Made by a program: the position numbers and the translations under genes | Assembly (NCBI RefSeq): GCF_900046475.1 | Contig: NZ_FCOU01000002.1 | Span: 1-64,000 of the forward strand | Origin: Collinsella ihumii | Lineage (GTDB): Bacteria; Actinomycetota; Coriobacteriia; Coriobacteriales; Coriobacteriaceae | Direction of reading: 5' to 3' | DNA: 64,000 bases | The notes under the pieces: generated by a model | What the model was told of the DNA's origin: nothing | Seen by the model: only the letters and a program-made list of their open reading frames with translations | Databases searched by the model: none | In this document: piece by piece, positions 1 to 64,000 of the stretch | Numbering within the stretch: the first letter of the stretch is position 1 | Layout of the letters: every line of letters begins with the position of its first letter

Positions 1-156
1 CGCCCAGGCCGCGTCGAGCTTGCCCGATCCGGGCGCCCCCACGAACAGGTACGCGTGGCTCGCGCGGTCGGTCCGGACGGCGCGTTCCAGGAAATCCCGC
101 ACGCGCGGCTGCGTGTCGAGCTGCGCCAGCAGGCTGTTGTTCGCCGATGCGGACAT
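1..156 (-). CDS. holB: DNA polymerase III delta' subunit, N-terminal part (runs off window)
   Basis: The first 52 residues are visible, starting MSASANNSLLAQLDTQPRVR at the ATG at 156. The segment contains the DRASHAYLFVGAPGSGK stretch, which matches the clamp-loader AAA+ Walker A region (G-x-P-G-S-G-K) near residues 40-48. Delta' is part of the clamp loader that places the sliding clamp on DNA. The start lies two bases after the tmk stop codon, and tmk-holB is a very common bacterial gene pair, which supports the call. The rest of the gene lies outside the window, so length and zinc-site cysteines cannot be checked. Confidence 0.85.
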   Translation of the reverse strand, partial: MSASANNSLLAQLDTQPRVRDFLERAVRTDRASHAYLFVGAPGSGKLDAAWA

Positions 157-158
157 CG

Positions 159-854
159 CTACTCCGCAGGCGCCATCAGCGCCGACAGCGCCGAGCGCGC
201 ATCGTCGGCGGAGACGGCAAGGCCCACGCCGGCGAGCTCCGCCAGCACGCAGGCGAACACGGCATCGATGGGCTGGGTCGCGTCGACGAGGCGCACGCGC
301 TCGGGATGCTCGCGCGAGATCGTGCGGAATCCGTCGGCGACCCGCTGCTGGTACTCCAGGCCCTTGGCCTCCATGCGGTCCGGGGCGTCGTCGCGCTGCT
401 CGCGACGCGATGCCGCGGCGGCGGGGTCGATATCGAACACGAGCGTGAGGTCGGGCACGCAGTCACCGACCGCCAGCGCGTTCGCGACGTCGGCGTCTTC
501 ACGGGCGACCGTGCCCGCGAACGCCTGGTAGGCCGACGTGGAGTCGAAGAACCGGTCGCATACGACCACCTTGCCCTCGGCGAGCGCGGGGCGCACGATC
601 TCGTGCACGAGCTGGGCGCGCGCCGCCTCGTAGAGCAACAGCTCGCAGGTATCGCACATCGCCTTGTTCTCGGGGTCGAGCAGAAGCGCGCGTATCTTCT
701 CGGAGATGGCCACGCCGCCCGGCTCGCGCAGGCTCACGATCTCATGGCCGGCATGTTTGAGCGCCGCGGCGACCAGGCGCGCCTGCGTCGACTTACCGCA
801 GCCGTCGATTCCTTCAAGCGTGATAAACGGCATTCGATCTCCCTTCGGTTGCAC
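159..854 (-). CDS. tmk: Thymidylate kinase
   Basis: The 231-residue protein phosphorylates dTMP to dTDP with ATP in the cytoplasm, an essential step in dTTP synthesis. The N-terminus carries FITLEGIDGCGKSTQARL, with a Walker A loop at about residues 15-22 of this start. REPGG follows near residue 44 and a DRF(F) motif near 104, both typical of dTMP kinases. The ATG used here encodes MQPKGDRMPFITLEG; the internal Met before PFITLEG is more usual for the family and could be the true start, giving about 224 residues. It is followed directly by holB on the same strand. Confidence 0.95.
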   Translation of the reverse strand: MQPKGDRMPFITLEGIDGCGKSTQARLVAAALKHAGHEIVSLREPGGVAISEKIRALLLDPENKAMCDTCELLLYEAARAQLVHEIVRPALAEGKVVVCDRFFDSTSAYQAFAGTVAREDADVANALAVGDCVPDLTLVFDIDPAAAASRREQRDDAPDRMEAKGLEYQQRVADGFRTISREHPERVRLVDATQPIDAVFACVLAELAGVGLAVSADDARSALSALMAPAE

Positions 855-1067
855 CCCGTCATCATACCCCAGGACCCCTGGGCGGCACTGATCAATTGCC
901 TTCGAGGCGATCGGCCCCGTGGCGAGGCGGATGCGGGTGAAGGCGAGGAAGGCACAGTGGCGCTGCGGCGACGCAGTCTGAGCGCGTAGGCGCCCGCCAC
1001 GGGGGCAACCGGCGCGGAATGAATTGATCAGCGCTTCCCAAACTACGCGTTCCGCAGCATGACCTGA
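855..1067. other. Intergenic stretch upstream of tmk, no gene seen
   Basis: No supported open reading frame was found between the tmk start and the palindromic repeat at 1068. The 9-mer TGATCAATT (about 890-898) recurs inverted as AATTGATCA (about 1022-1030), a weak long-range hairpin. The tmk promoter should lie in this stretch, but no convincing -35/-10 pair was picked out. Confidence 0.4.
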
Positions 1068-1188
1068 ATCGACGGTACGCCATAGGCACGCGGCCTCATC
1101 GAGAGTACGCTATAGGCACGGTTTCGAGTGCAAAACGTGCCTATAGCGTACCGTGAACAGGCCGGCGTGCCTATAGCGTACCGTCGAT
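1068..1188. repeat. 121-bp nested palindromic repeat, copy A
   Basis: Four copies of a core close to GTACGCYATAGGCACG are arranged plus, plus, minus, minus. The outer pair forms a stem from ATCGACGGTACGC to its complement ending GCGTACCGTCGAT. The inner pair (about 1095-1110 and 1136-1151) is a perfect inverted repeat GTACGCTATAGGCACG. The element sits just past the 3' end of the AbiEi-like gene. Copy B, about 90% identical, lies on the other side of that gene at 2371-2490. Confidence 0.9.
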
Positions 1189-1195
1189 TGTCCGC

Positions 1196-2176
1196 TTACG
1201 ACGCCTCGCGGAGCGGTATCCCTGCACAGGTCAACAAGCGGCGCATGTAATCCTCGTCAATCGCCTGGGCAAATGAAAAGCGGACGACGAGAGCCCTCGT
1301 GAGGTTGAGGTGCGATTCGCGCAAGCGCTCATCGGAAAAGTTCTCGATCGCCGCCTCGATATCCTTCGCGACATCGCCCGTCCCTTTGTATTTTCCCTTT
1401 CCATCCAATTCCGCCATAACCTCGGTTCCGTCGGACAGAAGCCAATAGTAGTCAACGCGCTTTACCTGAGTCGAATCCATGGGATCGACAACCTCGCGCT
1501 GCAGTTCGGGAACCACGAAGCCGAGTTCGATCATGACGGCGCGGGCGACGGACTCCCCGCCGTTCTCGCTTTTGCCGTCGACCCATTGCAGCACCTTGCG
1601 TGCCGTCGCAATCCCACGCTTCCTCTTACCGCAACTGTCGAAATACACCTTGAGCTCCGAAACCGTCGTCAGGTTCCAATGCACAGCGGAATCGACCACA
1701 GCAAGACCGTAGCGAAAGCTTGCGGAACAGGCACAGTCGAGCAGCGTCTGGAAGAGTGATGTCACCCGGATGCCCGCCACGACCATAGGCTCGACATCCC
1801 CCATCTGATGGCAGGTGATAAACCCGCCAGGCTTGTATTTACGTTCATGAGATCCGACGACGATGTGCACCGTGTCCAGGTACCGGTGAGAAACCTGAAG
1901 CCCGTAGACAAGGGCAGCGGAAAAGGATGCGAAGATCCACGTAGGATGCTTTTGAGCCACGGCACGGATGAGATACATCGCTTGGGCGCGTTTCGAGAGG
2001 CTCTTGTACACGTCGCTTCGTGCGAAATAGCCTTTCGCCGGCTCAACCACCCGACCAGCATCTCGCCTGCGCTTCAATGCCATGACCTCAGTATGCGACG
2101 AAGCGAACGCGAGCCGATACGCGTGCTCCGCCTCATCCAGCAGACGGTCGGCGCACGCTTGCTTCCTCTCGCCCAT
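1196..2176 (-). CDS. AbiEi-antitoxin-like protein with C-terminal DUF559/Vsr-like PD-(D/E)XK domain
   Basis: The 326-residue protein has a two-part structure known from many orphan actinobacterial proteins. Residues about 45-200 look like the AbiEi-type region (an early winged-helix segment, AALVYGL near 88-94, and VVAGIRVTSLFQTLLD near 132-147). Residues about 205-300 resemble DUF559/very-short-patch-repair nuclease folds, with ESVAR (208-212), VDYYW (241-245) and AELDGKGKY (255-263). Those would supply the D242, E256 and lysine of a PD-(D/E)XK site. The start at 2176 follows an AAGGGGGT ribosome site; a GTG at 2185 is possible. GC is visibly lower than in neighbouring genes and no partner toxin gene is adjacent. 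Palindromic repeats flank it on both sides, suggesting a mobile or repeat-linked cassette. Nuclease activity is not shown. Confidence 0.7.
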   Translation of the reverse strand: MGERKQACADRLLDEAEHAYRLAFASSHTEVMALKRRRDAGRVVEPAKGYFARSDVYKSLSKRAQAMYLIRAVAQKHPTWIFASFSAALVYGLQVSHRYLDTVHIVVGSHERKYKPGGFITCHQMGDVEPMVVAGIRVTSLFQTLLDCACSASFRYGLAVVDSAVHWNLTTVSELKVYFDSCGKRKRGIATARKVLQWVDGKSENGGESVARAVMIELGFVVPELQREVVDPMDSTQVKRVDYYWLLSDGTEVMAELDGKGKYKGTGDVAKDIEAAIENFSDERLRESHLNLTRALVVRFSFAQAIDEDYMRRLLTCAGIPLREAS

Positions 2177-2185
2177 CTGCAACAC

Positions 2186-2370
2186 CCCCTTTGCGGAGAA
2201 ACCGTATCAGCAAGATGCCTTACCGGTCTCAAACGGGGATTGACATGCTTCTTACCGCGCAGCTCAAACCCGTAGGCGTGCGCCCGCGCAGAGAAACGTA
2301 ATCGGCGAATGGCCACCCATGCGCCCCAAACGGCAAGAAGTTGAGAGGCGCCGCGCCCGATGGTCGGCAC
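2186..2370. other. Upstream region of the AbiEi-like gene, no gene seen
   Basis: This 185-bp stretch between the gene start and repeat copy B holds no credible reading frame. It has lower GC than the flanking housekeeping genes and presumably contains the promoter of the AbiEi-like gene. Confidence 0.35.
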
Positions 2371-2490
2371 ATCGACGGTACGCCATAGGCACGCGGCTTC
2401 ACCGAGAGTACGCCATGGGCACGTTTTCGAGTGGAAAACGTGCCCATGGCGTACCGTGAACAGGTCGGCGTGCCTATGGCGTACCGTGAA
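2371..2490. repeat. Nested palindromic repeat, copy B
   Basis: This is the second copy of the repeat at 1068-1188, in the same orientation. The inner stem (about 2408-2450) reads GTACGCCATGGGCACG and its exact complement, extended by CGTTTTC/GAAAACG. The outer stem pairs GTACGCCATAGGCACGC with GCGTGCCTATGGCGTAC perfectly. Positions that differ from copy A differ in both arms, so pairing is kept. It ends about 20 bp before the topoisomerase stop codon. Confidence 0.9.
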
Positions 2491-2511
2491 TCCAACCGTG
2501 AATCCGGCAGG

Positions 2512-5070
2512 CTACTTCTTGGAAGACGACTTCTTTGCCGAGGTCGACTTCTTGGCTGTCGTCTTCTTCGTGCTCGACGAGGCACTCTTGCGTCCGCGAC
2601 CCGATGCGGCCTTCTTCTCCTTGCTCGGGCAATCCATGTTCACGCAGATGCGCCAGGGGCCGCGCGCGGTCTGCACGACCACGATCGGGGCCCCGCAGTG
2701 CTCGCACACCTCGCCGGTCGCCTCGAGCTTGCCGCGCCCGGGAAGCGGATAGGACACGCCGCACTCCTCGTAGTTCGTGCAGCGGATGAAGCGCTTGCCG
2801 CTCTTCTCGGACTTATGCGCGATCAGGTCGCCATGACGGCCGGCCGCGGCGCATACCGAGCACTCCCCCACCTTGAGGTCGGGCTCGTAGTTGGTCGGGC
2901 ACTTGGGGTTCACGCACACCTCGTACGCCTTCTGCCTGAACGGCTGGCACTTGATGCGCGGGGCACCGCACTCGGGGCACACGGCCGCCTCGCCCTCGAG
3001 CGGGCTCACGCGCACGCCGGAGGGAACCGGATAGGTCACGTCGCAGTCCGGCCAGCCCATGCAGCCGATGAAGCTGCCGCGGGTCTTGGCGCTCGTCTTC
3101 ATGACGAGGTCCTTGCCGCACTTGGGGCACGTGCCGACCTTGGCGTCGGCCGTCACCGCATCGGAGATGGCGTCACCCAGATCGTCCTTGTGCTCGATCA
3201 GCGCATCGAGCATGCCGGCGAGCAGCGCACGCGAGTGGTAGACCACCTGGTCCTGCGTGTCGGCGCCCTCGGCGACATGCGTCATGTCCTCTTCGAGCTC
3301 GCTGGTCATGTCCGGCGTGGTGATGCGCGGCGCGAACTCGTGCAGCGCGTCGATGATCGCCATGCCGAGCTGACTCGGCTCGATGGGGCCGCTCGGCGTA
3401 CCCTTGAAGTATTTCACCTGGTAGAGGCGCTCGATGATGCTCGCGCGCGTGGACTTGGTGCCCAGGCCGCGCTTCTCCATCTCCTGGACGAGCTTGCCTT
3501 GGCTGTAGCGCGCCGGGGGCTCGGTCTGCTTGGCCTCGAGCTGCATGTCGCGCACGTCGACCGTATCGCCCTGCTCGAGCGCGGGCAGCTGCTCGTCCTT
3601 CTTGAGGCCGAAGGGGTATACGGCGCGGAAGCCGGCGACCTTGAGCACGTCGCCCGAAGCCTGGAACGGCTCGCCGGCGACATCGATCTCGATCTTGGTC
3701 CCCTCGATGACCGCGGGGTCGGAGAGCGTGGCCAGAAAGCGGCGCGCGATGAGGTTGTAGAGCTTCCACTGGGCGGGCTCGAGCTTGGTGGGATCCGCCG
3801 CGGCCGTGGGGTAGATCGGCGGGTGGTCGGTTGTCTCGGTCTTGCCGCGCGTCGCGGTGAGCTTCTCGCGCGAGAGCAGCTCGCGGCACGCGGGCGCGTA
3901 CTGCGGGACGCCCGAGATGGCCTTCACGGTGGCGCGCAGGTCGAGCGAACGCGGGTAGACCGTGTTGTCGACGCGGGGATACGAGATGAGGCCGTCCATG
4001 TAGAGCGACTCGGCGATGCGCATGGTGCGCGCCGGGCTGATGCCCTCCGCGGCGGCGGCCGCCTGCAGCGAGGTGGTGTTGAACGGGGTCGGCGGGCGCT
4101 GGGTGCGGCTCTTCTTCACCACGCTCGTGACGGTGCCGGTCGATGCGCCCTCGACATGGGCAAACGCCGTCGCGGCCGTCTGCTCGTCCGTGAAGCGCCC
4201 GGCGCTGTGCGCGATCTTGAACGCGTCCTCCTCGCCGGCGCCCTGCGGCGCCGCCTCGCCCGAGATGACCCAGTAGTCCTCGGGCTTGAACGCCAAGCGC
4301 TCGCGCTCGCGCTCCACGACGAGCGCGAGCGTGGGCGTCTGGACGCGGCCGGCGGAGCGCACGTTGCCAAAACCGCCGAACTTGGCCATGGTGAGGTAGC
4401 GGGTGAGCGCCGCGCCCCAGATGAGGTCGATGTACTGGCGCGACTCGCCCGCATCGGCCAGGTTCTGGTCGAGTTCCACGAGGTTGTTGAAGGCGTGGTC
4501 GATCTCGGCCTTGGTGAACGCGGAGTAGCGGGCGCGCGATACGGGCACGTCCGGGGCGACGTCGCGCACCATGGCGAGCGCGTCGGAACCGATGAGCTCG
4601 CCCTCGCGGTCGAAGTCCGTGCCGATCACGACGGAATCGGCCTTTTTGGCAAGGTTCTTGAGCGCGCGGATGATCTCCTTCTCCGCGGGAAGCTTCTCGA
4701 TGGGCGCCCACACGAGATACGGCAGGCTCGGCACCTTCCAGCCCTTGATGTCGATGCCGTCTTTGAGGAAGGGCTTGCGCTTGGACTCGTACGGCGGGCG
4801 GGCGAGCCCGTCGGGCACGTCCGCGGGCAACATCTCGCCGTCTTGGGAGATCGCATACCAGCCGAGCTTCTTGTCGAATTTGAGCTCCGTGGGGAAATCG
4901 GGGGCCAGGATGTGGCCGCGCAGACCGATGGTGACCCACTCCTCGCCGTCGACCGTAAAGCGGTAGACGGGCGTGTTGTAGACCTTGTCGGCCTTGGGCT
5001 TGCCGACGCTGCACAGCAGGCGCGCGATCTGCTGGGCGGCGTCGTTCTTCTCGGTGATGACGAGCTTCAA
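2512..5070 (-). CDS. topA: DNA topoisomerase I (type IA)
   Basis: The 852-residue enzyme relaxes negatively supercoiled DNA by single-strand passage. It begins with the Toprim domain (MKLVITEKNDAAQQIARLL, then IGTDFDREGELIG near residue 150 with the acidic metal site). The active-site tyrosine lies in SYPRVDNTVYP near residue 370. The C-terminus has several CxxC zinc ribbons (CPKCGKDL, CPECGAPR, CVNPKCP, CEHCGAP, MDCPS) and a Lys/Ser-rich tail ending SSSKK, likely for DNA binding. The order and early Toprim resemble the archaeal-type TopA found in Coriobacteriia. The start is a TTG preceded by AAGGAG, which is unusual but fits the conserved N-terminus. Confidence 0.93.
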   Translation of the reverse strand: MKLVITEKNDAAQQIARLLCSVGKPKADKVYNTPVYRFTVDGEEWVTIGLRGHILAPDFPTELKFDKKLGWYAISQDGEMLPADVPDGLARPPYESKRKPFLKDGIDIKGWKVPSLPYLVWAPIEKLPAEKEIIRALKNLAKKADSVVIGTDFDREGELIGSDALAMVRDVAPDVPVSRARYSAFTKAEIDHAFNNLVELDQNLADAGESRQYIDLIWGAALTRYLTMAKFGGFGNVRSAGRVQTPTLALVVERERERLAFKPEDYWVISGEAAPQGAGEEDAFKIAHSAGRFTDEQTAATAFAHVEGASTGTVTSVVKKSRTQRPPTPFNTTSLQAAAAAEGISPARTMRIAESLYMDGLISYPRVDNTVYPRSLDLRATVKAISGVPQYAPACRELLSREKLTATRGKTETTDHPPIYPTAAADPTKLEPAQWKLYNLIARRFLATLSDPAVIEGTKIEIDVAGEPFQASGDVLKVAGFRAVYPFGLKKDEQLPALEQGDTVDVRDMQLEAKQTEPPARYSQGKLVQEMEKRGLGTKSTRASIIERLYQVKYFKGTPSGPIEPSQLGMAIIDALHEFAPRITTPDMTSELEEDMTHVAEGADTQDQVVYHSRALLAGMLDALIEHKDDLGDAISDAVTADAKVGTCPKCGKDLVMKTSAKTRGSFIGCMGWPDCDVTYPVPSGVRVSPLEGEAAVCPECGAPRIKCQPFRQKAYEVCVNPKCPTNYEPDLKVGECSVCAAAGRHGDLIAHKSEKSGKRFIRCTNYEECGVSYPLPGRGKLEATGEVCEHCGAPIVVVQTARGPWRICVNMDCPSKEKKAASGRGRKSASSSTKKTTAKKSTSAKKSSSKK

Positions 5071-5508
5071 AGCGGCTCCTTACGTATATATGGTGCCCGC
5101 GGCGCACGGCCGCGGGCGTCAAGTCGTGTACCGCAACGTACCACAAGTGAGCCGCAAGCGCGAATTTTTTCACCCGCACGCAAAGTACTGCACGCGCGGG
5201 GACGTACCTTCCGCGTGCACTTTTGCAAATCCGGGGACGTACCTTGCGCGTGCATTAGCGCACGCGCTGGGACACCCCTTGCCCGCGCGCGAGCCCAAGA
5301 TGCACCATCGGGGACAGGCGCACATGGCAGATCCTTGATGCCGCCACGTCGAGATGGCAGGCTTTGGGCGATCAGCCGTGTGCTCCCGTCCCCGATAGCG
5401 GGTCAGGGGTGTCCCCTGCGTGCATTAGTGCACGCGGAAGGTACGTCCCCGGATTTGCATAAGTGCATGGAACAGGTACGTCCCCGAGCGTGCGTCCCCG
5501 TGCGTGCA
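5071..5508. repeat. Cluster of GGGGACGTACCT palindromic repeats
   Basis: No gene is present in these 438 bp. GGGGACGTACCTT occurs on the plus strand at 5198-5210 and 5233-5245, and inverted at 5438-5450 and 5474-5485, each beside GTGCAT/GTGCAC-rich sequence. The inverted pairs could fold into long hairpins. A weaker related block (GGGGACAGGCGCA, then TGTCCCC) lies between 5308 and 5430. The repeat reaches into the stop codon of the DUF4097 gene at 5509-5511. Confidence 0.85.
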
Positions 5509-6399
5509 TTAGGCGATGTGGATTCGTCCGCTCACGCTGCCGAGGTCGATGTCGCAGGCGCCGTCTCCGATGACATAGGAGCCGTCCTCATCGACGGTGT
5601 TGAGCTCAAAGGGCGTCGACAGTCCTCCCGAGACCGTGTCGGCCGCAAGCGTGAACCCTAGCCCGTCCGGCACATCGAGCTCGATGGCGCCGCTGACGGT
5701 GGATACCGAGATCTCGCTCGGCGCGCCCTCGGTCAACGTCAGGTACGCCCCGCCGCTCATCGTGGAGACGTCCAGCTCCTCGGAAACCTCTCCGGAAACC
5801 TCTACGGGGCCGCTGACGCCGCCGATCGACACGTCCTGCGCGCGGATGCCGTCGAGCGTGATGTTGGAGCTCACGCTTGCGACCGAGAGATCCTCGCTGA
5901 CAACGCGCTCGACATCGATGGTCGAACTGACGCTCTCGATGTCGACGTTGCCGAACATGAGCGCATCGTCACAGGGCGCCTCGACGACAAGCTCCATGTG
6001 CGGATACGTGCCGCCGCTATCGGGCAGGCCGTCATCGATCTTGAGCGTCTTGCCCTCCTGCGTGAAGGTGGCGTTGCGCGGATCCATCTCGTAGTCGCCG
6101 GCGGCAACGCGCTCGATGACGCGAATCTGGTCCCCATCTCCCGCAACGAGCCTGATCGAGCCGCACTTCCAATCGATATCGAGATCGTCCACCTCGGAGG
6201 CGGCAAACGATTCGGAGCGGTCGATGGGGGCCTCGAGCGAAACGGGCTTCGACCCGATCGAGAAGCCGCCGATCTGGATGACGGGGAACCAGCGCGTGAA
6301 CAGCCCGGACCACCCCGAAGCGGCGATCATGAGGATGAGCGCGATCGCCGCGATGCCGACGCCGACCCTCACCTTGTCGCCCTGCGAAAGACGCGACAT
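5509..6399 (-). CDS. DUF4097-family beta-strand repeat membrane protein
   Basis: The 296-residue protein has one N-terminal membrane segment (VGIAAIALILMIAASGWSGLF, about residues 13-33). The rest is beta-rich and contains repeated SVSG/TVSG-type turns such as VSSTIDVERV, VSSNITLDG, VSGPVEVSG, MSGGAYLTL and VSGAIELDV. These are the hallmark of DUF4097 putative adhesin-like domains. The function of the family is not established. It often sits next to membrane-anchored HTH regulators and envelope-stress genes, as here. The stop codon lies inside the edge of a GGGGAC repeat. Confidence 0.8.
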   Translation of the reverse strand: MSRLSQGDKVRVGVGIAAIALILMIAASGWSGLFTRWFPVIQIGGFSIGSKPVSLEAPIDRSESFAASEVDDLDIDWKCGSIRLVAGDGDQIRVIERVAAGDYEMDPRNATFTQEGKTLKIDDGLPDSGGTYPHMELVVEAPCDDALMFGNVDIESVSSTIDVERVVSEDLSVASVSSNITLDGIRAQDVSIGGVSGPVEVSGEVSEELDVSTMSGGAYLTLTEGAPSEISVSTVSGAIELDVPDGLGFTLAADTVSGGLSTPFELNTVDEDGSYVIGDGACDIDLGSVSGRIHIA

Positions 6400-6401
6400 G
6401 G

Positions 6402-6644
6402 CTATCGCCTCCCCTCTTCATCGGATCGGACGCCCTGCGGCGCCGCGGGCGCTGTGCCGTCGTCTCCCCTTCCGAGCGAATCGTCCATGATGTTGGCGAT
6501 CCAGTGATAGATGGGGATGGTCAGAAACACGAGCCACGCGGTCGTCCACGCATGGAAGCCGAAGCAGAACACGAAGAAGAAGATAGTCGCGACCACGCTG
6601 TACGGAAACGAGCGCCACGGGCCGCGGCGGCGCAGAGTATCGGA
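6402..6644 (-). pseudogene. C-terminal 2TM part of an HTH regulator, separated by adapter artefact
   Basis: Coding sequence runs from SDTLRRRGPWRSFPYSVV to the stop at 6402 and contains two hydrophobic segments ending in FLTIPIYHWI. This two-helix tail is known from XRE-type HTH regulators of Gram-positive bacteria in which the HTH comes first. It has no credible start of its own: the in-frame residues before SDTL come from adapter-like bases at 6645-6663. The HTH half is at 6800-7109 on the same strand. I infer that both are one gene, about 200 residues long, split by assembly error. The stop is two bases before the DUF4097 start, so the regulator and its neighbour are probably co-transcribed. 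Confidence 0.7.
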
Positions 6645-6799
6645 CTGTCCTTTATACACATCTAGCTGTCTATCATCACCAGGGCCACTTATTTGAAGCC
6701 GACTTCTTTCCCGTTGTTGCTGGACCTACGGCACGGTGGGGTCGACGGGCGGCCCCGCAACCTGTCTCTTATACACATCTAGATGTGTATAAGAGACAG
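6645..6799. other. Nextera adapter/mosaic-end assembly artefact
   Basis: Bases 6762-6780 are CTGTCTCTTATACACATCT, the Tn5 mosaic end used in Nextera libraries. Bases 6781-6799 are its exact reverse complement, giving a 38-bp perfect palindrome. A second, imperfect copy (CTGTCCTTTATACACATCT, 17 of 19 matching) is at 6645-6663. The roughly 98 bases between include a fragment (about 6724-6757) close to 13478-13511 downstream of a different gene. Translated, the junction gives the well-known contaminant peptide SYTHLDVYKRQ. The true chromosomal sequence across this gap is unknown. Confidence 0.95.
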
Positions 6800-7109
6800 C
6801 CTGATGGGCCCGTTGCTCGCGCAGGGCCTCCTCCCGCTCCGCTTGGGCCCGCGCCGTCTTTTCGGCACGCTCGGCGTTCTCGAAGGCGACATCGTCCTCG
6901 ATATCCTTGTCCACGTTCAACAGGTCGTCGAGGCTCACGCCGTACAGGCGCGCGAGCGCGATCAGATTCTCCGTATCCGGCGAGCTCTCCGCGCGCTCCC
7001 ATTTGGAAACAGCCTGACGGGACAGGCCCAGCTCGTTGGCAAGCGCTTCTTGACTGTAGCCCTTGGCGCGCCGAAGCTCGGCCAAGCGCTGAGCGATCTG
7101 CACGTTCAT
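6800..7109 (-). pseudogene. N-terminal HTH (XRE) part of a regulator, cut by adapter artefact
   Basis: The fragment starts MNVQIAQRLAELRRAKGYSQ at the ATG at 7109. It contains a Cro/C1-type HTH (GYSQEALANELGLSRQAVSK, then WERAESSPDTENLIALARLY), followed by a charged linker (DVAFENAERAEKTARAQAER). The reading frame runs into Nextera mosaic-end sequence after AHQA. The missing C-terminus is very probably the 2TM segment at 6402-6644. If so, this is a membrane-tethered DNA-binding protein that may control the adjacent DUF4097 gene and itself. Confidence 0.8.
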
Positions 7110-7543
7110 GTGAACTCCCTTCGCCGACGACACGCGTCCGTCGACCTTGCGACCATACGAGATTCTACCGATATCGATACGCCTCCCCGGTCGACGATCC
7201 GATCCGTCTGGAACGCGTCCGGAAAAACCGGGCAGATCCTTTTCGCGGGACACCGCGCAAGCGCCCGACGCGAGACGAATCGACCGGCGTCTCCCGCGGG
7301 AGGCACCGGTCGACGATCCGATTCTGCCCATGCATGCAACAGTGCACGAAACAGATACGTCCCCATGTTTGCAATAGTGCACGAAACAGATACGTCCCCA
7401 TGTTTGCACGCTTTGGGTGTCCGGTGCCTCCCTCGGCGGGATGGCAGCTGTACCGTACCGAGAACGCACGGTAGCGCGCCAGCAAGTCTGGTGGGAATTT
7501 TGCCGCAACTATCGGTTGCGTATGCTCTGAGCAGGAGTTTTGC
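7110..7543. repeat. Intergenic region with two direct-repeat types
   Basis: No gene is supported in these 434 bp. The 17-mer CCGGTCGACGATCCGAT occurs at 7187-7203 and again at 7306-7322. A 35-bp unit containing GTGCACGAAACAGATACGTC is tandemly duplicated at 7335-7369 and 7370-7404 with one difference; it belongs to the GGGGACGTA repeat family in inverted form. The promoter of the HTH gene should lie near 7115-7180, where a palindromic CGATATCG is present. Confidence 0.7.
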
Positions 7544-8227
7544 CTACGCTCGCGCCATCTCGATCTGATGCGCGAGCCACGTTGCCCACGCTTCCATGCC
7601 CCCGCCCTTGGTGGCGCTCACCGAGAACCGGGGTGCTGTGGGGTTCAGGTCGTCGAGCACGCGATGGTAGCCCTCGATATCGAAGTCGAACGCGGGCGCG
7701 ACATCGATCTTGTTGAGCAGCAGCGCCCCGGCGTGCTGGAAGATGCCGGGATACTTGATGGGCTTGTCGTCCCCCTCGGGCACCGACAGGATCATGATCG
7801 AGAGGTTCTCGCCCAGATCGAAGTCGACGGGGCACACGAGGTTGCCCACGTTCTCGATGAAGATGACGTCGATGGCATCGAGGCCCACGCCGGCATCGAG
7901 CGCATCGATTGCCTGGCCGATCATGTTGCCCTCGAGATGGCACAGGCCGCCGGTGTTGATCTGGATGGCCGGCATGCCCGCGGCCTTCATCTTGATGGCG
8001 TCCACATCGCTCGCGATATCGCCCTCGATGACAGCGCAGCGGTAGCCGAACCGGTCGCGCAGGATTTCGTTCGTGGCGAGAATCGTCGAGCTCTTACCCG
8101 AGCCCGGGCTCGACAGCACGTTCACCACATAGGTGCCCGTCCGCGCGAACCGCTCGCGCAGCTCGGATGCGATCCGCTCGTTGCGCGACAGGATGGAGCT
8201 GCCGATAGCTACCGTCTTTTCCGCCAT
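7544..8227 (-). CDS. hypB: Hydrogenase nickel incorporation GTPase HypB
   Basis: The 227-residue GTPase drives nickel insertion into [NiFe]-hydrogenase. It shows a Walker A loop SSPGSGKSS near residues 39-47, the INTGGLCHLEGNMI segment near 91-104, ENVGNLVCPVDFDLGE near 126-141, and the guanine-specificity NKID near 172. The last conserved Cys/His elements form the intersubunit metal site. There is no His-rich N-terminal nickel store. The ATG at 8227 follows GAGGAGGAA. It is the last gene of tatA-tatC-hypA-hypB. No hydrogenase structural gene lies in the window. Confidence 0.93.
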   Translation of the reverse strand: MAEKTVAIGSSILSRNERIASELRERFARTGTYVVNVLSSPGSGKSSTILATNEILRDRFGYRCAVIEGDIASDVDAIKMKAAGMPAIQINTGGLCHLEGNMIGQAIDALDAGVGLDAIDVIFIENVGNLVCPVDFDLGENLSIMILSVPEGDDKPIKYPGIFQHAGALLLNKIDVAPAFDFDIEGYHRVLDDLNPTAPRFSVSATKGGGMEAWATWLAHQIEMARA

Positions 8228-8266
8228 TCGTTCCTCCTCAGTTTGACAAGACGTCCCCGCCTTGCC

Positions 8267-8620
8267 CTACGTCTCGTCCTCGATCTCCATGGAGACGATG
8301 TCCATCTCGCGCCCGGCCACCAGATGGGTCTCGCGGCTTCCGCATGCGGGGCAGCGCAGATGGAACCGATCGTGCTCGAACGTCTCGCCGCACGCGCTGC
8401 ATACGCTGCGCGGGTGCACGTACTCGACCTCGACGGTCGCCCCCGCGGTCAGGGGGTCGTCTTCGCGCAAGACGTCCCACGCGAAGTCGAACGACTCGGG
8501 GTTCACCTCCGCCATGTCGCCGATACGCAGCAAAACAGAAACGACGCGCGAAGCACCCGCCTCGCGCGCCGTTCGCGTCACCACGTCAAGAACTCCCGAA
8601 ACCAAGCCGAGTTCATGCAT
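8267..8620 (-). CDS. hypA: Hydrogenase/urease nickel chaperone HypA
   Basis: The 117-residue protein starts MHELG, with the amino-terminal His2 nickel ligand that defines HypA. Two CxxC pairs (CSACG and CPACG, about residues 72-92) form the structural zinc site. It delivers nickel together with HypB to [NiFe]-hydrogenase precursors. It lies eight bases downstream of tatC and about 40 bases upstream of hypB, all on the minus strand, so the four genes are probably one transcript. The acidic tail IEDET is unremarkable. Confidence 0.93.
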   Translation of the reverse strand: MHELGLVSGVLDVVTRTAREAGASRVVSVLLRIGDMAEVNPESFDFAWDVLREDDPLTAGATVEVEYVHPRSVCSACGETFEHDRFHLRCPACGSRETHLVAGREMDIVSMEIEDET

Positions 8621-8628
8621 GGGCAGAC

Positions 8629-9420
8629 CTACTCGTCGTCCTCGTCATCGGAGAACAGGCTGATGCGCCGTTCGGTCAGGCCCTTCTTGCCCTCGCGCGC
8701 CACGATGACGATGCGCGTCACGAACAGCGAGATCTCGTAGAGCGCGAGCATCGCCGCGTACATGAACAACAGCGTGACCGGGCTCGCATCCGGCGTCACG
8801 GAGGCGGACACCACGAGCATGATCACGTAGATGTAGCGCCATGCGGAGCGGAACGTCGCGTACGGCACGATGTGGAACACGGCGAGGTAGAACACGATGA
8901 GCGGGAGCTCGAAGGCCACGCCGAAACCGATCATGAGGAGGATCTCGATGTTGATGTAGTCCTCGAGGTTGGGGGCGATGTTGGCGATGGACAGCGTCTC
9001 GCCGATCAGCCATTCGAAGCCGGCCGGCACGATGACGAAGTAGCAGAAGATCGCACCGATGAAGAACAGCAGCGTGGCCATAAGCACCGTGGGCACCACC
9101 CACTTGCGCTCGTTGGGCTTGAGCGCGGGCAGGAAGAACGCAAGGATCTGCCACACGATCATCGGCGTGCACATGACCGCGGCGGCCTTGATGGCCAAGC
9201 CGAACTTGATGGCGAAGCCGCCGAGCGACGTGTAAATCGAAAGATTGGTGCCCTCGGGCAGCGACGGCAGGATGGGGTCCTTCAGGATGTCGACGAGCAC
9301 CGGCGTGGCGAAGTACATCACGACGGTGGCCACGAGCACCGACACGACGATGATGGTGAGACGGCGCCGCAGCTCGCCCAGGTGGTCGAGAAGCGGCATG
9401 CGCGCGGGTCCGATGGGCAT
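8629..9420 (-). CDS. tatC: Sec-independent translocase subunit TatC
   Basis: The 263-residue integral membrane protein is the receptor of the twin-arginine pathway, which exports folded proteins. The N-terminal LLDHLGELRRRL motif (about residues 10-21) is the conserved cytoplasmic TatC signature. Six hydrophobic segments follow, with FLPALKPNERKW and FGVAFELPLIVFYL typical of the family. A C-terminal acidic tail DDEDDE is present. Its ATG overlaps the tatA stop by one base (TAATG), indicating translational coupling. Local candidate substrates include the binding proteins encoded at 24287 and 45781, which carry RR-containing signal sequences. Confidence 0.95.
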   Translation of the reverse strand: MPIGPARMPLLDHLGELRRRLTIIVVSVLVATVVMYFATPVLVDILKDPILPSLPEGTNLSIYTSLGGFAIKFGLAIKAAAVMCTPMIVWQILAFFLPALKPNERKWVVPTVLMATLLFFIGAIFCYFVIVPAGFEWLIGETLSIANIAPNLEDYINIEILLMIGFGVAFELPLIVFYLAVFHIVPYATFRSAWRYIYVIMLVVSASVTPDASPVTLLFMYAAMLALYEISLFVTRIVIVAREGKKGLTERRISLFSDDEDDE

Positions 9421-9854
9421 TACTGCTCGCCTCCCTCAACGGAATCGGTGGAATCCTCGGCCTGGGCGGCCTTCGACGCGCGGTGCTTGCGCGGACGGCG
9501 GGCGTACAGGTCCTCGGTGGTCTGCACGGCAGGCTCGGCCTCGGCCTCGGGCTCGGCGGACGCAGGCGCCTCGGGCTGTGCCGCCGCCTCGGCGCCCTCG
9601 GATGCGTCGAGATCGGCATCCTCGTCATCGACCGCCGCCTGCTCGGCCGCCTTGGCCTTGGGCGCGCTCGCGGCCGCGGCCATCGGGTCGACGACCTCGG
9701 TTTGGACGACGTTCGTCAGCTTCTCCTGCGTCTGACGGAACTGACGCAGCGCGCGGCCGATCGTATGGCCCATCTGCGGGAGTTTGTCGGGACCAAAAAG
9801 CAGGAAGGCAAACACCAAGATGATTACCAGTTCCGTTCCGCCGATACTAGGCAC
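9420..9854 (-). CDS. tatA: Twin-arginine translocase subunit TatA/TatB type
   Basis: The 144-residue protein has one N-terminal membrane helix (TELVIILVFAFLLFGPDKLPQ, about residues 7-27) and an amphipathic helix after it (MGHTIGRALRQFRQTQ). The FGPDKLPQ hinge is typical of TatA/B. The C-terminal half is a long low-complexity Ala/Glu-rich region (AEAEAEPAV) ending near SVEGGEQ, longer than minimal TatA proteins. The GTG start at 9854 follows AGGAGG. A TatB-type role cannot be excluded because only one such gene is present here. Confidence 0.88.
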   Translation of the reverse strand: MPSIGGTELVIILVFAFLLFGPDKLPQMGHTIGRALRQFRQTQEKLTNVVQTEVVDPMAAAASAPKAKAAEQAAVDDEDADLDASEGAEAAAQPEAPASAEPEAEAEPAVQTTEDLYARRPRKHRASKAAQAEDSTDSVEGGEQ

Positions 9855-9878
9855 GGAAAACCTCCTGTTTGCTCATGC

Positions 9879-9909
9879 GGGCCCGCCGGGTGCGGTACCC
9901 GGCGGGCAG
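9879..9909 (-). terminator. GC-rich hairpin between the STAS gene and tatA
   Basis: GCCCGCCGGGT and ACCCGGCGGGC form an 11-bp stem with a small loop, about 9882-9907. On the minus strand it follows the STAS gene and precedes tatA by about 30 bases. It lacks a clear T-run, so it may be a processing or partial termination signal. Confidence 0.5.
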
Positions 9910-10003
9910 ACGATTCATACAACTGCTGAAGTATACCGCGCGGATCGCCGGCACGAATCGCGTACGCGAAATGCGCACGGCGATATGCGCGAGGGCATCG
10001 AGG

Positions 10004-10318
10004 CTATGCCCCGACGATGCCGATCTCCTTGTCGACGCCCAGAAGCTGCGCCACGCGCATGACGTTGGGCTGGGCGTTGATGACCTCGAAGCCCTTCTCG
10101 TGCTCCGCCGCATGGTGAGCGGCGCCCACGAGCACGCCGATGCCCGTTGAGTCGATGTAGGACACGTTCGCGAAATCGAGCGTGAGCTTCGCGGTGGGCT
10201 GCTCGAGCGCCAGGTCGATATGGTCGCGCAGGGCGCCCACGTTGGAGATGTCGACCTCGCCCGCAACGGACACGAGGTAGCGCTCTGGCGTGGGGGTCGT
10301 CGTGATTCCGAGTTCCAT
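10004..10318 (-). CDS. STAS-domain anti-sigma factor antagonist
   Basis: The 104-residue protein is essentially one STAS domain. VAGEVDISNVGALRDHID near residues 17-34 and FANVSYIDSTGIGVLVGA near 49-66 match SpoIIAA/RsbV-type antagonists. The serine in DSTGIG is the usual phosphorylation site of a partner anti-sigma kinase. Such proteins free a sigma factor by binding its anti-sigma factor when unphosphorylated. No kinase or sigma factor gene is adjacent, so the partner is unknown. Confidence 0.88.
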   Translation of the reverse strand: MELGITTTPTPERYLVSVAGEVDISNVGALRDHIDLALEQPTAKLTLDFANVSYIDSTGIGVLVGAAHHAAEHEKGFEVINAQPNVMRVAQLLGVDKEIGIVGA

Positions 10319-10378
10319 ATTGTTGTGCTCCTTACGTTCTCATCGGTTCAACGTGCACGCCGCCGCAGCCGCGCCCCG

Positions 10379-11086
10379 CTACGAGGCGCTGAGCGCGTCC
10401 AGGTGCTGCTGGGCATAGTCCTTCACGCCGTACGCGTCGCTCGAGTCGCTCTCGATCGCGCGCTCGTAGGCCGCTATCGCCTCGTCGGTGCGCCCCTCGG
10501 TCTCGTAGAACATGCCGAGGTTCGCCCATGCGGGGCCGAAGCTGCCATCTTCCGCGGTGAAGGATTCGAGCTCCGCGATGGCACGGTCGCGGTCGCCGGT
10601 GTAGAAGATAGAGATGGCCCGGTCCACTTCCACCGACTTCGAATCGGGATTCTGCTCGAGATAGTCGTCATAGCGCGCGATGGCCTGGTTGAACAGGTCG
10701 ACGACGTGCGCGTCGTCCTCGTCGGTGGCCACCACGTCGCGCGCGGAGACGCCCCAGTCGAAATAGCCGTTGGCGAGCTGCAGCAGCGCCGAGGGATTGC
10801 TCGGGTCGCTGTCGTACTGCGCCTGCAGCTGCTCGACGACCGAGGCGTAGTTCGCGTCGACATGGGTCATGTCGTGCTCGCCGGAGGTGACGGCCTGTCC
10901 TGCGGCCTGCGAGGAGCCGTCGGTTGTGCCGTCGGCTGCCTGGGAGGTGGAATCCGCGGTGCCGGTCGCGGCGCCCGGGGCCAGCGCGCCCGAGAAGACC
11001 ACGGCCGCGATCGCGACCACGATGACCGCCGCGGCCGCCAAGACGATCGCCTGCGCGCGGCGCGTCTGTTGGGCGTCAAAAGCCAT
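10379..11086 (-). CDS. Membrane-anchored TPR protein
   Basis: The 235-residue protein has an N-terminal membrane helix (AIVLAAAAVIVVAIAAVVFSG, about residues 13-33), then a Ser/Gly/Ala-rich linker. The C-terminal part has TPR-like helices, e.g. NPSALLQLANGYFDWG, DLFNQAIARYDDYLEQNPDS, PAWANLGMFYETEGRTDEAI and AAYERAIESDSSD. TPR repeats usually mediate protein-protein contacts. It is 22 bases downstream of the next membrane protein gene and probably co-transcribed. No specific role can be assigned. Confidence 0.75.
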   Translation of the reverse strand: MAFDAQQTRRAQAIVLAAAAVIVVAIAAVVFSGALAPGAATGTADSTSQAADGTTDGSSQAAGQAVTSGEHDMTHVDANYASVVEQLQAQYDSDPSNPSALLQLANGYFDWGVSARDVVATDEDDAHVVDLFNQAIARYDDYLEQNPDSKSVEVDRAISIFYTGDRDRAIAELESFTAEDGSFGPAWANLGMFYETEGRTDEAIAAYERAIESDSSDAYGVKDYAQQHLDALSAS

Positions 11087-11108
11087 ACGTCGCCTTCCTG
11101 CTCGCTAC

Positions 11109-11495
11109 CTACTGCGCCGATCCGGCAGACGACGTCCCGTCGCCCGTGGCGACAGATGCCGTGCCGTCCTCGTTGATGTCCAGCTGGGGATGGCCCTCGG
11201 GCAGAACCTCCGAGGAGTCGATCGCGTCGCTGCTCTGCTGGGTGGCGGCGCCCCCGGAGGACCCCAGGGCGTTCAAGGCCGTCGACGTGCCGATAAGATA
11301 GCCGATGACCATGCCGAGCAGAAGCGCGATGGCCGCGATGGCGACGACCATCCAAAACGGGGGCGCCGAGGTCTCCCGGGCGGCCTCGCGAGATGGGGCC
11401 GGGCCGCGCTGCGCGGGCAAGGCGGCAGGATCTTGGGGTGCGGCGCCCGCCGCCTCCATCAGCTCCTGCTCGTCATCGAAAAACTCGTCGGCCAT
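11109..11495 (-). CDS. Small single-pass membrane protein, unknown function
   Basis: The 128-residue protein has an acidic start (MADEFFDDEQELMEAAG), a Pro/Ala-rich stretch, one membrane helix (MVVAIAAIALLLGMVIGYLIG, about residues 49-69) and a Ser/Gly-rich extracellular tail. I do not recognise a domain. It precedes the TPR protein and may act with it at the membrane. The ATG at 11495 is the only plausible start. Confidence 0.65.
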   Translation of the reverse strand: MADEFFDDEQELMEAAGAAPQDPAALPAQRGPAPSREAARETSAPPFWMVVAIAAIALLLGMVIGYLIGTSTALNALGSSGGAATQQSSDAIDSSEVLPEGHPQLDINEDGTASVATGDGTSSAGSAQ

Positions 11496-11548
11496 ATCTC
11501 AACTCCCGTCGGTTGTGCATGTGCGGCATGCATTCCGTCTATTGTAGC

Positions 11549-11756
11549 GGGTCCGCGGCACTTTTTGGGACGGGCCGCCCTTGGGCCCATCAAAGCTCTA
11601 GCGGGCAGTGCAAATCGGGGGACGTACCTGTTGCGTGCAAAAATGCACGCAACAGGTACGTCCCCCGATTTGCACGATACGCGCACGTGCGCCTTTGCCC
11701 ATGTCGGCGCTTCGCCGACAGGGGCAAAGGCGGCTCCGTCCCAAAAGTGCCGCTGG
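11549..11756. repeat. Nested inverted repeat (GGGGGACGTACCT family)
   Basis: The core 11608-11674 is a perfect palindrome with 31-32-bp arms around AAAA, containing GGGGGACGTACCTGTTGCG and its complement. Outer arms GCGGCACTTTTTGGGACGG (about 11550) and CCGTCCCAAAAGTGCCGC (about 11737-11754) also pair, giving a two-level hairpin of about 205 bp. It separates the aminotransferase from the downstream membrane protein gene. Confidence 0.88.
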
Positions 11757-11766
11757 ATCCGTTTCG

Positions 11767-13050
11767 CTACGCGCGGGCCTCGCGCGCCAGCTGGGCGGAA
11801 ACGAGCTTCACCGCGAGCACCAGCACGTCGAGCGCCTCGGAGAGCTCCTCGACGCTCGGATAGGTCGGGGCGATGCGGATGTTCGTATCGTGCGGATCGT
11901 TGCCGCCGGGCCACGTGGCACCCGCCGGCGTGAGCTTGACGCCCATCTCGGCGCACAGCGCGCCGACGCGCTTGGCAGAGCCCTCCGGGCCGTCAAACGA
12001 CACGAAGTAGCCGCCGTGCGGATGCGACCACGTGCCGCAGCCGGTGCCGGCAAGGCCCTCCTCGAGCTTCTCCTCGACGCAGGCGAAGCGCGGGCGCAGG
12101 AACTCCGCGTGCTTGCGCATGTGGGTGTGCACGGCATCCAGGTCGGGCAGGAAGCGCGTGTGCATGAGCTGGTTGAGCTTGTTGGCGCTGATGAGGCCGA
12201 CCTTCAGCGTGTTCGCGACCTCGCCCACGTTGGCCGCCGACGAGCCGAAAAACGCGATGCCCGCACCCGGGAACGTGATCTTCGACGTGGACGCGACGCC
12301 CAGGATGCGGTCCTCGTTTCCCGCCTCGCGCGCCAAGTCGAAAACGTTCGCGAGCACATCCGGCGTATCGGTGAAGTCGTGCACCGCGTACGCGTTGTCC
12401 CACATGATGCGGAAGTCCGGCGCGGCCTTCATGGTCGCCAGACGGCGGACCGTCTCATCGGAGTAGGTGATGCCCGTCGGATTGGAGTACTTGGGCACGC
12501 AGAACATGCCCTTGATGGAGTCGTCGGCGGCGCACAGGCGCTCGACCTCGTCCATGTCGGGGCCGGTCTCGGTCATGCGGACCGGAACGTTCTCGATGCC
12601 GAGATCCTGCGTGATGCCGAAGTGGCGGTCGTAACCGGGCGCGGGGCACAGCCACTTCACGCGGTCGAGCTTGCTCCACGGGGTGTACCCGGGCACGCCC
12701 TTCTCCCAATAGTGGATGAGCACCGACTGCATGATGTTCAGGCTCGAAGACCCCAGCACGATGGTCTGGTCCGCCGGCAGGCCCAAGAACTCGCCCGCAA
12801 GGCGACGCGCCGAGGGGATGCCCTCGAAGCAGCCGTAGTTGCTGCAGTCCACGCCCTCGTCGGTGAGATCGGCGCCGCTCGAGAGCAGATCGAGCATCGG
12901 GCGGGAGATATCGACCTGCGCCGGCGACGGCTTGCCGCGCGCCATGTCGAGCTTGAGCCCCTTGGCCTTGACCTCGTCAACCTGTCTGGTCAGATCCGCC
13001 AAAGCGGCATCAAGCGCGGCAGTATCCATCTGCTCATACATTGTCTGCAT
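11767..13050 (-). CDS. Aminotransferase class I, subgroup Ic (aspartate aminotransferase-like)
   Basis: The 427-residue PLP enzyme has ARGKPSPAQVDIS near the N-terminus, YGCFEGIPSARRLAGEFLG, PKYSNPTGITYSDE with the Asn-Pro of the PLP pocket, WDNAYAVHDF, and STSKITFPGAG with the PLP-binding lysine. This set matches the MocR-like aminotransferase family that includes Ic-type aspartate aminotransferases. Likely reaction: amino transfer between aspartate and 2-oxoglutarate. The ATG at 13050 (MQTMYEQMD) follows GAGGGAAGAGGG; the longer ORF start at 13125 lacks a ribosome site. It appears monocistronic. Confidence 0.85.
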   Translation of the reverse strand: MQTMYEQMDTAALDAALADLTRQVDEVKAKGLKLDMARGKPSPAQVDISRPMLDLLSSGADLTDEGVDCSNYGCFEGIPSARRLAGEFLGLPADQTIVLGSSSLNIMQSVLIHYWEKGVPGYTPWSKLDRVKWLCPAPGYDRHFGITQDLGIENVPVRMTETGPDMDEVERLCAADDSIKGMFCVPKYSNPTGITYSDETVRRLATMKAAPDFRIMWDNAYAVHDFTDTPDVLANVFDLAREAGNEDRILGVASTSKITFPGAGIAFFGSSAANVGEVANTLKVGLISANKLNQLMHTRFLPDLDAVHTHMRKHAEFLRPRFACVEEKLEEGLAGTGCGTWSHPHGGYFVSFDGPEGSAKRVGALCAEMGVKLTPAGATWPGGNDPHDTNIRIAPTYPSVEELSEALDVLVLAVKLVSAQLAREARA

Positions 13051-13239
13051 ACCGGGGCCCTCTTCCCTCGCGTGAATCGCTGGCCTGCATCCATGCAAAA
13101 ACAGGACAGGCGATCGGTCGTACACGTGCGCCTTAGTATACGCACGCGATGTTTCCGATGTGTGTCGACTCTGTACATGCTGCCCCGATTTGCGACCGTG
13201 GTAGATTTATAGCGGACAACCCGTACCCAAGGAGGACAC

Positions 13240-13494
13240 ATGCGACTTGGATCGTTCCAGGCGGAAGAGTTCGGCGAGCTTCAGCGGCTCGTGGACGGCA
13301 TGTTCACGGGAAGGCAGGTCATCGACCGGCTCGACCTCGTGGTTCAGGCCGAGATCTTGGACCTCGCGCCCGACCTCATGGAGATCGTGACGCTGCTGCC
13401 TCCGGGCACCTACGATCGGCAGCGCCTCTGCGACCAGCTGAACTCGGCGCTCGCGGCCCACGGCTGGGGCGGAACCTACGGCACGGTGGAGTAG
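13240..13494 (+). CDS. Small conserved protein, unknown function
   Basis: The 84-residue protein begins MRLGSFQAEEFGELQRLVDG after a strong AAGGAGGAC site. It looks soluble and all-helical at first, with a LLPPGTYDRQRLCDQLNSAL segment near residues 52-71. I do not recognise a family. It is followed after 45 bases by another small conserved protein and probably shares its transcript. Its last codons and the bases after the stop resemble a fragment embedded in the adapter artefact at 6724-6757. Confidence 0.7.
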   Translation: MRLGSFQAEEFGELQRLVDGMFTGRQVIDRLDLVVQAEILDLAPDLMEIVTLLPPGTYDRQRLCDQLNSALAAHGWGGTYGTVE

Positions 13495-13539
13495 ACGGGC
13501 GGCCCCGAGACCGAACGCTCACCATAGAGGAGGCATCAC

Positions 13540-13953
13540 ATGGACAAAGACCTGCGCACAGAGATCGATGAGGCCATCGAGGCCGCGGACCGCGCGCTCG
13601 AGCACCTGTACCGCGCGCGCGACCTGCTGCACTCGGCGCGCAACTGGGGCGCGTTCGACATCTTGGCGGGCGGCTTCATCTCATCGCTCATCAAGCGCGG
13701 CAAGATGTCCGACGCCCAAGACGAGCTCGACGCGGCCCGCAGCGCGCTCGCGACCTTCGCCTACGAGCTGCGCGATATCGACGGCTCGCAGGGCGTGAAC
13801 ATCCAGACGGGCAATCTAGTGCTGGCGGCCGACCTGTTTTTGGACAACCCCTTTGTGGACCTGTACGTCCAGGGAAAGATCGACGATGCCCGCTACCAGG
13901 TCAACCGCGCCATCGAGCAGGTCGAAAAGGTGCGCCGGCAGCTGGCGGGTTGA
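13540..13953 (+). CDS. Conserved coiled-coil-like protein, unknown function
   Basis: The 137-residue protein starts MDKDLRTEIDEAIEAADRAL after AGAGGAGG. It has an N-terminal helix pair, a Gly-rich FDILAGGFISSLIKRGKM turn, and a C-terminal helix (KIDDARYQVNRAIEQVEKVRRQL). Similar small proteins are widespread and uncharacterised in Gram-positive anaerobes. The central ADLFLDNPFVDLYVQGKI is moderately hydrophobic but not a clear membrane segment. Confidence 0.75.
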   Translation: MDKDLRTEIDEAIEAADRALEHLYRARDLLHSARNWGAFDILAGGFISSLIKRGKMSDAQDELDAARSALATFAYELRDIDGSQGVNIQTGNLVLAADLFLDNPFVDLYVQGKIDDARYQVNRAIEQVEKVRRQLAG

Positions 13954-13997
13954 CGCAGGTCGCGCCCATGCCGAGGCCGCGTCGCGCGCTATGATTT

Positions 13998-14228
13998 CGC
14001 GATCGTGGTCAATTCACCCATCGAACCGGGTTCGGTCCATGGCTGAGACAATATATTGCGATGCGCTACCGCACTTCTTGCAAGACTGAGCGGCGCGTCG
14101 ACCGAAGAACTCGGCGCTTCATGCCCATGGCGAACGAAAAACCCGCCCGGAGAGCTCCTCTGGGCGGGTTTGTCCGTTTATACGCAGCCGGCATTCCCGG
14201 TTCGATAGGTGAATTGACCACGATCGCG
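13998..14228. repeat. 231-bp element bounded by 33-bp inverted repeats
   Basis: Left arm 13998-14030 begins CGCGATCGTGGTCAATTCAC; right arm 14196-14228 is its inverse with one mismatch. The inside holds no gene but includes a terminator hairpin. It fills nearly the whole gap between the convergent 13540 gene and nhaA. It could be a miniature inverted-repeat element or a large bidirectional hairpin. Confidence 0.85.
14136..14172. terminator. Bidirectional rho-independent terminator
   Basis: AAACCCGCCCGGAG and CTCTGGGCGGGTTT pair with a short loop. Reading the minus strand it ends GGGCGGGTTTTTCG, a good terminator for nhaA. Reading plus it ends GGGCGGGTTTG, weaker, for the small conserved gene pair. 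Confidence 0.85.
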
Positions 14229-14250
14229 GATAGATACCGCGCCACGGCCC

Positions 14251-15672
14251 CTACGCGCGCTTGTGGCACACGAAATGCATGTAGATCAGGCCGATAAGCG
14301 CCGCAGAGATCGATCCCGCCAGAATCGCCGTCTTGGCGGCGAGCAGCTCCGCGGGGATCTCGGTGAACGCCAGGCCGGCGATCAGGATGGACATGGTGAA
14401 ACCGATGCCGCCCAGGATGCCGACGCCGACGACATGCGGCCAGTGCACGCCGGTCGGGAGCTCGGCGAGCTTCGTCTTGACGAGCAGCGCGGTCATGCCC
14501 ACGATGCCGATCGGTTTGCCCAGCAGCATGCCGAAGTACACGCCGAGCGCGACGGGGTCGAACAGAAGCGTCGCGGGATCGACACCGACCAGCCTGACCT
14601 GCGCGTTCACGAACGCGAAAATCGGCAGGATGATGAAGTTCACCGGCGTGGAGATGGCGTGCTCCAGACGCTGCAGCGGCGGCGTCACGCGGTGCATCAC
14701 GCGCTCGACGCCGTTGACCGCGTGCGTGAAATCGTGCTGGCCGAGGATGTGCGCCTCGTCGTCATAGCGGTCGTCGAGCTCGGGGAGCTTTGCGCGCACC
14801 CATTCCACCAGGCCGCCCGCATCGATGTCGGAGCGCGCCGGGATGGTGAAGGCCAGGATCACGCCGGCGAGCGTCGCGTGGACGCCGGACTGGTACAGGC
14901 AGAACCACAGCACGAGGCCGAGGGCCAGATACGGCGCCAGGCGGAAGTGCCTGCGGATGTTGAGGACGACCAACAGCGCGGTCACCACCGCGGCGGCACC
15001 GAGCCACATCATGCTCGGGGCATGGCCGTAGAACAGGGCGATGGCCACGATGGCCAGCAGATCGTCGGCGATGGCGAGCGTCGAGAAGAACACCTTGATC
15101 GCCGGGGGCACGCGGTTGCCCAGAAGCGAGAGCACGCCGAGCGCGAAGGCGATATCGGTCGCCATGGGGATGGCCCAGCCGTAGACCGCTCCACCGCGGT
15201 TCACGAACGCGTAGATGCAGGCGGGCGCGATCACGCCGCCCACCGCAGCGAGCATCGGCAGCATGGCCTGGCGCGGGCGCCTGAGCTCTCCGACGGTCAT
15301 CTCGTATTTGAGCTCGGTGCCAACGAGCAAAAAGAAGATCGCCATGAGGAAGTCGTTGACGAACAGCTCGAAGCTGAACGAGAACTCCCACCCGGCGATA
15401 CCGATCGACACCGGCAGGGCGAACCACTCGTGCAGCGCATAGTACGCATCGGTATTCGCGCAGATCACCGCAGCGACGGCGGCGAGGATCATCACGCAGG
15501 CGGAGATGGTGCCGTTGGAGGTGATGCGGTCGAGCACGCTGCGGCGCTCGATGCGCAGGCGCTGCTCATCGCTCATGAGCGGCACCGGTATGCTCGGAGC
15601 ATCCAGGGCAAGCGCCTTGCGCTCGACCGCCTTGGCCGTCCGCTGGTTGTGCATGCGCTTACGCTTTGTCAT
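14251..15672 (-). CDS. nhaA: Na+/H+ antiporter NhaA
   Basis: The 473-residue inner-membrane protein exchanges cytoplasmic Na+ (or Li+) for protons. The family signature is clear: PMATDIAFALGVLSLLGNR and FSTLAIADDLLAIVAIALFYG with the paired Asp ion site near residue 230, plus about twelve hydrophobic segments. The start at 15672 (MTKRKRMHNQRTAKAVE) follows GGAGC; an upstream in-frame ATG at 15711 would overlap the leader hairpin. The N-terminus has a basic cytoplasmic extension of about 60 residues. A structured leader lies upstream. Confidence 0.95.
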   Translation of the reverse strand: MTKRKRMHNQRTAKAVERKALALDAPSIPVPLMSDEQRLRIERRSVLDRITSNGTISACVMILAAVAAVICANTDAYYALHEWFALPVSIGIAGWEFSFSFELFVNDFLMAIFFLLVGTELKYEMTVGELRRPRQAMLPMLAAVGGVIAPACIYAFVNRGGAVYGWAIPMATDIAFALGVLSLLGNRVPPAIKVFFSTLAIADDLLAIVAIALFYGHAPSMMWLGAAAVVTALLVVLNIRRHFRLAPYLALGLVLWFCLYQSGVHATLAGVILAFTIPARSDIDAGGLVEWVRAKLPELDDRYDDEAHILGQHDFTHAVNGVERVMHRVTPPLQRLEHAISTPVNFIILPIFAFVNAQVRLVGVDPATLLFDPVALGVYFGMLLGKPIGIVGMTALLVKTKLAELPTGVHWPHVVGVGILGGIGFTMSILIAGLAFTEIPAELLAAKTAILAGSISAALIGLIYMHFVCHKRA

Positions 15673-15713
15673 GTCAGCTCCGATCCTTTCTGCACCAAGC
15701 GTCCTTCTCACAA

Positions 15714-15746
15714 AACCGCGGGCGCCGCATCCGGCGTCCCGCGGTT
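15714..15746 (-). terminator. Terminator-like hairpin in the nhaA leader
   Basis: On the minus strand AACCGCGGGACGCCG pairs with CGGCGCCCGCGGTT around a GATG loop, with one bulge, followed by TTTTG. It lies about 40 bases before the nhaA start codon, the place of an attenuator. Confidence 0.65.
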
Positions 15747-15749
15747 CGT

Positions 15750-15890
15750 AATAAATTATTATTGACTCTCAAGCCCTCATGCGGCAGTTCTTTGGGAACG
15801 CGCGGCAAACGCGGGCGAGCGGTCTGTAGGCTCCGGGGAAGCCCCGAATACAGCATCCCCTACCCGTGATAAAAACCCACCGATTCGATA
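15750..15890 (-). promoter_or_regulatory. Structured nhaA 5' leader, candidate ion-sensing riboswitch
   Basis: On the minus strand the leader reads GGGTAGGGGATGCTG, then CGGGGCTTCCCCGGAGCC, CTACAGACCGCTCGCCCGCG, then an A/T-rich spacer, then the terminator-like hairpin. GC-rich blocks upstream of nhaA with a following terminator are the layout of the known nhaA-I (Li+) and nhaA-II RNA classes. I cannot confirm a consensus match by eye, so the riboswitch label is inference. Confidence 0.4.
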
Positions 15891-16017
15891 GGCGATAACA
15901 TGGAACATCCACGGGTCGTGCGCAGGTTCTGCACAGGGCGCTTCACAGCAAGGCCCGGCGCTCGCGGGCCCATCGCCACGCCCCCCTCCGCTTTGTTGAC
16001 GGCGCGACCACAGCGTA
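15891..16017. other. Divergent intergenic region between nhaA and thi operon
   Basis: No gene is supported here. The region should hold the nhaA promoter. The first part (15890-15950) is less GC-rich than surrounding sequence. No TPP riboswitch consensus (CTGAGA with a nearby ACCTGA) was found. Confidence 0.4.
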
Positions 16018-16046
16018 TTGACGGGCCGGCTTCGGCGGGGTATCCT
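16018..16046 (+). promoter_or_regulatory. Promoter of the thiSFGHE operon
   Basis: TTGACG at 16018-16023 is separated by exactly 17 bases from TATCCT at 16041-16046. This is a good housekeeping-sigma promoter and predicts transcription starting near 16053, immediately before the attenuator-like hairpin. Confidence 0.65.
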
Positions 16047-16056
16047 TCACGTCAGA

Positions 16057-16121
16057 GTACGCAGCGCGTACGAAGGGGCGCACCACCTCGGGTGCGGTGT
16101 CCCTTCGTGCGCGCTTTTTTT
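16057..16121 (+). terminator. Attenuator-like leader terminator of the thi operon
   Basis: A strong hairpin (arms 16064-16084 and 16091-16114, with ACGAAGGG pairing CCCTTCGT) is followed by seven T at 16115-16121. A smaller stem GTACGC/GCGTAC at 16057-16071 overlaps the left arm and would exclude it. Promoter, competing stems and T-run before thiS suggest regulated readthrough, though it could be a plain terminator. Confidence 0.7.
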
Positions 16122-16213
16122 GTTGGCTCGACGCCCCGCTCTTGCAGCGGAGGCGCGGTGGCCGCGGGTGCGTGCTCTTGGCTGGCGACGATTCCGTAAC
16201 GAGAGGAGGTCCC

Positions 16214-16411
16214 ATGGCACGGGTGAACGGCAAGGAGGATCCGTCGGTCGACGGCCTTACGCTGGCGCAGCTGCTCGACCGGATGGACTTTGAGGGCACG
16301 CGCGTGGCGTGCGAGCTCAACGGCGACATCGTGCCGCGCGCGCAGTTTGCCGAACGCACGCTGCGCGCCGACGATGCGTTGGAGATCGTACGGTTTGTGG
16401 GAGGCGGCTGA
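16214..16411 (+). CDS. thiS: Sulfur carrier protein ThiS
   Basis: The 65-residue ubiquitin-like protein ends in RFVGGG; its C-terminal glycine is adenylated by ThiF and then thiocarboxylated to donate sulfur for thiazole synthesis. The ATG at 16214 follows GAGAGGAGGT. The segment LTLAQLLDRMDFEGTRVACE and the following LNGDIVPRAQF match ThiS (usual length 65-70). Its TGA overlaps the ATG of thiF by one base. Confidence 0.9.
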   Translation: MARVNGKEDPSVDGLTLAQLLDRMDFEGTRVACELNGDIVPRAQFAERTLRADDALEIVRFVGGG

Positions 16412-17080
16412 TGGACGAGGGCAGCGTGCGCGCCGGGGCGGCAGACCCCCTTGCGGCACGCATCGGAACGGCGGCGCGAGCCCGCAAACCGCCACAAGGT
16501 CGGCAGCGTGGGCTCCGGCCCCTCCGGCATCGCCGGCGCCGGCGGGCTGGGGTCGAACATCGCGGTCATGCTGGCGCGCAGCGGCATCGGCGCCCTGCGC
16601 ATCGTGGACTTCGACGCGGTCGATGCGAGCAACCTCAACCGCCAGCATTACTTCCGGCAGCACGTGGGCATGCCCAAGGTCGAGGCGCTAGCCGATCAAC
16701 TGCGCGCCATCGACCCGAAGATCGTCGTGGACGCCCGGTGCGAACGCGTGACGGCGGCCAACGCACGCGCGCTCTTTGCCGGCTGCCCCCTTGTATGCGA
16801 GGCGTTCGACGCCCCGGAGGCCAAGGCGCTCCTGGTCGAGGAGCTTCTCGCCCAGCCTGACGGCCCGGTGGTCATCGCCGGCAACGGCATGGCGGGCCTG
16901 GGGCCGGCGGCGGAAATCGTCACGCGCCGGATGGGCCGACGGCTTTACCTCTGCGGCGATGGAAGGTCGGACGTGGGCGCGGGCCAGGTGCTCTACGCGC
17001 CGCGCGTGGCGCTGTGCGCCGCCCAGCAGGCGCTTCTCGCCCTGCGCCTCATCATGGGAGAGGAAGCACCGGAGGGCTAG
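16411..17080 (+). CDS. thiF: ThiS adenylyltransferase ThiF (reading frame broken near the N-terminus)
   Basis: The enzyme activates the ThiS C-terminus with ATP. The body, from GIAGAGGLGSNIAVMLARSG through DFDAVDASNLNRQ and YFRQHVGMPKVEALAD, is a clear ThiF/MoeB Rossmann fold with the nucleotide loop and Asn-Leu-Asn-Arg-Gln motif. The expected start, ATG at 16411 (MDEGSVRAGAADPLAARIGT), overlaps thiS but is in another frame from the body. The frames join well near 16495-16505, implying a one-base indel. The alternative is a TTG start at 16451. No CxxC zinc pairs are seen, and the short form lacks the long C-terminal part of MoeB. Given nearby assembly errors, a sequencing error is as likely as a mutation. 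Confidence 0.8.
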
Positions 17081-17188
17081 GGCGCGTTCCCTCGTCCCTA
17101 TCGCACGTAACGCAACGACCCTCTGCGCCCCCGTCCCAGCGATGGAACAGGCGCGGCAAGGGTCCCAGAAAAGAGAGGAGCATCATCA

Positions 17189-17998
17189 ATGTCAGAGCAT
17201 ACGCAAACCGCCTGCCAGGCCCCGGAGGCGGATACCTGGCTGCTGGGCGGCAAGGAGTTCAGCTCGCGCTTCATCCTGGGTTCTGGCAAGTTCAGGCTGG
17301 ACCTGGTCCGCGCGGCCGTCGAGGACGCCGGCGCCGAGATCGTGACCTTGGCCGTGCGGCGCGCCAACACCGGCCAGGAAGGCAACATCCTGGACGCCAT
17401 CCCGGACGGCGTGACCCTGCTGCCCAACACGTCGGGCGCCCGCACCGCCGAGGAAGCCGTGCGCATCGCCCGCCTGGCGCGCGAGCTGGGTTGCGGCGAC
17501 CTCGTCAAGGTGGAGGTCATCCGCGACACCAAATACCTGCTGCCGGATAACGTCGAGACCGTCCGCGCCACCGAGCTCCTTGCCGACGAGGGCTTCACCG
17601 TGCTGCCCTACATGTACCCCGACCTCAACGTGGCGCGCGATCTGGTCTCCGCCGGCGCCGCCGCGGTCATGCCGCTAGGCGCGCCCATCGGGTCCAACAA
17701 GGGCCTGGTCACACGGGATTTCATCCGCATCCTCATCGAGGAGATCGATCTGCCGGTGATCGTGGACGCCGGGATCGGCCGGCCGTCGCAGGCGTGCGAA
17801 GCCATGGAGATGGGCGCCACGGCGGTCATGGCCAACACGGCCGTGGCCACCGCCGGAGACATCCGCCTTATGGCTCGCGCCTTCGGCCAAGCGGTGGATG
17901 CCGGTCGCGCGGCGTACCGGGCCGGCCTGGGCCGCGTGCTGGACACAGGCGAGGCGTCGTCCCCGCTGACCGGCTTTCTTGAGGAAGAGGGGCGGTAG
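17189..17998 (+). CDS. thiG: Thiazole synthase ThiG
   Basis: The 269-residue TIM-barrel enzyme joins deoxyxylulose phosphate, ThiS thiocarboxylate and dehydroglycine to the thiazole phosphate. Diagnostic parts are [10 protein letters not shown] near residue 27, [20 protein letters not shown] near 80, [10 protein letters not shown] near 107, [12 protein letters not shown] near 168 and [20 protein letters not shown] near 191. A strong AGAGGAG site precedes the ATG at 17189. The gap of 108 bases after thiF has no gene. The stop is two bases before thiH. Confidence 0.95.
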
Positions 17999-18000
17999 CC

Positions 18001-19332
18001 ATGGCGGACAAGACCGAGCAGGGCGAGAAGGACGCATCGGGCACCGTTCCCGAAAACGCCGCCGCGGCCCTGGCCGCCGGCGACCTCACCACGGCCGACC
18101 TTCCGCGCGAAGCGGTGGGCACGCGCGCGTACCGCCTCGCACCGCTGTCCCAGGAGGCGCTCGACGCGGCCATTCACACGGATCGCGCCCTCGATCCGCT
18201 CACGTTCCTGCCGGACATGGACGTGCTGGGCGGCGGCATGTTCGACCGGGTGCTCGATGCCGCCGAGGCGTACGATCCGAGCGCCGTGACCGCCGCCGAC
18301 GTACGCCGCGTGCTGGCCGAGGACACGGTGGGGCCGGAGGACTTCGGCGTGCTTCTCGCCCCCGCAGCAGAACCGTATCTGGAGCAGATGGCCGTACGCG
18401 CCCAGCGCGAGCGCGCGCGGTGGTTTGGCGCCAACGTGCAGTTCTTCACGCCCCTCTACATCGCCAACTACTGCGAGAACCGCTGCGTGTACTGCGGTTT
18501 CAACTGCGCAAGCGACATCCGCCGCGCGCAGCTGAACGAGGCCGAGATCATAGCGGAGCTCGACGCCATCGCGGCCACGGGCCAGGAGGAGATCCTGCTG
18601 CTCACCGGCGAGGACCCGCAGCGCAGCAGCGTGGACTATATCGCACGCGCCTGCGAGCTCGCGGCGGAGCGCTTCCGCACGGTGGGCGTGGAGGTCTACC
18701 CCGCCAACGTGGCGGACTACGCGCGCCTGCGCGCCGCCGGCGTCGACTACGTCACCGTGTTCCAAGAGACCTACGATCCCGTGCGCTACGGCAAGCTCCA
18801 CCTGCGCGGCCGCAAGCGCATCATGCCGTACCGCTTCGAGGCGCAGGAGCGCGCGCTGCGCGGCGGCATGCGCGGCGTGGCGTTTGCGCCGCTGCTGGGC
18901 CTAGCCGACTTCCGCCGCGATGCCCTGGCCTGCGGCCTGCACGCATGGGAGATCCAGCGCGCCTACCCCGCGGCCGAGATCAGCTTCTCGTGCCCGCGCA
19001 TGCGCCCGGCCAAAGGCGGTGTCGTTCCGCATACGCCGCACGTGAGCGAGCGCCAGCTCATGCAGGTCATCTGCGCGTACCGCATCTTCATGCCGTTTTC
19101 GGGACTCACGGTGTCCTCGCGCGAAAGCGCGCGGTTCCGTGACCACGCGGCCGTCATCACGGCCACCAAGGTATCGGCAGGCGTGTCGACAGGCGTGGGC
19201 GAGCACACCCACCAGACCGACGAGGGCGACGATCAGTTTGAGATAGCGGACACCCGCGACCTCCCCACCATGTGCGCCGCCATGCGACGGATGGGTCTGG
19301 AGCCGGTGATGAACGACCACGTGCTGGTGTAG
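18001..19332 (+). CDS. thiH: 2-iminoacetate synthase ThiH (radical SAM)
   Basis: The 443-residue enzyme cleaves tyrosine to give dehydroglycine for ThiG. ANYCENRCVYCGFNC near residue 157 holds the CxxxCxxC cluster site. LLLTGEDPQRSSVDYI, VGVEVYPANVADY and the C-terminal THQTDEGDDQFEIADTR are typical ThiH segments. The first 60 residues are a charged extension, a little longer than usual. This anaerobic route (ThiH, not ThiO) fits a strict anaerobe. Confidence 0.95.
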   Translation: MADKTEQGEKDASGTVPENAAAALAAGDLTTADLPREAVGTRAYRLAPLSQEALDAAIHTDRALDPLTFLPDMDVLGGGMFDRVLDAAEAYDPSAVTAADVRRVLAEDTVGPEDFGVLLAPAAEPYLEQMAVRAQRERARWFGANVQFFTPLYIANYCENRCVYCGFNCASDIRRAQLNEAEIIAELDAIAATGQEEILLLTGEDPQRSSVDYIARACELAAERFRTVGVEVYPANVADYARLRAAGVDYVTVFQETYDPVRYGKLHLRGRKRIMPYRFEAQERALRGGMRGVAFAPLLGLADFRRDALACGLHAWEIQRAYPAAEISFSCPRMRPAKGGVVPHTPHVSERQLMQVICAYRIFMPFSGLTVSSRESARFRDHAAVITATKVSAGVSTGVGEHTHQTDEGDDQFEIADTRDLPTMCAAMRRMGLEPVMNDHVLV

Positions 19333-19389
19333 CCGCCGCGCCCGCCCGCAGGCGATGCGCCGATCAACGAAAACGCAGAGAGGAGCGCC

Positions 19390-20109
19390 ATGGTTGACGA
19401 GCATATCGTATCCGGTCGATCAATGGAGGTGAGGGCCGTCGGTGCCGCGGGGACGACCGGGGCGGCCAGTCCTGCCGCCATGCAGACGTCCGCCCCGGCT
19501 GCCGCCGACGCTGGGACGGCACCCGCTGGCGCACCGAGCCTTGCCGTGCTCTTCTCATCCGGACAATTCGCTCGCGTGGCGATAACGGATCGGCTCAACT
19601 GCATACGCCCGCTTCCCGATCAGGTGGAGCGGCTGGCCGGCAAGGTCGACGCACTGGTCCTGCGCGAGAAGGACCTGGCGCCAGACGCCTACGAGCGCTT
19701 GGCGCGCGACGTGCGCGCAGCCTGCGAGCGCGCGCACGTCGCCTTCATCGCCCACTCCTTTGTCGAGCCCGCCCGGCGCGCGGGCGCTCGGAGCCTGCAC
19801 CTGCCGCCGCCCGTGCTGGCGCGCACGGGCCGCCCGGCGGGCTTTGAGCTAGTGGGCACCAACGTTCACGAGCTGGACGAGATCGTCGGCGCGGAGGCCC
19901 TGGGCGCAGACTACCTCATTGCCAGCCCTGTCTTCGCCCCGTCGTGCAAGCCGCTGCCCGGGCGCGGCCTGGATTTCCTCAACGCGGTTATCGCCCGGGC
20001 CCATGTTCCGGTGCTCGCCCTGGGCGGCGTCACCGACACCACCGAGCAACAGGTCCGCCAGGCCAAGGCCGCAGGAGCCTGCCGCATGTCGGGCTACATG
20101 CGCCTCTGA
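19390..20109 (+). CDS. thiE: Thiamine phosphate synthase family protein (ThiE/TenI)
   Basis: The 239-residue TIM-barrel protein has a 50-residue Ala/Gly/Pro-rich lead-in, then ITDRLNCIRPLPDQVERLAG, LVLREKDLAPDAYERLARDV, FIAHSF, VGTNVHELDEIVGAEALGAD, LIASPVFAPSCKPLPGRGLD and VLALGGVTDTTEQQVRQA. This matches ThiE/TenI. The enzyme couples thiazole phosphate with HMP-PP; TenI homologues instead isomerise the thiazole. The truncated HMP region (LREKDL present) leaves TenI possible. It is the last gene of thiSFGHE; thiC and thiD are not in the window. Confidence 0.82.
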   Translation: MVDEHIVSGRSMEVRAVGAAGTTGAASPAAMQTSAPAAADAGTAPAGAPSLAVLFSSGQFARVAITDRLNCIRPLPDQVERLAGKVDALVLREKDLAPDAYERLARDVRAACERAHVAFIAHSFVEPARRAGARSLHLPPPVLARTGRPAGFELVGTNVHELDEIVGAEALGADYLIASPVFAPSCKPLPGRGLDFLNAVIARAHVPVLALGGVTDTTEQQVRQAKAAGACRMSGYMRL

Positions 20110-20439
20110 CGAGGCTTATGCAAGAGGCCGCTCCTGCATGCGGAGCTATCGCCGCGGCATACGCGATCGGCACGCATCGTTATTCTCAATGTAAACAGGG
20201 TATGACCCGCCGATTGCCGTTCAAAGAGGGCGAAGCGACCCTTGGAAAGAGGACGGCAGGCGCGGGCGCTTCATCGGGGATCTCGAATTGATTCCGGCCC
20301 CGGGAATAAGGCTGGATTCGCCGCCGGCGGTCGCAGGGGCGCCCAGCTTGTCTTCCGGCACCGTTGCGCACAGCCGGAAGACAATGCCCGGCACCGCATC
20401 ACGCGGCACCGGGCATTGAAGAGACAGCTTGCGATCAGG
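20110..20439. other. Convergent intergenic region with two hairpins
   Basis: No gene is supported. Two tandem hairpins lie at 20350-20382 (GTCTTCCGGC/GCCGGAAGAC) and 20382-20418 (AATGCCCGGYRCCGC with its complement). Read on the minus strand they follow ppaC and probably act in its termination; no T-run is obvious. Confidence 0.6.
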
Positions 20440-21366
20440 CTACTCGGCGGCGGCGAGGATCGGCGCGGCCACCTGTTTCTTGCGGGAGAGCACGCCGGGC
20501 ATCCACACGCCCTCGGGCACATCGTCGATGCCGAGACCCTTCTGGGCGACATCGGTCTTGCCCTCGAAGAGCACCTGGGAGCCCTCCTCCATGATGTCGG
20601 TCAGGCACAGCACGATGCCGTCGGCGCCCTTGGAGGCCTGGTAGGCGCGCATGGCCTCGCGGATCTCGGGGATCATGCCGAGCGCGCGGGTCTTGTCGAC
20701 GGTCTCGTACTGGCCGATGAGCAGCTTGTCGGCGCCGACCTCGAACTGCTTGATGTCGTTGCCGACCATCTGCTCGGCCGTGAAGGAGCCGGACGGACGG
20801 GTGAGGAAGACCTCCATGCCGAACTTGACCGGGTCGACGCCGAGCTGCTCGCCGAGGCGGGCGGCGACGGCGCGGTCGACATCGGTCGTGGTGGGGCTCT
20901 TGAGCATGAGGGTATCGGTCATCATGGCCGAGAGCAGCAGCTTGGCCTGCGCGTCCGTCGGCTGCTGGCCGAAGACCTCGAACAGCCTCGCCACGATGCA
21001 GCAGCTGGAGCCCCAGGGCAGGGAGATGATATGCAGCGGGGCCGCGGTGGTGAAGCCGCCGAAGCGATGGTGGTCGACGACGCCGACGATCTGGGCGCCC
21101 TCGAGCCCGGCGACGGACTGGCCAGCCTCGTTGTGGTCGGTGAGCACGACCTGCTGGCCCTCCTCGACCGACTCGAGCAGCTCGGGCTCGGCGATACCGT
21201 TGTCGGCGAGCAGCTTGGCGGACTCGGCGGGCAGCGGGCCCAGGCGACGGGCCTCGTAGGTGTCGCCGTTGTAGTTGACCTGGTTCAGCAGCTGGGTGAG
21301 GACAACGGCGCTCATGATGGCGTCGTTGTCGGGATTCTGGTGTCCGAAGACGAGAACCTTGCTCAT
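20440..21366 (-). CDS. ppaC: Manganese-dependent inorganic pyrophosphatase
   Basis: The 308-residue family II pyrophosphatase hydrolyses PPi to two phosphates. The DHH-type metal site is visible: VFGHQNPDNDAIMSA at the N-terminus (His9, Asp13, Asp15), LTDHNEAGQS near residue 76 and VGVVDHHRFGG near 96. The C-terminal substrate part ends with PGVLSRKKQVAAPILAAAE, containing the SRKKQ motif. No CBS domains are inserted, so adenine nucleotide control is unlikely. The gene is monocistronic. Confidence 0.96.
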   Translation of the reverse strand: MSKVLVFGHQNPDNDAIMSAVVLTQLLNQVNYNGDTYEARRLGPLPAESAKLLADNGIAEPELLESVEEGQQVVLTDHNEAGQSVAGLEGAQIVGVVDHHRFGGFTTAAPLHIISLPWGSSCCIVARLFEVFGQQPTDAQAKLLLSAMMTDTLMLKSPTTTDVDRAVAARLGEQLGVDPVKFGMEVFLTRPSGSFTAEQMVGNDIKQFEVGADKLLIGQYETVDKTRALGMIPEIREAMRAYQASKGADGIVLCLTDIMEEGSQVLFEGKTDVAQKGLGIDDVPEGVWMPGVLSRKKQVAAPILAAAE

Positions 21367-21544
21367 GGATACCCTCCAAAACGGTTCACGGATATATCAA
21401 ACGGTGTAATCGTAGCACGCAAGCGGTGCCGCACGGAGCATGCCGCGCACATCGCCGCACGTTTTTCGCGCGCATGCGCGGCGCGCGGGCCGCGCACGGG
21501 GAGCGTTGCGGGAACTCGATACCAACCGCGCGGTCCAAACCCCA

Positions 21545-21865
21545 AGCGTCGATGCGTAGCGTACGGCGACGGTGGGGAAACCTCACCGCAAAACCGCAGA
21601 TAAGAGGGGGTCACTATATTTAGAACATGAATTTGGTATCAATTCAAGAAATACGAAGGGAAAACGGCCATATCCGACAAGCCTGTGACCTGCGGTTCCT
21701 TTGCTTGGCCGACCACGGAGGCCCTGGGAGGGGCCTCCGACCAGCACCTACGCGGCCCTTATTGCCCGAAATATGATACCAAATTCAAAACGAAGCGGCC
21801 GCCCACCCTGGTAAAACCTTTTACCGAGGTGCGGTTTCGCACGCGAGCGGATGCAGCGGCCTCCC
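21545..21865 (-). repeat. About 320-bp dispersed repeat, copy 1
   Basis: The stretch is a full-length homologue, in inverse orientation, of 56388-56705. Both copies share, in order on the element strand, GCGTGCGAAACCGCACCT, AAAAGGTTTTA, TTGAATTTGGTATCA, a GC-rich GGGCCTCC hairpin, CGCAGGTCACAGG, TGATACCAAATTCAT and a CCCCCTCT block. The GAATTTGGTATCA arms form an internal inverted repeat about 140 bp apart. No coding frame is conserved. It lies between the 3' end of the AraC gene and the start of ppaC. Confidence 0.85.
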
Positions 21866-21880
21866 TCGCCTCTTCCGTCC

Positions 21881-22735
21881 TCACGCGTGGGTGTTGGCGC
21901 GGCGCCATTCGCGCGGGCAGAGGCCGAACGTGCCCTTGAACGCCCGGGAGAAGTGCAGCTGGTTGGGATACCCCACCGCGCGGCCGACCTCGCCCACCGA
22001 CAGCGCGGTGAGCTTGAGCAGCTGGGCGGCCTTCGTCATGCGGAAGTCGATCAGGTACTGCTGGGGCGACTTGTCCGTGGCGCTCTTGAAGATCTTGCCG
22101 AAGTAGCTGCGGTTGAGCCCGGTCTGGCGCGCGATGTCCTCCACGGTGATCCCGTTTTGGTAGTTCTGCTCGATATAGGACATTGCCTCGCGCACATAGA
22201 GGTCCTGCAGGCGGTTGGTCGTCGCGGCGCGCTGGTTCACGATGGAGCGCAAGAAGCTGTCGAGGAACAGGTAGGTGTGCCCGATCAGCTGGAACGCCGA
22301 GGCGTCCTGATGGTCGACCAGAAAACGCATCTCCTGCTCCATGGAGCTGCGCAGCTCCGCCTTGTCGGATCGGTAGATCGGGCTGGACTCGGACAGGCCG
22401 GCAAGCGAGAGCGATTCCTTGACGCGGATACCGTCGAACTCCACCCAGATGTACTCCCACGGGTCGTCCATGTCGGCGTAATAGGTGTTGGTCTGCCCGG
22501 GAAAGATGAGGAACCCTTCGCCCCGCCCCAGGTAATAGGTCGTCTGCCGACCCGACTCATCGGAGGCCACGAGTGTCCCGCACCCGGAGATGATGTAGTG
22601 GAACAGGTAGTGGCTGCGCCGAAACGGCCCAAAGGCATGTCCTGGTGTGCACACCTCGCGACCGTACTGATATGGCATCAGATCTATGTATTTACCTCGG
22701 GAAAACGTCGATGAGACAATCTCGTGGATTGGCAT
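21881..22735 (-). CDS. AraC-family transcriptional regulator of alpha-galactoside genes
   Basis: The 284-residue protein starts MPIHEIVSSTFSRGKYIDLM at 22735 after GAGAGGGG. The N-terminal cupin sensor spans about residues 20-165 (FHYIISGCGTLVASDE, YYLGRGEGFLIFPGQ). The C-terminal pair of HTH motifs spans about 185-280 (VEDIARQTGLNRSYFGKIFK and VGEVGRAVGYPNQLHFSRAF). It resembles regulators of raffinose/melibiose systems and is divergent from the sugar ABC and alpha-galactosidase operon, so it most likely activates that operon on sensing an alpha-galactoside. An upstream ATG at 22813 would overlap the promoter. Confidence 0.88.
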   Translation of the reverse strand: MPIHEIVSSTFSRGKYIDLMPYQYGREVCTPGHAFGPFRRSHYLFHYIISGCGTLVASDESGRQTTYYLGRGEGFLIFPGQTNTYYADMDDPWEYIWVEFDGIRVKESLSLAGLSESSPIYRSDKAELRSSMEQEMRFLVDHQDASAFQLIGHTYLFLDSFLRSIVNQRAATTNRLQDLYVREAMSYIEQNYQNGITVEDIARQTGLNRSYFGKIFKSATDKSPQQYLIDFRMTKAAQLLKLTALSVGEVGRAVGYPNQLHFSRAFKGTFGLCPREWRRANTHA

Positions 22736-23150
22736 CTGTACCCCTCTCATAGCGTATGACATATATCTTGGTGCCGTGCAAAGCCTGCAAAATGTTATAG
22801 GGACGAATATCATTCTATGCGACTTTTTATACCAGTTTGGGAATATCTCTATGCACTTTTGCTATTTTCTATAGTTTTCCCAGGTAGATGCCTATTTTTT
22901 GAGCATGATGAAAATTACTTTACGAATGCCCAAAGCCGTTTCCGGTTCATTTTGCCCCGTTTGCCGAACGAGAACTATTTATCCTTCCCAAATAAACATA
23001 GTTTTACCTGCGTTTTAGCGCATTCTGTCAGCTTATATAGCCTAATAGCTTCTTAAGAACGAATTAAGGCAACTTAATATGAAACCTGCAGTAAGAATTG
23101 CCTGCTTGTGGAATCAGACACAGGAAGGCATACAGGAAGGGGTTTAAGCT
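22736..23150. promoter_or_regulatory. AT-rich divergent promoter region of the sugar ABC operon
   Basis: These 415 bp are strikingly AT-rich for the region and hold no gene. They separate the AraC regulator from the ABC operon. A TATATA-like -10 is present near 23035-23041 (CTTATATAGCC). Shine-Dalgarno for the first operon gene is AGGAAGG / AAGGGG at 23125-23142. AraC sites are expected here but no clear direct repeat was picked out. Confidence 0.5.
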
Positions 23151-24266
<1,116 letters not shown>

Positions 24267-24286
24267 GCGCGGAAGGAGGCTTACGC

Positions 24287-25570
24287 ATGCTGAACAAACC
24301 CATTTCCCGCCGTGCGCTCCTTGGGGGGGCGGCAGCTGGAGCAGCAGGCCTGCTGTTCAGCGGCTGCACCACCGAGCGCGCAGACGGCAAGATCGAGGTT
24401 GAGATCGTCAGCTACAAGCAGGAAGCCGTGAGCATCTTCGAACAGCTCATGGAAGACTTCAACGCTTCGCACGACGACATCTACCTGAACATCCAGAGCC
24501 CGGCGGACGCCGTGACCGTCATGAAGACGCGCTTCGTGCGCGAGAACTACCCCGATGTCATCGGCATCGGCGGCGACGGCGACTACGCCAACTTCACCGA
24601 CTCCAACATCTTGGCCGACGTGTCGGACTGCCCCACCATCGAGGACGTGCAGGACGCCTACATCGACATCTTGGACAGCGTCACCTACGTGCCCATGGAG
24701 GGCATCTACGGCGTGCCGTTCGTGGCGAACGCCGCGGGCATGCTCTACAACAAGGACATGTTCGCCGAGCACGGCTGGACCATCCCCGAGACCTGGGACG
24801 AGCTGATCGCGCTGTTCAAACAGATCCAGTCCGAGGAACCGGATGTCTATCCCATCTACCTGGGCTACCTGGACACCTGGACCATCCTGTCGCCTTGGAA
24901 CTCCATCACGGCCAACATGGTCCCCTCTGACCTCAACTACCAGGTCAACCTCGGCAACGCGAAGTTCGCCGACTACTACCGCGAGCCTGCCGAGCGCATG
25001 CTCGAGCTGCTCGACTACGCCGAGCCCGGCCCGTTCGCCTACGCCTACAACGACGCCTGCACCGCCTTCGCGCGCGGCCAGAGCGCCATGTACCCCTGCG
25101 GCAGCTTCGCCGTGCCGCAGATCCTGTCGGTGAACCCCGACATGAACATCGGAATGTTCCCCATGCCGTCGGCAGAAAACGCCGATGACCGCGTGGTGGT
25201 CTCGGGCGTCGACCTGCAGTGGTGCGTTGCCGAGACCTGCGAGCACAAAGATGCCGTCTACGAGGTCATCAACTTCCTGTCACAGGCCGAAAACGTCCAG
25301 ACCTACATCGACGACCAGCGTGCCATCCCCTGCCTGGAGGGCACCTTCGAGCTCGATCCTCTCTTTGACGACGTGGCTCCCTGGATCGAGGAGGGTCGTG
25401 TGCTCGACTACCTCGACCACTCCTATCCCTCCGCCATGGGCTGCGACGCTCAGCTCCAGACGATGCTGCTCAACAAGGACGTCGACGCGTTCCTCACGAA
25501 GTGGGACAACGACTGGCAGCGCTACAACCGCAGCGTCATTCGCAAGGTCCAAGCCGCGGCTCAGGAGTAA
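24287..25570 (+). CDS. Sugar-binding lipoprotein of ABC transporter (MsmE type)
   Basis: The 427-residue extracellular solute-binding protein has the signal SRRALLGGAAAGAAGLLFSG followed by Cys26, a lipobox. The paired arginines before a hydrophobic run suggest export through Tat as well as lipid anchoring. The body has family 1 sugar-binding features (VEIVSYKQEAVSIFEQLMED, YGVPFVANAAGMLYNKDMF, WDELIALFKQI, QSAMYPCGSFAV). Context with alpha-galactosidase predicts raffinose, stachyose or melibiose as ligand. Confidence 0.9.
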   Translation: MLNKPISRRALLGGAAAGAAGLLFSGCTTERADGKIEVEIVSYKQEAVSIFEQLMEDFNASHDDIYLNIQSPADAVTVMKTRFVRENYPDVIGIGGDGDYANFTDSNILADVSDCPTIEDVQDAYIDILDSVTYVPMEGIYGVPFVANAAGMLYNKDMFAEHGWTIPETWDELIALFKQIQSEEPDVYPIYLGYLDTWTILSPWNSITANMVPSDLNYQVNLGNAKFADYYREPAERMLELLDYAEPGPFAYAYNDACTAFARGQSAMYPCGSFAVPQILSVNPDMNIGMFPMPSAENADDRVVVSGVDLQWCVAETCEHKDAVYEVINFLSQAENVQTYIDDQRAIPCLEGTFELDPLFDDVAPWIEEGRVLDYLDHSYPSAMGCDAQLQTMLLNKDVDAFLTKWDNDWQRYNRSVIRKVQAAAQE

Positions 25571-25579
25571 GGAGGAAGC

Positions 25580-26446
25580 ATGGCATCAACGGCAACCAAG
25601 GTCGGGTCGGGTCGCAACAAGACCTTCATGGCGATTCTGATCCCTGTCCTGGTAATCTTCTGCGCATTCAATACGTTCCCGCTCATCACGGGCTTTCTGT
25701 ACAGCTTCACGGACTCGAAGGGCTACGGCGCCTTCAACATCGTGGGCCTGCAGAACTACATGGACATGTTCACCGATACCCGTATCCTGAACTCCTACCT
25801 GTTCACCTTCAAGGTGGCGGTGGTGGCAACCCTGCTCACCAACGTCATCTCCCTCATGCTCGCCATCGGATTGTCGAGCAAGATCAGGTTCAAGAGCGCC
25901 CTGCGCGGCGTGTACTTCGTGCCCCGCATCCTCGGCGGCCTGGTCGTGGGTTACGTGTTCAGCTACTTCTTCACCTACATCGTGCCCGCCATCACCGGTA
26001 CCGAGTCGATTCTGGCGAGCTCGGACTGGGCATGGGTCGCGATCGTGGTCGTGCTCGTGTGGCAGGCCTGCGCGCAGACCACCATCATCTACATCACCGG
26101 TCTGTCCTCGGTGCCCGAGGACGTCTACGAGGCCGGCGCCCTTGACGGCGCGACTGGCTGGGACAAATTCCGCTACATCACGTTCCCGCTCATCATGCCG
26201 TCGGTCACCACCAACATGGTGCTCGTCATGAAGGACATGCTGATGGTCTTCGATCAGATCGTCGCCATGACCTCCGGCGGCCCGGCGCAGTCCACGGAGT
26301 CCATCTCCTACCTTATCTACAACAACGGCCTGTCCGGCGGCCAGTTCGGCTACCAGTGCGCCAACGCGGTGATCTTCTTCATCCTCATCGCCGTGGTCTC
26401 CATCCTGCAGACGAAGTTCTTGAACAGTAAGGAGGAGCAGCTCTAA
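25580..26446 (+). CDS. Sugar ABC permease (MsmF/MalF type)
   Basis: The 288-residue protein has six predicted membrane helices and the EAA loop DVYEAGALDGATGWDKFRYITFPL near residues 178-201, which contacts the ATPase. N-terminal FMAILIPVLVIFCAFNTFPL is the first helix. It follows the binding protein by nine bases and its TAA overlaps the next ATG (TAATG). Confidence 0.93.
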   Translation: MASTATKVGSGRNKTFMAILIPVLVIFCAFNTFPLITGFLYSFTDSKGYGAFNIVGLQNYMDMFTDTRILNSYLFTFKVAVVATLLTNVISLMLAIGLSSKIRFKSALRGVYFVPRILGGLVVGYVFSYFFTYIVPAITGTESILASSDWAWVAIVVVLVWQACAQTTIIYITGLSSVPEDVYEAGALDGATGWDKFRYITFPLIMPSVTTNMVLVMKDMLMVFDQIVAMTSGGPAQSTESISYLIYNNGLSGGQFGYQCANAVIFFILIAVVSILQTKFLNSKEEQL

Positions 26447-27291
26447 TGGCTAAGGAAAAAGTCAAGGAACGGGCTAACTGGCCTGTGACCATCCTTCTCA
26501 TCATCGGTCTTATCACCATCATCTTCCCGCTGTATATGGCGGTGGTCATCGCCTTCAAGGATCCCACCGAGATGACCAACGACATCGCGGGCATCCTGTC
26601 GCTGCCAAGCCACTGGAGCCTCGATAACTTCATCGAGGCCATCCAGGTCACCGACTTCTTCAATTCGTTCTTGAACTCGCTCATCATCACCGTCGTGGCG
26701 GTCGTGGCCTCCATCTTGATCCACAGCCTTGCCGCCTACGCGATCGGGCGCAACATGGACCACAAGAAGATCTTCAAGGCGTCCTATTACTTCATCATCG
26801 CCGGCATGTACGTGCCCTTCGCGATCCTGATGATGCCGCTCGTCAAGCAGACCGCCGTGATGCACCTCGACAACATGGTCGGCGTCATGATCCTCTACAT
26901 CGTGTTCTACATGCCCATGAACATGATGCTCTACACCGGCTACCTGCGTAACATCCCCATCGCGCTGGAGGAGGCCGCGCGCATGGACGGCGCCTCCACC
27001 TGGAGCACCTACTGGAAGGTCATCTTCCCGCTCATGAAGCCCATGCACGCGACCGTCGCCGTCATCACCGGCCTGGCCGTGTGGAACGACGTCATGACCC
27101 CGCTCGTCATCATGGGCGGCCAGGGCGTCAACACGCTGCCGCTCGCGCAGATGAACTTCCAGACCGCGTTCTCCACGAACTACAACCTGGCGTTCGCCAG
27201 CTACCTGCTCGCCATGCTGCCGATGATCGTCTTCTACATCGTCGCGCAGAAGCAGATCATCGGTGGCGTCACGAACGGCGCGGTCAAGTAG
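26446..27291 (+). CDS. Sugar ABC permease (MsmG/MalG type)
   Basis: The 281-residue partner permease has six membrane helices and the EAA loop IALEEAARMDGASTWSTYWKVIFPL near residues 171-195. The C-terminus SYLLAMLPMIVFYIVAQKQI is typical of MalG-type subunits. It completes the importer; a palindromic hairpin then separates it from the alpha-galactosidase gene. Confidence 0.93.
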   Translation: MAKEKVKERANWPVTILLIIGLITIIFPLYMAVVIAFKDPTEMTNDIAGILSLPSHWSLDNFIEAIQVTDFFNSFLNSLIITVVAVVASILIHSLAAYAIGRNMDHKKIFKASYYFIIAGMYVPFAILMMPLVKQTAVMHLDNMVGVMILYIVFYMPMNMMLYTGYLRNIPIALEEAARMDGASTWSTYWKVIFPLMKPMHATVAVITGLAVWNDVMTPLVIMGGQGVNTLPLAQMNFQTAFSTNYNLAFASYLLAMLPMIVFYIVAQKQIIGGVTNGAVK

Positions 27292-27356
27292 CCCTTCTGC
27301 GACATGCACACGTAGGAAATGCGACATATGTCCTGCTCGTGTAGCTTATAGCCCCT

Positions 27357-27390
27357 GCCACGTGGACCCCGCTTGCGGGGTCCACGTGCC
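27357..27390. terminator. Hairpin between permease and alpha-galactosidase genes
   Basis: CACGTGGACCCCGC and GCGGGGTCCACGTG form a perfect 14-bp stem around TT. It is followed by CCTTAAAAT, not a T-run. It may stabilise the upstream transporter mRNA or reduce readthrough into the glycosidase gene. Confidence 0.6.
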
Positions 27391-27465
27391 TTAAAATACC
27401 TGCGGTTCGGCATAGAGCCGGCTCCGTTTTCTTGCTGTGTCCAATATCTCATAAAGCGAGGTACG

Positions 27466-29661
27466 ATGCCCATACGCATTGATGATGCAACGCGGACCTT
27501 CACGCTGCACACGCTACACACGACCTATCAGATGCAGGTCGACGAAGTCGGGTACCTCACGCACCTGTACTACGGTGCGCGCAGCGAGGGCCAGATGTCG
27601 TATCTGCCCACGTTCGCCGACCGCAGCGGCTGCTGCACGACGCCCCACGACGTCAAGGACCGCACCTATTCGCTCGACGTCCTGCCCCAGGAGTTCCCGT
27701 TCCAGGGCAACGGCGACCTGCGCAGCCCGCTGCTGGTCGTCCGCGACGCCCAGGGCACCTTCGGCTGCGACCTGCGCTACGCGCGCCACGAGGTGCGCTG
27801 CGGCAAGTACGCGCTCGCCGGCCTGCCCGCCGCCTACGCCGATGCGGACGCAGACGACGCCCAGACGCTGTCCGTCACGCTTGCCGACGAGCGGCTGGGC
27901 CTCGAGGTCGAGCTGCTGTACGGCGTGCTGCCCGCCATCGACGTCATCTGCCGCGCCGCCGTCGTGAAGAACCGCAGCGAAGGCCGCGTCACCGTCGAGA
28001 AGCTGCAGAGCGCTTGCTTAGACTTCGTCCACGGCAACTTCGACGTCATCACCTTCAACGGCCAGCACTGCATGGAGCGCAAGCCCAGCCGTCAGCGCGT
28101 GCTGCCCGGCTCCTTTGCCGTCAGCAGCCGCCGCGGCCAGTCCTCGCACCAATACAACCCGTTCATGATCCTGTGCGACCGCGACGCCACCGAGACGGCG
28201 GGCCGCGCCTGGTCCATGACGTTCGTGTACAGCGGCAACTTCAAGGCCGAGGTCGAGCAGACCCAGTACCAGCAGATCCGCATGCAGATGGGCCTTTCCG
28301 ACGAGCTGTTCTCCTATCCGCTGGAGCCCGGCGACGAGCTCGTGGCGCCCGAGGTCATCATGACCTACTCGGGCGCGGGCCTGGAACGCCTCTCCCACAA
28401 CCTGCACCGCTGCATCCGCCGGCACATCTGCCGCGGCCCGTGGCGCGACGCCCCGCGCCCCGTGCTCGTGAACAGCTGGGAGGCCCATTACTTCAACTTC
28501 ACCGGCGACGAGCTCGTGCGTCTTGCCGCCAAGGCCGCCGACCTGGGCATGGACATGCTCGTCATGGACGACGGCTGGTTCGGCGACCGCAACGACGACT
28601 TCCGCGCGCTCGGCGACTGGTCGGTCAACGAGGAGAAGCTCGGCGGAACGCTCGCCCAGCTCATCGAGAAGATCAACGCGCTCGGCATCAAGTTCGGCAT
28701 CTGGATGGAGCCGGAGATGGTCAACGAGGATTCCGACCTGTACCGCGCGCATCCCGACTGGGCGCTCGCCGTGCCGGGCAAAGCGCCCGCGCTCGGCCGC
28801 GACCAGCTCGTGCTCGACTTCTCGCGCGAAGACGTGCGCGAGAACATCTTCGCCCAAATCTGCTCGGTGCTTGACCAGGGCAACATCGAGTACCTCAAGT
28901 GGGATTTCAACCGCAGCATGGTCGACATCTACTCGCACGCCGCCACGGATCAGGGCCGCGTCGTCTACGACTACTACCTGGGCCTGTACGATGTGCTCGA
29001 GCGCCTGGTGCAGCGCTACCCCAACCTGCTGATCGAGGGCTGCGCCGCAGGCGGCGGCCGCTTCGACGCGGGCTGGCTCCACTACGCGCCGCAGTTCTGG
29101 ACGAGCGACAACACCGATGGCCACGACCGCATGACCATCCAGTACGGCACGTCGTTCGGCTATCCGTGCTCCACCATGGGCGCGCATGTGTCCGCCTGCC
29201 CCAACGAGGTCAACGGCCGCACCGTGTCGCTGTCCGCGCGCGGCCTGGTGGCCATGGCGGGCGGCGGCTTTGGATACGAGCTCGACCTGCTCGAGCTTCC
29301 CGAGCGCGCCTGCGAGATCATTCGCAACCAGATCGCCCAGCACCGCTCGATCGAGCAGCTCGTGCGCGAGGGCCTGTACTATCGCCTGACCGACCCCGCG
29401 ACCGACGACATCTACGCATGGGAGTTCGTCTCCGAGGACGGCGCCGAGGCCATCGTGAACGCCGTGGTCGCCCGCGCCGAGGGCTACGGCGAGGCGCGCT
29501 ACGTGGTCCCGCGCGGGCTCACCCCGGACGCGCTGTACCGCGAGGTCAACATGGACCAGGTCTTTGCCGCCAACGCGCTGATGGACATGGGCCTGCCCCT
29601 TCCGGTGAGCTCCGCGCTCTACATGAGCCGCAGCTTCCGCTTCGTGCGTGTCGACGCGTAG
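27466..29661 (+). CDS. Alpha-galactosidase, glycoside hydrolase family 36
   Basis: The 731-residue enzyme removes terminal alpha-1,6-galactose from raffinose-type sugars or melibiose. The GH36 core has MLVMDDGWFGDRNDD, KFGIWMEPEMVNEDSDLYR, YLKWDFNRSM with the nucleophile Asp, LIEGCAAGGGRFD and FWTSDNTDGHDRM with the acid/base Asp. There is no signal peptide, so it acts inside the cell on imported sugar. The ATG at 27466 (MPIRIDDATRTF) follows GAGGT. It belongs to the operon with the importer; the galactose released feeds galKT next door. Confidence 0.93.
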   Translation: MPIRIDDATRTFTLHTLHTTYQMQVDEVGYLTHLYYGARSEGQMSYLPTFADRSGCCTTPHDVKDRTYSLDVLPQEFPFQGNGDLRSPLLVVRDAQGTFGCDLRYARHEVRCGKYALAGLPAAYADADADDAQTLSVTLADERLGLEVELLYGVLPAIDVICRAAVVKNRSEGRVTVEKLQSACLDFVHGNFDVITFNGQHCMERKPSRQRVLPGSFAVSSRRGQSSHQYNPFMILCDRDATETAGRAWSMTFVYSGNFKAEVEQTQYQQIRMQMGLSDELFSYPLEPGDELVAPEVIMTYSGAGLERLSHNLHRCIRRHICRGPWRDAPRPVLVNSWEAHYFNFTGDELVRLAAKAADLGMDMLVMDDGWFGDRNDDFRALGDWSVNEEKLGGTLAQLIEKINALGIKFGIWMEPEMVNEDSDLYRAHPDWALAVPGKAPALGRDQLVLDFSREDVRENIFAQICSVLDQGNIEYLKWDFNRSMVDIYSHAATDQGRVVYDYYLGLYDVLERLVQRYPNLLIEGCAAGGGRFDAGWLHYAPQFWTSDNTDGHDRMTIQYGTSFGYPCSTMGAHVSACPNEVNGRTVSLSARGLVAMAGGGFGYELDLLELPERACEIIRNQIAQHRSIEQLVREGLYYRLTDPATDDIYAWEFVSEDGAEAIVNAVVARAEGYGEARYVVPRGLTPDALYREVNMDQVFAANALMDMGLPLPVSSALYMSRSFRFVRVDA

Positions 29662-29671
29662 ACTTTTAATG

Positions 29672-29704
29672 AGAAGCCCCCGCCGTGTGCGGGGGCTTTT
29701 TTGT
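29672..29704 (+). terminator. Terminator of the alpha-galactoside operon
   Basis: AAGCCCCCGC and GCGGGGGCTT pair around CGTGT, followed by TTTTTTG. It is a textbook rho-independent terminator ten bases after the GH36 stop. Confidence 0.92.
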
Positions 29705-29822
29705 TGCATGGGTTGGAACGAACCCGTCCCCAGCGAACCCAGGAACGAACCCGTCCCCAGCGAACCCATAACAACGCAAGGTCCTCCGTGTCCGCAGGGG
29801 TTGGACACGGAGGACCTTGCTT
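29705..29822. repeat. GGGGACGGGTTCGTTC repeats and a terminator hairpin
   Basis: GAACCCGTCCCCAGCGAACC occurs twice in tandem between 29717 and 29768. Directly after, CAAGGTCCTCCGTGTCC pairs perfectly with GGACACGGAGGACCTTG (about 29779-29820), a bidirectional hairpin that can end galT on the minus strand. Confidence 0.85.
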
Positions 29823-29852
29823 ACAGGACCGACGCTGTATACGGCACGTGTG

Positions 29853-31520
29853 TTACAGCGTGGCGAGGAAATGATCGAGGGCGGCACGGCCCGGCTCGTC
29901 CCATTTGAAGACGCCCGCATCCTCCAGGACGCCGGCGAACACGTCGCTCACGCCGTCGCGGATGATCTGGTCGGCCGTCTCGGGCGCGATGTCAGGATGC
30001 GCGCAGGCGAGCTCAAGCGCCCATGCGGCATGGGAGGCGCACAAAGGATCGGATTCGAGCGCGCGGGCGAGCGCGGCGCGGTCGTTCGCGCCCGCGTGCG
30101 CCAGCAGATGCCCGCGCACGGCCCCGAGCTCCTCCACCAGGCGAGGCGGCAGGATGGCAAGACCCATGACCTCGATGAGCCCGATGTTCTCCTTTTTGAT
30201 GTGATGCCTCTCGGCGTGGGGATGGAATACGCCGAGGGGATGCTCGGGCGTCGTGATGTTGCAGCGCAGGGCCAGGTAGAGCACGTAGTCGGAGCCGTCT
30301 TTGCAGGCGACGGGCGTGATGGTGTTATGGCGCACCTCGACGCCGTCCTCGACCGTCGAGGCGAGGATGCCCACCGACGGGTCGTTGTACGCGCGCCAGA
30401 CGTCGAGCACGTGCGCCGCCGCGTCGAGCAGGCGCTCGCGATCGGCGGCCCGCAGGCGCAGCACGCTCATGGGCCAGCGCACGACCTCGCATGCGATGTC
30501 GTCGAATCCCGGCATCTCGAACGCGCCCGCCGCCGGAGCCTTCATCATCGGGAAGACATGGCGACCGCCCTGGAAGTGGTCGTGCGACAGGATGGATCCG
30601 CCCACGATGGGAAGGTCCGCGTTGGAGCCGATGAAGTAGTGCCCGAACAGGTCCACGAAGTCGAGCAGGCGTCCCATGTTCTCGCGGTCCACGTGCATGA
30701 GGCGGTGCTCGGCGCTCATGGCGATACAGTGCTCGTCGAAGTACGCGTACGGGCTGTACTGCAGGCCCCAGTGCTCCCCGCCCAGCGTGATGGGCAGGAT
30801 GCGCAGGTTCTGGCGGGCGGGGTGCGCGCCGTGGGCCGCGCCGGCGCCGCGGCCGGGATAGCCCTCGTTTTCCATGCACAGCTGGCAGGCCGGGTAGACC
30901 TCGCCGGTCGCCGGGGCGGCGCCCGCGGCGGCGATGGCCTTGGGGTCCTTCTCCGGCTTGGAGAGGTTGATGGTGATCTCGAGCTCGCCCCACGGGGTCG
31001 ACGACGTCCAGGCGATGTTCCGCGCGATGGCGGCGCGGCGCACGTAGCGGCTGTCGCAGCTCATCCGGTAGAACCAGTCGGTGGCGGTGCGGGGGCCATA
31101 GGCCCTATACAGGGTGGAAAACGTCCGCTCGACCTCGGAGGGGCGGGGCATCAGGATGTTCATGACGCGCGTGGCGAGGCGATCGGCGCCCGAGGGCGTG
31201 TCCTCCTCACAGCCGTTGGCGATGCCTGCTTCGGCGATGCGCGCGACCGTCCCCTCGAGATCGAACGCGTCGTCGCCGCTCGCCGCAACGACCGGCGCAT
31301 CCTCGCCCAGCCGCGCGGTCGGAGAGGTCGCATAGGCGGCCTGCAGGAAAATCGCCGCATCCGGGGCCGAGGGACCGGTCGCCCCGACGGCTTCGAGCAC
31401 CGTGTTGTACGCCCAAACGGCATCGGCCGGCGACACCAGACCGCAGCGGACGGCGTGCCGCACGAGCGCCTCGATATCGGACGCGAGCGCCCCCGCGTCG
31501 TAGACCCGCTCTACAGCCAT
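29853..31520 (-). CDS. galT: UDP-glucose:hexose-1-phosphate uridylyltransferase, class II
   Basis: The 555-residue Leloir enzyme exchanges UMP between UDP-glucose and galactose-1-phosphate. The size and sequence fit the long Gram-positive GalT class, e.g. SDSRYVRRAAIARNIAW-like segment, WGLQYSPYAYFDEHCI and GSILSHDHFQGGRHVFPM with the His-rich catalytic centre near residue 330. The ATG at 31520 lies ten bases inside the galK 3' end. The two are translated from one transcript. Confidence 0.93.
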   Translation of the reverse strand: MAVERVYDAGALASDIEALVRHAVRCGLVSPADAVWAYNTVLEAVGATGPSAPDAAIFLQAAYATSPTARLGEDAPVVAASGDDAFDLEGTVARIAEAGIANGCEEDTPSGADRLATRVMNILMPRPSEVERTFSTLYRAYGPRTATDWFYRMSCDSRYVRRAAIARNIAWTSSTPWGELEITINLSKPEKDPKAIAAAGAAPATGEVYPACQLCMENEGYPGRGAGAAHGAHPARQNLRILPITLGGEHWGLQYSPYAYFDEHCIAMSAEHRLMHVDRENMGRLLDFVDLFGHYFIGSNADLPIVGGSILSHDHFQGGRHVFPMMKAPAAGAFEMPGFDDIACEVVRWPMSVLRLRAADRERLLDAAAHVLDVWRAYNDPSVGILASTVEDGVEVRHNTITPVACKDGSDYVLYLALRCNITTPEHPLGVFHPHAERHHIKKENIGLIEVMGLAILPPRLVEELGAVRGHLLAHAGANDRAALARALESDPLCASHAAWALELACAHPDIAPETADQIIRDGVSDVFAGVLEDAGVFKWDEPGRAALDHFLATL

Positions 31521-32695
31521 TGCGCATACGCCCCCTCGGATGCGATGCGGTAGGTGCGGCAGTTGCCCTCGCCCAGCCAGCCGTCCATGCCGCGCACGAA
31601 GAAGTCGACCATGTCGAGCGGCACGAACGCCTGGATGGAGCCGCCGAACCCGCCGCCGTGGATGCGGACGGCGCCGGCATCTCCCAGCAGGTGCTCGGCA
31701 AGCGCAAGCGCGACCATGGCGGGCTGATCGTTGCCGCCGCACGAGACGTTCTGCAGATACATGCCCGAGCTCGCGCCCGAGCGGCGCGTCAGGTCGAGGA
31801 ACGTGTCGATGTCGCCTGTGCGCAGCGCTTCGAAGCGCTCGACCACCAGGCGATTCTCGATGTAGTAATGCAGCGCGCGCAGCACCGGGCGGTCTCCCAG
31901 CTTGGCGCGCAGCTCGGACACGCGCTCGTCGAAGCGCTCCGCGGGAACCTCGCACAGGCGGGTGCAGCCGAACTCGGCGGCAACAGCCTGCATCTCGCCG
32001 GGCACGGCGGCGTAGTCTGCCGTGGACACGGAGTGGTCGGTGCCCATGTAGGCCAGGCACAGCGCGTAGCCCTTGTCAGCGAAATCGAAATCGAGCTTTT
32101 CGGACACCGGGTTCGCCGGGTCGGCGAAGTCGATGTGGGCGATGCCCCCGAGCGCCTCGGACAGCTGGTCCATGAGGCCGCAGGGCTTGCCGAAATAGAT
32201 GTTCTCGGAGCGCTGGGCCGATTGCGCCATGGCGGTCGGCGTCACCGGGGAGCCCGGCCACAGCGTCTCCATGACGCGGCCGACCGCGAGCTCAAGGGCC
32301 GCAGAGGACGAAAGGCCCGAGCCACCGGGAATGTCGCTCGTCATGACCAGGTCGAAGCCCTGGACCTCGCGCCCGGTCGCCGCGAGCTCGGCCGCCATGC
32401 CGCGCACCAGGCCCGCCGTGCTGACCTTCTCGTCCTCGCGCGGGGCAAGATCGGACAGGTCGAGCTCGAACGGCTCGTAGCCCGCGCTCGCCACGCGCGC
32501 CGTCATGGTGCCGTTCAGCGCGGCGACGCCCTCGATGGAGACGTCGAGCGCGCCTGCCACCACATGGCCTCCCTCGTGGTCGGTGTGGTTGCCCGCGATC
32601 TCGCTGCGCGCGGGCGCGTGGACGTGCGCCAGCGTGCGGCCCTCCCCGAACTGGTCGGAGAAGCGATCGATGAGCTCGGATACGACGGTACTCAT
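31511..32695 (-). CDS. galK: Galactokinase
   Basis: The 394-residue GHMP kinase phosphorylates galactose at C1. RSEIAGNHTDHEGGHVVAGA near residues 31-50 is the galactokinase signature, GGSGLSSSAALELAVG near 130 the ATP loop, and HGGGFGGSIQAFVPL near 350 the third motif. The start follows AAAGGGGCC. With galT it converts galactose released by the adjacent alpha-galactosidase. No galE is present in the window. Confidence 0.95.
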   Translation of the reverse strand: MSTVVSELIDRFSDQFGEGRTLAHVHAPARSEIAGNHTDHEGGHVVAGALDVSIEGVAALNGTMTARVASAGYEPFELDLSDLAPREDEKVSTAGLVRGMAAELAATGREVQGFDLVMTSDIPGGSGLSSSAALELAVGRVMETLWPGSPVTPTAMAQSAQRSENIYFGKPCGLMDQLSEALGGIAHIDFADPANPVSEKLDFDFADKGYALCLAYMGTDHSVSTADYAAVPGEMQAVAAEFGCTRLCEVPAERFDERVSELRAKLGDRPVLRALHYYIENRLVVERFEALRTGDIDTFLDLTRRSGASSGMYLQNVSCGGNDQPAMVALALAEHLLGDAGAVRIHGGGFGGSIQAFVPLDMVDFFVRGMDGWLGEGNCRTYRIASEGAYAQWL

Positions 32696-33089
32696 GGAAC
32701 GGCCCCTTTCATCTGTCGGCGCGCGGTCCGTACAGGGGAATCCGCGCTGCTACCTTTCATCCCTATCGACGGCATAGATCGATAGTGTTCATACCTGTAA
32801 GAGTTTGTTCATCTACACCGACTGTACCACAAGGGAGCCCCTGCGCGTCCGCGATGTCGGCCAACGCCGTCCCCACGATGCGGCACTGTGGTATATGGAC
32901 TCAATTTCGCTTCGTTTACCTGCGAGGTTCGCGCTTCCATCGGAACGGGCGCAAAAAGAGGTCGCATGATGTATACATGCGCGCGCCGTCCGCCCGCTGT
33001 CGCTCGCGCTCACGGAGTCTTTGGCACCATTCGCAAAAATCTTGCGCGACTTTGTTCGTTTGTGTTCAAATGAATCAAAGGAGGCATCC
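32696..33089. promoter_or_regulatory. Divergent promoter region between galKT and DeoR regulator
   Basis: No gene is supported in these 394 bp. CTATCGA (32763-32769) and TCGATAG (32779-32785) form an inverted repeat about 70 bp before galK, a good operator candidate. GTTCGTTTGTGTTCA near 33056-33070 has TTCG/TTCA half sites of the kind used by DeoR repressors, just before the regulator's ribosome site. Binding is inference. Confidence 0.5.
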
Positions 33090-33875
33090 ATGCTCAAAGC
33101 GGAACGACAGGAACAGATCATCGCGCGCCTGGCGGGCGGCAGCACGGAATCCGTATCCGCCATCGCGCAGGCCCTCGACGTGTCGGACATGACCGTCCGG
33201 CGCGATCTCGAGGAGCTCGCCGAGCGCGGCATCGTCGAGCGCGTCTACGGCGGCGCGCGCATGCCCGCCGCCGTCAGGGAATCGTTCTCTGCGGCGGGCA
33301 TCCCGCTTCTGCGCGAGTACTCGCACACCGAGAAGCGGCGTCTGCGCAGCGAGGAGAAGCAGCGCGTTGCCCAGCGGGCGATCGAGCTGATCGAGCCGTC
33401 CGACACCGTCTTTCTCGGCGCGGGCACGACCGTAGAGCATATGGCGCGCTTTCTGCCCGATATCCGGCTGCGCGTCATCACGAACAGCCTGTCGGCCTTC
33501 AAGCTGCTCGAGCACCGCGAGCATTGCGAGCTGTACCTGGTGGGCGGCCTCTACCGGCAGCAGACCGGATGCTTCGTGGGCGCGATGGCAGAAGACGCCG
33601 TCTCCCCGCTCGGCATCGACAAGGCCTTCATCGGCGCCAACGGGATATCGGGCGGATCGCTGTTCTGCGCCGACATGGACGAGGGCCGCATCCAGCGCCT
33701 CGTGCTGACAAAGGCGCGCGAGCGCTACGCCGTGAGCGATGCCAGCAAGCTGGGGCGCCGCGACTTCTACGCCTTCTTCGGACTGTCCGATCTGACCGCG
33801 CTGGTCTGCGACGGCGCGCTCTCGGACGCCCAGCGAAGCGAGATCGAGGAGCAGGTCCGCCTCATCTGCGCCTAG
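33090..33875 (+). CDS. DeoR-family transcriptional regulator
   Basis: The 261-residue repressor has an N-terminal HTH (SVSAIAQALDVSDMTVRRDLEELAERG, residues about 22-48) and a C-terminal sugar-phosphate sensing domain (DTVFLGAGTTVEHMARFL near 105, VITNSLSAFKLLE near 131, KAFIGANGISG near 180, VLVCDGALS at the end). The ATG at 33090 follows AAAGGAGG. It is divergent from galKT and probably represses them, releasing on binding a sugar phosphate. Its stop codon lies within a perfect palindrome shared with the next gene. Confidence 0.9.
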   Translation: MLKAERQEQIIARLAGGSTESVSAIAQALDVSDMTVRRDLEELAERGIVERVYGGARMPAAVRESFSAAGIPLLREYSHTEKRRLRSEEKQRVAQRAIELIEPSDTVFLGAGTTVEHMARFLPDIRLRVITNSLSAFKLLEHREHCELYLVGGLYRQQTGCFVGAMAEDAVSPLGIDKAFIGANGISGGSLFCADMDEGRIQRLVLTKARERYAVSDASKLGRRDFYAFFGLSDLTALVCDGALSDAQRSEIEEQVRLICA

Positions 33876-33977
33876 CCGATGCAATTTCGGGGACGTACCT
33901 TCAGCGTGCATGCGCGCAGAGCTGCTCTGCGCGCATGCACGCTGAAGGTACGTCCCCGAAATTGCATCGGCTAGGCG
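33869..33977. repeat. 109-bp perfect palindrome spanning two stop codons
   Basis: The arms 33869-33922 and 33924-33977 are exact inverses around a single base at 33923. Each arm contains GGGGACGTACCTTCAGCG, of the same family as the repeats at 5198 and 11608. The palindrome includes the TAG of the DeoR gene (33873-33875) and the TAG of the phosphoesterase gene (33973-33971). It probably serves as bidirectional terminator. Confidence 0.95.
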
Positions 33978-34612
33978 ATCGACATGACCGGGAAGGGGTC
34001 GCGCGCGCGAATCCTGTCATCGGGGAAGTCGAAGATATAGGAGCCGCACGCGTTGATAACCTGCGTGCCGCACGGATGCTCGAGCGCGCGCTCGACGCGG
34101 CCGTAGTTCAGATGCACATGCCCGTGCAGCATGAAGGCGGGCCGTAGCTTGTCGACGTAGTAGCCAAACGACTCGAATCCCCGATGGGGCATGTCCTCCA
34201 TATCGCCGAGACCGCGGATGGGCGCGTGCGTGACGAGGATGTCGACCCCGCCCGTCGCGCGCGCCATGAGGGCCAGGCGCCCGATTCGCCTGCGCATCTC
34301 AGCCTCGGTAAAGCCGAACACTCGCTCGTTGTACCTGAGCGAGCCGCCGACGCCCATGATGCGGATGCCATGGAAATCGCGCAGGTGCCCCTCGATCGAG
34401 ATGCACCCCTGCGGCGGATGCTCGACATAGCCCATATCGTGGTTGCCCCATACGTACACGAGCGGAACGTTGGCGAGCGTCACCACGTGCTCGAGATAAC
34501 GCGCCGGCAGGTCGCCGCAAGAGATGATGAGCTCGACGCCCTGCAGGCGCTCCTTGTCGAAATGGTCGGTCAGCCACGCCTCCTCGACATCGGAGATGGC
34601 GAGGATCTTCAT
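33971..34612 (-). CDS. Metallophosphoesterase
   Basis: The 213-residue protein starts MKILAISDVEEAWLTDHFDK at 34612. Metal ligands of the calcineurin-like fold are visible: ISDVE, SCGDLPARYLEHV, VWGNHDMGY, VTHAPIRG and HGHVHLNYG. The substrate cannot be read from sequence. Its ATG overlaps the stop of the upstream ParB-like/BMP gene (ATGA), so both are made together and may act in one pathway. Confidence 0.88.
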   Translation of the reverse strand: MKILAISDVEEAWLTDHFDKERLQGVELIISCGDLPARYLEHVVTLANVPLVYVWGNHDMGYVEHPPQGCISIEGHLRDFHGIRIMGVGGSLRYNERVFGFTEAEMRRRIGRLALMARATGGVDILVTHAPIRGLGDMEDMPHRGFESFGYYVDKLRPAFMLHGHVHLNYGRVERALEHPCGTQVINACGSYIFDFPDDRIRARDPFPVMSIA

Positions 34613-36573
34613 CGCTTGACCTCGCGCCGGGCGGCCAAGGTGGGGTTGACCGGGATCACGCCGCCGGCGACCACCTCGTCGAGGCCGCGGTCCGACAGCT
34701 CGCGCACCTCGGGAAGGCGCCCGACGATGTTTTGGTTCAGCCATGCCATGCGCGCGATCTGCATGCTCGAAAGGCGCCCCGCGCCGGACGGCTGCACGAG
34801 CCCCGTCTGGCTTTTGAGCTCCCCGGCGAACGGATGAGTCTGGCCGCTCAGCATACTCTGCTTGAAGATCTCAACCAGGCTGCGCTGGCGGGCGGGCACG
34901 CAATCGCAGATGTGCACGTCCATAACGCCGGACGACAGGCCCCACCAGTAGTTCAGCGCGCGGTCGTGCAGCTCGTCGCGCTCGCGCTGCCACGAGTCAT
35001 CGCGGATGGACTGGACGATGCGCTCGTAGTAGCGCCCCCACTCCCAGACCGGTTCGCCGAGGTGCACCTCGGTGCCGTCGTGCTCGACCAGATACAGACC
35101 CCACGACTCATCCGGGTTGCCCGGGTTGGGCACATCGCGCGCGCAGACGATGCGCACGTCGCTCTCGTGCAGCTCGCGGCGCCAATCGTAGTCTTTGGCC
35201 GAATACCACTTGAGATACACCGTCGCGTGCGGGTCGACCGTCTGCGCTCCGATGGCGAACGCGTTGATACCCGCCACCGTCCCGTACACGGGGGAATCCG
35301 CCACGTACCCCACGCGGTGGTTGTCCGACAGGCTTGCCGCGAGCGCGCCCAGTAGGAACTTGACCTCATAGGTCTTGGTGCTGAACGTGCGCACGGCACC
35401 ATACGACAGGCTGACCGAGCAGTTGAGCACCTTGAGCTGCGGATACCTGACCGCAGCGCGCAGGGCCTGCGTCGCCTGCGTGGGCACGTTGGTCACGATG
35501 AGGTTGTCTTGCTCCGCCACCGCCCGCTCCACCGCGCGATCGAACGCCTCGTCGGACGCGCAGTCGGTGAACACCGTGGTCTCCACCGTGCCGCCCGACG
35601 CGCGCTCGAGCTCGATACGGCCGCGGTCGTGCGCAGCCGCCCATCCGGATGTCTGCGGGCTGCGCTCGTAGATGAACGCGATCCGCAGCGGCTTGGGGAA
35701 GAGCCTGTTCTTGTAGAGCCCCTTCAAATCCGAGATGATGCCGCCCCGGGACGCAGGCTCCGTCGGCGTCTCGAGATAGGCGATGGCGTCCTGGTTGATC
35801 GTGACGCGCAGCTCGCCCCAGATGCGGCCGAGCCTATCGGCAATCTCGACCGGAGAGGCGCAGACCGCGAGCTCGAACCCGTAGAGCTTGAGGTAGATCA
35901 GGTACGCGTCGCCCGAGGTGATACCGAGCGACTCGCCGTGCCGCTTGGAGAACGCCTCTGCGAAGCTGCCGAAGGAGGCGCGCAGGTCGGCCACGCACTC
36001 ATCGGGCCACGGGTGGTCGAGATCCTGCCCGGCGAAGATCGCCAAGCGCTCGTAGGAGCCCTCCTCCGAGAAGGTGATGCCGTAGATGGGACACACGCGG
36101 TAGAAGCGCAGGAACTCCTGGTAGATGCGAGACTCTTTGGAGTCCGACGGCATGGGCAGCATGCGCGTGACGCTCGCCGTGATCGTCGGCATCTCGAGGT
36201 AGCGCATCACCGATACGCGCTTGTTGCCCTCCTGCACGTAGAACCGCTGCATGTACTCGTAGACGATGATGGGGTCGCGCAGGCCCTCCTCGCGCTGGGA
36301 GTCGATCAGCGCGCTCCACTTGGCGGCGAACTCCGAGGTCTCCTCGAGCAGGGGCATGAACCCGCGGGAAAACGAGTTCTGGCGGCCCTGGGTCCGCGTG
36401 CCCGCGATCAGCGCCATGTCGACCTCGACGACGCCGATGGGCACCTCGCCCTGATAGCCCCGGTCTTTGATGATTTCGCTCAGGGCGGGCGGGTACGGAT
36501 ACCTGCCTGCGGAGACATCTTGCTGGACCTGCCGTAGTCCCGCTTTTCGCGCCTTGCGGTAATCTTCGATCAT
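34609..36573 (-). CDS. ParB-like domain fused to BMP/PnrA-like ligand-binding domain
   Basis: The 654-residue protein starts MIEDYRKARKAGLRQVQQ at 36573 after GAGGGCGAGGG. Residues about 35-160 contain IGVVEVDMALIAGTRTQGRQ and YVQEGNKRVSVMRYLEMP, which look like a ParB/sulfiredoxin-type nuclease fold. From about residue 300 (PLRIAFIYERSPQTSGWAAA) it resembles BMP family periplasmic nucleoside-binding proteins (VGYVADSPVYGTVAGINAFA). No signal peptide is present, so this sensor is cytoplasmic. It is joined to the phosphoesterase gene by a 4-base overlap. Function unknown; nucleoside sensing is plausible. Confidence 0.7.
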   Translation of the reverse strand: MIEDYRKARKAGLRQVQQDVSAGRYPYPPALSEIIKDRGYQGEVPIGVVEVDMALIAGTRTQGRQNSFSRGFMPLLEETSEFAAKWSALIDSQREEGLRDPIIVYEYMQRFYVQEGNKRVSVMRYLEMPTITASVTRMLPMPSDSKESRIYQEFLRFYRVCPIYGITFSEEGSYERLAIFAGQDLDHPWPDECVADLRASFGSFAEAFSKRHGESLGITSGDAYLIYLKLYGFELAVCASPVEIADRLGRIWGELRVTINQDAIAYLETPTEPASRGGIISDLKGLYKNRLFPKPLRIAFIYERSPQTSGWAAAHDRGRIELERASGGTVETTVFTDCASDEAFDRAVERAVAEQDNLIVTNVPTQATQALRAAVRYPQLKVLNCSVSLSYGAVRTFSTKTYEVKFLLGALAASLSDNHRVGYVADSPVYGTVAGINAFAIGAQTVDPHATVYLKWYSAKDYDWRRELHESDVRIVCARDVPNPGNPDESWGLYLVEHDGTEVHLGEPVWEWGRYYERIVQSIRDDSWQRERDELHDRALNYWWGLSSGVMDVHICDCVPARQRSLVEIFKQSMLSGQTHPFAGELKSQTGLVQPSGAGRLSSMQIARMAWLNQNIVGRLPEVRELSDRGLDEVVAGGVIPVNPTLAARREVKR

Positions 36574-36887
36574 GAAGCCCTCGCCCTCTCGCCCGTCGTA
36601 GCCCATGTTTCACATCCATTATCCAACGTCAGGCGCTGTCCTGCGGCTAGCTGAGAGAATCGGTCGAACCCTGTATGCATGACATGGCAAAATGGGTCTC
36701 TTCCGAGCCGCCGGGGCGTTTATTCATGAACGTAGAAGGGTCGATCCGGCGTTTCCCCAGGATTGGAAAGAATGACCCCCGTACTTATTCATGAATGAAC
36801 GCTCCCCTCTGCGCTGGCCGGCGCAGAGGGGAGCGGCCTCAGGAGTTGATTGGGGACGGGTTCGTTCCGACCCGTCTCTTGGCGTCG
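36574..36887. repeat. Intergenic region with TTCATGAA and GGGGACGGG repeats
   Basis: No gene is supported. A 75-bp element at 36722-36797 is bounded by TTCATGAA and holds TTTCCCCAGGATT. A hairpin CTCCCCTCTGCGC/GCGCAGAGGGGAG lies at about 36803-36834. GGGGACGGGTTCGTTC follows at 36850-36865. The brnQ terminator function, read on the minus strand, likely falls in this hairpin. Confidence 0.8.
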
Positions 36888-38189
36888 TCAGCGCCGAGAC
36901 AACTTTGAGCACAGGACCCCGATCAGCGCTGCCGCAAGCGCCGGCGCAATCCAGCCGAGCCCCATGCCGGCAAAGGGCAGCAGGTCGATCGGAAGCCATG
37001 TGCCGGCAGCAAAGGCATCGCGCAGCGCGCCCGTCACGCTCACGACCGCGGTCACGCCCACCACCCACGGCCACACCAGCGGCACGCGGTCGCACAGCGT
37101 GTGCAGCATGCCCATGGCGACCAGTACGATGGCGATGGGATACAGAGCGCCAAGAAGCGGCACCGAGAACGCAAGGATGGCATCGAGGCCGAAGTTCGAC
37201 ACGATGCACGAGAACGCGGCGAATACGAGCGCGCAGACGCGGTACGAGACCCGCGGCAGCTCCTCGGAGAAATACGTGCCGCAGCAGCTGATAAGACCGA
37301 TGCAGACGTTCAGGCACGCAAGCAGGAAGATGGCGGCGACCACCACCGTCCCCACGACACCGAAATGCAGCGTCGCCGAGGCGGTGAGCACCGCGGCACC
37401 GTTGGTGGCGTCGGGGAGCTGCTGCGCCATACCGGCGCCCACATAGGCGAGCCCGCAGTAGATGAGCGCCATGAGCGTGCCCGCGAACACGCCAGCACGG
37501 GAGATGGCGCCCATGAGCGAGCGGGGCTCGGTCACCCCCATCTCGCGGATGTTCGTGGCGATCACGATGCCGAACGTCAGCGACGCGAGCAGGTCCATGG
37601 TCTGGTACCCCACCAGAAAGCCCTGCACGGGAGCGCCGGCGTCATACGGGGCGACCGGAGCCGGAGCCTGGGGCATCGGCGACACCAGCGCAGCGGCCGT
37701 CACCGCCACGATCAGCAGGATGAGCGCGGGCCCGGTCACGCGGCCGAGCAGACGGGTCAGGCGCCCGGGATGCATGGCGAGCAGATAGGCTGCCACGAAG
37801 AACAGCACCGAGAAGGCGAGCTGGGCGGCCTCGACGGGCACCTCTGCGGGCAGCAGGGGGCTCAGCATCTCGAACGCCGTCGAGGACGTGCGCGGGATGG
37901 CGAGGCACGGCCCGATCGCCAGATACACCGCCGCCACGAAGATGCGGGCGAAGATCGGATGGACGCGCCCGGCGAGCTCGCGCGCGGTGCCGGCCAGCGC
38001 CACCGCGACGATGCCCAGCACCGGCAGGCCGATCGCGGCGACAAGGAATCCGATCATGGCGGGAACGGCCTCGGCACCCGCCTGCAGGGCAAGCAGGGGC
38101 GGCAGGATAAGGTTTCCCGCCCCGAAGAACATTGAAAACAGCGTCACGCCGACCAGCACCGACTGACGCATCGACAGGTTTTGGTTCAC
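36888..38189 (-). CDS. brnQ: Branched-chain amino acid transporter BrnQ (LIVCS family)
   Basis: The 433-residue membrane protein symports leucine, isoleucine and valine with a cation. About twelve hydrophobic segments are visible, and the N-terminal LFSMFFGAGNLILPPLLALQAG is the family hallmark. The C-terminal ILCSKLSRR-like end follows LGWIAPALAAALIGV. The start chosen is the GTG at 38189, preceded by GGGGGAG; the internal ATG (MRQSVLVG) is also possible. It appears monocistronic. Confidence 0.9.
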   Translation of the reverse strand: MNQNLSMRQSVLVGVTLFSMFFGAGNLILPPLLALQAGAEAVPAMIGFLVAAIGLPVLGIVAVALAGTARELAGRVHPIFARIFVAAVYLAIGPCLAIPRTSSTAFEMLSPLLPAEVPVEAAQLAFSVLFFVAAYLLAMHPGRLTRLLGRVTGPALILLIVAVTAAALVSPMPQAPAPVAPYDAGAPVQGFLVGYQTMDLLASLTFGIVIATNIREMGVTEPRSLMGAISRAGVFAGTLMALIYCGLAYVGAGMAQQLPDATNGAAVLTASATLHFGVVGTVVVAAIFLLACLNVCIGLISCCGTYFSEELPRVSYRVCALVFAAFSCIVSNFGLDAILAFSVPLLGALYPIAIVLVAMGMLHTLCDRVPLVWPWVVGVTAVVSVTGALRDAFAAGTWLPIDLLPFAGMGLGWIAPALAAALIGVLCSKLSRR

Positions 38190-38580
38190 GATTGTTTCTC
38201 CCCCATAGCCGCAGGCATTGTCTTGCGTGCAGTCTATGGTAGCGCGAGCAGAGAGCCGCGCCCCGGGACACGAGAGTAAAACGCCATCGCACAAGGTTTC
38301 CATCGGCACGAGTCCCGGGGCCGCCTCGATACCAGTGTGAAGGCTTTTTCGTCCGCGTTGTTGCGCAACATGGCGTTTTTCGCACAATCTGGAACCGGTG
38401 CGAGTATTTCAAGGGGGCATGACGCAGATGCGGGCACCCCGCACGGAGCGGATCGATCGTCGGCTCCCCTGGAAAACCCGACCCTCCACCCGCTGCTACC
38501 AGTCCGTTTCCGCATTTGCCGCGCTCTGTGCATTCGTGCTATGTTGACTGTATTTCGTTCGAATTCGAGGAGGTCAGGAC
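38190..38580. promoter_or_regulatory. Upstream region of the FHA gene with TGTTGCGCAACA palindrome
   Basis: No gene is supported. TGTTGCGCAACA, a perfect 12-bp palindrome, is at 38359-38370 and recurs before the kinase gene at 39559-39570. A candidate promoter TTGCCG-18-TATGTT lies at about 38517-38546. GAGGAGGT before 38581 is the ribosome site. Confidence 0.6.
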
Positions 38581-39540
38581 ATGGCGACAGACACTCCAAG
38601 CTCAGTCATGTACACCGACCTGCGCCAATTCGGTGGCATCGCGCACCGCGACACCGCGACCGTCCTGTTCGACGGGTCGGTCTCCATCGGCGGAAAAACC
38701 CTTTCGGCACGCATCGACGACCGCACGTTCCTGTCGCGCGAGATCGTCCACGCCGAGCCCGGTTCCCTGCATCCCGAGCTCTTTTCCGACTTTCCCGTCG
38801 CCGCCAAGAAGATCACCTCGCGCCTGATCGCGGCGCGCGGCGGAGGGCAGGCGGGCTGCTCCGAGGTCATCGCCCACTACCGCGGCGCCGCCGCGACCTG
38901 CATGTGCGACGCGCTGACCTCCAACGACATCGATGCCATCCCGTACGGCAACGTCGTGCGCAAGATCATGTCCCTTCATCTTGAGCTCGAAAGCGACCGC
39001 GCCCTGCTGCTCGTCATGCTCTTCGTCATCGTCGGGTGCCTGGCGGACCCGCGCGCGGCAATCGACGCCATCGACGCCTTCGCGGCAAGCGAGCTTGCCA
39101 CCTCGCTCGACACCCTGGTCGGGGACGAGGCCCCGCGACCGCAGGCCGCCTCGGCCGCCCATGAGACGCGCCTGGGCCTGGTCCGCCTGGTCAACGGCGC
39201 CTTTCGTCCGCCCATCCACGAGCTGTCGTGCGACCCGGCGGGCACCATCATCGGTTGCCTGCCCAACGGGCCGCACTCCATCGCCGACGTCGACGCCGAC
39301 GTCTCGCGGCAGCACGTGCGCATCTGGCGCGAAGACGGCCGCTGGCTCGTCGCCGACCTGAACTCGACCAACGGCACCCGCGTGATCTCCGGTGCCGACA
39401 AGTCCGTGCACATCATCGCCGACGCCCAGGCCGAATCGCGCGAGCCCTTCGCAAGCGAGCCGTTCGAGCTGCGCAACAGCGACATCCTCTGCCTGGGCTC
39501 AACCACGCGCTTCCTGGTCATGAAGCTCAGCGTCGGCTGA
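38581..39540 (+). CDS. FHA-domain protein
   Basis: The 319-residue protein has a C-terminal forkhead-associated domain, about residues 210-300: GTIIGCLPNGPHSIADVDADVSRQHVRIW and ADLNSTNGTRV. FHA domains bind phosphothreonine. The first 200 residues are unrecognised and contain a short hydrophobic run (LLLVMLFVIVGCLA) near residue 140. The neighbouring Ser/Thr kinase is the natural partner. The ATG at 38581 follows GAGGAGGTC. Confidence 0.82.
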   Translation: MATDTPSSVMYTDLRQFGGIAHRDTATVLFDGSVSIGGKTLSARIDDRTFLSREIVHAEPGSLHPELFSDFPVAAKKITSRLIAARGGGQAGCSEVIAHYRGAAATCMCDALTSNDIDAIPYGNVVRKIMSLHLELESDRALLLVMLFVIVGCLADPRAAIDAIDAFAASELATSLDTLVGDEAPRPQAASAAHETRLGLVRLVNGAFRPPIHELSCDPAGTIIGCLPNGPHSIADVDADVSRQHVRIWREDGRWLVADLNSTNGTRVISGADKSVHIIADAQAESREPFASEPFELRNSDILCLGSTTRFLVMKLSVG

Positions 39541-39558
39541 TCTTAACGGACCCCCTGT

Positions 39559-39570
39559 TGTTGCGCAACA
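39559..39570. promoter_or_regulatory. TGTTGCGCAACA palindrome before the kinase gene
   Basis: The same 12-bp palindrome, preceded by TTG in both cases, stands about 220 bp before the FHA start and about 80 bp before the kinase start. A TACAAT -10-like box follows at about 39590. One DNA-binding protein may control both genes. Confidence 0.6.
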
Positions 39571-39641
39571 GGAGCACGGTCGCATCGCCGTACAATCGAT
39601 GCGAGACCCCGCACGTCATCTTCTCGGTTAGGCAGCACATC

Positions 39642-41753
39642 ATGGCACCTCATCCCCTACAGCCCCATCAGCTCATCGAGTTCTCCTCGTTCGACACCGC
39701 GTTCGCCGTGGCACCTGACGAGGAGGAGGCTACGCGCAGGCGCTATATGACGCTGCTTGTCGACAGCCAGTATGCGCCTCGCAAGGGCGCGTCGAGCACC
39801 GTGTACCGCGTGAGCAACACCGAGTGCTCCCCGTTCGCCCTCAAGGTGCTCAAAGCCGACGATCTCGAAGGCGAGGAGCGCGAGCGCCTGCTGCCGGTCC
39901 GCGTCCGCAAGTTCGCCGAGGAGTACCGCGCGCAGACCGTCGTGTCGCATCTCAGCGGGTTTCCCAAGCTGTACGGCTACGGCGTCATCGAGGACGTGCC
40001 CGCGATCTTGATGGAGTGGGTCGAGGGCTTCACGCTGAACGAGGCCACGCCGCAGTTCCCCGCCGACATCTACGGGCGCATCAAGGGCCGCACGGTCGCC
40101 GGGATCGGCATGTCCGTCCTGAACGTGCTCATCTCCGCCAAGGCGCTCGACGAGCGCTTTGTCCATCGCGACCTGTCCCCGCGCAACATCATGCTGCGCA
40201 CGAGCCAGGTGCCCCTGGAGGAGCAGACCGCGAGCAACGCCTTCGATATCTGTCTGGTCGACCTGGGCAGCGCCACCATCGTCACCGGCGACACCTCGCT
40301 CACCTTGGTCGAGAACATCTGGCGCAACGGCACGCCCGACTACGCTCCGCCCGAGATGCTGGCGCGCGACGTGCCGGCGCTCGCCGCGCTACGCTCGTCG
40401 GCCTCCATCGACACGTACGCCCTCTGCAGCATCCTGTACGAACTCTACGCGCAGACCACCCCGTACGGCCGCGGCATGCTGCTCGCCGCCTCCCCCTATC
40501 GCGTCAAGGTCGACAACGATCCCATGCCGCTCGTGCCGCGCAGCCCCCGCGACGAGGAGCTGTGCGCGGCCATCATGGCGGGCCTCGCGCGCGAGCAGGA
40601 CCAGCGCATCTCCGCCGAAGACCTTCTGTCCCGGCTGAGCGCGTGGGCGGGTGCCCCGGCCTCAGAGGACTCCGAGCACCACGCGCCCGCTGCGAACGCG
40701 CCCGCCGCATCGGGCAACCCTCTCGAAGCGGGCTCCCACCTCACCATGAACGGCGCGGGTATCGAGGCCTCGCTCGGCCAGCAGGACACGGCACCCGTCG
40801 ACGATCGGCTCGCCTCAGACGGCGCCGGCACGACGGATGCGCCCGCAGCGAGCACGCGCGGCATCTCCCGCCGCAGTTTCGTGATCGGCGCGCTCAGCGG
40901 CATCGGCATCACCGCGCTCTCGGGCGCCGCCGTCATCACGCGCGGGTTCGGCCTCCTTAAGCCCAAATCGCTCGACACCTATACCTGGGCCGAGCTGTCC
41001 GACATCTCGAAGCAGATCGCCCAGGCAGAAACGCCCTCCGACGCCATCGAGGTTGCACGAAGCTATGGACTGGTCGACCAGGACGGCAGGCTCATCTCCA
41101 CGCAGCGCAAATCGGTCGAATACGACGGCATGCCCCATGAGGTGCAGATCGTGGGCATCAACCACGATGAGCTTGCCGACAGCTCGGGTTACGCGGGCCT
41201 CACGTTCATGTTCAGCGAGATCTTGAGCACGAGGCCCATGAACGACGCCGCATACGACGATGGGGGCTGGGAGGCCTCCGATATGCGCGCATACCTCAAC
41301 ACGAGCGTCATGGACAAGCTTCCCGCCGAGCTGCGCGAGCGCATCGTCCCGGTTCGCAAGTACACCAACAACGTCGGCGGCACCGAGGACCCCTCCTGCG
41401 TGACGGCAACCGAGGAGTCCCTGTGGCTGTTCAGCTACTGTGAGCTCGCCGGCGAGCGGGCCCGCCTCTCCTTCAACGAAGGCTATCGCTTCCTCGCCGA
41501 CATCCTGAACTCCGAGGGCTCGCAGTACGATTACTTCGAGCAGCAAAACGTCATGCCGCAGTCCAATGCGGACTGCCTGGTTCGCCAGCTCGAAGACGAG
41601 GCGGACTACTGGTGGCTACGCAGCGCGAGCCCGGACGTGTCGCTCGCCGACGGTATCGTGACCTTCAACCGCGTGGGCCCGAACGGAGATCCGTTCCATT
41701 TCGCCGCCGCCTGCACCGACACCGCGGGCATCCTGCCGGGCTTCTGCATCTAG
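39642..41753 (+). CDS. Membrane Ser/Thr protein kinase with C-terminal DUF6273-like domain
   Basis: The 703-residue protein begins with a kinase domain (about residues 35-335): SSTVYRVSN, FALKVLK with the ATP lysine, HRDLSPRNIM near 174 as catalytic loop, VDLGSA near 205 replacing DFG, and GTPDYAPPEML. A Ser/Ala/Pro-rich linker follows, then SRRSFVIGALSGIGITALSG near 409, a single membrane helix with a leading Arg pair. The outer 270 residues end in WWLRSASPDVSL, typical of DUF6273-like domains. DLG instead of DFG is unusual but keeps the Mg-binding Asp. Likely a surface sensor kinase acting with the FHA protein. Confidence 0.85.
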   Translation: MAPHPLQPHQLIEFSSFDTAFAVAPDEEEATRRRYMTLLVDSQYAPRKGASSTVYRVSNTECSPFALKVLKADDLEGEERERLLPVRVRKFAEEYRAQTVVSHLSGFPKLYGYGVIEDVPAILMEWVEGFTLNEATPQFPADIYGRIKGRTVAGIGMSVLNVLISAKALDERFVHRDLSPRNIMLRTSQVPLEEQTASNAFDICLVDLGSATIVTGDTSLTLVENIWRNGTPDYAPPEMLARDVPALAALRSSASIDTYALCSILYELYAQTTPYGRGMLLAASPYRVKVDNDPMPLVPRSPRDEELCAAIMAGLAREQDQRISAEDLLSRLSAWAGAPASEDSEHHAPAANAPAASGNPLEAGSHLTMNGAGIEASLGQQDTAPVDDRLASDGAGTTDAPAASTRGISRRSFVIGALSGIGITALSGAAVITRGFGLLKPKSLDTYTWAELSDISKQIAQAETPSDAIEVARSYGLVDQDGRLISTQRKSVEYDGMPHEVQIVGINHDELADSSGYAGLTFMFSEILSTRPMNDAAYDDGGWEASDMRAYLNTSVMDKLPAELRERIVPVRKYTNNVGGTEDPSCVTATEESLWLFSYCELAGERARLSFNEGYRFLADILNSEGSQYDYFEQQNVMPQSNADCLVRQLEDEADYWWLRSASPDVSLADGIVTFNRVGPNGDPFHFAAACTDTAGILPGFCI

Positions 41754-41760
41754 CGCGCCG

Positions 41761-41836
41761 ATGGGTCGTTTGGGGACGGGTTCGTTCCAACCCATCGGCA
41801 CGCACAAAAAAGCGCCCGCCGTATTCGGCGGGCGCC
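41761..41836 (-). terminator. GGGGACGGG repeat and terminator of the opp operon
   Basis: ATGGGT...GGGGACGGGTTCGTTCC...ACCCAT at 41761-41796 is a REP-like inverted repeat. Then 41805-41836, read on the minus strand, gives GGCGCCCGCCG-AATA-CGGCGGGCGC followed by six T, the terminator after oppF. Confidence 0.9.
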
Positions 41837-41846
41837 TTGGTCCGAT

Positions 41847-42833
41847 TTACAGCTCGCGGCCCGGATAGTGGCAGTTCACGAAGTGACCCGGTTTGACCTC
41901 GATGGTCGGCGGGACCTCCGCGGAGCACTTCTCCGTCGCATGTGGGCAGCGCGTGTGGAACGGGCAGCCGCTCGGGATGTTGGTGGGGCTCGGCAGGTCG
42001 CCCTCGATCAGCACATGCTTCTTCTCGATCGTGGGGTCGGGAATAGGCACGGCCGACAACAGAGCCTGCGTATAGGGGTGCTGCGGGTTGCTGTAGAGCT
42101 CCTCGTTGGGCGCAACCTCCATCATGGTGCCCAGATACATGACGCCGATGCGATCGGAGATCATCTCGACGACGGCGAGGTCATGGGAGATGAACAGGTA
42201 GGTCAGGTTGTACTGCTCCTGCACGTCGCGCAGCAGGTTCAAAACCTGTGCCTGAATGGACACGTCGAGGGCGGAAACCGGCTCGTCGGCCATGATGAGC
42301 TTGGGGTTGACCGACAGGGCGCGGGCGATGCCGATGCGCTGGCGCTGGCCGCCGGAGAACTCGTGCGGATAGCGCTCGCCGTGCGTGGGCGGCAGGCCGA
42401 CGACCTCGAGCAGCTCGTGGACGCGCTTCAGGCGCTCGCCGGGGCTCATCTTGGTGTGCACGAGCAGCGGCTCGGCGATGATGTCCTGAACCCTCATGCG
42501 CGGGTTCAGCGAGCCATACGGGTCCTGGAACACCATCTGCATCTTGGAGCGCAGCGGACGCATCTCCTTGGCAGAGATCTTCGCGATGTCCTGACCGTCG
42601 AAGATGATCTCGCCGGAGTCGGGGGTAATCAGGCGGTTGATGAGGCGGCTCGTGGTGGACTTGCCGCAGCCGGACTCGCCGACCAGCGAGAACGTCTCGC
42701 CCGGCATGATGTCAAAGCTGACGTTGTTGACCGCGTGGACCCACTTGTTCGCTTTGCCGAAGAAGTTCTTGCCCACGGGGAAGCGCTTGCTCAGGTTCTT
42801 GACCGACAGCAAGGGTTCGGTTGCTTGTGCCAT
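41847..42833 (-). CDS. oppF: Oligopeptide ABC transporter ATP-binding protein OppF
   Basis: The 328-residue ATPase has Walker [10 protein letters not shown] near residue 55, [15 protein letters not shown] near 170 and [15 protein letters not shown] near 193. The C-terminal peptide-transporter motif includes [11 protein letters not shown] with cysteines of the iron-sulfur-like oligo_HPY region. It powers peptide uptake together with OppD and is last in oppABCDF. Confidence 0.93.
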
Positions 42834-42836
42834 CGC

Positions 42837-43826
42837 TTACGCCTCCTTTCGTGCATTGGTGTGGAACGGGCAAGCTGCGTAGTGGTTCTCAGCGACCTTG
42901 ACGAGCTTGGGCAGCGCCTCGGAGCACGAAGCCTGCGCGTACTTGCAGCGCGGGGCAAAGCGGCAGCCCGAGGGCATGGCGGCCAGATCGGGCACGGAGC
43001 CGGGAATGGACGGCAGACGGTGCACACGGCGGCCGAGCTTGGGCACGGACTCGATAAGGCCCTGCGTGTAGGGATGCTGCGGGTTGGAGAACAGCTCCTT
43101 GACCGGGGCCTCCTCCACGATGTTGCCGGCGTACATGACAATGACGCGGCTGCAGGTCTCGGCGACGACACCCAGGTCATGGGTGATCATCAGGATACCC
43201 GTGTTGCGCTTGTTGCGGATGTCCTCCATGAGCGCCAAGATCTGCGCCTGAATGGTCACGTCGAGAGCGGTGGTGGGCTCGTCGGCGATGAGCAGCTTGG
43301 GCTCGCAGGACATAGCCATAGCGATCATGACGCGCTGGCACATGCCGCCCGACAGCTCGTGCGGATAGTTGCGCAGCGTCATCTCGGGCTCGGGAATACC
43401 CACGAGCTTTAGCGCGGAAACGCAGCGCTTATGCAACTCGTCTTTGGAAAGCTCCTTGTTGTGCAGGGAGATCGCCTCGATGAGCTGGTTCTCGATGCGC
43501 ATGATGGGGTCGAGCGCGCTCATGGGCTCCTGGAAGATCATCGAGATCTCGTTGCCGCGGATGCTCTGCATCTCGGCCTCGGAAAGCTCGAGGATGTGCT
43601 TGCCGCCGAAGACGATGTCACCGGAGATACGCGTCGACAGCTTGTTGTGCAGACGCATGACCGACATCGAGGTGACGGACTTGCCGCAGCCCGACTCGCC
43701 TACCAGACCGACGATCTCGCCGGCGTTGACCGAAAACGACACGCCGTTGACGGCGGTAATCCAGTCTTTCTTGCCGCGCTTGAATTCTGTTCTGAGGTCC
43801 TTGACCTCAAGCAAGGGTTCAGCCAT
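42837..43826 (-). CDS. oppD: Oligopeptide ABC transporter ATP-binding protein OppD
   Basis: The 329-residue ATPase shows [15 protein letters not shown] near residue 37, [16 protein letters not shown] near 158 and [15 protein letters not shown] near 183. The oligo_HPY C-terminus is present ([14 protein letters not shown]). It pairs with OppF across a three-base gap. Confidence 0.93.
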
Positions 43827-43838
43827 GAGGACCTCCGA

Positions 43839-44735
43839 CTAGTTGAGCTTGGGATCGAGCGTGTCGCGCAGGCCGTCGCCGAACAGGTTGAAGGCCAACA
43901 CGGTCAGGAAGATCACCAAACCGGGGAACAGGACGAGGTGCGGGGCAATCGCCAGATAGTTGCGGCCCTGGGACAGAATAGCGCCCCACTCCGCCTGCGT
44001 GACGTTCGCGCCGAAGCCGAGGAACGACAGCGAGGAGGCCGAAAGGATGGCGCCACCCACGTTCATGGTGAAGTTGACGATGAGCGCCTGCATGGTGCCC
44101 GGGAAGATGTGCACGAACATCGTGCGCGCCGGCGAGCAGCCGATGGACTGGGCGACCTCGACGTAGAGCTCGCCGCGGACCTCGAGCACCGCGCCGCGGA
44201 TGATGCGCGCAAAGGACGGCACCGTGAAGACGGCCAGGCCGATCATGATGTTCGTGATTCCCGGGCCGATGATGGCCACGATGGCGATGGCGAGCAGGAT
44301 CGAGGGGAACGCGAACATGACGTCGCAGATGCGCATGATGATCGAGTCGGCGATGCCGCCGAAGAAGCCCGCGATCAGGCCGAGGACGACGCCGCCCGCC
44401 GTACCGAGAATCGAAGCGGTGAGCGCCGTGCCGAGCGACAGCTGCGTGCCCGCAAGGATACGGCTGAAGACGTCGCGGCCAAACTCGTCGGTGCCCCAGA
44501 TGTGCGTGGCCGACGGGCCGGCCAGAATCGCGCCGTAGTCGTACGCGTTGGGATCATAGGGAACGATCGACGGGCCGATGACAGCCATGATCAAGATGAA
44601 CACGATGAACAGGAAGCCAAGCACCGCGGTCTTACGGCGCAGGAACTTCTTAATGAACTGCACGGTAGGATTTTGCGCCTTGGGCAGCTCCTCAGCAGAC
44701 AGGGCCTGAGCGGTGGTTGCGTTGGTATCAGCCAT
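43839..44735 (-). CDS. oppC: Oligopeptide ABC permease OppC
   Basis: The 298-residue membrane protein has the N-terminal cytoplasmic lead, a first helix (AVLGFLFIVFILIMAVIG), five more, and the inner-loop EAA-like region VEVAQSIGCSPARTMFVHIFPG. GTDEFGRDVFSRILAGTQLS is typical of OppC/DppC. The acidic N-terminal TAQALSAEELPKAQNP is ordinary. Confidence 0.93.
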   Translation of the reverse strand: MADTNATTAQALSAEELPKAQNPTVQFIKKFLRRKTAVLGFLFIVFILIMAVIGPSIVPYDPNAYDYGAILAGPSATHIWGTDEFGRDVFSRILAGTQLSLGTALTASILGTAGGVVLGLIAGFFGGIADSIIMRICDVMFAFPSILLAIAIVAIIGPGITNIMIGLAVFTVPSFARIIRGAVLEVRGELYVEVAQSIGCSPARTMFVHIFPGTMQALIVNFTMNVGGAILSASSLSFLGFGANVTQAEWGAILSQGRNYLAIAPHLVLFPGLVIFLTVLAFNLFGDGLRDTLDPKLN

Positions 44736-44746
44736 GGTATCGCCTC

Positions 44747-45667
44747 CTATTCGTATCTCACGCGCGGGTTGATGACGGCGTACAAGATGTCGGCAAGCAA
44801 GTTGATCACCATGTACTCGAACGAGAAGAACAAGATGAGCGCCTGCACGACCTCATAGTCGCGGAAGCCGATAGAGTCGACGAGCAGACGGCCCATGCCC
44901 GGAATCGAGAACACGCTCTCGACCACGACGGAACCGGCGATCAGGGCGCCGATCTGCAGCGCGGTCACGGTGATGATGTCGATCGAGGAGTTCTTGAAGG
45001 CGTGCACCATGATGACGCGCGGCTCGGGCAGGCCCTTGGCGCGCGCGGTGCGGATGTAGTCCTTGCCGAGGTTCTCGATCATGGACGAACGGGTCACACG
45101 CGCGAGGATCGCCATGATGCCCGCGCCCATGGCGATCGAGGGCAGCACGTAGCCGCGCCAGTCCTCGAGGCCGCCCGTGGGGAAGATGCCCAGGTTGACC
45201 GAGAAGATCTGCATGAGCTGCAGGCCGAGCCAGAAGTTCGGCAGCGAGATGCCGGCGATGGCGATGAGCATGCCGAGCAGGTCGAGCGCACGGCCGCGGT
45301 TGATGGCCGCGATGACACCGATGATGATGCCGATGATGACCGACCAGGTGATCGAGCAGATCGTCAGGTAGATGGTGATGGGCAGACGCGGGGCGAGTAG
45401 CTCGGCCACGGACGTGTTGTTCGTGAACGAATGGCCCAGGTCGCCCTGGAAGATGCCGGTGATCCACTGGAGATACTGCGGAACGAGCGGCTGGTCGAGG
45501 CCGAGCTCGCGACGGATGTTCTCGATCTCGCCGATCGTCGCCGTGGGGCCGCCGATCTGACGCGCAGGGTCGCCAGGAATGAGGCGGACGAACATGAAGA
45601 TGATGATGGAAATGACGATCAAGAGCGGAATCATGCTCAGGACGCGTTTAACAGCGTATTTCCCCAT
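44747..45667 (-). CDS. oppB: Oligopeptide ABC permease OppB
   Basis: The 306-residue permease starts MGKYAVKRVLSMIPLL at 45667 after GAGGGAA. It has six helices, LIPGDPARQIGG near the N-terminus, LGLDQPLVPQYLQWI and the loop YIRTARAKGLPEPRVIMVHAFKN, which are OppB/DppB hallmarks. Between it and oppA lies a hairpin that may set higher oppA expression. Confidence 0.93.
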   Translation of the reverse strand: MGKYAVKRVLSMIPLLIVISIIIFMFVRLIPGDPARQIGGPTATIGEIENIRRELGLDQPLVPQYLQWITGIFQGDLGHSFTNNTSVAELLAPRLPITIYLTICSITWSVIIGIIIGVIAAINRGRALDLLGMLIAIAGISLPNFWLGLQLMQIFSVNLGIFPTGGLEDWRGYVLPSIAMGAGIMAILARVTRSSMIENLGKDYIRTARAKGLPEPRVIMVHAFKNSSIDIITVTALQIGALIAGSVVVESVFSIPGMGRLLVDSIGFRDYEVVQALILFFSFEYMVINLLADILYAVINPRVRYE

Positions 45668-45706
45668 GTAGTTCCCTCCCTTTGTGTCGTATCGGGGAGA
45701 CACGGG

Positions 45707-45740
45707 GGCTGCCAGCCCCTGAAATCAGAGGCTGGCAGCC
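45707..45740. terminator. Intercistronic hairpin between oppA and oppB
   Basis: GGCTGCCAGCC at 45707-45717 and GGCTGGCAGCC at 45730-45740 are exact complements. No T-run follows on the minus strand, so it more likely protects the oppA mRNA or partly stops transcription before oppBCDF. Confidence 0.7.
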
Positions 45741-45780
45741 ACCCAACACCCTCGATGTGAAACTCAGGACGTAATCAACA

Positions 45781-47506
45781 CTAGACGTTCAGGGTCGCGT
45801 GAATGACGTCGATACCCTGGGCGACGTACTTGATGCCGTTGAGGTACGCCTTGTAGGACAGGAGGGTGTTGTCGCTGGCGAGGAACAGCCACGGGCACTC
45901 CTCCCAAGCGATGTCCTGGCACTTGCCGTAGTGCTCGTTCTGCTCCTCCTCGGTCGGGGCGGCGTTGCCGGCCTCGAGCTCGGAGTCGAACTCGTCGTTC
46001 TTCCAGAAGGCGGTGTTGTAGCCGGTCGGCGGGACCATGGCGCTGGAGAGCAGCGAGCGCAGGAAGCCGTCGGGGTCGGACTGGGACCAGTTGACGTACC
46101 ACATCTGGAGCTCGGTGGTGTCCTCGGGCTCAGCGGCGATCTCGGCGTTGGTGGCAGCCTCGTTGGGCAGGACGTTCACCGTGACGCCGATCTTCTCGAG
46201 CTGCTGCATGACGAACGTGGCGCCCTTAGTCTCCTGCGTGGAGTTGTCGCAGATGATGGAGACCTCGAAGCCGTCGGCGTAGCCGGCCTCCTCGAGCAGG
46301 CTCTTGGCCTTGTCGATGTCGGTGTCGTACGGCGTCTGCGCCTTGTAGCCGGGGACGAGCTCGGGCAGGCAGGAGGTCGCGGGCGTCGCGGCGCCGGAGT
46401 ACATGACGTTGACGTACTCGTCCTGGTTGAACGCATAGTTCAGGGCCTGGCGCACGCGGACGTCGGACAGCGGCTCGTAGTTGGTGTTGAGCGTGACATA
46501 ACGCATGGTCGTCGAGGGGATCGAGATCATGTTGATGTCGCCGGCGGAGCGCACCGTGGCGACCTGGTCGGTCGGCATCGGGTAGATGGCCGTGGCCTCA
46601 CCGGTCTGCAGGGCGGCGATACGGGAGCCGGCCTCGGGCACGACGCGGAAGTCGATGCGGTCGATGGAGGGAGCCTCGCCCCAGTAATCCTCGTTGCGGA
46701 CGATGGAGACGTGATCGCCCTGCGCATACTCCTCGAGGATGTAGGGACCGGAACCTGCGGACTGCTTGGAGTAATCCCAGCTGGAGTCGGCAAGCGCAGT
46801 CGGGGAGATGAGGTAGAACTGCGTCATGGAGTTCATGAACGGAGCATAGGGCTCGGGCAGGTGGAACTGAACGGTGAGCTCATCCACGGCGGTGCAGGAA
46901 TCGACGCGGGTGTTCTCGGTGTTCTCGTCGATGGTCTCGATGAACGTACGACGACGACGCCAGTTGTTCTCGGGGTTGATCGCTGCCTCGTAGTTGGCGA
47001 CGACGGCCTCGGCGTTCAGCGGGGCGCCGTCGGTGAAGGTGATGCCCTCGTTCAGATGGAACGTGTAGGTGCACGCGTCGTCGGAGACCTCGTAGCTCGC
47101 GGCGGCGCGGGGAGCGTACTCATAGTTCTCATCCAGGTCATAGAGCGAGTCGTAGATGTAGTAGACGACGTTGCCCGAGTTGCCGTCGGACCAGTCCATG
47201 GGGTGCATCTCCTGGAACTCGCCCTCGAAGGCCAGGATGCACTCGTTCTTGGGAGCCTTGCCGTCGGTCTTGGTGGCGCGAACGACGAAGCCCTCCTCGT
47301 CGGCCTCGATCGTCTCGACGTTGGATCCGCCGTCGCCGGAAGCCGAGCCGGTGTCAGTGCCGGTCGAGGTGTCGCCACCGCCGCCGCAGCCGGCGAGGCC
47401 GAGGCCCGCGACGGACGGTCGCGGCACCGGCAGCCACGGCACCCACGAACCCGCGACGAGTCACACCGGAGTCCGACCACGTCATGTTCTTGTTCTCTTT
47501 GTCCAT
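45781..47506 (-). CDS. oppA: Peptide-binding lipoprotein OppA (signal sequence frameshifted)
   Basis: The body (about 540 residues) is a family 5 solute-binding protein: RDYEVS-like beta strands, FHLNEGITFTDGAPLNAEAV, AGSGPYILEEYAQGDHV, LNYAFNQDEYVNVMYSG. The true start is the ATG at 47506 (MDKENKNMTWSDSGVTRRGF) after AAAGGAG. The signal TRRGFVGAVAAGAA carries the twin-arginine motif; the lipobox GLGLAGC lies in another frame. A tandem CGTC duplication (47410-47417) causes the +1 shift; one copy removed gives a perfect lipoprotein signal. It is either a slipped-strand mutation or an assembly error. A peptide or glycopeptide ligand is expected. Confidence 0.85.
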
Positions 47507-47633
47507 TACAGACTCCTTTCGCACCGAGAACACTCCACGCATTGGCGCATTTGATGTAGTGCAGCCAAAATCCTCCTCGCGGCACAGACAGCAAATGAAC
47601 AATCGCTATACTGTGCCCGCCACAACACTATAA

Positions 47634-47653
47634 CGCTTTAACGCGTTAGAGCG
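47634..47653. promoter_or_regulatory. 20-bp palindromic operator between oppA and alpha-fucosidase genes
   Basis: CGCTTTAACGCGTTAGAGCG is a palindrome with one mismatched pair and TAACGCGTTA at its centre. It lies in the only divergent region between oppABCDF and the GH29/transglutaminase genes, the position for a shared repressor site. LacI or GntR-type factors use such sites; no regulator gene is adjacent. Confidence 0.6.
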
Positions 47654-47762
47654 GAGGCAAGGTGTAAACGGCCATACCGTTCAGGGACCGGAAACAGACC
47701 GTTCACCGCCAGGAAATACCATTATTGCTTATTTCGGACAAAACGGACACATTTTGTGAGGG

Positions 47763-49106
47763 ATGGAGGAAATGTTGGCCTACCAGTTCGACCGGGAGCG
47801 CTACAACCGACGCATGAAGTGGTACCTGCACGACCGCTTCGGCATGTTCATCCACTTCGGAATCTACAGCATCCCCGCACGGGGCGAATGGCTGCGCAGC
47901 ACCGAGGAGATGCCCGAGGAGCTCTACCTGCCCTATTTCGAGGAGTTCAACCCGTATGCGCTCGACGCCCGCGCCTGGGCCCGCGCCGCCAAACGGGCAG
48001 GCATGCGCTATGCCGTGCTCACCTCCAAGCACCATGACGGCTTCTGCCTGTTCGACACCAAGACCACCGACTTCAAGTCCACGAACACCCCCTACGGTCG
48101 CGACATCGTGGCCGACTTCCTGGACGCGTTTCGCGCCGAGGGCATCCGCGTGGGCCTGTACTACTCGGTGATCGACTGGCACCATCCCGACTTCCCGCAA
48201 TACGGCGACCGTCAGGCCCCGCTGCGTAACGATCCCGTAGCCGGCTCCAACGAGCACCGCGTGTTCGACCGCTACCTCGACTACATGCACGAGCAGGTGC
48301 GCGAGATCTGCACCAACTACGGCAAGCTCGACCTTTTGTGGTTCGACTTCTCCTATGACGACATGCGCGGCGAGAAGTGGCGCGCCACCGAGCTCATGAA
48401 CATGGTGCGCGAGCTGCAGCCCGACGTCATCACGAACAACCGTCTCGAGGTCTCCGGCGAAGGCTTCGGGTCGCTCGCCGAAGGGCACCCCACCCCCTAC
48501 CACGGCGACTTCGTGACGCCCGAGCGCATGATCCCGCCCAACGGCCTGTTCGACGTCGAGGGCAACCCGCTCGCATGGGAAGCCTGCATCACGATGAACG
48601 ATAACTGGGGCTACTTCTCCCACGACAACAACTTCAAGCCCGCGCCGCTGCTCATCCACAAGCTCGTCGAGTGCGTCTCCAAGGGCGGCAACCTGATCTT
48701 GAACGTCGGCCCGGACGCGACCGGCCGCATCCCCGACCAGTCGCTTGCCATCCTGGACGAGATCGGCCGCTGGATGGACCGCAACTCCGCGAGCATCTAC
48801 GGCTGCGGCCCCGCCGCCGGCGGTCCGATCGAGGTCGAGCGCCCCGAGTACGGCCGCATCACCCGCAACGGCGACACCTACTACTTCCACCTGTACGAGA
48901 ACGCGCTCGGCCCCATGCCGCTGCTCGGCGTGCCCAAGGAGCGCATCGCCTCGATGCGCCTTCTGCGCGACGGCACCGAGGTCCAGCTCTCGAACAGCTG
49001 GACGCACAGCGACTACCCCAACATCGCCTTCGCGGACCTGGGCCCCTCGCCCGTACTCCCCGATCCCGTGGATACCGTGCTCGCCGTCAAGATCAAGGAG
49101 GCCTAA
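47763..49106 (+). CDS. Alpha-L-fucosidase, glycoside hydrolase family 29
   Basis: The 447-residue enzyme has the GH29 barrel: WYLHDRFGMFIHFGIYSIPARGEW, YAVLTSKHHDGFCLFDTKTTDF, VGLYYSVIDWHHPDFP and KLDLLWFDFSYDD with the probable nucleophile Asp. There is no signal peptide, so it cuts fucosides inside the cell. Start at 47763 or the ATG at 47772, both close to GGAGG. It is divergent from the oligopeptide importer and three bases upstream of the transglutaminase-fold gene. Confidence 0.9.
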   Translation: MEEMLAYQFDRERYNRRMKWYLHDRFGMFIHFGIYSIPARGEWLRSTEEMPEELYLPYFEEFNPYALDARAWARAAKRAGMRYAVLTSKHHDGFCLFDTKTTDFKSTNTPYGRDIVADFLDAFRAEGIRVGLYYSVIDWHHPDFPQYGDRQAPLRNDPVAGSNEHRVFDRYLDYMHEQVREICTNYGKLDLLWFDFSYDDMRGEKWRATELMNMVRELQPDVITNNRLEVSGEGFGSLAEGHPTPYHGDFVTPERMIPPNGLFDVEGNPLAWEACITMNDNWGYFSHDNNFKPAPLLIHKLVECVSKGGNLILNVGPDATGRIPDQSLAILDEIGRWMDRNSASIYGCGPAAGGPIEVERPEYGRITRNGDTYYFHLYENALGPMPLLGVPKERIASMRLLRDGTEVQLSNSWTHSDYPNIAFADLGPSPVLPDPVDTVLAVKIKEA

Positions 49107-49109
49107 AGG

Positions 49110-51761
49110 ATGGCCGTGCTTTCCGATTCGTTTGCCGCCCATGCGGACAAGCGCTTCGACGCCCGCCGCGAGGTGCTCTCCCCCATCGCACAGGCCATCG
49201 AGGCGGGCCTCGCCGCCATCGACGATGCGGACGTCCGCACGCTCATCAAGAGCTACTACGGCACCATGCCGCTGACCGACGTGTTCGACGCCGAGTTCGA
49301 GCTGTTCGCCTCGTTTGCCCGCCAGGCCTGCGAGCTGCGCCGCACCAGCCCGTGGTGCGCCGACATCCCCGAAGACATCTTCGTCCAGTACGTCGCGAGC
49401 CCGCGCGTCAACAACGAGCCGCTCACCGACGCCTGGCCCACCTTCCGCGCCGCGCTCGCCGACCGCTTGCGCGGGCTGGACGCCTACCACGCCATCGTGG
49501 AGACCAACTACTGGTGCTGCGAGACGGCGACCTATCAGTCCTCCGACGGCCGCACGCTGGGCCCGCTCGGCGTGCTCGCCTCGGGTGACGGTCGCTGCGG
49601 CGAGGAGTCGACCTACCTCGTGACCGCCCTGCGCGCCAACGGCATCCCCGCGCGCCAGCTCTACACGCCCTGGTGGGCGCACTGCGACGACAACCACGCC
49701 TGGGTCGAGGCGTACGCCGACGGATCGTGGCACTACCTGGGCGCCTGCGAGCCGGAGGAGGAACTCGACCGCGGCTGGTTCACCGCGGCGTCCGGTCGCG
49801 CCATGCTCGTCCACACGCGCCTGTTCGACGACTTCGGCTGCGACTTCGAGCGCGATGCGCACCTGCTCGCCCGCGAGGGCAGCCAGGTGATCGTGAACCT
49901 CACCGAGTCCTACGCCCCCTGCGTGCTGCTGTCGGTGCGCGTCCTTAACGCCGCCGGCGCCCCCGTCGAGGGCGCCTCGGTGCGCCTGCGCCTGGTGAAC
50001 GAGGCCGCATGGCGCGACATCGCCCACCTCTCCAGCGATGAGGCGGGCATGGCCCGCATCGTGGTCGGCGAGGGCACCGTGCGCGTGGTCGCCACCACGG
50101 GCGACGGCATGGCCGAGACCATCATCGACACCGCGGACTGCCATGACCTTGAGCTCACGCTGGGCGAGACCGTGCACGGCGACACCGATTGGGTCGACTT
50201 CGACGTGCACGCGCCGGCAGATCATCCCGCGCCCTCCCACCCGCTCACGCCCGAGCAGGTCGAGCGCGGCCGTGCCCGCAAGCGCGAGGCCGACCGCATG
50301 CGTACCGAACGCGTCGCCGGCAACGTGGAGCGCGCCCGCGAAATCGCCCGCGCCTGCGGGCACGACGCGGACGGTTGCCTGCCCTACTTCGAGCAGGCCT
50401 TCGCCAACGCGCCCGAGGTCGAGCGCTTCCTGACCGTCGACGACGGGGCCGACCGTGCCGCCCTGCTCGCCACGCTCACGTCCAAGGACTTCCGCGACCT
50501 GTCGGCCGACATCCTGGAAGACCACATCCGGGGCGGTCGTGCGGTCCGCGAGGATGCCCTCGCCTACCTCGCGCGCGAAGGCGTCGACGACCAGGCAAAG
50601 GCGCAGGAGCTCTACGAGCGCTACGTCCTGTGCCCGCGCGCCCACTTCGAGCACCTCTCCGCATACCGCGCCTTCATCCGCAGCCGCTTCGACGCTGAGA
50701 CGGTCGCAGGATTCATCGCCGACCCGCTGCGCGTGTGGGACTACATCTGCGAGCACACCGCGTTCACCTCCCGCGAGCACACCAAGCGCTACGTGGGCAC
50801 CCCGCGCGGCGCGCTCGTGTCCGGCCAGGCGAGCGCCGTCACCCGCCGCTCGCTGTTCGTGGCCATCTGCCGCAGCTTCGGCATCGCCGCCCGCATCAAC
50901 CCCGTCGATGCGGGCATCGAGTACTTCGCCCACGGCTCGTTCGTGCCCGTCGAGCACGCCGAGGAGGGCTTCGAGGTCCTGTTCGCCAGCGACGCCGACC
51001 CGGCGCCCGGCTACTTCCAGACGTGGAGCATCGCCCGCTACCTGCACTTCACCGCGGTGAGCGGTAAGGCGGCCCAGGGCTTCAAGGTGCTCGACCTGTG
51101 GGGCAAGGCACCGTTCGAGGACGGTGTCTGCCGCGTGAAAATGCCGCTCGGCGAGTATCGCCTCACCACCGCGGTTCGCCTTCCCAACGGCGACGTGCAC
51201 GCCGCCGAGCGCGCGTTCGAGGTGACCCCCGACTACGACGGCACCCCCATCCAGCTCAAGCTGCGCGAGCCGGACGTCTCCGAGATGCTGCAGAGCATCA
51301 AGCTCGACGCCTTCGCGCTCGCCGATGCCGAAGGCACCGCGGTCGATTGCGGCCGCATCGCCGCAGCAGGCGAGACGCCTGCCAAGCCCGTTATCGTGGC
51401 GTTCCTCGAGCCGGGCATGGAGCCCACCGAGCACCTGCTCAACGAAATGCGCGAGCAGGCCGGACGCCTGGACGCCGCGGGCGTGCCCATCGTGCTCGCC
51501 GTGCGCGATGCCGAGGAGCTCGCCGATCCCACGCTCGCCCGCACGCTGCCCGTGCTTCCCCGCACGACGGTCGCCTACGACGACTTCTCCGAGCTGCCGG
51601 AGCACCTGGCGCGCCGCATGTTCACCAATCCCGAGAAGCTGCCGCTGATCATCCTCGCCGTCGCCGACGACGCCGGCAACCTGACGGGTCGCTACGCCGC
51701 GGCAGGCTACAACGTAGGCACCGTCGATCTGGTGCTCAAGCTCATCTCGCTCATCGACTAG
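49110..51761 (+). CDS. Large transglutaminase-fold protein with PNGase-like RCGE motif
   Basis: The 883-residue cytoplasmic protein has a transglutaminase core at about residues 155-230: SGDGRCGEEST with Cys163, DDNHAWVEAY with His196 and WHYLGACEPEEEL near 207-219. RCGE plus xHxWxE plus the CE pair resembles peptide:N-glycanases, although the position of their catalytic Asp is Gly211 here. Similar GACEPE proteins occur in Bacteroides and Clostridia without known function. A second, degenerate core appears near residues 570-620 (RRSLFVAICRSFGIAARINP). A thioredoxin-like C-terminus (VIVAFLEPGMEPTEHL) ends the protein. It follows GH29 by three bases after AAGGAGG. Confidence 0.75.
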   Translation: MAVLSDSFAAHADKRFDARREVLSPIAQAIEAGLAAIDDADVRTLIKSYYGTMPLTDVFDAEFELFASFARQACELRRTSPWCADIPEDIFVQYVASPRVNNEPLTDAWPTFRAALADRLRGLDAYHAIVETNYWCCETATYQSSDGRTLGPLGVLASGDGRCGEESTYLVTALRANGIPARQLYTPWWAHCDDNHAWVEAYADGSWHYLGACEPEEELDRGWFTAASGRAMLVHTRLFDDFGCDFERDAHLLAREGSQVIVNLTESYAPCVLLSVRVLNAAGAPVEGASVRLRLVNEAAWRDIAHLSSDEAGMARIVVGEGTVRVVATTGDGMAETIIDTADCHDLELTLGETVHGDTDWVDFDVHAPADHPAPSHPLTPEQVERGRARKREADRMRTERVAGNVERAREIARACGHDADGCLPYFEQAFANAPEVERFLTVDDGADRAALLATLTSKDFRDLSADILEDHIRGGRAVREDALAYLAREGVDDQAKAQELYERYVLCPRAHFEHLSAYRAFIRSRFDAETVAGFIADPLRVWDYICEHTAFTSREHTKRYVGTPRGALVSGQASAVTRRSLFVAICRSFGIAARINPVDAGIEYFAHGSFVPVEHAEEGFEVLFASDADPAPGYFQTWSIARYLHFTAVSGKAAQGFKVLDLWGKAPFEDGVCRVKMPLGEYRLTTAVRLPNGDVHAAERAFEVTPDYDGTPIQLKLREPDVSEMLQSIKLDAFALADAEGTAVDCGRIAAAGETPAKPVIVAFLEPGMEPTEHLLNEMREQAGRLDAAGVPIVLAVRDAEELADPTLARTLPVLPRTTVAYDDFSELPEHLARRMFTNPEKLPLIILAVADDAGNLTGRYAAAGYNVGTVDLVLKLISLID

Positions 51762-52061
51762 GTGGCGGAGCCCAGGGCGGACGCCGCAGACGAAGGGGGC
51801 GCGGTTCACGATGCGAACCGTGCCCCCTTTTTGCCGACGCACTAATATAGATGCGCCCTTGGGAAGCGCTGGTCGTTCCGCCATTCGGCATCCCCGCGCC
51901 CATCTGAAGAGAAAGCGCGGTCGACGGACCCACACTCATAAAGGCCTGCCGCTCATTCATGAATGAGCGGCAGGCCGTTTTGACGTTTCCGCAGGATTCA
52001 ATTGTTTAACACCCCTGTTCATTCATGAATGAACAGGCCGGTGTCAGGCCAGATTCCTCTC
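51762..52061. repeat. Terminator and TTCATGAA palindromes
   Basis: A terminator for the GH29 operon lies at about 51796-51836: GGGGGCGCGGTTC and GAACCGTGCCCCC, then TTTTT. At 51943-51976 a perfect 34-bp palindrome centred on TTCATGAA and at 52014-52037 a 24-bp one (CCTGTTCATTCATGAATGAA) bound an element holding TTTCCGCAGGATTCAA. It belongs to the family at 36722 and 59156. Confidence 0.88.
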
Positions 52062-53003
52062 TTACGCCTCCATCAGTCCGGCGTAGGCGGCACCGATCAG
52101 GCCGGCATCGTTGCCGAGCGACGCGACCTCGATCGGAGTGTCGGCGCACACCGACAGGGTGTAGTGCTTGAAACGCTCCACGAGCTTGCCCAGGAACAGG
52201 TCGCCCGCGGCGGACAGGCCGCCGCCGAGCACGATGGCCTCGGGATCGACCGTGCATGCGAGGTTGGCGAGCGCCAGGCCGAGATACTCGACCATGGTGT
52301 CGACCGCCGCCGCAGCCGCCTCGTCGCCCGCCTGATAGGCTTCGAACACGCTCTTGGAGTCGGAGGGACCGGCGAGCTCGACGGGCTGGATCCCGCGCTT
52401 CTCGCATTCCATCTTGTAGGTGTTCACGACGCCGGTCGCAGACGCATACTGCTCGAGGCAGCCATGGCGTCCGCAGCCGCACACGCGCTCTTCGGCCGGA
52501 TTCACGCAGGTGTGGCCGACCTCGCCGCCCGCACCGTTGGCACCACCGATGACTTTGCCGTCGACGACGACGCCGGCGCCGATGCCCGTGCCGAGCGTCA
52601 CGAGCGCCATGCTGCGGTGGCCGAGCGCCGAACCGCGCCACATCTCGCCGAGCGCTGCCGCATTGGCGTCGTTCACGAACGCGACGGCGGCGCCGCCGAA
52701 CGCATCCTCGAGCGCCGCGCCGAGCCCCTGGAGGTCGATCGAGGCGTTGGCGATCAGCTTGACGTTGCCGTCATCGGGAACCGGAGCCGGAACCGCAAGG
52801 CCGATACCCTTGAGGACGACGTCGCCATCCTGGGCGTCAAGCAGGCTCTTGATGCCGTCGATGACCGCTGCATAGCCGGCCTCGTCCACCAGCGGCGGCG
52901 TGGGCACGCTCAGCTTGGACAGAATCTTGCCCTCGCGGTTGACCAGGCCCTCCTTGACGGTCGTGCCTCCCACGTCGATACCAACAAATAGCTCCTCGGC
53001 CAT
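52062..53003 (-). CDS. ROK-family sugar kinase (glucokinase type)
   Basis: The 313-residue kinase starts MAEELFVGIDVGGTTVKEGL, with the ATP phosphate loop DVGGTTVK. LVTLGTGIGAGVVVDGK, GEVGHTCVNPAEERVCGCGRHGCLEQYAS with the zinc CxCGxxGCxE motif, and VLGGGLSAAGDLFL define ROK. It phosphorylates glucose or a related hexose; fucose is not a usual ROK substrate. It is convergent with the glycosidase pair. Start at 53003 follows AAGGGGG. Confidence 0.9.
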   Translation of the reverse strand: MAEELFVGIDVGGTTVKEGLVNREGKILSKLSVPTPPLVDEAGYAAVIDGIKSLLDAQDGDVVLKGIGLAVPAPVPDDGNVKLIANASIDLQGLGAALEDAFGGAAVAFVNDANAAALGEMWRGSALGHRSMALVTLGTGIGAGVVVDGKVIGGANGAGGEVGHTCVNPAEERVCGCGRHGCLEQYASATGVVNTYKMECEKRGIQPVELAGPSDSKSVFEAYQAGDEAAAAAVDTMVEYLGLALANLACTVDPEAIVLGGGLSAAGDLFLGKLVERFKHYTLSVCADTPIEVASLGNDAGLIGAAYAGLMEA

Positions 53004-53107
53004 CCTTGGCCCCCTTTCTCGGATATACCACGTGCAGCACATGATACCGCGCATCCCAGCCGTTTTGTCCCATATCCCGGCAGACGGCAGGAGCGCTCCG
53101 CGCTCGC

Positions 53108-54307
53108 CTACTGCGCGCCGCTCGCAAGAACCCGGCGTATCCCCGGTACGCTTGATATCTCCTCGAGAATGTCGATGAGCTTGTCGCTTTGGAAGTACTC
53201 TCCGCGACGTCGCGAGCCCATCGGGCGCAGCATGCCGTATGCGCACGCCCGACCGACCAACGTCGACGCTGCTCTCGGGGTGATACCGAGCTTCTCGGCC
53301 ACAAACGCGATCGTGACGACAGGCTGCTCGGCCAGCAGAGCGGGCAGTCTCCAGATCGAAGACCCCGCACGCTCCTTGATGTCCTTCTTCCAGGCATCCA
53401 TGACCTCATCCATGAGAGCCGAGACGCGCCCGCCGATCACGAGAGCGAGCTCCAGGGCCTCAATCGTGCAGATGACAATAGGCATGGGGTCACCCTGTTG
53501 GTACGCTCTGATCGCAGCCATGTAGTCATCGACATCATGGAGCAAACCCGCTGAAACGGGAAGCGTGCTTCTCGAGAGCACCCCCTCCGACGAAAGGACG
53601 ATATGGAGCAGAACGCGCCCCGTTCGCCCATTGCCGTCAATGAACGGATGAATCGTCTCGAACTGAGCATGGGCGATCGCCGCCTTGGCGACAGGGTTGA
53701 TGTCATCCCGACGGATGAACGCAACGAGATCCTCGAGTGCGCCCGCAAGCCGTTGAGGCGCAGGAGGAACAAAGAGGGCGCCATGGGGGCTATATGCAGT
53801 TCCGCCGATCCAAACCTGCTCGTCTCTAATTTCCCCTCCAAATGAAGCGCCCGTCGGAGCGATAAGCGCCTCGTGGACAGCACGGATCTGATCGACTGTC
53901 GTGCTCGCCGAGAGCGAGAGCGCAGTTCGTATCGCGGCGATGTTTCCTTGGACGATGCGCGCGTTGGCAGGGGCCTCGCTCGTCAACTCCGCGAGCGCAA
54001 CAATGCGCACGCTCGACGTGAGATGTTCAATCTGGGAGCTGGCCGCGGACTCGCTGCGCAGCAGCAGCGCCGGCAGGTCGTAGCCACGCACCGCCTGCAG
54101 CTCGTCGAAACGCGCAAGCTTCACAAGCAGCTCGCCGATACGAGCCGACAGGGCCTCGGGTATCGCCAGGTTCAGCGATGCTATCTCCGCAGGAATCGCT
54201 GCCTGATAGCTCGATGCGATCCTGCGGCGCGCGGTTTTGGAGATCATCGCGCGCTCGTCAGGGTCAATGTGCCAGGGAAGCTCCTCGTATGAAACGGATG
54301 GCCACAT
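53108..54307 (-). CDS. Fic-family protein with C-terminal winged-helix domain
   Basis: The 399-residue protein carries the Fic core HPFIDGNGRTGR at about residues 221-232, which transfers AMP (or another nucleotide group) to a target. SSQIEH near 90 resembles the class II inhibitory helix S/TxxxE, with His after Glu instead of Gly or Asn. The C-terminus from about residue 315 (FVAEKLGITPRAASTLVGRA, RRRGEYFQSDKL) looks like a winged-helix DNA-binding domain. Start ATG at 54307 follows GAGAGGGG. Two operator-like palindromes lie just upstream, suggesting autoregulation. It may be antitoxin-like or a regulator, not a proven toxin. Confidence 0.88.
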   Translation of the reverse strand: MWPSVSYEELPWHIDPDERAMISKTARRRIASSYQAAIPAEIASLNLAIPEALSARIGELLVKLARFDELQAVRGYDLPALLLRSESAASSQIEHLTSSVRIVALAELTSEAPANARIVQGNIAAIRTALSLSASTTVDQIRAVHEALIAPTGASFGGEIRDEQVWIGGTAYSPHGALFVPPAPQRLAGALEDLVAFIRRDDINPVAKAAIAHAQFETIHPFIDGNGRTGRVLLHIVLSSEGVLSRSTLPVSAGLLHDVDDYMAAIRAYQQGDPMPIVICTIEALELALVIGGRVSALMDEVMDAWKKDIKERAGSSIWRLPALLAEQPVVTIAFVAEKLGITPRAASTLVGRACAYGMLRPMGSRRRGEYFQSDKLIDILEEISSVPGIRRVLASGAQ

Positions 54308-54351
54308 AGCCCCTCTCCCTCGAGTCGAATTTGCTTCTCACGCCGTCAGCT

Positions 54352-54424
54352 TAACGGAAGCGAAAACAAATTCACTTCCGTTATCCTTATTGTAACGGAA
54401 GTGAATCGCGTTTCGCTTCCGTTA
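54352..54424. promoter_or_regulatory. Twin 32-bp operator palindromes upstream of fic
   Basis: Unit 1 (54352-54383) begins TAACGGAAGCGAAA and ends TTCACTTCCGTTA. Unit 2 (54393-54424) is its near-exact inverse, beginning TAACGGAAGTGAAT. So TAACGGAAGY occurs four times as two facing pairs. Unit centres are 41 bp apart, close to four helical turns, which suits side-by-side repressor binding. Confidence 0.8.
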
Positions 54425-54447
54425 GCATCAGCGCATCGGAAGTGGGT

Positions 54448-54485
54448 CCGCTGGGGACAGGTTCGTTTCAACCCATGGGATCATC
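54448..54485. repeat. GGGGACAGGTTCG repeat fragment
   Basis: GGGGACAGGTTCGTTTCAAC, between GGGTCC and CATGGG, is a diverged relative of the GGGGACGGGTTCG repeats at 29717, 36850 and 41773. Confidence 0.6.
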
Positions 54486-54523
54486 AAGTGGTTCACCCGC
54501 AATGACCTGCGAAGGAAACCCCG

Positions 54524-55288
54524 CTACGCGAGCCGGTTGCGTTCGGCTGCAAGGTCGCGGGCGAAGCGACGGCAGCTCCGCGCCGCAAGCGCGGACATAG
54601 CCGCCGTCCACACGACGGCAAGCCCTGCAAGCACCGGCACGGGAGCCATCGCGTCCATGCCGCTCGCGGTGCACAGGATCTCGGCCACGGGACCCAACGG
54701 CCAGAACCATGTGATCGCGCGGACGGTACCGGACATGAACGCGAGGATGGGCGCCAGCGCAACCACCGTGAGCGGCACGGCGAGCAGGCTCGAAGACATC
54801 TGCTCCCGCGCGGAAAGGCCGGCGACAAGCCCCGCGAACAGAAGCGGCTGGACCCCGAAGGCAGAAAGCCCGAGCAGCAGCGCCGCCCTCGCGGGCGCAA
54901 GGCCCAGCAGCAGGCATGAGACGGCCTGCGTGACGAGCGTCACGAGCACCGCCGAAAGCCATTTGGAGACGGCGATCTCGCCTGCCGTCACACCCGCCTC
55001 GACAAGGGTGACGTAGGCGCCGCGCTCGCGCTCCTCGGCCATGACGTAGAGCTCGATCACGCATCCGGCGAACGCGGGGGCGATGCAGAGCACAGCGACC
55101 TGGGCGAACGCGTCGGCCTCGCCCGGCATGAGCCTGGATGAGGTCGCCACCACGCTGCCGATGAACGCCGTGAACAGCGCACCCGCGCCGCACGACATGA
55201 GTGTCGTCGGATTGCGGACGGCGTCAAGCAGGTCGCGCGCCACCAGCGCGCGTATGTTTCCAAAAGCCCCGTTTGCCATGTGAGACAT
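54524..55288 (-). CDS. ABC-2 type permease, CcmB/antibiotic-exporter-like
   Basis: The 254-residue protein has about six hydrophobic segments and the pattern of ABC-2 exporters: ARDLLDAVRNPTTLMSCG, VMAEERERGAYVTLVEAGVT near 85 and GAYVTL-like helix, then WFWPLGPVAEILCTASGMD. It looks like a relative of the 58324 permease. Start ATG at 55288 is 55 bases from the divergent LytTR gene; MANG at 55279 is also possible. Confidence 0.78.
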   Translation of the reverse strand: MSHMANGAFGNIRALVARDLLDAVRNPTTLMSCGAGALFTAFIGSVVATSSRLMPGEADAFAQVAVLCIAPAFAGCVIELYVMAEERERGAYVTLVEAGVTAGEIAVSKWLSAVLVTLVTQAVSCLLLGLAPARAALLLGLSAFGVQPLLFAGLVAGLSAREQMSSSLLAVPLTVVALAPILAFMSGTVRAITWFWPLGPVAEILCTASGMDAMAPVPVLAGLAVVWTAAMSALAARSCRRFARDLAAERNRLA

Positions 55289-55342
55289 GATACCCGATAT
55301 ACTTGACGTCGTTTTCCACCCTGAGAAACCGAGGAGGAGTCC

Positions 55343-56275
55343 GTGGCGGACACCGCATCCTACGATACCGTCGAAGATCTGCTCGCCGCCCGTGAGGGCG
55401 AGAGCGTCCACCTCGAATGCTGCCGCGAGACCGTGGACCGGGCCGTTCGCTTCGTCCACGAACGCTATGGCCGCCGGCGCTGCGCGTTCTACGTCTCCAC
55501 CGACCGCGGATTCGATCGCGAGACGGTGCGCTCGTATCTCAAGCTCTTCTCGCGCCTCGCGGGAGGCTCCGTGACTCCCCAGGACGCCATGGCGCATTTC
55601 GGACTCACCTCGACGGCGCGATCTCAGGTGAAGACCTTGACCGCCGAGCAGCGCGCGCTGCTCAACTTTGCCCGCATGAGCCTTTTTGAACCCGAGGTCG
55701 TCTTCTGCGAGCGACCGCTTGCGGACGTGACGCCCGCCACGCGCGGACTTGTGACCGCATGGATGGGCCAGGTCGCCGAGGCCGGGGGCGCGCTCATCAC
55801 CGCCGGCGAGCCCCTGCGCGAGGCGCTCCTCATGCCCGGCACCGCCTTCTTCGAGGAGGACGGGCGCCTCCACGAGGCCAAGACCGCGGTCGGCGACGAT
55901 GAGACGCAAGACGTGGAGTTCGCCGGCGACGAGGTCCGCGTCTTCAAGGTCCCGGCGAAATCCGATGGGGCGACCCTGCTGTTCGATCCGCGCGAAGTCG
56001 ACTTCGTGGAGAGCGTGAACCGCGCCAACTTCGCCTCCGTGCGCGGCGAGCTCTACCCGGTGAGCATGACGCTCGACAAGCTGGAGGCGGAGCTCGAGCG
56101 ATTCGGCTTCTTCCGGTGCCATCGCTCCTACATCGTGAACGTCCAGAAGGTGGCGAAAGTCGAGCGCTTCACGCGCAACAGCTTCAACCTCACGCTCGCC
56201 GACGCGCATCAGACGCAGATCCCGCTCGCCAAGGGACGCGCCGAGGCCATGCGCGAACGCTACGGCTGGCGCTAG
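55343..56275 (+). CDS. LytTR transcriptional regulator with degenerate ABC-ATPase-like N-terminus
   Basis: The 310-residue protein ends in a LytTR DNA-binding domain (about residues 205-305): FDPREVDFVESVNRANFASV, ELERFGFFRCHRSYIVNVQKV. The first 190 residues resemble the second half of an ABC ATPase, LTAEQRALLNFARMSLFEPEVVFCERPLADV in place of signature and Walker B, but no Walker A is present. The GTG start at 55343 follows GGAGGAG. It is divergent from an ABC-2 permease and likely controls the exporters here. Confidence 0.85.
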   Translation: MADTASYDTVEDLLAAREGESVHLECCRETVDRAVRFVHERYGRRRCAFYVSTDRGFDRETVRSYLKLFSRLAGGSVTPQDAMAHFGLTSTARSQVKTLTAEQRALLNFARMSLFEPEVVFCERPLADVTPATRGLVTAWMGQVAEAGGALITAGEPLREALLMPGTAFFEEDGRLHEAKTAVGDDETQDVEFAGDEVRVFKVPAKSDGATLLFDPREVDFVESVNRANFASVRGELYPVSMTLDKLEAELERFGFFRCHRSYIVNVQKVAKVERFTRNSFNLTLADAHQTQIPLAKGRAEAMRERYGWR

Positions 56276-56387
56276 GGAAACGCTGATCAGTAATTATTTG
56301 TGTGACGGTCGTTCCGTGGCAGATGCGTAGATGTTCGGCGGCAGGGGCGACCCCAGCCGCGCCCCTCCCTGACGATCGGGCTCCTGG
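56276..56387. other. Short gap after LytTR, no gene seen
   Basis: The stretch contains GGGCGAC and TCCTGGAGC sequence but no hairpin with a T-run. Transcription of LytTR probably ends in the dispersed repeat that follows. Confidence 0.35.
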
Positions 56388-56705
56388 AGCACGCGAGAAG
56401 GCCACTGTATCCGCCCGCGTGCGAAACCGCACCTTAATAAAAGGTTTTATCAAGGTGCGCGGACACCTTGCTTTGAATTTGGTATCAAATCTTGGGCAAA
56501 AGGGCCGCGGAAGGGCGGATCGGAAGCCTCTCCCGGGGCCTCCGGGATCAGCCAATCAAAGAACCCGCAGGTCACAGGTTTGTCAGATATGGTCGCTTCC
56601 ACTTCATACTTCCCGGTTTGATACCAAATTCATTCTCAGGATATAGCAACCCCCTCTATCCTGCAGATTCGCGGTGCGATTTCTCCACCGTGCGCATACG
56701 AGCCC
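56388..56705 (+). repeat. About 320-bp dispersed repeat, copy 2
   Basis: This is the homologue of 21545-21865 in the opposite strand. The GAATTTGGTATCAAA arm is near 56474-56488 and TTTGATACCAAATTC near 56617-56631. Between them lies GGGGCCTCCGGGATCAGCC hairpin sequence. It sits between the LytTR stop and the next operon, with the same polarity relative to its upstream gene as copy 1. Confidence 0.85.
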
Positions 56706-56873
56706 CGGGACCCGCCCGTATCTGCCAGCAAACCGGGGCCTCCTCGGCTGCTCCTCTCGTACCCGCCTATGCTCCTCTCGTCGTTTCCGCAGCTCCTGAC
56801 GGCCGGAACCCCTTGTCCGCCCCACCGGCGCGGGCGAGTATGGCCTCAGCAGCCAGCAACCGAAAGGAGCACC
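56706..56873. promoter_or_regulatory. Upstream region of the ABC exporter operon
   Basis: The 168-bp stretch holds no gene. CTCCTCTCGTACC/CTCCTCTCGTCG occur as imperfect direct repeats near 56750-56780. AAAGGAGC at 56862-56869 is the ribosome site for the next gene. Confidence 0.45.
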
Positions 56874-57329
56874 ATGAAAGAGCAAAAGATCTACGACCGC
56901 GTCCGCTCACTTGGTCACGAGCCCATCGAGGGGACCGCGATCATCGTCACCCGTACACCCGAGAGCATCCTGCAGGGCGTCGTCGAGTTCGCCATGCAGA
57001 CCGACCGCTTCGAGCTCATGGTCTGCGCCGAGGACGCCGTCCTCCTCTTCAAGCTCAACAACCTCACCAGCGACATCCGCACATCTGCAAGCTACCGCTG
57101 CATCTCTCGCGAGGACATCCTCTCCGCCGACACAGAGCTCGCCGACGCCGGCATGACGCGGCGCATCCGCATCACCACCGACGAGGACGACGTGCTCCTC
57201 AACGCCCAGCACGAATCCACGAGCGGTCTTCGCACAAGCGGCCTGTGGGGCAGCTGGCACGCGGCGAACCTGCCGCGCGCGTGCGACGAGATCTGCCGCA
57301 TGGGCTCTGGCGCGAAGGAGGCGATGTAG
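56874..57329 (+). CDS. Protein of unknown function in ABC exporter operon
   Basis: The 151-residue protein starts MKEQKIYDRVRSLGHEPIEG after AAAGGAGC. It looks soluble with alternating beta-strand-like segments (GTAIIVTRTPESILQGVVEF, FELMVCAEDAVLLFKLN) and a conserved-looking RRIRITTDEDDVLLNAQHE. I do not recognise the family. It opens the operon with a small membrane protein and the ABC exporter, so a role in that system is likely. Confidence 0.7.
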   Translation: MKEQKIYDRVRSLGHEPIEGTAIIVTRTPESILQGVVEFAMQTDRFELMVCAEDAVLLFKLNNLTSDIRTSASYRCISREDILSADTELADAGMTRRIRITTDEDDVLLNAQHESTSGLRTSGLWGSWHAANLPRACDEICRMGSGAKEAM

Positions 57330-57330
57330 C

Positions 57331-57471
57331 ATGGATCCCGCGCTCATGGGTGCGATCATCATCGCGTGCTGCTTTGCCGCCGGCGTGTTCGAGACGGGCA
57401 GGCGAAAGAAGAACCGTAAGGACGAGGGCGAGCATGCGCCCGAAACACGGAAAGGAGGAGGCACGCGATGA
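57331..57471 (+). CDS. Small single-pass membrane protein in ABC exporter operon
   Basis: The 46-residue reading frame starts MDPALMGAIIIACCFAAGVF one base after the previous stop and encodes one membrane helix followed by a basic RRKKNRK segment and a polar tail. Its TGA overlaps the ATPase ATG by four bases (ATGA), which supports real translation. Function unknown; small subunits of exporters or regulators are possible. Confidence 0.6.
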   Translation: MDPALMGAIIIACCFAAGVFETGRRKKNRKDEGEHAPETRKGGGTR

Positions 57472-58322
57472 ACGGGACGCATAGCGCCGTGCTCTCCATG
57501 GAGGGCGTCTGCCTCTCATTTGGAGCCAAGCGCGTCCTCGACGGACTCACCTTCGACGTTGCCCGGGGCGAATGCTTCGGCTTCCTCGGCCCGTCGGGCG
57601 CCGGCAAGACCACCACGATCAAGCTCCTCACCCGCCAGCTCACCGCTGACACCGGGCGCATCGCCCTGTTCGGCCGTCCCATCGAGAACGCGAGCGGCGC
57701 CGACTACGATCGTATCGGCATCCTGTCGGACACGAGCGCCCTCTACGAGCGGCTCACCATCGAGGAGAACCTGCGCCTCTACGCTCAGGTCCGCGGGCGC
57801 GGCGGACGCGGCATTCCCGCCCTGCTCGAACGCGTGGGCCTCGATCGCGACCGCAAGACGCTCATCAAGAACTGCTCGAAGGGCATGCGGCAGCGAGCCG
57901 CCCTCCTGGCGACGCTCGTCCACAGCCCGGAGCTCGTCTTTCTGGACGAGCCGACAAGCGGGCTCGACCCTGCAGCGCGCGCCGAGGTGCACAAGATGCT
58001 CGCCGATCTGCGCCGCGCCGGAACCACGGTGTTTCTCACCACGCACGACATGGCTGAGGCCGAGTCCTGCTGCGACCGGCTGGCGATCCTGAACGAGGGC
58101 CGCATCGTGACGATGGGGACCCCGCGATCGCTTACCATGGAGCATGCGCGCAACCGCCTGGTCGTGACGACGCGCACGCACGGCGTCGTCGAGCTCACCA
58201 AGGACGCCGCCAGCGCCGACACCGTGCGCGACCTCCTCGCCGCCGGCGAGGTCCTATCGCTGCATTCCGACGAACCGAACCTCGAAGAGGTCTTCCTCGA
58301 GCTCACCGGAAAGGAGTTCTAG
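57468..58322 (+). CDS. ABC exporter ATP-binding protein
   Basis: The 284-residue ATPase has GPSGAGKTTTIKLLTRQL near residue 43, NCSKGMRQRAALLATLVHSP near 135 as a diverged signature (CSKGM in place of LSGGQ) and VFLDEPTSGLDPAAR near 158. The C-terminal extension (residues 225-284) is typical of CcmA/BcrA/DrrA-like exporter ATPases. It pairs with the next permease gene, one base away. Confidence 0.92.
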   Translation: MNGTHSAVLSMEGVCLSFGAKRVLDGLTFDVARGECFGFLGPSGAGKTTTIKLLTRQLTADTGRIALFGRPIENASGADYDRIGILSDTSALYERLTIEENLRLYAQVRGRGGRGIPALLERVGLDRDRKTLIKNCSKGMRQRAALLATLVHSPELVFLDEPTSGLDPAARAEVHKMLADLRRAGTTVFLTTHDMAEAESCCDRLAILNEGRIVTMGTPRSLTMEHARNRLVVTTRTHGVVELTKDAASADTVRDLLAAGEVLSLHSDEPNLEEVFLELTGKEF

Positions 58323-58323
58323 C

Positions 58324-59085
58324 ATGAACGCGACGTTGCGCCGAGTGGGCGCGCTGGTCGACAAGGACCTCATGGACCTCATCAAGAACCCCACGATGCT
58401 CGTGGTGCTGCTCATGCCCATCGGGTTCATGCTGCTGTTCCGCCTCGTCATTGGGGACACCGCCGCCGATGCGGGGCTCACCGGGGCCGACCTCGCAAGC
58501 GTTGGCGGCGAGATCGACAAGTTCTTCCTCGGCTCGGGCCTGTGCATGAGCATCGGCATGGTGGCCTCGATGGTGCTGATCTACGGCATCGCGGAGGAGA
58601 AGGAGAAGCACACCCTGCGCACGCTCATGCTCGCCAACGTGGGCGCAGGCGAGGTCGCGGCGTCCAAGGGCGGCGTGGCGCTCCTCGCCGTCGTGGCCGT
58701 GGGCGCGGCGTGCTTCTTCCTCGCGGGCGGCGAGCCCGGGCTGCTGCCCGTCTACCTTGCGCTCACCGCGCTGGGGGCCGTCCCCGTGGTGCTCATCTCG
58801 CTCGTGCTCGGCCTCGCCTCGCGCGACCAGATGACGGCGGGATTCTACAGCGTGCCGGTGATGCTGCTAGCGCTCGTGCCCACGTTCGGCATGGCGAGCG
58901 AAGCCATCAAGACCGCCGCATCGTTCACACCGCTCGGCGGGGTCTACGACCTGCTCGGCCTCGCCTACGACGGGCATCTGCTCAGCGCAGACGCGCTCAT
59001 GCCCCTCGCCGTGACGCTCGCGTGGGCGATCGCGGGCGCAGCGGTCTTCGCCGCGCTCTACCGCAGGCTCGCACGGGACAACTGA
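58324..59085 (+). CDS. ABC-2 type permease
   Basis: The 253-residue protein has six predicted helices and DKDLMDLIKNPTMLVVLLMP at the N-terminus, IAEEKEKHTLRTLMLANVGA near 95 and FTPLGGVYDLLGLAYDGHLL near 200. Together with the ATPase it forms an exporter of unknown substrate. The same layout occurs in the 54524 permease. Confidence 0.85.
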   Translation: MNATLRRVGALVDKDLMDLIKNPTMLVVLLMPIGFMLLFRLVIGDTAADAGLTGADLASVGGEIDKFFLGSGLCMSIGMVASMVLIYGIAEEKEKHTLRTLMLANVGAGEVAASKGGVALLAVVAVGAACFFLAGGEPGLLPVYLALTALGAVPVVLISLVLGLASRDQMTAGFYSVPVMLLALVPTFGMASEAIKTAASFTPLGGVYDLLGLAYDGHLLSADALMPLAVTLAWAIAGAAVFAALYRRLARDN

Positions 59086-59108
59086 CGCATCAGGACTGAG
59101 CTGAGCAA

Positions 59109-59157
59109 GTCGATGGCGGGCCACACTCGATCCTGCCGCCCGCCATCGACCACTTTT
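59109..59157 (+). terminator. Terminator of the ABC exporter operon
   Basis: GTCGATGGCGGG (59109-59120) and CCCGCCATCGAC (59139-59150) are exact complements, followed by CACTTTTTC. The 18-base loop is long but the T-run supports termination. Confidence 0.85.
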
Positions 59158-59229
59158 TCATGAACGAAGATGGGTTGAATCGACATTTCCGCAGGATTCG
59201 CACTCCCGACCCGACACTTTTTCATGAAA
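59154..59229. repeat. 75-bp TTCATGAA element
   Basis: The ends are TTTTTCATGAAC and TTTTTCATGAAA, and TTTCCGCAGGATTCG is inside. The family members at 36722 and 51952 share the TTTCCSCAGGATT core and flanking TTCATGAA boxes. Confidence 0.75.
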
Positions 59230-59289
59230 CAGGACCGCCGGAACGATGCCGACGGCCCTGGCTTGCAGCCATCCGCGAAAAAGAGTCGC

Positions 59290-60114
59290 CTACCCTGTGC
59301 GCCTTCTTGCGATCACCCAGAACACGAGCAACACGACTGCGCCGCCTGCGATGACAAGCCAGTCGCGGGGAGAGTCGAGGCCGCCCGTCACAACTCCGAG
59401 GGCGGCAGCACTCATGACCCAAAGCGCCGGCAGGATGGCCGCCGTCCATACCGGACGCGTAAAGCGCCCCAAGACGAAAGACGCCGTAAGCGCGACAGCA
59501 ACGCCGAGAATGACCACCAGCTTGCGGAACGCCTGCGCATCAAGCAGGACGTCTCCCACCACAAGCACCCCAATACCGACAGCAAGACCCACGAACACCT
59601 GAAGCACGAGCCGCATCCCAAAAGCGGCACCGCTCTCACGTGCCACCTCGACCGGATCACCCGTCGCGGCGCCAAGGAGCTCGGCGGCGCTTCTCGCGTC
59701 CTCGCTGCCATTCTTTCGGCGCGCAACAAGCATCACGACCGAAAACACCAAGACGAGCACGGTGAGCAGCAGGCGCAGCACGGGTTCCAGATAGTCGCGC
59801 CCCGCCACCGCCGTCACGGCGAGCGCCGTGATCACGACGACCTCGACCGTCGCCAGCGCCACCGCGAAGACCTTCGTCCTTCGCTCGCTCTTCTCGACCA
59901 TCTCGCGCATCTCGTCCACGTCCCCTCTCACCAGCTCGTCAATCGTGGTGTCGAAGAGGTTCGCGAGGAGCAGCATGCTTTGGACATCCGGAAGGGTCTT
60001 GCCCGTTTCCCAGTGGCTGATCGTGACACGGCTCACGTACAGCCTCTGTGCGAGTTCATCCTGCGAGAGCCCGAGCCGGGCGCGCCGTTCTCTGATCTGG
60101 TTGCCGATGTCCAT
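59290..60114 (-). CDS. Membrane-bound XRE-family regulator
   Basis: The 274-residue protein has an N-terminal HTH (LSQDELAQRLYVSRVTISHW, residues 15-34, then ETGKTLPDVQSMLLLANLF) and about six membrane segments in the rest, e.g. VEVVVITALAVTAVAG, LRLLLTVLVLVFSVVMLVA. Such proteins may sense the membrane and regulate nearby transporters. It is convergent with the ABC exporter operon. Confidence 0.85.
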   Translation of the reverse strand: MDIGNQIRERRARLGLSQDELAQRLYVSRVTISHWETGKTLPDVQSMLLLANLFDTTIDELVRGDVDEMREMVEKSERRTKVFAVALATVEVVVITALAVTAVAGRDYLEPVLRLLLTVLVLVFSVVMLVARRKNGSEDARSAAELLGAATGDPVEVARESGAAFGMRLVLQVFVGLAVGIGVLVVGDVLLDAQAFRKLVVILGVAVALTASFVLGRFTRPVWTAAILPALWVMSAAALGVVTGGLDSPRDWLVIAGGAVVLLVFWVIARRRTG

Positions 60115-60249
60115 GCGTCTTCCGCCCTCTCGATGCCTATCCGACGCCCCAAACGTAGCCGACGGGGCCGCACGACGCAGTAAAAAGTGGTTTACAAGCG
60201 CTCTGAGCAGGCATGATGGCGAGATGGACAGATGGTGCCAAATAGCAGG

Positions 60250-60717
60250 TTACGCGAGCTCGCGCTCGATCGCCTCGCACAGCGTGTCGTCGTCCACGTC
60301 GAGATCGACCTCGAGGCCGCGTACCGAACCCGCCGCGTCGAAGTGCAGCACCGTCGGCACCCAGGTCACGCCGTAGCGCGTCCTGAACGCAGACAGTCCC
60401 TCGTCCGTCTTGCTGTCCGTGCTATCGAGGTAGAAGACATCGATCGCGCGCTTCGCGAACACGGGCGCCATCACCGGGATGAGCCTGCGGCACCAGCGGC
60501 AGGTCACCCGGCCGACGTACAGGTAGAAATCCCGGCGCTCGGCGATCATGGCCTCGATCGCCGGCACGTCGACGGCATGAAACCCCCGCACGATCTCGCG
60601 ATAGATTTCCGACTCCCGCTCGACGCGCTCCTCGTCCGATGCGGGCGCAGGCACGCTGCAGGTTCCGTCGATCGAGCAGACCGCCGCAATCGGCTGTACG
60701 TTCTCATGCTCTGCCAC
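60250..60717 (-). CDS. Thioredoxin-like protein
   Basis: The 155-residue protein has FYLYVGRVTCRWCRRLIPVM with a CxxC motif CRWC near residue 77 in a thioredoxin-like setting, then FYLDSTDSKTDEGL and GVTWVPTVLHFDAAG with the cis-Pro before Thr. No signal peptide is visible, so it should be cytoplasmic. Redox role is likely; the partner is unknown. Confidence 0.8.
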   Translation of the reverse strand: MAEHENVQPIAAVCSIDGTCSVPAPASDEERVERESEIYREIVRGFHAVDVPAIEAMIAERRDFYLYVGRVTCRWCRRLIPVMAPVFAKRAIDVFYLDSTDSKTDEGLSAFRTRYGVTWVPTVLHFDAAGSVRGLEVDLDVDDDTLCEAIERELA

Positions 60718-60731
60718 AGCTGACCTCCTGA

Positions 60732-61594
60732 CTAGCTCAGTTTGACGATCGGGGCGAAGCCCTTCATGAGCTTCTTGGTCTTGCCGCTCTTGTCGAACTG
60801 CACCTCAATCATATCCCCTTCGGCCGAGATCACGGTTCCCGTGCCGAACGTCTTATGGCTCACGGTATCACCGGGCGCGAACGTCTCCGCCGCGCGCGCG
60901 ACATCGGGACGGCGCTGCTCGACCGCGGGCGACGCGGACGCCTTCGCACGCGTCGTGTGCGCGACGCCACTGCCGAACGTGGCGGGCTTGAGGCCGGCAT
61001 CCGGGCTGATGCCCGTGTGGCGCGACACGCCCGATCCGCCCGTGGAGCGCGTGCGGGAGCCGAAGACGCGCCCGCCGTACATATCCGAACCCATGCCCGA
61101 GCCGAACGTGCCGCGGCGGTCGCCGCGCTTCTCCCAGCCGGTGCCCTCGAAACCGGACGACCCGATGCCGGAGAACTCGATGTGCTCCTCGGGGATCTCG
61201 TTGACGAAGCGCGAACGCGGGTTGGCCTGCGTCGAGCCGTACGTACGGCGCGTCGCTGCATAGGTCAAGAACAGGCGCTTGCGCGCACGGGTGATGGCGA
61301 CGTATGCCAGGCGGCGCTCCTCCTCGAGCTTGCCCGGGTCGTCGGCCGCCGCGAAGCCCGCCACGTGCGGGAAGATGCCCTCCTCCATGCCGGCGACGAA
61401 CACCGCGGGGAACTCCAGGCCCTTCGCCGAGTGCACCGTCATCATCGTGATAGCGCTCGCCTGCCCCGATAGCGCATCCAGGTCGCTGCGCAGCGCGAGC
61501 CACTCGAGCAGCGCGGGCAGGGCCGCGCAGGCGAGCGGGCCATAGGTGCGCTCGATCTCGTCGGCGACCAGGGCGGCCGGCAACGGCTCGACGG
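60732..61594 (-). pseudogene. pcrA: ATP-dependent helicase PcrA, C-terminal part (cut by adapter artefact)
   Basis: About 287 codons remain. MMTVHSAKGLEFPAVFVAG is UvrD motif V and EEERRLAYVAITRARKRLFL motif VI. A Gly/Ser/Arg-rich linker and a C-terminal Tudor-like segment (GDTVSHKTFGTGTVISAEGD) follow, as in Gram-positive PcrA. The 5' end of this fragment runs into TruSeq adapter at 61595. The other half is at 61890-63646; the chromosomal gene is very probably intact. Confidence 0.9.
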
Positions 61595-61889
61595 AGATCG
61601 GAAGAGCACACGTCTGAACTCCAGTCACCAGATCATCTCGTATGCCGTCTTCTGCTTGAAAAAAAAAAAAAAAAAAAAAAAAAAACAAGCAATGAGAAAA
61701 ATACCAACTGTAAAAAAATTAGAAATAAATTCATACAAAAGTAACAACATCAACACGGCAAGCGCAGGAACTACAACGGACACAACAAAGAACACCACAA
61801 CATAAACTAACAATTCTAAATTACCAAATGCGAACGAGACATATGACATAACACAAAACAACTCGCACTGACACTACCAGAACACACAC
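61595..61889. other. TruSeq adapter, poly-A and noise: assembly artefact
   Basis: AGATCGGAAGAGC begins at 61595, the six-base index CAGATC follows at about 61629-61634, and the adapter ends TCTTCTGCTTG at 61658. Then 27 A (61659-61685) and about 200 bases very rich in A and C with few T or G, as produced when a read runs past its insert. Normal high-GC sequence returns near 61890. The end at 61889 is approximate. Confidence 0.97.
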
Positions 61890-63646
61890 AGCACGGCGGA
61901 AGCCTCGCCAGATCCGCCCGCCCCAGCCGGCAGGTCCGAGATGCCGGCGGCGCGCAGCTCCTCCAGGCTCTCGAGCGTGCCCTCAATATCCTCGTGCGTC
62001 TCCTCGAACTCCGCGGCGACGCCCAAGAATTCCTGGATGTTCTCCGCCCGGCTCTCGGCTTCCATGGTCCCCTCGGCGCGGAAGGCCTGCACCAGGCCGG
62101 CACGGTCGACGATCGCCTCGACGACGTCCTTGAGCTCGCCGCTCATGCGACGGCCCTCGCGCACGATGCCCACGAACGACGCGAGTCCGTTGCGGACCTT
62201 CGCGGAGAACATCCCCGTCTCCGCCGTCGCCAGCTCGCACGCCTGGAAGAACGAGCAGCGGTTCTGCTGGGCCAGCTGGTCGATCTTGGCGATGGACGTC
62301 GACCCGATGCCGCGGCGCGGCGTGTTGATCACGCGCTTGACGCTCATCTCGTCGGCGGGGTTCACGATCATCTTGAGATACGCCATGACGTCGCGGATCT
62401 CGGCGCGGTCGAAGAAGCGCGTGCCGCCCACGATGCGGTAGGGCACGCCGGCGCGCAGGAACATGTCTTCGAGGATGCGGGACTGGGCGTTCGTGCGGTA
62501 GAACACCGCGATGTCGTCGTAGCTCGTCCCCGCATCGTGCAGCTTGTCGATCTCCGCGGCGATCCAGCGGCCCTCGTCGCGCTCGTCGCTCGCCTGGTAC
62601 GCCTGGATCTTCTCCCCGTCGCCCGCGTCGGTGAACAGGCGCTTGTCCTTGCGCTGCGAGTTGTGGCGCACCACGGCGTTCGCCGCGGCGAGGATGTGGC
62701 CGGTCGAGCGGTAGTTCTGCTCGAGCTTGACCACCTTGGCGTCGGGGAAATCCTTCTCGAAATCGAGGATGTTCGAGATGTCGGCGCCGCGCCAGGAATA
62801 GATCGACTGGTCGTCGTCGCCCACGACCATGAGGTTGTGGTACTTGGCGGCGAGCAGGTTCGCGATCTCGTACTGCACGTGGTTGGTGTCCTGGTACTCG
62901 TCCACGCTGATGTAACGGAAGCGGTCCTGGTACTTCTCGAGCACCTCGGGACGCGTGCGCAGCAGCTCCAGCGCGCGCACGAGCAGGTCGTCGAAGTCCA
63001 TGGCGTTCGCGGCGCGCAGGCGGCGCTCGAGCTCCGCGTAGACGCGTGCGGCCTTCTCGGTCCTGGGGTCGTCGGCGCGGCTCGCCATCTCGTCCGGACC
63101 GATCATGGCGTTTTTGGCCGTGGAGATCTTGGAGCGAATCATGTTGATGGGGTACTGCTTCTGGTCGATCTCCATCGCGGCCATGATGTCGCGCACCAGG
63201 CGGCGCGAGTCATCGTCGTCGTAGATGGTGAACTGGCCGGTGTAGCCGAGCAGGTCCGCGTCCTCGCGCAGCATGCGCACGCACATGGCGTGGAACGTGC
63301 ACACCCACATGCCGCGTGTGCCGTCCGGAAGCAGGGCCTGCAGGCGCTCGCGCATCTCGGCCGCGGCCTTGTTGGTGAAGGTGATGGCGAGAATCTGCCA
63401 CGGGCGAACACCCAGGTCGGCAATCATGTGCGCGATGCGGAACGTCAGCACGCGCGTCTTGCCCGAGCCCGCGCCCGCAAGGACGAGCAAGGGGCCCTCG
63501 GTCGTGAGAACCGCTTCTTTCTGCGCGGGATTCAAGCCGTCGATGTCGACGACGGGACGAGCCGGCGCAGACGGCGCGGGCGCATCGTAGACATCGAGCG
63601 GGACCTGCTCGTATGCGGGCTCCTCGGCCGCACGGGCGGCCTGCAT
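61890..63646 (-). pseudogene. pcrA: ATP-dependent helicase PcrA, N-terminal part (cut by adapter artefact)
   Basis: About 585 codons start MQAARAAEEPAYEQVPLDVY at 63646 after GGGAGAG. Helicase motifs are clear: VLAGAGSGKTRVLTFR (Walker A), ITFTNKAAAEMRERL, SVDEYQDTNHVQY (Walker B), VVGDDDQSIYSWRGAD and VKLEQNYRSTGHI. The protein unwinds DNA in repair and in plasmid replication. The fragment ends just before motif V, at the artefact. The acidic N-terminal extension of about 40 residues precedes DIDGLNPAQKEAV. Confidence 0.92.
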
Positions 63647-63821
63647 GTTTCTCTCCCACGGTAGTTGTTGCGGCAACGGCATGCGCGTACTCCAGACGAT
63701 CGGCGGCCCGCTGCGGCGGGCCTGAGTTTGAGCCAAACCAGTATACCCGCACGCGTGGACAGCCCTCCTGCTCGGCCGGCACTTTTTGGGGAACAAGAAC
63801 GAATGACGGACGGAGGAATCT

Positions 63822-64000
63822 ATGAAGGTCGAAAAGGCTCTGAGCAACCTGACCATTACGAGCGGCAAGGGCTTCAAGCTCGAACGCGTGCCCTGCTCGT
63901 TCAAGGTCGACAAGCAGGAGCGCCCCGCCTGCGAGCAGCTGCTCGCCGAGAACAAGGCACGCATCGAGGAGCTGCAGGGGGCGCTGTACGCCGATGCGCG
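63822..64000 (+). CDS. Polyphosphate kinase 2 family protein, N-terminal part (runs off window)
   Basis: The first 59 residues begin MKVEKALSNLTITSGKGFKL after CGGAGGAATC. LLAENKARIEELQGALYADA at the end is the helix before the Walker A loop in PPK2-type proteins, which transfer phosphate between polyphosphate and nucleotides. The catalytic part lies outside the window, so the assignment rests on this N-terminal segment only. Confidence 0.65.
   Translation, partial: MKVEKALSNLTITSGKGFKLERVPCSFKVDKQERPACEQLLAENKARIEELQGALYADA

Follow-up and report, generated by a model that had tools for sequence, protein, structure and literature searches.

A GH29/amidase/ROK route for Fuc-GlcNAc-Asn has been described in L. 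casei, where the alf-2 pathway comprises AlfH, AlfC, PepV, AsnA2, and SugK and where the permease and GH29 genes are divergent from an amidase/peptidase/ROK operon (PMC6960285). A review on bacterial N-glycan breakdown attributes the removal of N-glycans to GH18, GH85, and PNGases, commonly extracellular in prokaryotes, and names GH18, GH85, PNGase, GH2, and GH130 as families with N-glycan-core enzymes (PMC10154615); a term search of that text returned no mention of transglutaminase. The yeast PNGase has a triad of Cys191, His218, and Asp235 (PMC2791212), and CXXC motifs lie near the transglutaminase (TG) core of cytosolic PNGases (PMC9102325). Titles and abstract beginnings of open-licence PMC papers yielded no paper on the TG family considered below, and a passage search shows PMC5583593 to mention Collinsella once and transglutaminase not at all.

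In the 64-kb stretch of Collinsella ihumii DNA analyzed here (the window), a Pfam scan places oppFDCBA on the minus strand, divergent from a GH29 alpha-L-fucosidase and an 883-residue TG-fold protein on the plus strand. The importer, called complete in an earlier sequence-only reading, indeed comprises a binding protein, two permeases, and two ATPases with oligo_HPY domains (SBP_bac_5, BPD_transp_1, and ABC_tran plus oligo_HPY), its genes extending to 41847, beyond the interval first considered. They are oppF (41847–42833) and oppD (42837–43826), each with PF00005 and PF08352, oppC (43839–44735; PF00528 and PF12911), and oppB (44747–45667; PF00528 and PF19300), all assigned also by synteny in relatives, and oppA, encoding the peptide-binding lipoprotein (45781–47506; SBP_bac_5 at 1.8e-95, delimited by its frames and the leader of relatives). 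The GH29 gene (47775–49106; PF01120 at 5.8e-86) and the TG gene (49110–51761; PF01841 at 4.4e-22, two stretches) are spaced by 3 bp and confirm the divergence that had been reported. A glucokinase-like ROK kinase gene (52062–53003, minus strand; PF00480 at 1.6e-63) lies downstream.

The divergent arrangement had been described as not a standard one, yet it has a precedent in the layout of alf-2. Both units have a cytosolic GH29, a ROK kinase, and divergent operons (PMC6960285), together with an amidase step at GlcNAc-Asn that is inferred in the present case; a peptidase is a further common element, M20 in L. casei and M17 in some Firmicutes TG loci. They differ in the importer (an MFS permease in L. 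casei, Opp here) and in the amidase (the glycosylasparaginase AsnA2 versus the TG-fold protein, with no glycosylasparaginase among the Pfam-scanned cluster proteins), and the regulator of alf-2 is of GntR type (AlfR2). The best reading by analogy is that the unit would work like the alf-2 pathway with an amidase of a different family.

It is quite possible, if still short of probable, that the locus is a catabolic unit for fucosylated N-glycan-core glycopeptides and glyco-amino acids, with the TG protein acting as a GlcNAc-Asn amidase via Cys163 and His196. The conservation and co-inheritance of the unit, the domains and conserved site of the TG protein, the conserved repeat, and the carbohydrate-enzyme neighbors of its relatives are computed results; substrate, import, cleaved bond, fate of the products, and regulation we infer as follows. 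Neither GH85 nor GH18 was found in any of the 10 Coriobacteriia TG carriers tested, so that the substrate would need prior trimming elsewhere, and OppABCDF would import small glycopeptides that other microbes have trimmed beforehand; the gut mucin or milk niche named earlier would be a conjectural source. The cytosolic GH29 would take off fucose, and the TG-fold enzyme would hydrolyze the amide that links the innermost GlcNAc to Asn. The products would be peptide-Asp and a glycosylamine, the latter decaying to GlcNAc, which a ROK kinase could phosphorylate. Fucose would probably be excreted, since L-fucose isomerase was not found in the 10 Coriobacteriia carriers tested; excretion is also reported for alf-2 (PMC6960285). 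A conserved direct repeat between the two arms would probably control both.

The import and subsequent intracellular breakdown of fucosylated glycopeptides, as already proposed from the sequence, is backed by the co-inheritance of OppA, GH29, and TG and by the carbohydrate-enzyme and aminopeptidase neighbors of related TGs. Six of the 35 genus genomes, the same six for each protein, encode OppA, GH29, and TG at ≥75% identity; ranked by E-value, the OppA that follows in the genus has 29% identity. The full opp-GH29-TG order is kept in at least nine genomes of Coriobacteriia, that of the window plus those of 8 among the best 80 loci scanned. A ROK kinase adjoins the cluster in most carriers and had been correctly placed downstream, but it is not cluster-specific: a match at ≥55% identity is present in 25 of 29 genus genomes without TG, which weakens its candidacy as a specific member. 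The window ROK scores 238 bits against TIGR00744, under the cut-off of 260. Since 33 of the 35 genus genomes have CutC, its co-occurrence within the genus is little informative, and only its physical linkage in Firmicutes is informative.

The GH29 assignment rests on a PF01120 score of 289.5 bits, over the cut-off, and on 54 PDB sequences matching at E ≤ 0.001. Its nearest solved relative is 6gn6 (2.6e-163 over residues 11–442), presumably from Paenibacillus thiaminolyticus. The most likely start is TTG 47775, because relatives keep TTG or ATG at this place and not at the two in-frame ATGs (47763 and 47772) that are also possible. Neither GH29 nor the TG protein matched an NCBIfam model. Both were said to lack a signal peptide, and their N-termini are indeed not strongly hydrophobic in a simple hydropathy check (best 15-residue means of 0.89 for GH29 and 1.35 for TG). 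The Tat lipoprotein signal ascribed to OppA is intact, with its twin-Arg/lipobox leader, in 8/8 relatives read but frameshifted in this genome. Here the oppA body is open from 45781 to 47442, and the leader lies in another frame: ATG 47506 encodes MDKENKNMTWSDSGVTRRGFVGAVAAGAATV, after which the frame shifts near a 4-bp GACG/GACG tandem at 47410–47418, leaving no continuous reading from the oppA start to the lipobox, a point against the catabolic reading as far as this genome goes.

The TG protein scores 78.8 bits with PF01841, against a curated cut-off of 23, and with its Cys and His falls within the transglutaminase-like superfamily. We modeled it with AlphaFold2 from 65 sequences (mean pLDDT 92.8, pTM 0.91); a first model from 6 sequences, of poor quality at pLDDT 64.6, was set aside. 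The putative catalytic TG domain spans residues 88–262 (49371–49895, plus strand, as for all domains; PF01841 at 8.9e-17 and profile against PDB) and contains Cys163, His196, and Glu214. It is followed by an Ig-like domain at residues 272–353 (49923–50168; profile 6.9e-17), which VIA-align superposes on 3e8v (Z 16.4, rmsd 1.0, 82 aligned), and by a second TG domain at residues 500–720 (50607–51269; PF01841 at 2e-05) with Ala at 576, where Cys would fall by analogy and where Cys is absent from the five commonest residues of the column. The C-terminal thioredoxin-like domain, residues 728–883 (51291–51758), aligns with ResA 2f9s (VIA-align Z 13.9, rmsd 2.7, 135 aligned) and has an invariant E-P-(T/S)-E-H in columns 771–775, where redox thioredoxin-like members carry CxxC. 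The Ig-like match 3e8v, a Bacteroides fragilis 'possible transglutaminase-family protein' whose title names no function, was solved as a proteolytic fragment only; its parent is probably a member of the TG family, given the rmsd of 1.0 over 82 residues and the nearly identical numbering (residues 289–370).

The motifs RCGE (162–165), His196-x-Trp198, and Cys213-Glu214 are present as originally described, and Cys163, His196, and Glu214 are kept in 65/65 aligned members. Gly occupies the position of the triad Asp in the same 65/65, which confirms the earlier alignment of this Asp with Gly211. The alignment consists of the window protein and 64 of the best 80 loci, 16 having been omitted by hand, mostly as partial or near-duplicate. 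Since these loci were found with the patterns WAHCDDN and [LM]PLTDVFD, the invariance of residues 189–195 is partly by construction.

Searched against PDB, the TG-domain profile matched best 3isr of Cytophaga hutchinsonii (6.5e-4), labeled a putative cysteine protease by its title, then yeast PNGase (1x3w at 0.0022 and 3esw at 0.0025, the same aligned sequence) and mouse PNGase (2f4m at 0.0086), with transglutaminases next at 0.32 or worse. The match to both PNGases centers on GRCGE...HxWxE...W...CE. PNGase matches of the whole-protein profile were not significant (0.39 and 0.43), and no PNGase was among the top 50 listed in Foldseek or VIA-align searches with the whole model, whose matches are dominated by other domains; animal transglutaminases, 3isr, and thioredoxin folds were among the top 50 listed by Foldseek. 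The TG protein has in common with cytosolic PNGases (Png1/NGLY1; 1x3w, 3esw, 2f4m) the TG core, the order GRCGE, HxWxE, W...CE, and the Cys and His of the triad. It differs in the loss of the triad Asp, in the lack of a CXXC motif (in the window protein, the one checked, no pair of Cys residues has this spacing), in that no PUB or PAW domain was found, and in its additional Ig-like, second TG, and thioredoxin-like domains. PNGase F-type domains do not appear among Pfam hits at E ≤ 0.1. Of the PNGase-type activity suggested earlier, the domain-level resemblance to the yeast and mouse enzymes stands, while the missing Asp and CXXC, the better score of 3isr, and the non-significant whole-profile matches speak against it.

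The TG gene has many relatives in Coriobacteriia and Clostridia, where they make up a large family; their neighbors were scored by marker searches, ORF clustering being set aside on account of antisense ORFs in G+C-rich loci. Across other lineages, a constant TG is accompanied by variable glycosidases and importers: GH29, GH2 (mannosidase-type in some loci), GH18, GH85, GH130, GHL6, a sulfatase, M17 aminopeptidase, or CutC lie beside it, with importers of peptide or sugar type. Gene orders include Opp-(M17)-CutC-TG(-ROK-GH29), sugar ABC-GH29-TG-M17, FGGY kinase-FucI-ABC-GHL6-M17-TG, GH29-TG-GH130-GH18, GH29-GH18-TG-GH85, and CutC-TG-DUF4432-GH2. GH29 flanks TG in 17 of the best 80 loci and is absent within the fetched flank in the other 63, and M17 is near TG in 13 of the 80. 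Among 30 genomes, which were hand-picked for variety from these loci after the neighbor table had been seen and are not independent, GH29 is in the TG flank in 13 (0.41 expected) and M17 in 8 (0.13 expected). GH85 and GH130 each adjoin TG at one locus among the best 80, and solved relatives of the GH85 protein are endo-beta-N-acetylglucosaminidases. The GH18 at one locus (L098) is nearest to chitinase 5gzu and N-acetylglucosaminidase 6inx, so that it need not act on N-glycans. At 11 Coriobacteriia loci among the best 80, TG is paired with a GH5 exo-1,3-glucanase-like protein and no GH29; assignment of this protein to the GH5_18 beta-mannosidases was not supported, exo-1,3-glucanases being the best matches.

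These neighborhoods bear on what the TG protein cleaves: the N-glycan-core families and the recurrent GH29 and M17 linkage favor the GlcNAc-Asn amidase reading, while the single loci with GH85 and GH130, the chitinase-like GH18, the GH5 pairings, and the 63 loci with no GH29 in the fetched flank weigh against it. It could be a cytosolic peptidase or isopeptidase acting on the peptide part, with GH29 only removing fucose and another enzyme cutting the sugar-peptide bond, as suggested by the putative cysteine protease 3isr as best domain-level match, by the peptide-type importer, and by the loss of the triad Asp relative to PNGase. This we consider rather unlikely, as an M17 aminopeptidase is already near TG at 13 of the 80 loci, other TG loci carry carbohydrate enzymes (GH2, GH5, GH18, GH130), and GRCGE is common to TG and PNGase, whereas 3isr has AGVCRD and the CE position falls outside its alignment with the TG domain. 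Unlikely, too, is a unit for fucosylated material that is not N-linked (O-glycopeptides, fucosyl-oligosaccharides, or another amide-linked sugar), in which TG would cut a different amide or ester. The wide variation of TG-adjacent glycosidases (GH5 exo-1,3-glucanase-like, chitinase-like GH18, sulfatase, GHL6), the mixed peptide and sugar importers, and the Coriobacteriia carriers devoid of GH85 and GH18 would fit such material; GH85 with its endo-beta-N-acetylglucosaminidase relatives, GH130, and mannosidase-type GH2, families with N-glycan-core enzymes according to PMC10154615, argue against it. A mere neighborhood by descent without joint function, to which TG genes with no GH29 or Opp nearby and the near-universal ROK might point, is highly improbable in view of the joint presence and absence over 35 genus genomes, the 3-bp GH29-TG spacing, and the recurrence of GH29 linkage in different gene orders.

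Beyond the favored glycopeptide-amidase reading of this locus, we suggest, as a possibility rather than an expectation, that the TG protein is the founding member of a group of glycopeptide amidases that are bacterial, cytosolic, and TG-fold and whose catalytic acid has diverged. Interchangeable operons for glycopeptide catabolism in Coriobacteriia, Clostridia, and Paenibacillus would then share this protein as their invariable center, in many cases together with CutC. If so, such a widespread family would let Coriobacteriia and Clostridia feed on what remains of host and dietary glycoproteins in peptide-bound form and might provide a new tool enzyme. CutC, annotated as copper homeostasis, may gain a different context and may handle the released glycosylamine.

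In the 268-bp opp-GH29 gap, a 20-bp palindromic operator had been claimed at 47634. A near-palindrome with one mismatched pair does exist there (47634–47653), and the chance of one such palindrome in the gap is 0.7%, but none lies at the matching place in 8 relatives and the window holds 16 alike (mean 5.4 in 20 Markov-1 simulations); as unconserved and one of 16, it was rejected as operator. A direct repeat, ACCGTTCA-N14-ACCGTTCA (47676–47705, plus strand), is invariant in the window and 3/3 near relatives, and its exact matches across 58 genomes fall in opp-GH29 gaps in five of five cases, which makes it the likely operator of the divergent unit, judged from conservation. Distant relatives show weaker candidate repeat pairs. 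The repeat resembles the consensus of LytTR sites. The LytTR protein of the window itself (55343–56275) had no counterpart in a search of 11 loci from relatives, some of limited length, and was rejected as part of the cluster. Toward GH29, a sigma-70-like promoter match, CAGACA-16-TATACT (47585–47612, plus strand), was found once against 0.2 expected, and its CTATACT is kept in the window and 3/3 near relatives.

Pfam assignments bear out the proposed gene content: the importer genes oppF-D-C-B-A (41847-47506, minus strand) are divergent from a GH29 alpha-L-fucosidase (TTG 47775 to 49106, plus strand) and the 883-aa transglutaminase-fold protein (TG; 49110-51761, plus strand), with three bases between the GH29 stop and TG. 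Among the 58 relatives searched, TG was found at full strength in 6/35 genus genomes, and the same six carry GH29 at E <1e-200 and OppA at 75% identity or more; one genome of another genus (G046) has TG at full strength without GH29. The orthologue count leaves out five weak GH29 matches elsewhere in the genus (25-33% identity), as well as weak matches to the TG domain in G038, G040 and at a second place in G046. The whole opp-GH29-TG order lies on one contig in five of the six carriers, the window included, and the cluster is divided between contigs in the sixth (G022). A pattern scan for the TG family confirmed at least 575 stretches, and eight of the best 80 loci, which stem from Coriobacteriia, Lachnospiraceae, Oscillospiraceae, Clostridium, Paenibacillus and relatives, show the full order. 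Four of these (L028, L029, L030, L036) probably belong to genomes already counted, and the others add Olsenella sp. An285 (L031), Olegusella massiliensis (L033), an Atopobiaceae MAG (L034) and Collinsella sp. An7 (L035), bringing the genomes that keep the order to nine, the window included. The linkage postulated by the sequence-only reading is real and wider in scope than first described, and it probably reflects joint catabolism of some glycopeptide-like substrate. The ROK gene assigned to the system lies downstream as described (52062-53003, facing the GH29-TG pair; Pfam) and adjoins the cluster in six relative loci (L028-L030, L032, L033, L036), but a ROK match of at least 55% identity also occurs in 25/29 genus genomes without TG; ROK is absent from the flanks of full-order loci L031, L034 and L035.

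The palindrome at 47634, taken initially for a shared operator, is present in the opp-GH29 gap, yet it is one of 16 such sequences in the window and is kept in none of eight relatives (L028-L031, L033-L036). The same gap holds a direct repeat, ACCGTTCA-N14-ACCGTTCA (47676-47705), that is invariant in the window and 3/3 near relatives. Searched with zero mismatches, it gave five matches in the 58 genomes, every one in the opp-GH29 gap and together covering 5/6 genus carriers; one mismatch added six matches in six genomes, all outside the cluster, and the reversed pattern used as control gave two. The best candidate repeat pairs of five more distant relatives score 11 to 14 of 16. As for the Tat lipoprotein signal attributed to OppA, a twin-arginine leader does start at ATG 47506 and is continuous, with a lipobox, in all eight relatives read (L028-L031, L033-L036), but in the window it is out of frame with the OppA body. 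Its frame ends at a stop about 50 codons in, and frame is lost near a 4-bp GACG/GACG tandem (47410-47418); the frameshift may be real (decay), phase-variable or an assembly error.

The AlphaFold2 model of TG (65 sequences) is confident (pLDDT 92.8, pTM 0.91) and predicts N-terminal helices, a TG domain, an Ig-like domain resembling 3e8v (Z 16.4), helices, a second TG domain with Ala576 where Cys is expected, and a thioredoxin-like domain resembling ResA 2f9s (Z 13.9). The likeness to PNGase holds at the level of the first TG domain, whose profile matches yeast PNGase (1x3w 0.0022; 3esw 0.0025, identical aligned sequence) and mouse PNGase (2f4m 0.0086) ahead of transglutaminases (0.32 or worse), but the putative cysteine protease 3isr ranks higher (6.5e-4) and PNGase matches of the whole-protein profile are not significant (0.39 and 0.43). 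Based on profile alignments and the catalytic triad named in a passage of PMC2791212, yeast Cys191 and His218 correspond to Cys163 and His196, whereas Asp235 falls on Gly211, as had been noticed, and the Glu three residues on falls on Glu214; candidates for the catalytic acid are therefore Glu214, Asp193 or Asp194. R162, C163, G164, E165, H196, W198, E200, W207, G211, A212, C213 and E214 are kept in 65/65 members. The thioredoxin-like domain (51291-51758) carries E-P-(T/S)-E-H in 65/65 members where redox members have CxxC, a possible metal or substrate site. Among the matches listed, the window's closest named relative is Candidatus Collinsella stercoripullorum, whose TG is 94% identical.

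Within flanks of up to 10 kb (less at contig ends) of the best 80 TG loci, the commonest neighbour among the markers tried was CutC (PF03932; 33 loci, e.g., L052:8435-9202, L070:7638, L105:8966), followed by OppC-type genes (24), GH29 (17), M17 (13), GH2 with DUF4432 (5; 8 with GH2 matches of any kind, three at only 23-25% identity), GH18 (5), FucI with an FGGY kinase (2), and GH130, GH85 and sulfatase (1 each). In 30 hand-picked genomes, flanks contained GH29 in 13 vs 0.41 expected from copy number, CutC in 12 vs 0.21 and M17 in 8 vs 0.13; coordinates place GH29 just outside the fetched flank in two further genomes (L043, L054). CutC gave a single match in 29/30 genomes, and in the remaining one the match fell into two neighbouring pieces; we can only guess that this protein, annotated for copper homeostasis, handles glycopeptides or glycosylamines. 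A second TG-glycosidase pairing is found in 11 Coriobacteriia loci (L037, L039-L042, L045, L046, L048-L050, L053), where a GH5 exo-1,3-glucanase-like gene on the opposite strand replaces GH29. That TG stays constant while glycosidases and importer type change suggests that its target is what the substrates all share, namely the junction between sugar and peptide.

Among pathways already worked out, the nearest is Lactobacillus casei alf-2, in which, according to sections of PMC6960285, imported Fuc-GlcNAc-Asn is defucosylated by the GH29 enzyme AlfC, AsnA2 splits GlcNAc-Asn into Asp and 1-amino-GlcNAc, a ROK kinase is included and fucose is excreted. TG would take the place of AsnA2, and Opp would import peptides, unlike the free glyco-amino acid taken up in L. 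casei. The cluster's substrate and the activity of TG are predictions, and the specific GlcNAc-Asn amidase mechanism is held only tentatively. Fucose excretion would fit, as L-fucose isomerase was found in none of ten Coriobacteriia carriers; GH85 and GH18 were likewise found in none of these ten, so trimming would fall to others. Possible trimming enzymes sometimes occur in the TG cluster of Firmicutes (GH29-GH18-TG, then a GH85 protein with SLH domains, in L088; GH29-TG-GH130-GH18 in L098). Against this count the L098 GH18, whose nearest solved structures are a chitinase and an N-acetylglucosaminidase, and the GH5 neighbours that stand in for GH29.

Farther along the window, an ABC-transporter-like ORF at 57468 is preceded upstream by a LytTR DNA-binding protein (PF04397 2.2e-19; 55343-56275), for which a search of 11 relative loci found no equivalent, and a Fic-domain protein (PF02661 9.6e-23; 53108-54307) adjoins ROK.
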